Source: Armatimonadota bacterium
GTDB taxonomy: Bacteria > Sysuimicrobiota > Sysuimicrobiia > Sysuimicrobiales > JACQTN01
Assembly (NCBI GenBank): GCA_016210785.1
Contig: JACQTN010000019.1
Span: 1 to 13,221, forward strand
Direction: 5' to 3'
DNA: 13,221 nt
The translations under genes were made by a program, and so were the position numbers. The notes under the pieces were generated by a model, which made no database searches, had not been told where the DNA came from, and saw only the letters and a program-made list of their open reading frames with translations. Within the stretch, counting starts at the first letter, position 1, and the number at the start of each line of letters is the position of its first letter. Positions 1-13,221 of the stretch are shown in pieces.

Positions 1-925
1 CCTGCAGCCGGTCCACGGTCTCGCGCAGGGAAGCGGGATCCTCCACGTGCAGGACCACCGCGTCTTCCACGATCTTCTTGATCATACCCGACAGCGACGT
101 ACCGGGTCCCACTTCCACGAAGGCCCGGGCGCCCATGGCCGCCATGCGCCGCACCGACTCCTCCCAGCGCACGGGGCTGGCCACCTGGGTGATGAGGAAC
201 TCTCTCACGCGGCCTGCCTCCGTGACCGGCTCGGCGGTAGCGTTGGCCACCACGGGGATGCGCGGGTCCCGCAGCGTGATCCCAGTCAGTTCACCGGCCA
301 AGCGCAGCGCCGCGGGCTGCATGAGGGAAGTGTGGAAGGGTGCGCTCACCGCGAGCCTGACCACCCGCCGGGCCCCCCGCGCCCTGGCGGCCTGGGCCGC
401 CCGCTCCACCGCGGCACTGTCGCCGCCGATCACCACCTGGCCCGGCCCGTTGAAGCTAGACGGCTCCACGATGCCGGCGCCGGCGGCCTCCCGGCACGCC
501 GCGGCCACCCCTTCCGGGTCCAGCCCCAGCACGGCGGCCATGGCCGTGTCCCGCTCTGCCGCCGTCTCCTGCATGAAGCGGCCCCGCTTGCGCACCAGCA
601 CCACGGCGTCCTCGAACCGCATGGCGCCCGCAGCCACGAGCGCGGTGTACTCGCCCAGGCTCAGCCCCGCGGCCACGCCGGCGTCCACGCCGTGCTGGCG
701 CAGCGCGACCAGGCAGGCCACGCTGGCGGCCAGAATCGCCGGCTGGGTATTCTCCGTCTGGCGAAGCGCCTCCTCCGGTCCCGCCCGGCACAAGTGGAGA
801 AGATCCTCGCCCAGCGCGGCGCCGGCACGGCTGAATACCGCCCGCGCCGCGGGGACGGCGTCGGCCAGCGCCACGCCCATCCCCACGTACTGGGCGCCCT
901 GTCCGGGGAAGACCAGCGCGATCAC
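1..925 (-). CDS. fabD: Malonyl-CoA:ACP transacylase FabD (3' end cut by window edge)
   Basis: FabD moves the malonyl group from CoA to acyl carrier protein in the cytosol, supplying the extender unit for fatty acid synthesis. 308 residues are visible. Since the family is usually 305-320 residues, only a few C-terminal residues are missing. Visible motifs are FPGQGAQ at residues 6-12, the nucleophile Ser89 in GLSLGEY (the commoner form is GHSLGEY), and the catalytic His198 in APFHTSLM. The C-terminal EVGPGTSLSGMIKK block is also present. The chosen start is GTG at 925, with GAGG 5 nt upstream and a full AGGAGG 12 nt upstream. The gene begins 40 bp after fabH stops and reads the same way, so the two are probably cotranscribed. 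The Leu before the nucleophile also occurs in other FabD proteins and is not a sign of inactivity. Identity is secure. Confidence 0.96.
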   Translation of the reverse strand, partial: MIALVFPGQGAQYVGMGVALADAVPAARAVFSRAGAALGEDLLHLCRAGPEEALRQTENTQPAILAASVACLVALRQHGVDAGVAAGLSLGEYTALVAAGAMRFEDAVVLVRKRGRFMQETAAERDTAMAAVLGLDPEGVAAACREAAGAGIVEPSSFNGPGQVVIGGDSAAVERAAQAARARGARRVVRLAVSAPFHTSLMQPAALRLAGELTGITLRDPRIPVVANATAEPVTEAGRVREFLITQVASPVRWEESVRRMAAMGARAFVEVGPGTSLSGMIKKIVEDAVVLHVEDPASLRETVDRLQ

Positions 926-965
926 GGGGTCCTCAATCCTCCTGGTCGATCCGGGGACTCCGCCG

Positions 966-2012
966 TCACGGGCGCGGGGCGGACCGCGCCTTGGTCCACC
1001 GCAGCGCGCACGAGGCCCACGTGAGTCCGCCGCCGAACGCCACCAGCACCAGGACGTCCCCCGGCTGCTCCCGGCCCGCTTCCATCGCCTCGCTGAGCGC
1101 CACGGGCACGGAGGCAGAGGAGGTGTTGCCGTAGCGGTCGATGTTGATGATGAACTTCTCCAGGGGTTCGCCCAGGCGCTTGGCCGCCGCCTCGATGATC
1201 CGGATGTTGGCCTGATGCGGGACGTACCAGCGCACGGCCTCGCCGGTCAGGTTGGCCTGGCGCAGCACGGCCTCGATGGCGTCGGGGATGGCGCGGACCG
1301 CGAACTTGAACACCTCGCGCCCGTTCTGGTAGATGTAGTGCATGTCCCGTTCGATCGTCTCGTAGGAGGCGGGATGGCGCGACCCGCCGCCGCGGAGATT
1401 GAGCAGATCCCCGCGGCTGCCGTCGGCGCCGAGATGGAAGGACAGGAACCCCTCACCCGGCGGACACGGCTGCACCACCACCGCGCCGGCGCCGTCGCCG
1501 AACAGCACGCAGGTGCTGCGGTCCTTCCAGTTGGTGATCTTGGACAGCGTCTCCGCGCCGATGACCAACACGCGGTCCGCCATGCCGCTGCCCACATAGG
1601 CGTTGGCCTGGGCTAGGCCGTACACGAAGCTGCTGCAGGCGGCCATCAGGTCAAACGCACCCGCCCGCCGGGCGCCCAGGCGGTCCTGCACCCAGCAGGC
1701 GGTGGAGGGGAAGATCATATCGGGGGACGCGGTGCCCACGATGATGAGGTCGAGGTCATCCGGCGTGAGGCCGGCGTCGGCGAGCGCGGCGCGGGCGGCC
1801 TCGATAGCGAGGTCGGACGTCGCCTGATCGTCGCTCGCGATCCGGCGCTCCCGGATTCCGGTGCGCGTGACGATCCACTCATCCGACGTCTCCACCGCCG
1901 CTTCGAGCTGGTGGTTGGTCACCACCCGAGGCGGCGTGTAGTGTCCGATCCCGGTGATGGTCGCGCCCCGCGGCGCCGGACGGCCTGCTCCCTGCGCCCC
2001 CGAGGTGGTCAC
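966..2012 (-). CDS. fabH: Beta-ketoacyl-ACP synthase III FabH
   Basis: FabH condenses acetyl-CoA (or a branched acyl-CoA) with malonyl-ACP to start type II fatty acid synthesis. The predicted protein is 349 residues. The catalytic triad is visible: Cys126 in DLMAACSSFVYG, His266 in WYVPHQANIRII, and Asn296 in NIDRYGNTSSASVP. The thiolase-fold start ITGIGHYTPPRVVTN lies at about residues 19-33. The start is uncertain. GTG at 2012 gives a tail of about 18 residues before the conserved core, and I see no strong ribosome binding site. The frame stays open another 32 codons to a GTG at 2108, but that extension lies in intergenic repeat DNA (2041-2154) and is probably not native protein. fabD follows after 40 bp. 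Upstream, rpmF is separated from fabH by two tandem repeat units, and the plsX gene often found here is absent. Confidence 0.95.
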   Translation of the reverse strand: MTTSGAQGAGRPAPRGATITGIGHYTPPRVVTNHQLEAAVETSDEWIVTRTGIRERRIASDDQATSDLAIEAARAALADAGLTPDDLDLIIVGTASPDMIFPSTACWVQDRLGARRAGAFDLMAACSSFVYGLAQANAYVGSGMADRVLVIGAETLSKITNWKDRSTCVLFGDGAGAVVVQPCPPGEGFLSFHLGADGSRGDLLNLRGGGSRHPASYETIERDMHYIYQNGREVFKFAVRAIPDAIEAVLRQANLTGEAVRWYVPHQANIRIIEAAAKRLGEPLEKFIINIDRYGNTSSASVPVALSEAMEAGREQPGDVLVLVAFGGGLTWASCALRWTKARSAPRP

Positions 2013-2040
2013 CGCACCGCCCGCCCGATCGGTGGTCGCG

Positions 2041-2154
2041 GCACGTTCCACTCTCGTGCAAGGTGTATTCGTTGTCCCGCGCTCACCCACGCACGGTGCA
2101 CGTTCCACACTCGCGCAAGGCGTAATCGCTGTCCCGCGCTCACCGACGCACGGT
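2041..2154 (-). repeat. Two tandem 57-bp repeat units in the rpmF-fabH spacer
   Basis: Units at 2041-2097 and 2098-2154 are exactly 57 bp each and differ at 6 positions by hand count. On the minus strand each carries GGTGAGCGCGGGACA, then CCTTGC, then GTGGAACGTGC. Parts of the unit can fold: on the plus strand the second copy has CACCG-ACGCA-CGGTG, and the first has GCACG...CGTGC with a 9-nt loop. The array ends 3 bp from the rpmF stop codon. Because 57 is divisible by 3, the fabH frame runs open through both units. Related units occur in three other spacers of this window. Their function is unknown; a REP/BIME-like dispersed element is the closest category. Confidence 0.85.
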
Positions 2155-2157
2155 GCT

Positions 2158-2349
2158 TCACGACTTCTCCTCGGTCTCCTTGACGATGACCTGACGCCCG
2201 CCGTAGTACCCGCAGGCTTCGCAGACCCGATGGGGGATCATCAGCGCGTGGCATTGAGGACAGCTCACCATACCGGCCGCGCGCATCCGCCACCGGGATC
2301 GGCGGTGGCCCGTGCGGGCCTTGGAGCGACGTCGCTTCTGCAGTGCCAT
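2158..2349 (-). CDS. rpmF: 50S ribosomal protein L32, zinc-ribbon form
   Basis: L32 is a small protein of the large ribosomal subunit. The product is 63 residues and starts MALQKRRRSKARTGHRRSRW, a typical basic N-terminus for the family. Four cysteines (30, 33, 43, 46) form CPQC...CEAC within PHRVCEACGYY, so this is the zinc-binding version. The ATG at 2349 has AAAGGAG 8 nt upstream. It lies 20 bp after the DUF177 gene, a near-universal pairing, and shares that gene's strong promoter. The stop codon sits almost directly against the repeat pair that separates it from fabH. Confidence 0.96.
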   Translation of the reverse strand: MALQKRRRSKARTGHRRSRWRMRAAGMVSCPQCHALMIPHRVCEACGYYGGRQVIVKETEEKS

Positions 2350-2369
2350 GGCGAGAACTCCTTTCCGGC

Positions 2370-2897
2370 CTATGTGGAATCCGAGCGAAGCCTCTGCAGA
2401 GCCGCCAGCCGGGGATCGATTTCCCGGCCGGCGCACCCGCACGGTCCCGTGTTCAGGTTCGCTCCGCACCGCGGACACAGCCCGCGACAGTCCTCCGAGC
2501 ACTGCGGCACCATCGGCAGCTCCAGCAGGAGGTGCTGGCGGACCACCTCCGTCAGGTCCAGCGTCTTCCCCTCCCCCAGGGGGAAGACGAAATCCTCCTC
2601 CGTGAGCGCGACCTCCTGACCCACCGGGCGCTCCGGCGGCGCCATCCAGAACTGTTCGGTGATGCTGGCCGCGAGAGAGTGCTCGAAAGGTCGGAGGCAT
2701 TTGCCACACACGAGCGTCACCGTCGTGGTGACCGTACCCCGCAGGTCCAGGGTCTCGCCCAGGTGGGTCAGCGTCACCTGGCCGGTGACGGGCGCGGGGA
2801 ACGCGACGTCCTCCGTCTGCGACTCCACGCGCTCGTCGAAGGGAAGCGTCCGCGCCGTGCCCGACGCCGGCAGCAGCTCATCGACGACGACCTTCAC
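2370..2897 (-). CDS. DUF177 / YceD family protein
   Basis: A 175-residue member of the DUF177 (YceD) family, which is linked in the literature to 23S rRNA accumulation. Its biochemical activity is not settled. The N-terminal half is beta-rich (TGQVTLTHLGETLDLRGTV) and leads into CGKC at residues 64-67. The C-terminal part has a second cysteine cluster at residues 133-155, including CRGLCPRCGANLN, typical of family members in Bacillota and Actinobacteria. The start is GTG at 2897, with only a weak GGGTG upstream. The gene is the first after the strong promoter at 2972-3001 and directly precedes rpmF, the usual partner, which supports a role around the large subunit. Confidence 0.9.
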   Translation of the reverse strand: MKVVVDELLPASGTARTLPFDERVESQTEDVAFPAPVTGQVTLTHLGETLDLRGTVTTTVTLVCGKCLRPFEHSLAASITEQFWMAPPERPVGQEVALTEEDFVFPLGEGKTLDLTEVVRQHLLLELPMVPQCSEDCRGLCPRCGANLNTGPCGCAGREIDPRLAALQRLRSDST

Positions 2898-2941
2898 CGG
2901 GACACCCTGGCGGCTGTGATGCCGTCATATTGCCTGACGCA

Positions 2942-2956
2942 GCCCTCGCCGAGGGC
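2942..2956 (-). promoter_or_regulatory. Hairpin in the 5' leader of the DUF177-rpmF-fabH-fabD transcript
   Basis: The leader contains a perfect 6-bp stem with a 3-nt loop (GCCCTC-GGC-GAGGGC on the minus strand), about 10 nt after the predicted transcription start. The T run lies before the stem, not after it, so it does not look like an intrinsic terminator. It could protect the 5' end or bind a regulator. Confidence 0.4.
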
Positions 2957-2971
2957 GAAAAAGGCTATCCC

Positions 2972-3001
2972 ATTATATGGACAGGCGTTCGGCAATGTCA
3001 A
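2972..3001 (-). promoter_or_regulatory. Near-perfect sigma-70 promoter for DUF177-rpmF-fabH-fabD
   Basis: On the minus strand the -35 box TTGACA (3001-2996) and -10 box TATAAT (2977-2972) both match the consensus exactly, with an 18-bp spacer. The surrounding stretch is clearly richer in A+T than the rest of the window. The predicted start near 2964 gives a leader of about 67 nt before the GTG of the DUF177 gene. It is the strongest promoter-like sequence I see here, fitting a ribosomal protein and fatty acid operon. Confidence 0.88.
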
Positions 3002-3034
3002 GAAACCGGTGGCGCGCATGCCGCACCCCGGGCC

Positions 3035-3490
3035 TCACGGCGGCGTCTGGCGATCCAGCATCGCCTTGCCCTTGCGGATCGCGTCCAGGATGTCCTGCAC
3101 GCGCCCTTCCAGTTCCTCCAGCACCTCCCGCGCGTAGTCATCCGAGCCGTGCCGGATGGCGTCGGCCTCCGCGCGGCCTTCGTCCATCATGTGCGCCCGC
3201 TGGCGCTCCGCTTCCCTGGTGACGGCGTGTTCGCTCACCAGCCGGCGCGCGTAGGTCTGCGCCTCCAGCACGATCCGCCGCGCCTCGTCCTGCGCCTGCT
3301 GCAGCGTCCGCTCCGCCTCCTCCCGCAGGCGCGCCGCCTGCCGCAGATCCTCCGGGATCTTCTCCCGGATGGCCCGCACCAGTTGCGCCAGTTCCCTGTA
3401 GTCCGCGCTGCGGCGGTCCAGCAGCGAGAGGGCCGGGCGCCGGGTCACCAGAGTCTCCAGCCGGGTGAATAGCTCCACTAGAGAGTCCAT
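3035..3490 (-). CDS. Coiled-coil protein in the SepIVA/DivIVA-like position next to coaD
   Basis: The product is 151 residues. After a short N-terminal part (about 1-35, MDSLVELFTRLETLV) it is almost entirely charged helix. Residues 45-145 are rich in Glu, Arg, Ala and Gln with heptad-like spacing (REEAERTLQQAQDEARRIV), as in DivIVA-type or ATP synthase b-type coiled coils. I see no signal peptide and no membrane segment. The ATG at 3490 overlaps the end of coaD by 13 bp, so translation is probably coupled. In mycobacteria a longer coiled-coil protein, the septation factor SepIVA, sits beside the DUF177 gene, and similar unnamed proteins adjoin coaD in Bacillota. A role in division or cell-envelope organisation is inference from position and shape; no enzymatic motif is visible. 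Confidence 0.85.
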   Translation of the reverse strand: MDSLVELFTRLETLVTRRPALSLLDRRSADYRELAQLVRAIREKIPEDLRQAARLREEAERTLQQAQDEARRIVLEAQTYARRLVSEHAVTREAERQRAHMMDEGRAEADAIRHGSDDYAREVLEELEGRVQDILDAIRKGKAMLDRQTPP

Positions 3491-3981
3491 GGTCCGGACC
3501 CGCCTTTCTCAAACTTCCGCCGAAGGTGCGCGGCCACCCGGGCCGGCACCAGGCCCTCCACACCCCCGCCCAGGCGCACCACCTCCTTGATGAGGGTGGA
3601 GCTGAGAAAGGCCCACTCTGGCGAGGTCATCAAGAAGACGGTGTCCAGGTCGCCGGCCAGGTGCCGGTTCATCATGGCCATGCGGAGCTCATACTCGAAG
3701 TCGCCCATGGTCCGCAGCCCTTTGAGGATCGCCGACGCGCCGCACTGCCGGGCAAAGGCCACGGTGAGGCCGCTGTAGTCCACCACCCGCACATTCACCA
3801 TGCCTTCCGTCACTTCCCGCAGCATGGCCACCCGTTCCTCCGGTGTGAACAACATCTCCTTGCTTACCACGTGGCTGACCGCCACGGTCACGGAGGGGAA
3901 CATCTCCACCGCCCGGTTCACGATGTCCAGGTGGCCGTTGTGGACCGGATCGAAGCTGCCGGGATAGATGACCGTCTTCAC
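3478..3981 (-). CDS. coaD: Phosphopantetheine adenylyltransferase CoaD
   Basis: CoaD transfers AMP from ATP to 4'-phosphopantetheine, giving dephospho-CoA, the penultimate step of CoA synthesis. The product is 167 residues, the normal family length. The nucleotidyltransferase motif HNGH is at residues 14-17 within YPGSFDPVHNGHLD. KGLRTMGDFEYELRMAMMNR covers about residues 87-106, and the second nucleotide-binding motif appears as LSSTLIKEV near residue 127. The GTG start overlaps the rsmD stop by 4 bp, with AAGGAGG just upstream. The overlaps on both sides tie rsmD, coaD and the coiled-coil gene into one translationally coupled operon. Confidence 0.97.
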   Translation of the reverse strand: MKTVIYPGSFDPVHNGHLDIVNRAVEMFPSVTVAVSHVVSKEMLFTPEERVAMLREVTEGMVNVRVVDYSGLTVAFARQCGASAILKGLRTMGDFEYELRMAMMNRHLAGDLDTVFLMTSPEWAFLSSTLIKEVVRLGGGVEGLVPARVAAHLRRKFEKGGSGPWTL

Positions 3982-4538
3982 CGCGCCTCCTTCTCCCGCT
4001 CAAAGAGCCACAAGGCCGTCTCGCCGTAGCGGGCTTCCCGGATCATCACCAGGCCAGCGACTCGTTCGGGCGCGTCCCGCCAATGTCCTTCCGCGGCGAT
4101 CACCCCGCCCGGGGTCAGGAGATCGCATTCCGCCAGACGCCGCAGCGTCGCATCCACCAGGCCGCGGCCGTAGGGCGGATCGAGCATGATCAGGTCGAAG
4201 CGCCGCGCCGCCGCCGCCAGCGCGCCGATGGCGGACAGCGCGTCCCGCTGCCACACTTCCGCCGCCTCCTTGAGGCCTGCGCCGGCCAGGCTGCGGCGGA
4301 TCTCCTCCGCCATGCGCGGGTCACGCTCCACGAACACCGCGGAGGCGGCGCCCCGGTGGAGCGCTTCGAGACCAAGGGCGCCGGTGCCTGCGTAAAGGTC
4401 CAGCACCCTCGCTCCGGCCAGCCGCGCGGCCAGCACGTTGAACAAGGCGACGCGCACGCGGCCCGAGGTGGGCCGCATCCTTCCGCCGCGGCCGCTCCCC
4501 CCACGCCCGCCCCGCCCTCTGTCGGGATGCGTCCGCAT
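3978..4538 (-). CDS. rsmD: 16S rRNA (guanine-966-N2)-methyltransferase RsmD, unusual N-terminus
   Basis: RsmD methylates G966 of 16S rRNA using S-adenosylmethionine. The 186-residue product shows MRPTSGRVRVALFNVL (21-36), the SAM-binding LDLYAGTGALGLEAL (46-60) and the catalytic DPPY (120-123). Usual family members begin with an RVIAG..KGRRL segment before RPT..RVRE. Here that segment is replaced by an Arg/Gly-rich stretch (residues 7-20, GRGGRGGSGRGG). ATG at 4538 is preferred because GGAG lies 9 nt upstream; ATG at 4553 is possible but has no clear binding site. An in-frame TGA at about 4566-4568 rules out a longer native N-terminus in this frame. Either the N-terminus was remodelled or a frameshift lies just upstream. 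Confidence 0.93.
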   Translation of the reverse strand: MRTHPDRGRGGRGGSGRGGRMRPTSGRVRVALFNVLAARLAGARVLDLYAGTGALGLEALHRGAASAVFVERDPRMAEEIRRSLAGAGLKEAAEVWQRDALSAIGALAAAARRFDLIMLDPPYGRGLVDATLRRLAECDLLTPGGVIAAEGHWRDAPERVAGLVMIREARYGETALWLFEREKEAR

Positions 4539-4946
4539 CGGCAAACGCTCCATCCGGTGAGGCCTCGCTCACGTCCGGCTTCGCTCCGGGGCGGCCTCGC
4601 CGACCTATCTATGGCTCGCTTTCTGTCGTCTGCTCCTCTCTACGAGGAGTTCGCTGGTTTGGCACCGACACGTGCCACGTTTCTGCAACGTGCCCCAGTG
4701 TACCGCGCTCACCGAACTCACGGCGCCACGCACCTTCTGAGCGTTGCGAGGCCAAACGCGTCCTTCGGGCTCGAACAGGTCGCGCTCTTCTCTGACTCGC
4801 CAAGATAGGTGGTGCGCGCGCCCCGCGCTGCGTCGTGCCACATTCGCGCCGGCACCCACTCAGCGGCGCATCGCTCGGCCGCAGTCGCTCCGCCAGGACG
4901 TGACTCGCCTCCTTCCAAACCTAACGTAGACGTCAGCGGGTGAACG
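4539..4946. other. Noncoding spacer between recG and rsmD with several hairpins
   Basis: About 400 bp without a convincing gene. The short open frames here lack homology I can recognise and have poor starts. Plus-strand structures are CTCCTC-TCTAC-GAGGAG (4633-4649), GGCAC-CGACAC-GTGCC (4661-4676) and CACGTT-TCTGC-AACGTG (4676-4692). An inverted pair, ACCTATCTATGGC at 4603-4615 and GCCAAGATAGGT at 4799-4810, brackets about 208 bp. One copy of the dispersed repeat lies inside, at about 4668-4717. A stretch at 4836-4870 is vaguely similar to the repeat but too degenerate to call. It must hold the recG transcript end and the rsmD promoter, but I could not place either with confidence. Confidence 0.6.
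4668..4717 (-). repeat. Single copy of the dispersed spacer repeat upstream of rsmD
   Basis: On the minus strand this reads TTCGGTGAGCGCGGTACA, then a short variable part, then TTGC and finally GTGGCACGTG. These match the blocks of the units near fabH and thiX in the same order and at nearly the same spacing. It is more diverged than those copies. Confidence 0.7.
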
Positions 4947-7061
4947 CTAGCTGATCGCCGCCAGCTCCAGCCGGCCGCCGAACCGTCGCTGCACCGCGTC
5001 GCGCAGCGCACGCGACACCGGCTGCCGGAGTTCCGCGTCCTGGCGCAGGTAGTCCAGTGCCGCGCGCCGCGCCTCCTCCAGCAGCGGTAGATCTTTGATC
5101 GGATCGGCCACTCGGAAGTCGGGCAGGCCGTGCTGGCGCACGCCCAGCAGTTCCCCGGGCCCGCGCAGCGCCAGGTCCTCCTGGGCGATGGCGAACCCGT
5201 CCGTGGTGGCCGTCATGGTCCGGATGCGCCGCTCCGCCTCCTCGGTAGCAGGATCATCGATGAGGATGCAGTAGGAGCGTGCCGCGCCACGGCCGATGCG
5301 TCCGCGAAGCTGGTGCAGTTGGGCCAGCCCGAAGCGGCCGGCATCCTCGATGACCATCACCGTGGCGTTGGGGACGTCCACGCCCACCTCGATGACGGGC
5401 GTGGCCACCAGCACCGCGATCTCGCCGGCGCGGAAGCGTGCCATCACCTGCTCCTTGTCCTCCACGCGCATGCGGCCGTGGAGCAGGCCAAGCGAAACGC
5501 CGGTCAGCTCTCCGCGCGCCAAACTCTCGTGCAGTTCGGTGGCCGCCCGCGCGTCCACCTTCTCCGACTCCTCCACCAGCGGACACACCACGAAGATCTG
5601 CCGGCCCGCGGCCACCTCCTGCCGCACGAACTCGTACACTTTCGCCCGATCGGCCGGCCGGCGCCAGTGCGTCGACACCCGTCCCCGCCCTGCCGGCATC
5701 TCGTCCAGCACCGAGACATCCAGGTCGCCGTACAGGGTGAGGGCGAGCGTGCGCGGGATCGGCGTGGCGGTCATCACCAGGACGTCGGGCCCCGCGCCCT
5801 TCCGTCGCAACAGGGCACGCTGGGCGACGCCGAACTTGTGCTGCTCGTCGATCACGACGAGCCCCAGCCGGGCGAACGCGACCGCCTCCTGGATGAGGGC
5901 GTGGGTACCCACCACCACGTCGGCGTCCCCACGCTGGGCGGCGGCGCGCCCCGCGTCCCGGCCCGCCACATCCATCCCCCCGGTGAGCAGCACGACCCGC
6001 ACGCCCAGCGGGTCCAGCATCCGGCGGAAGGTCAGGTAGTGCTGGTCTGCCAGGATCTCTGTGGGCGCCATGACCGCCCCCTGGTAGCCACCCTGGACGC
6101 ACGTGACCAGCGCTGCGGCGGCCACCGCAGTCTTGCCCGATCCCACGTCGCCCTGCAGCAACCGGTTCATGGGGCGCGGGCCGAACATGTCGCCGTGCGT
6201 CTCGTCGATGACCCGGGCCTGTGCGCCCGTCAGGGCAAAGGGCAGCGACGCCCGCCACCGGTCCGTCAGGTCGCCGTCCCGCCGGTAGCGGATGGTGCGG
6301 GGCAGGCGCTCTACGGCGCGCCGGCGGATCAACACGCCGATCTGCAGGAGGAACAGTTCCTGGAAGGCCAGCCGGCGCCGGGATGCCTCCGCCTCGCCCT
6401 CCGCGCCGGGGAAGTGGACTTTCCACAGGGCGTCCCGGATGCCCATCAGGGCGTGTTGTGCGCGCACCGCCTCCGGCAGCATCTCGCTGACGGCGCCGGC
6501 GAACTCCTCCAGCGCCTCGCGGATGATGGTGCGCACCATCCGCGGCGTGAGTCCCTCCGTGGCCGGGTAGACCGGGACGATGCGCCCGGCGTGCATCGCC
6601 TCATCCTCGGGCTCCAGCACCTCCAGGTCGGGGCTCTGGACCTGCAGCTGGCTGCGCCACTGCTCGACCCGCCCCGTGAGCACCACCTGCGCGCCGCGCG
6701 AGAGCTGGCCGCGGAGGTATGGCTGGTTGAACCAGACGGCGATGACGACACCGGTGCGATCCGTGATGGCGGCTTTGATGACGCTGCGCACGGCTCGGCG
6801 AGGGCCGCCGCGGCGGCCGAAGGGCCGCTCCTCCCTCACGCCGCGGATCGTGCCCCGGATGGTGGCCACCGTACCGGGGGCCAGGTCGCCGATGGGGGTG
6901 ATGACGCGGCGATCGTCGTAGCGCGACGGCAGGTGGTGCAGGAGGTCTTCGACGGTGTGGATGCCCAGGCGGGCGAGTTGGGCCGCTCGCGCAGGCCCGA
7001 CGCCCCGGATGTGATCCACCGTGTGGTCCAGGGGCGGCCGCGCGATCCGGGAATCCGGCAT
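4947..7061 (-). CDS. recG: ATP-dependent DNA helicase RecG
   Basis: RecG is a double-stranded DNA translocase that reverses stalled forks and processes branched intermediates. The product is 704 residues, within family range. An N-terminal helix-hairpin-like part (DHIRGVGPARAAQLARLGI) leads into the wedge/OB region (about 60-150). The helicase core has Walker A GDVGSGKT (304-311), MAPTEILADQH, the DEQH box (405-408), MTATPIPRT (430-438) and IEVGVDVPNA. The RecG C-terminal helicase signature EDAGRFGLAQLHQLRGRIGR is also present. The start is placed at ATG 7061, where family similarity begins; no good ribosome binding site is visible, and GTG codons upstream are possible. The frame stays open to 7256, but the distal part reads through 27-bp repeats and is unlikely to be protein. 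The genes downstream (rsmD, coaD) read the same way after a 400-bp spacer. Confidence 0.96.
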   Translation of the reverse strand: MPDSRIARPPLDHTVDHIRGVGPARAAQLARLGIHTVEDLLHHLPSRYDDRRVITPIGDLAPGTVATIRGTIRGVREERPFGRRGGPRRAVRSVIKAAITDRTGVVIAVWFNQPYLRGQLSRGAQVVLTGRVEQWRSQLQVQSPDLEVLEPEDEAMHAGRIVPVYPATEGLTPRMVRTIIREALEEFAGAVSEMLPEAVRAQHALMGIRDALWKVHFPGAEGEAEASRRRLAFQELFLLQIGVLIRRRAVERLPRTIRYRRDGDLTDRWRASLPFALTGAQARVIDETHGDMFGPRPMNRLLQGDVGSGKTAVAAAALVTCVQGGYQGAVMAPTEILADQHYLTFRRMLDPLGVRVVLLTGGMDVAGRDAGRAAAQRGDADVVVGTHALIQEAVAFARLGLVVIDEQHKFGVAQRALLRRKGAGPDVLVMTATPIPRTLALTLYGDLDVSVLDEMPAGRGRVSTHWRRPADRAKVYEFVRQEVAAGRQIFVVCPLVEESEKVDARAATELHESLARGELTGVSLGLLHGRMRVEDKEQVMARFRAGEIAVLVATPVIEVGVDVPNATVMVIEDAGRFGLAQLHQLRGRIGRGAARSYCILIDDPATEEAERRIRTMTATTDGFAIAQEDLALRGPGELLGVRQHGLPDFRVADPIKDLPLLEEARRAALDYLRQDAELRQPVSRALRDAVQRRFGGRLELAAIS

Positions 7062-7106
7062 CACCGCGCTGTGATCCCGTGCGGACACGCTCCGCTCCAC
7101 CACATC

Positions 7107-7138
7107 CAGGGTACCCTGAAGGTCACAGCCCAATTCTA
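7107..7138 (-). promoter_or_regulatory. Possible recG promoter element with a 12-bp palindrome
   Basis: On the minus strand TAGAAT (7138-7133) resembles a -10 box, but I find no good -35 at 16-18 bp. Just downstream is the perfect 12-bp palindrome CAGGGTACCCTG (7107-7118), about 46 bp before the recG ATG. Its position just after a potential transcription start would suit an operator, though a chance palindrome cannot be excluded. Confidence 0.35.
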
Positions 7139-7179
7139 CGCGGCCTCCGGCACTCCTCTTTGTCGGAGAGGGAGGGCGC

Positions 7180-7344
7180 CGGCACGTTCCACTCCAGTGC
7201 GAAGTGCGGCACGTTCGACGCACGTGCAGGGCGCGGCACATTCCACGCATCTGCAACGCGCCTCACGCTGCCGCGCTCGCCGGAACCTGTTACGCTGCCC
7301 CAGGGCGGTTTGCTCTACCGCGATCACCGACGTCGCGGCGCCCC
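7180..7344 (-). repeat. Repeat cluster between recG and rpmB, including three exact-period 27-bp units
   Basis: Three consecutive units of exactly 27 bp lie at 7180-7206, 7207-7233 and 7234-7260. Each starts CGGCAC(G/A)TTC on the plus strand and has TGC near position 18-20. They correspond to the GTGGAACGTGCC half of the longer units found before fabH and thiX. At 7261-7284 the other half follows (CGGCGAGCGCGG on the minus strand). A second, more diverged full-length copy covers about 7285-7344 (GTCGGTGATCGCGGTA on the minus strand). The cluster sits in a divergent spacer, so simple downstream readthrough does not explain its location. Confidence 0.8.
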
Positions 7345-7373
7345 GGGAATTCGCTGTGTGAAGGGCCCGGGGC

Positions 7374-7406
7374 CCCCAACAAATCCGCCGCATGGATTTC
7401 TTGGGG
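7374..7406. repeat. 33-bp inverted repeat upstream of the rpmB promoter
   Basis: The plus strand reads CCCCAA-C-AAATCC, a 7-nt centre (7387-7393), then GGATTT-C-TTGGGG. This gives two 6-bp perfect arms on each side, interrupted by one C-C mismatch. The dyad lies about 54 bp before the rpmB -35 box. No T run follows on either strand, so it is not an ordinary intrinsic terminator. A protein-binding dyad or extruded hairpin is possible. The rest of 7062-7532 beyond the repeats and promoters shows nothing I can name. Confidence 0.6.
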
Positions 7407-7459
7407 TGGTCCGGGGTGGGGCTGAGCCGGTCCTGCGCATGACTCCCCAGACCAGTGGA

Positions 7460-7488
7460 TTGCGTGGCGCGGCGCGGCGTGTTAAGAT
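7460..7488 (+). promoter_or_regulatory. Sigma-70-type promoter of rpmB
   Basis: TTGCGT (7460-7465) and TAAGAT (7483-7488) are separated by exactly 17 bp and point toward rpmB. A start near 7495 would leave a leader of about 38 nt containing AAGGAGG. This is a local A+T-rich dip in a GC-rich setting, which supports the call. Confidence 0.72.
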
Positions 7489-7532
7489 ATGCGTGTTTTG
7501 CAAGGCCGCTCAGGCAAGGAGGCAGAAATCCG

Positions 7533-7724
7533 ATGGCCCGCCGTTGCGCGATCTGTGGCCGGGGCCCGTTGACCGGCTCGAACGTCAGCCACTCTAATCA
7601 GCGGACCAAGCGCCGCTTCATCCCCAACCTGCAGATGGTCAAGGCGCAAGTGCAGGGGAAGGTGAAGCGCGTGCGCGTCTGCACCAGTTGTCTCAGCGCG
7701 GGGAAGGTGACGCGCGTCGCGTGA
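7533..7724 (+). CDS. rpmB: 50S ribosomal protein L28, zinc-binding form
   Basis: L28 is a small protein of the large ribosomal subunit. The product is 63 residues and begins [29 protein letters not shown], a typical L28 start. Two Cys pairs, CAIC (5 and 8) and CTSC near the C-terminus, form a zinc ribbon. AAGGAGG sits 10 nt before the ATG, and its own promoter is visible upstream. It is the only plus-strand gene: divergent from recG and convergent with hslO, whose stop codon lies 12 bp away. In Actinobacteria, as I recall, rpmB also sits between thiL and recG, which supports ancestral linkage here. Confidence 0.97.
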
Positions 7725-7729
7725 GGAGC

Positions 7730-7744
7730 GCCGGCTCAGCCGGC
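7730..7744. terminator. Short GC hairpin between converging rpmB and hslO
   Basis: GCCGGC-TCA-GCCGGC forms a 6-bp stem with a 3-nt loop. The loop on the minus strand is the hslO stop codon TGA. The stem is symmetric and could act on both transcripts, but there is no real T run (ATCTTG on the plus side). It is a candidate bidirectional stop, not a clear intrinsic terminator. Confidence 0.35.
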
Positions 7745-8614
7745 ATCTTGTCCGTCGAGCATCTCTCGCAGTTCGGCGTCGCCCACCTCGTACCGCTCTC
7801 CACAGAACCGGCAGTGCACCTCGGCCCGCCCCTGCTCCGCCAGGATCTGGCGGACCTCCCGGGCGCCCAGGCCGAGGAGCACCCCCTTCACCTTATCCCG
7901 GCTGCAGCGGCACTGGAAGCGCACCGGCATCTCGTCTACGAACTGCAGTGCCAGGTCGCCGCATGCCTCCTGGAGGATGTCGGTGGGCCGCATCCCGTCG
8001 TTGACCAGCGTGGTGATGGCGGGCAGCGCCCGCGTGCGCCGGTCCAGGTACGCGATGACGTCGTCCGCGGTGCCCGGCAGCACCTGAATCAGCAGGCCGC
8101 CCGAGGCCAGCACGCGGCCGGAGGGGGCCACCAGCACGCCCAGCGCTACCGCGGACGGGACCTGCTCTGAGGACGCGAAGTAGTACGCCAGGTCCTCGCC
8201 GATCTCTCCCGAGCGCAGGGGCACGCTGCTGTGGTACGGATGGCGCAGGCCCATGTCCTTGGTGACGTGGAGGGTACCGCGGCCCACGGCCGCGCCGACG
8301 CTCAGCTTGCGCGCCGGCGTCGGCGGCAGGTCCACCTGAGGGTTGGCCACGTACCCCCGCACGCCCGCCTCTGCCGTGCTGTCGGCGATCAGGCCGCCCA
8401 GCGGGCCGTCGCCGATGATGCGCAGCGTCGCCGTGCTGCCCGCCTTCAGCGTGGCGCCGATGAGGACGGCGCCGGTGAGCCCGCGCCCCAGCGCTGCGGT
8501 GGCGGTGGGCAGCGTGTCGTGGCGGCGCCGGGCTTCCTCCACGGTGCCCGTGGTCACCACCGCCAGGGCTCGAGTCCGGCCATCCTGCGCCACCGCCCGC
8601 ACCAGCGTGTCCAT
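7736..8614 (-). CDS. hslO: Redox-regulated chaperone Hsp33 (HslO)
   Basis: Hsp33 is a cytosolic holdase chaperone switched on by oxidation of a zinc-bound cysteine centre. The product is 292 residues, the usual length. The N-terminal domain shows DTLPTATAALGRGLTGAVLIGATLK-like sequence. Near the C-terminus are the four zinc cysteines: 235 and 237 (CRC), 268 and 271 (CRFC). The start is placed at ATG 8614, where AGGTGA lies 8 nt upstream and partly covers the thiL stop. Longer in-frame GTG starts exist up to 8647 but add residues not typical of the family. It is the last gene of the thiamin operon, 8 bp after thiL. Confidence 0.95.
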   Translation of the reverse strand: MDTLVRAVAQDGRTRALAVVTTGTVEEARRRHDTLPTATAALGRGLTGAVLIGATLKAGSTATLRIIGDGPLGGLIADSTAEAGVRGYVANPQVDLPPTPARKLSVGAAVGRGTLHVTKDMGLRHPYHSSVPLRSGEIGEDLAYYFASSEQVPSAVALGVLVAPSGRVLASGGLLIQVLPGTADDVIAYLDRRTRALPAITTLVNDGMRPTDILQEACGDLALQFVDEMPVRFQCRCSRDKVKGVLLGLGAREVRQILAEQGRAEVHCRFCGERYEVGDAELREMLDGQDAG

Positions 8615-8622
8615 CGTCGCCT

Positions 8623-9651
8623 TCACCTGTGACGGAAGTGATCCCACCCGTGGGGTTCCAGCGGGCGCAGTGTCCCGCCCGGATCGCGCAGCGTCAGCCC
8701 TGCCGCCGCCTCCACGACCTCGCCGATGACGGTCGCGGCCGTGCCTTCCGCCTCCAGCATCCGGGCCAGCGCACCGGCCGCCGCCGGCGGCGCGGCCACC
8801 AGCAGCTCGTAGTCGTCCCCGGCGAACAGGGCAAGCGCCACCGGATCACGTCCGGCTGCCGCCGCCACCGCGCGGACCTCCGGCGAGACCGGCAGCCGGG
8901 CCACGTCCACGCGGGCGCCCACGCCGCTGGCCGCGCACAGGCGCCGGAGATCCGTGCCCAGGCCATCGGAGAGATCCATCATCGCGTGGGCCAGCCTGCT
9001 ACGCCCGATCGCCTGCCCCTCCCTCACGCGGGGGCGCGGCGTGAGGTATGCCCCCAGAAGCCGCTCCGCGCCGGCCCGCGCGCCCAGAGAAGGCTGGCGC
9101 ACGACCTCCAGGCCGGCGCCCGCGGCCCCCAGGTGCCCGGTGACCAGCAGCGCGTCGCCGGGCCGGGCCCCGGATCGGGTGAGGAGGTGCTCCGCGGCCA
9201 CGTCGCCGAGCAGGGTGAGGTCGATGACGGCCGGGCCGGGTGAGCGGGCCAGGTTGCCGCCCACGAGGGCCACGCCCGCGCCGTCTCCTTCCTCACGCAG
9301 CCCCGCGTAGAACTCCTGAAGCCACGCCGCGGGAAGGTCCGCCTGCAGCACCGCGGACACCAGCGCCCACCGTGGGGTCCCGCCCATGGCGGCGATGTCG
9401 CTCAGGTTGACGGCCAGCAGGCGCCGGCCGAGCTGCCGCGGCGCGATGGCGTCGGCGAGGAAGTGCACGCCTTCCACCTGGGCGTCGCACGTGGCCAGCA
9501 GGAGCTTCCCGCTCTCCGCGCGCAGCACCGCGGTGTCGTCCCCGATCCCCAGAACGACCTCCGGAGGCGGCGCGCCTACGACAGTCGCCAGGCGCGCCAG
9601 CAGCGCGTCCTCTCCCAGATCGCCGATGGTCTCACCGCCGGCGGGCCGCAT
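8623..9651 (-). CDS. thiL: Thiamin-monophosphate kinase ThiL
   Basis: ThiL phosphorylates thiamin monophosphate with ATP to give thiamin diphosphate, the active cofactor. The product is 342 residues, normal for the family. Motifs in order are GIGDDTAVL (35-43), CDAQVEGVHF (55-64), NLSDIAAMGGTP (82-93), DLSDGLGTDL (226-235) and AGDDYELL (277-284). One oddity is GGNLARSP at 131-138, where I would more often expect GGD; this may be lineage variation. The ATG at 9651 overlaps the thiE end by 20 bp, with GGAGG 6 nt upstream, so translation is likely coupled. Confidence 0.96.
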   Translation of the reverse strand: MRPAGGETIGDLGEDALLARLATVVGAPPPEVVLGIGDDTAVLRAESGKLLLATCDAQVEGVHFLADAIAPRQLGRRLLAVNLSDIAAMGGTPRWALVSAVLQADLPAAWLQEFYAGLREEGDGAGVALVGGNLARSPGPAVIDLTLLGDVAAEHLLTRSGARPGDALLVTGHLGAAGAGLEVVRQPSLGARAGAERLLGAYLTPRPRVREGQAIGRSRLAHAMMDLSDGLGTDLRRLCAASGVGARVDVARLPVSPEVRAVAAAAGRDPVALALFAGDDYELLVAAPPAAAGALARMLEAEGTAATVIGEVVEAAAGLTLRDPGGTLRPLEPHGWDHFRHR

Positions 9652-10258
9652 CCACCACCTCCCGCAGGCGCCGCGCGGCCGCGACGGGGTCCGGCGCCCC
9701 CGCCACCGCGGAGATCACTGCCACGCCGTCGGCGCCGGCCCGGATCGCCTCGGCGGCGTTCTCGATGGTGATGCCGCCGATCGCCACGACGGGCACCGAC
9801 ACGGCGCGCCTGACCGCGGCGAGCCTCGCGGACCCGATGGGCGCGCCGGCCTCGGGCTTGGTCGCCGTGGCGTAGACGCTGCCCACGCCCAGGTAGCTGG
9901 CGCCGTCGCGCACGGCGGCCAGTGCCTCCTCCGGCGAAGAGGCGCTGACCCCGACGATCTTTTCAGGCCCCATCAGCCGCCGGGCCAGGGCGACCGGCAT
10001 GTCGTCCTCGCCCACGTGCACGCCGTCCGCGTCCACCGCCAGCGCCACGTCCACACGGTCATTGACGATGAAGAGTACGCCGCGCCTGCGGGCGATCGCC
10101 CGCAGGCGGCCCGCCGCCTCGATCAACTGCCGCGTGGTCATCGCCTTCTCGCGGAACTGCAGTGCGGTGGCCCCACCCTCCACGGCACCCTCGGCCACCT
10201 CCTCGTGGGAACGTCCGCCCACGCGGCGGTCGGTGATCACGTACACGCTCAGGTCCAC
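9632..10258 (-). CDS. thiE: Thiamin phosphate synthase ThiE
   Basis: ThiE joins hydroxymethylpyrimidine diphosphate and hydroxyethylthiazole phosphate into thiamin monophosphate. The product is 208 residues, a TIM barrel of normal size. Family motifs are VYVITDR (5-11), ALQFREK (32-38), DGVHVGEDD (78-86), [13 protein letters not shown] (123-135) and AIGGI (159-163). The start is GTG at 10258, overlapping thiM by 10 bp, with GGGAG 7 nt upstream. It uses the ThiM product directly. Confidence 0.97.
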
Positions 10259-11085
10259 CGCATCTCTCCCTCGAGCACCGCCAGGCGTGCCCCGTTGGCC
10301 ACGTCATCCGGCGCCAGCGCATCCAGGGCGTCGAACAGCGCGGCGTGGAACGTTCCCGGGCCTGACGCCCGCGCCGCGGCCCGCTCCGCGGCCAGGCCGA
10401 AAGTAGCGAGGGCGGCCGCGGCGGCCACCAGGGCCGGCGTCCCCGCGGCGGCAAACGCCGCCACCGCGGCCGTGGCCATACAGCCGGCGCCGGTGATCCT
10501 GCGCAGCAACGGGTGGCCGTTGTCCACCGCCACCAGCGTCTCTCCATCGCTCACGTAGTCGCGAGCCCCGGTCATGGCCACCACGCCGCCGGTGCTCCGC
10601 GCCAGCGCGCGGACCACGGCGACCGGATCGGCCGGCCCCCCGGTGGCCTCGACGCCCCGCATCTGTGCGGACGCGCCGGCCAGCGCGGCGATCTCCGCCG
10701 GGTTGCCCCGCACGATCATCCCGGGGGCCGCCGCGAGCAGTCGCGCGGCCGTCTCGGTCCGCAGCACCGTGCCGCCCACGCCCACCGGGTCCATCACCAC
10801 CGGGATACCCCGCGCCGCCGCCGCGCCCGCGGCGCGAACCATGGCCTCCGCGCGCAGGGGGGTCAACGTGCCCAGGTTGCAGGCCAGGGCGTCGGCGCGA
10901 GCGGCGACTTCCTCCACCTCCTCCACGGCGGAGGCCATCACCGGCAGCGCGCCTAGCGCCAGGGTGGCGTTCGCCACGTCTCCGGACGTCACCTCGGTGG
11001 TGATGTGGTGCACCAGAGGCCGGGAACGGCGCAGCGCATCCAGCGCCGCCGCGCAGACCCGGGCCAGGGCGCGCTCCCCGCTCAC
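10249..11085 (-). CDS. thiM: Hydroxyethylthiazole kinase ThiM
   Basis: ThiM phosphorylates the thiazole alcohol recovered from thiamin breakdown, feeding ThiE. The product is 278 residues. Visible are the substrate segment HHITTEVTSGDVANATLALGALP (about 26-48), CNLGTL, DPVGVGG, RGNPAEI, NGHPLL and the active-site ITGAGC with Cys202. The family usually has ITN where this protein has ITT, a substitution in the substrate pocket region. The GTG start overlaps the thiY stop by 4 bp (GTGA). A longer open frame upstream to 11181 lies inside thiY and is not needed. Confidence 0.94.
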   Translation of the reverse strand: MSGERALARVCAAALDALRRSRPLVHHITTEVTSGDVANATLALGALPVMASAVEEVEEVAARADALACNLGTLTPLRAEAMVRAAGAAAARGIPVVMDPVGVGGTVLRTETAARLLAAAPGMIVRGNPAEIAALAGASAQMRGVEATGGPADPVAVVRALARSTGGVVAMTGARDYVSDGETLVAVDNGHPLLRRITGAGCMATAAVAAFAAAGTPALVAAAAALATFGLAAERAAARASGPGTFHAALFDALDALAPDDVANGARLAVLEGEMRWT

Positions 11086-12050
11086 GGCGCCGGGACGAAC
11101 CGGTTGGTGAACATGGCCTCCACCGGCGTCTTCCGCTTGATGATCCCGTGCGCGTGCAGGAAGTCCGCCAGCGCGGTCCACCGCGGCGCCGACTGGCGCT
11201 GGCCGCGGGCGTAGAACGGCAGGGTGGCCGCGTACCCGCGGCGGTTCAGGGTGTCGTTGAGCTTGGGATTGGCCGCCACGTACGCCTTCCAGGCATCGTC
11301 CTGGCTGGCCAGCGTGTGCCGGATCCCCTGGGTCAGGGCGCGTACGAAGCGCGCCACCGTCTCGGGGCGCTCCCGCACCACTCGCTCGCTCGCGATGATC
11401 ACCAGTTCATAGTAGTCGGGGACACCGTACTTTTCCACCTCGAACATGCCCACCTGGCGGCCCTGCAGCTCGATCTGGATGCGCTCGTAGTTCTTGTAGG
11501 CGCCCACCACCGCGTCCACCTTGCGGCCCAGCAGCGCCGGGGTCAGGTTGAAGCCCACGTTGACCATCCTGTAGTCGCCCTTCTTGAGACCCGCGCGCGC
11601 CGCGATCGCCACCAGCATCGCTTCCTCGAACCCCGCGACCGCGTACCCCACCGTCTTCCCGCGCAGGTCGGCCGGGTTGCCGATGCCCGACCCGCGCAGG
11701 AACATCACGGTCGTCAGCGGGTGGTCCACCAGCAGTCCTACCGTCACCACGGGCAGCCCCTCGGCCCGGGCGATGACCACGGCGGGCTGGTAGCTGATGG
11801 CCAGGTCCACCTTGCCCGCCGCCACCAGCTTGAGCGGATCGTTGGGATCGGCGGGCACCTGCACGGTCACGTCCACGCCCGCTGCCTTGAGGAATCCCCG
11901 CTGCAGCGCGGCGTAGACCGGCACGTGGTTGGGGTTGGGGAACCAGTCCAGCATGAAGGTCACGCGCGGCGCAGGGCCCGCCGCGCCGGGCGGCGCCGCC
12001 CCCAGCATCATCGCCAGCAGGACCACCACCGCGCCGATGCGCAGTCTCAT
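11082..12050 (-). CDS. thiY: Thiamin-precursor ABC transporter, substrate-binding protein (ThiY/NMT1-like)
   Basis: A 322-residue binding protein with an N-terminal signal peptide (about residues 1-24, RLRIGAVVVLLAMMLGAAPPGAA) and no lipobox cysteine. The mature part begins with LDWFPNPNHVPVYAALQRG (34-52), the signature of the ThiY/THI5 family that binds pyrimidine precursors of thiamin. It continues with GKVDLAISYQPAVVIARAEGLPVV and KVDAVVGAYKNYERIQIEL. The likely ligand is a hydroxymethyl- or formylaminopyrimidine, supported by thiM, thiE and thiL directly downstream. Taurine or nitrate-type ligands are less likely in this context. The ATG has a GGGGGAG-type site upstream. Confidence 0.9.
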   Translation of the reverse strand: MRLRIGAVVVLLAMMLGAAPPGAAGPAPRVTFMLDWFPNPNHVPVYAALQRGFLKAAGVDVTVQVPADPNDPLKLVAAGKVDLAISYQPAVVIARAEGLPVVTVGLLVDHPLTTVMFLRGSGIGNPADLRGKTVGYAVAGFEEAMLVAIAARAGLKKGDYRMVNVGFNLTPALLGRKVDAVVGAYKNYERIQIELQGRQVGMFEVEKYGVPDYYELVIIASERVVRERPETVARFVRALTQGIRHTLASQDDAWKAYVAANPKLNDTLNRRGYAATLPFYARGQRQSAPRWTALADFLHAHGIIKRKTPVEAMFTNRFVPAP

Positions 12051-12106
12051 GATGTCTCCCCCTCCTCCTCATCACCGGAAGTCTCCATCTCCACCGTGCC
12101 TCTGCC

Positions 12107-12131
12107 GCCCGCGGCCGCGCGCGCCGCGGGC
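12107..12131 (-). promoter_or_regulatory. Perfect 9-bp GC stem-loop between thiX and thiY
   Basis: GCCCGCGGC (12107-12115) and GCCGCGGGC (12123-12131) form a perfect 9-bp stem around a 7-nt loop, in the 93-bp gap between the thiX stop and thiY start. No T run follows on the minus strand. Within an operon such a stem could protect the thiY-distal mRNA and raise binding-protein expression; that is inference. Confidence 0.6.
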
Positions 12132-12143
12132 ACCTGCCTCACC

Positions 12144-12923
12144 TTACGCCCGCCGCCAGGGCAGCGCCAGCCACTCCACTGCCGAGACCAGCGCGAACAG
12201 GCCGACGGCCATCACCGACAGGTACAGGATCGCGGCAAAGATCAGGTCTACCCGCAGCTGCGCGTTGGCGTGGATCATGACGTAGCCGAGGCCTTCCTGC
12301 GATCCCACCCACTCCCCGATCACCGCGCCGATCACGCTCACCGCCACGCCCACCTTCGCGCCGGAGAAGATGAAGGGGAGCGCCCCGGGCACCCGCACCG
12401 TCCACAGAATGGTCCAGGGCGAGGCGCGCAGGATGCGCAGCAGGTTCACCATGTCCTCGTCCACGGCGCGAAGCCCGTCCACGGTGTTCACCACGATGGG
12501 AAAGAACACGATGAGCGCGGTCATGATCACCTTGGGCGCCAGCCCGTAGCCGAACCAGACGATGAGCAGCGGCGCGATGGCGAAGACCGGCACGGTCTGG
12601 GAGGCCACGATGAGCGGGTACAGCGTCTTCTCCAGCGTGGGCGAGTGGAAGATGGCAAAGGCCAGCGCGATCCCCACCGCGGCGGCCACGAGAAAGCCGA
12701 GCCCCACCTCCATGAGCGTCACCCCGGCGTCCCGCCACAGCAGCGGGTACTCCTGGAGGATGGCGCGGGCAACGCGCGACGGCGCCGGCAGGATGTACGG
12801 CGGGATGGCAAAGCCCCGGACCGCGGCCTCCCACGCCGCGGCCAGCAGTGCCAGCAGCCCCATGGCAGGGAAAAAGCGCCCCTCGCCCACCCAGGCAGAA
12901 ACGCGTCCGGGAAAAACGCGCAT
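12144..12923 (-). CDS. thiX: Thiamin-precursor ABC transporter, permease (ThiX-like)
   Basis: A 259-residue inner membrane protein of the nitrate/sulfonate/thiamin-precursor permease family. Six hydrophobic segments are visible at about 17-35, 72-92, 103-124, 131-146, 185-205 and 227-247. The EAA-type coupling loop (DEDMVNLLRILRASPWTILW...VPGALPFIFSG) lies at about 155-187 and would contact the ATPase. The start is ATG at 12923 with GGGG about 6 nt and AGGAG about 13 nt upstream. The frame stays open to a GTG at 12998, but that extension reads into repeat DNA. It is placed between the ATPase and binding-protein genes. The thiamin assignment rests on ThiY and the downstream thi genes. Confidence 0.9.
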   Translation of the reverse strand: MRVFPGRVSAWVGEGRFFPAMGLLALLAAAWEAAVRGFAIPPYILPAPSRVARAILQEYPLLWRDAGVTLMEVGLGFLVAAAVGIALAFAIFHSPTLEKTLYPLIVASQTVPVFAIAPLLIVWFGYGLAPKVIMTALIVFFPIVVNTVDGLRAVDEDMVNLLRILRASPWTILWTVRVPGALPFIFSGAKVGVAVSVIGAVIGEWVGSQEGLGYVMIHANAQLRVDLIFAAILYLSVMAVGLFALVSAVEWLALPWRRA

Positions 12924-12949
12924 CGCGATCCCCGACTCCTCCCTCACCC

Positions 12950-13072
12950 GGCTCGTTCCACTTCCGGCAAGGCGCAACGCGACACCGCGCTCACCCACGT
13001 ACCGGCGCCCGGCGCGTTCAACATTCCGGCAAGGCGCCTTGTTCTACCGCGCTCGCCGACTCGGCGGCGCCC
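12950..13072 (-). repeat. Two tandem ~61-bp repeat units between thiZ and thiX
   Basis: Units at 12950-13010 and 13011-13072 share, on the minus strand, GGGCGCCG, then G(T/C)GAGCGCGGT, then GCGCCTTGCCGGAA and GTxGAACG(A/C)GCC. They are the longest and clearest members of the family seen in four spacers. The second unit holds a perfect 12-bp palindrome CAAGGCGCCTTG at 13030-13041. It also overlaps the 3' end of thiZ, so the last roughly 16 codons and the stop of that gene are repeat sequence. Confidence 0.85.
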
Positions 13073-13221
13073 CCGGCGGGAGAGGGGTGAGAGGTATCCT
13101 CACCGGCATGGCTGAACGCCTCCGGCATCTCCTGCTGGATCAGCGCCAGCAGCCGGCTCTTCAGGGCGACCAGACCGGTGTCGGCGGCGCGCCGCGGCCG
13201 CGGCAGCGGCACGTCCAGGAC
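13018..13221 (-). CDS. thiZ: ABC transporter ATP-binding protein, C-terminal end only (ThiZ-like)
   Basis: The last 67 codons of a gene running off the right edge. The visible start VLDVPLPRPRRAADTGLVALKSRLLALIQQE is typical of the C-terminal end of nitrate/sulfonate/thiamin-type ATPases, where DLPRPR follows the nucleotide-binding domain. No catalytic motif is in view. The final stretch (AESASAVEQGALPEC) is encoded by repeat DNA and is probably a recent, nonconserved tail. The neighbouring permease and binding protein support the assignment; the operon promoter and any TPP riboswitch would lie beyond this window. Confidence 0.8.
   Translation of the reverse strand, partial: VLDVPLPRPRRAADTGLVALKSRLLALIQQEMPEAFSHAGEDTSHPSPAGGAAESASAVEQGALPEC

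Follow-up and report, generated by a model that had tools for sequence, protein, structure and literature searches.

Small bacterial repeats have, in our impression, usually been studied family by family, and the double-hairpin elements and GC clusters of fungal mitochondria are hairpin elements nested in each other. Several bacterial systems come closest to the repeats we describe here. The GTAG/CGTC-tagged REPs and BIMEs are short, high-copy and mostly intergenic, as set out by Di Nocera et al. (2013, PMC3733652), who also place some REP families within palindromes (A. variabilis, T. roseum, H. neapolitanus) and some inside genes. Rickettsia palindromic elements (RPEs) insert in frame in conserved protein genes, according to the same paper and a review of prokaryotic MITEs (PMC10969869); the MITEs themselves are a further point of comparison. 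Finally, insertion sequences that target REPs provide a case (PMC1525189) of a mobile repeat landing in another repeat.

The window analyzed here, the whole stretch of 13,221 nt, carries copies of a unit of ~61 nt (consensus GCGCCGTGAGTtCGGTGAGCGCGGTAGAAtGGaGCACCTTGCAcgaACGTgGAACGTGCCG, from 103 non-redundant units). A profile built from genome copies that included the window's own units recovers seven of them, all on the minus strand (E 3e-14 to 2e-5), in agreement with the number, coordinates and block order given in a preliminary description of this sequence. Two form a tandem pair in the rpmF/fabH spacer: the first (2098..2155, E 6.1e-8), read from 2155 to 2098, begins where the rpmF frame runs out (stop near 2158 in the ORF list), and the second follows at 2039..2098 (E 1.2e-9). 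The window's best copy lies in the rsmD-recG spacer (4667..4726, E 3.2e-14). A third cluster holds a core unit at 7234..7285 (E 2.8e-8), a diverged one at 7288..7341 (E 1.8e-5) and, by eye, two half units, with GTGCGTCGAACGTGCC and GAGTGGAACGTGCC ends (7181..7235, minus strand). The remaining units lie at 12950..13008 (E 1.4e-6) and 13010..13070 (E 1.2e-10).

Across the 3.73-Mb source genome, the scan that the preliminary description had called for places unit copies far above chance, with 176 exact occurrences of GGTGAGCGCGG compared to four of the reversed control pattern. The profile has 206 matches in 121 fetched contigs (922 kb), most of which were chosen for carrying repeats, and none in the reversed sequence; seven of these matches fall in the 20 contigs chosen regardless of matches (104 kb readable). 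Extrapolation from these 20 contigs suggests ~250 units genome-wide, and extrapolation from the 11-mer, of which the fetched set contains 98 exact copies, suggests ~370. The source genome has 150 matches to a 26-base unit pattern that matched nowhere in 385 other genomes, and the unit was not found in viral contigs, as scanned with one exact pattern, or in 80 RecG loci fetched from other organisms. Rfam returned no match for the window up to E 1 and, for nine repeat loci, a single tRNA match outside the elements. The samples searched included no second genome of the source's family, and the source assembly is fragmented. A general-term search of the open-licence literature hints that the family may be unreported. 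The preliminary description of a dispersed, mostly intergenic family that is prone to tandem copies, with blocks kept and the stretch between them variable, is borne out, as is its unfamiliarity, though the kinship with REP/BIME elements proposed alongside does not find support (below). CRISPR was dismissed by eye, as the variable part, of 8-12 nt, lies within each unit and belongs to it. The motif GGTGCCAAACCAGCG near some units is not established, since its 61 matches (at 3 mismatches) compare with 47 in the reversed control.

Adjacent units (pairs <150 bp apart) are arranged head-to-tail in 101/101 cases, with spacings mostly of 40-80 bp, yet GGTGAGCGCGG occurs on both strands of the genome (81 forward, 95 reverse). 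The single orientation first noted in the window therefore holds there and inside clusters but not genome-wide, and is a property of the cluster. The impression that units are confined to spacers and gene ends is nearly correct: 98/105 clusters lie outside called coding regions, which make up 84.7% of the sequence, and seven lie inside. Our gene calls come from a home-made codon-usage model that favours in-frame insertions over broken genes, and we therefore do not claim any preference for frame-preserving insertion. A fixed orientation of clusters relative to genes is not supported, all four arrangements of upstream and downstream genes being present among 67 intergenic clusters (++ 32, -- 19, +- 10, -+ 6).

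The unit itself does not appear to be structured in the way the preliminary description had anticipated. Neither mutual information nor consensus folding, named stems or a stem scan yielded more than weak spots: the consensus fold was empty (103 non-redundant units, 61 columns), and of the 32 four-pair stems in which pairing reached 75%, two rose weakly above shuffles. One two-pair spot is 91.7% paired compared to 87.5 and has 5 doubly changed cells compared to 1.2 (0/500 shuffles); the other named stems show no excess over shuffles.

Many units turned out to be inserts in a larger dispersed element with covarying hairpins, here called H, which the preliminary description had overlooked. H is a two-hairpin element of about 110-210 bp without inserts. 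Its 5′ hairpin is CATGCGCAGGnCCGGCTnnGCCGnGnCCGAGCATC, and its 3′ end takes two forms: a 12-bp hairpin with AACCTTnnnGGCTAG after it, and TCGGAAGGGGGAGGG...CCCTCCCCCTCCGAG. Compensatory changes maintain both the 5′ stem and the 12-bp 3′ stem: in 38 copies of the 5′ hairpin, 98.2% of cells are paired and 23 are changed on both sides (0/500 shuffles as high), and in 44 copies of the 3′ hairpin, 95.5% are paired and 29 are changed on both sides (0/500 shuffles). Because the aligned copies were found by a pattern in which the stem is already spelled out, and are thereby biased towards paired cells, doubly changed cells at open or mismatched positions are the stronger evidence. We found at least 88 copies of H in the source genome compared to 0-2 in the other genomes searched, including three unit-free copies spread over two genomes from a different family of the same order.

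All 78 placed H copies are intergenic, 27 of them without a called gene on one side, and the other 51, which lie between two called genes, have neighbours in every arrangement (++ 17, -- 22, +- 7, -+ 5). Using fuzzy patterns that miss diverged copies, we found CTAG near 12/56 left ends and 34/55 right ends, compared to <1% of intergenic stretches. By eye, CTAG is all that the ends have in common, and the four bases found at one end of a copy are often not those at its other end; with this difference and the excess of CTAG on the right, no clear target-site duplication emerges, which counts against the transposon-like reading of H favoured below. A search for a longer, autonomous H gave three far 5′/3′ end pairs in the fetched contigs. 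As to a phage or plasmid origin, which we rejected, two exact patterns went unmatched in viral contigs, as did one H copy in plasmids and phages.

We checked 76 H copies in the fetched contigs, of which 54 have both ends and 22 have no 3′ end in reach. With the same fuzzy patterns, 26 of the two-ended copies are unit-free (lengths 104-273; diverged units could escape the pattern), and 28 carry one or more units (lengths 167-500). By eye, the settings of unit clusters comprise H (at three places), CCCCTCTCCC-type palindromes and one TCGACAGGCTCAGGAC palindrome. The window's cluster at 7179-7341 looks like an H copy with nested units: adjoining it on the minus strand is a 3′ arm resembling type-1 H (7163..7178, CGCCCTCCCTCTCCGA, compared by eye with GCGCCCTCCCCCTCCGAG of other copies), and an exact start of the H 5′ hairpin, CATGCGCAGGACCGGC, lies at 7426..7441 (minus strand), where the usual 3′ side of that hairpin is not seen. 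The last cluster is flanked by an arm of a CCCCTCTCCC-type palindrome (13071..13093, minus strand) whose partner, CCGGGTGAGGGAGGAG, lies at about 12936-12951, both by eye; arms of this kind also border units at other loci (e.g. L076, L080, L294).

We rejected a general rule of insertion at the tips of hairpins after joining the flanks of 82 clusters. Cross-junction pairs numbered 8.9 at 44 non-H sites (10.2 in GC-matched controls, p 0.92), 9.2 at 32 H sites (10.3, p 0.86) and 12.3 at 6 CTCAGAA sites (10.0, p 0.18). The pairing energy of true flanks (-28.2) was likewise inside the range of 200 shuffles (-27.4 for shuffled pairs, sd 0.5). The first of these flank tests was negative and the second not significant; the nesting of units in H rests instead on the coexistence of empty and filled copies.

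The unit is a short repeat that forms head-to-tail clusters, mostly intergenic and on either strand, often inside H. We slightly favour the view that unit and H make up a non-autonomous, nested repeat system, so far of one lineage, whose mover was not found. The unit would be a short parasitic repeat, present only in the source genome among those searched, and H a transposon-like, non-autonomous element that depends for movement on an enzyme acting in trans and not found here. Units may have arrived later, in H as well as in other palindromic or G-rich spacers, been carried along by H, and grown in number by tandem duplication; occasional insertions in genes would have survived where the frame was kept. 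A bolder form of this proposal, which we regard as doubtful, is a previously undescribed nested DNA parasite: a ~60-nt stemless unit without a known transposase that would travel in a covarying two-hairpin element but also reach G-rich or palindromic spacers on its own and, in frame, genes, spread by a class of enzyme so far unconnected with repeats of this sort. Neither a Y1 transposase (PF01797, 0 matches) nor a reverse transcriptase (PF00078) was found in the source genome, which is 72% complete. Within that limit, the two results count against the view we favour, and a reverse-transcriptase route was set aside on the second result.

It is also conceivable, though unlikely, that H copies represent structured small RNAs, or control elements acting as RNA, that are kept for function, with the units as expansion segments. 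Covariation of both hairpins is consistent with such a role, as are an exact 34-base 5′ hairpin pattern in another family of the order, unexpected of neutral spacer, and three type-1 copies that end, by eye, directly before a start codon (L324, L328, L329). However, H and units occur in all gene orientations, H is abundant in this genome and scarce or missing in the others, Rfam has no match, and the unit lacks a well-supported stem and is found away from H and within genes too.

The insertions within genes bear on a further explanation. In MeaB, 58 extra residues lie in frame at the units and are absent from 11/11 aligned homologues, and PhzF and PdxA are about 24-25 residues longer at the unit (one alignment each); among seven genes translated, both sense and antisense insertions occur. 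Recombination alone, in which slippage and gene-conversion-like exchange among repeat-rich spacers would spread the arrays without transposition, accords with the strict head-to-tail order, the spacings mostly of 40-80 bp and the mosaic spacers of several interleaved motifs. Yet units in these unrelated genes and in seemingly unrelated palindromes require a jump without shared sequence, and we consider recombination alone improbable.

REPs and BIMEs combine a palindromic unit of 20-40 bp, GTAG/CGTC as the unpaired end of a stem, and pairs mostly in opposite orientation. Here, GTAG (within GCGGTAG) is interior to the unit consensus (columns 24-27 of 61) and adjoins no well-supported stem, the unit is not such a palindrome, and no pair is in opposite orientation. 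Y1_Tnp is present in 12/43 genomes of the order, and none of 20 Y1 loci fetched from relatives carries the H 5′ hairpin, one of them matching 15 bases of the type-1 3′ arm with two mismatches. That the units are a REP/BIME family with a RAYT transposase as mover is therefore very unlikely, for all that the units are short, dispersed, mostly intergenic and GTAG-containing and that REPs too occur inside palindromes and genes, given the lack of a well-supported stem, the REP-associated transposase sought in vain in the 72% complete source genome, and the hairpin-free Y1_Tnp loci of relatives.

The nested repeat system we favour resembles each known system in part. It differs from REPs and BIMEs in its ~61-nt unit without a well-supported stem, head-to-tail order and lack of a RAYT found in the genome, and it shares with RPEs the in-frame insertions in MeaB, PhzF and PdxA, in a different bacterial group and with most clusters outside called genes; RPEs are marked, besides, by an encoded conserved peptide. 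H, at 100-300 bp, is similar to MITEs in size, dispersal and intergenic placement, but no longer terminal inverted repeats were seen by eye beyond CTAG. Compared with REP-targeting insertion sequences, what is inserted here is a unit of only about 60 nt, and the likeness to double-hairpin elements and GC clusters, which belong to organelle genomes, is one of description.

Because empty and filled H copies stand side by side, and unit-free H occurs in another family, an order in which the host element came first and the units later can be proposed and tested. A single genome thus offers unit-free and unit-filled versions of one host element, and the units in MeaB, PhzF and PdxA are a natural test of how well these proteins tolerate such inserts.

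The blocks of an approximately 61-nt repeat unit described in four spacers of the window were borne out, on the minus strand, when the sequence was read, and a profile built from genome copies, the window's own included, recovered seven units there, matching the roughly seven full units of the preliminary description. Scanning the source genome (616 contigs totalling 3.73 Mb, 72% complete, the window being contig 149) revealed the further copies sought: GGTGAGCGCGG gave 81 forward and 95 reverse matches, compared with 3 and 1 when the pattern was reversed. At up to three mismatches, CGCCGTGAGTnCGGTGAGCGCGGTAG gave 150 matches in this genome (control, 0) and was absent from all 385 other genomes scanned. 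A 14-base piece of the unit matched 76 times in the source genome and in none of 42 others from its order; among 18 genomes further removed, two contain a single match each, and by eye both lack the rest of the unit. Applied to 121 fetched contigs totalling 922 kb, the profile identified 206 units, compared with zero when the sequence was reversed; seven of the 206 fall in the 20 contigs fetched regardless of matches.

From translations of its open reading frames, we take the window's genes to be fabD, fabH, rpmF, coaD, rsmD, recG, rpmB, hslO, thiamine genes and a transporter. For RecG, the closest named relatives come from MAGs that are labelled as Armatimonadota (61% identity) or as Bacillota (57%). 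Two stretches of the long rsmD-recG spacer (4555-4660 and 4740-4950) lie outside called genes and have no unit-profile match. A further motif considered as another repeat was not established, giving 61 matches at three mismatches and 47 in the reversed control.

The spacing of adjacent units is mostly 40-80 bp, and all 101 pairs less than 150 bp apart share one direction. The proposed single orientation thus holds within clusters of adjacent units but not genome-wide, where GGTGAGCGCGG occurs on both strands. A run of six units occurs on one contig (L039, contig 17, approximately 1226-1578), four of them at 61-bp spacing; by eye, this run has CTCAGAAGCTGAG-like palindromes at its junctions, a reading frame directly downstream and a promoter-like stretch upstream. 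Of the 105 clusters, 67 have genes on both sides, in every orientation, and 31 sit at contig ends where one side lacks a called gene, so the described placement between genes or over a gene end applies to most, but not to the remaining seven, which lie within called genes. Only 6 of the 67 fall between divergently transcribed genes, while such spacers account for approximately 26 kb of the 113 kb that is intergenic; this low share fits promoter avoidance.

Pfam searches placed units in the reading frames of MeaB, DinB, PhzF, PdxA, signal peptidase S26, 6-pyruvoyl tetrahydropterin synthase and a thioredoxin-like protein, in sense direction in four of the seven and antisense in three. In MeaB, 58 alignment columns are unique to the source genome's protein among 12 aligned (the alignment took in 11 of 119 other homologues listed). 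At the unit, PhzF and PdxA exceed solved relatives by approximately 24-25 residues. The remaining four proteins (DinB, the pterin synthase, S26 and the thioredoxin-like protein) carry their units towards one end. At L070:7147-8571 (DinB, DNA polymerase IV), five units take up nearly 100 residues in the C-terminal part of the reading frame.

Reading outward from the unit clusters, we recognized a second repeat, H, a dispersed two-hairpin element of approximately 110-210 bp without inserts. Its 5′ hairpin pattern occurs in 88 copies in the source genome (control, 0), and the main 3′ hairpin pattern gives 105 matches against 2 in the control. Both hairpins covary, with 23 cells (5′, 38 copies) and 29 cells (3′, 44 copies) changed on both sides with pairing kept, which 0 of 500 shuffles reach in either case; one base pair of the 3′ stem is broken in 12 of the 44 copies. 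A shorter form, type 1, has the 3′ end TCGGAAGGGGGAGGG..CCCTCCCCCTCCGAG. Outside the source genome, the 5′ hairpin was found in two copies in G007 and one in G034, genomes of another family in the same order, and was absent from the remaining 40 genomes scanned in that order; broadening the scan to a sample of 147 genomes brought no further copies.

Both ends are present in 54 of the 76 H copies inspected, 28 filled with units and 26 empty, and type-1 copies without a unit include five in the source genome and all three in the other family. By eye, units occupy three positions within H: the GTCGCGGGT/GG step, the hairpin that follows, and the 3′ hairpin of type 1. Units outside H are also flanked by CCCCTCTCCC-type arms. 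In the window, the minus-strand cluster at 7179-7341 is flanked by a type-1-like 3′ arm (7163-7178) and the 5′ start of H (7426-7441); the cluster at 12950-13070, also minus, lies between CCCCTCTCCC-type arms. A general preference of units for hairpin tips was expected, but the test for it was negative, and we therefore confine the claim of nesting to the evidence of empty and filled copies.

Some H copies hold other inserts, I1 and I2. I1 (TTCCCACGATGTGTCGGTATCGGCGCTGCGAGTTGAAC...), with 30 matches in the source genome (reversed control, 0), occupies the loop of the 5′ hairpin at fetched loci L060, L084, L095, L216 and others. The strongly palindromic I2 (by eye TGACCCgCCTGAAATnTC...GAnATTTCAGGnGGGTCA and variants) lies within H, mostly in hairpin loops (L050, L224, L061, L065, L048, L073); its left arm has 45 matches (reversed control, 0), of which 29 lie at most 600 bp from an H 5′ end. 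By eye, type-1 H copies end a few bases upstream of a start codon at L324, L328 and L329; the copy at L300 (G007) runs into the apparent start of a transporter permease.

The suggestion that the units are an element such as REP/BIME, short palindromic repeats, was not supported. REPs are recorded inside palindromes and inside genes (PMC3733652), and Rickettsia palindromic elements have an in-frame location in genes (PMC10969869). Unlike REPs, the units of the source genome fail both the stem test and the pair-orientation test (101/101 same direction). Given these failures, the units behave like a small parasitic repeat that is a member of no described family among those testable.

Dispersal, empty and filled copies, and insertion into genes together suggest movement, as judged from sequence. 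The H hairpin is matched exactly in another family, which suggests either recent horizontal spread or constraint. The most economical account is that H would be a non-autonomous element moved in trans, and that the unit would be a second, smaller repeat using H as its carrier and multiplying in tandem.
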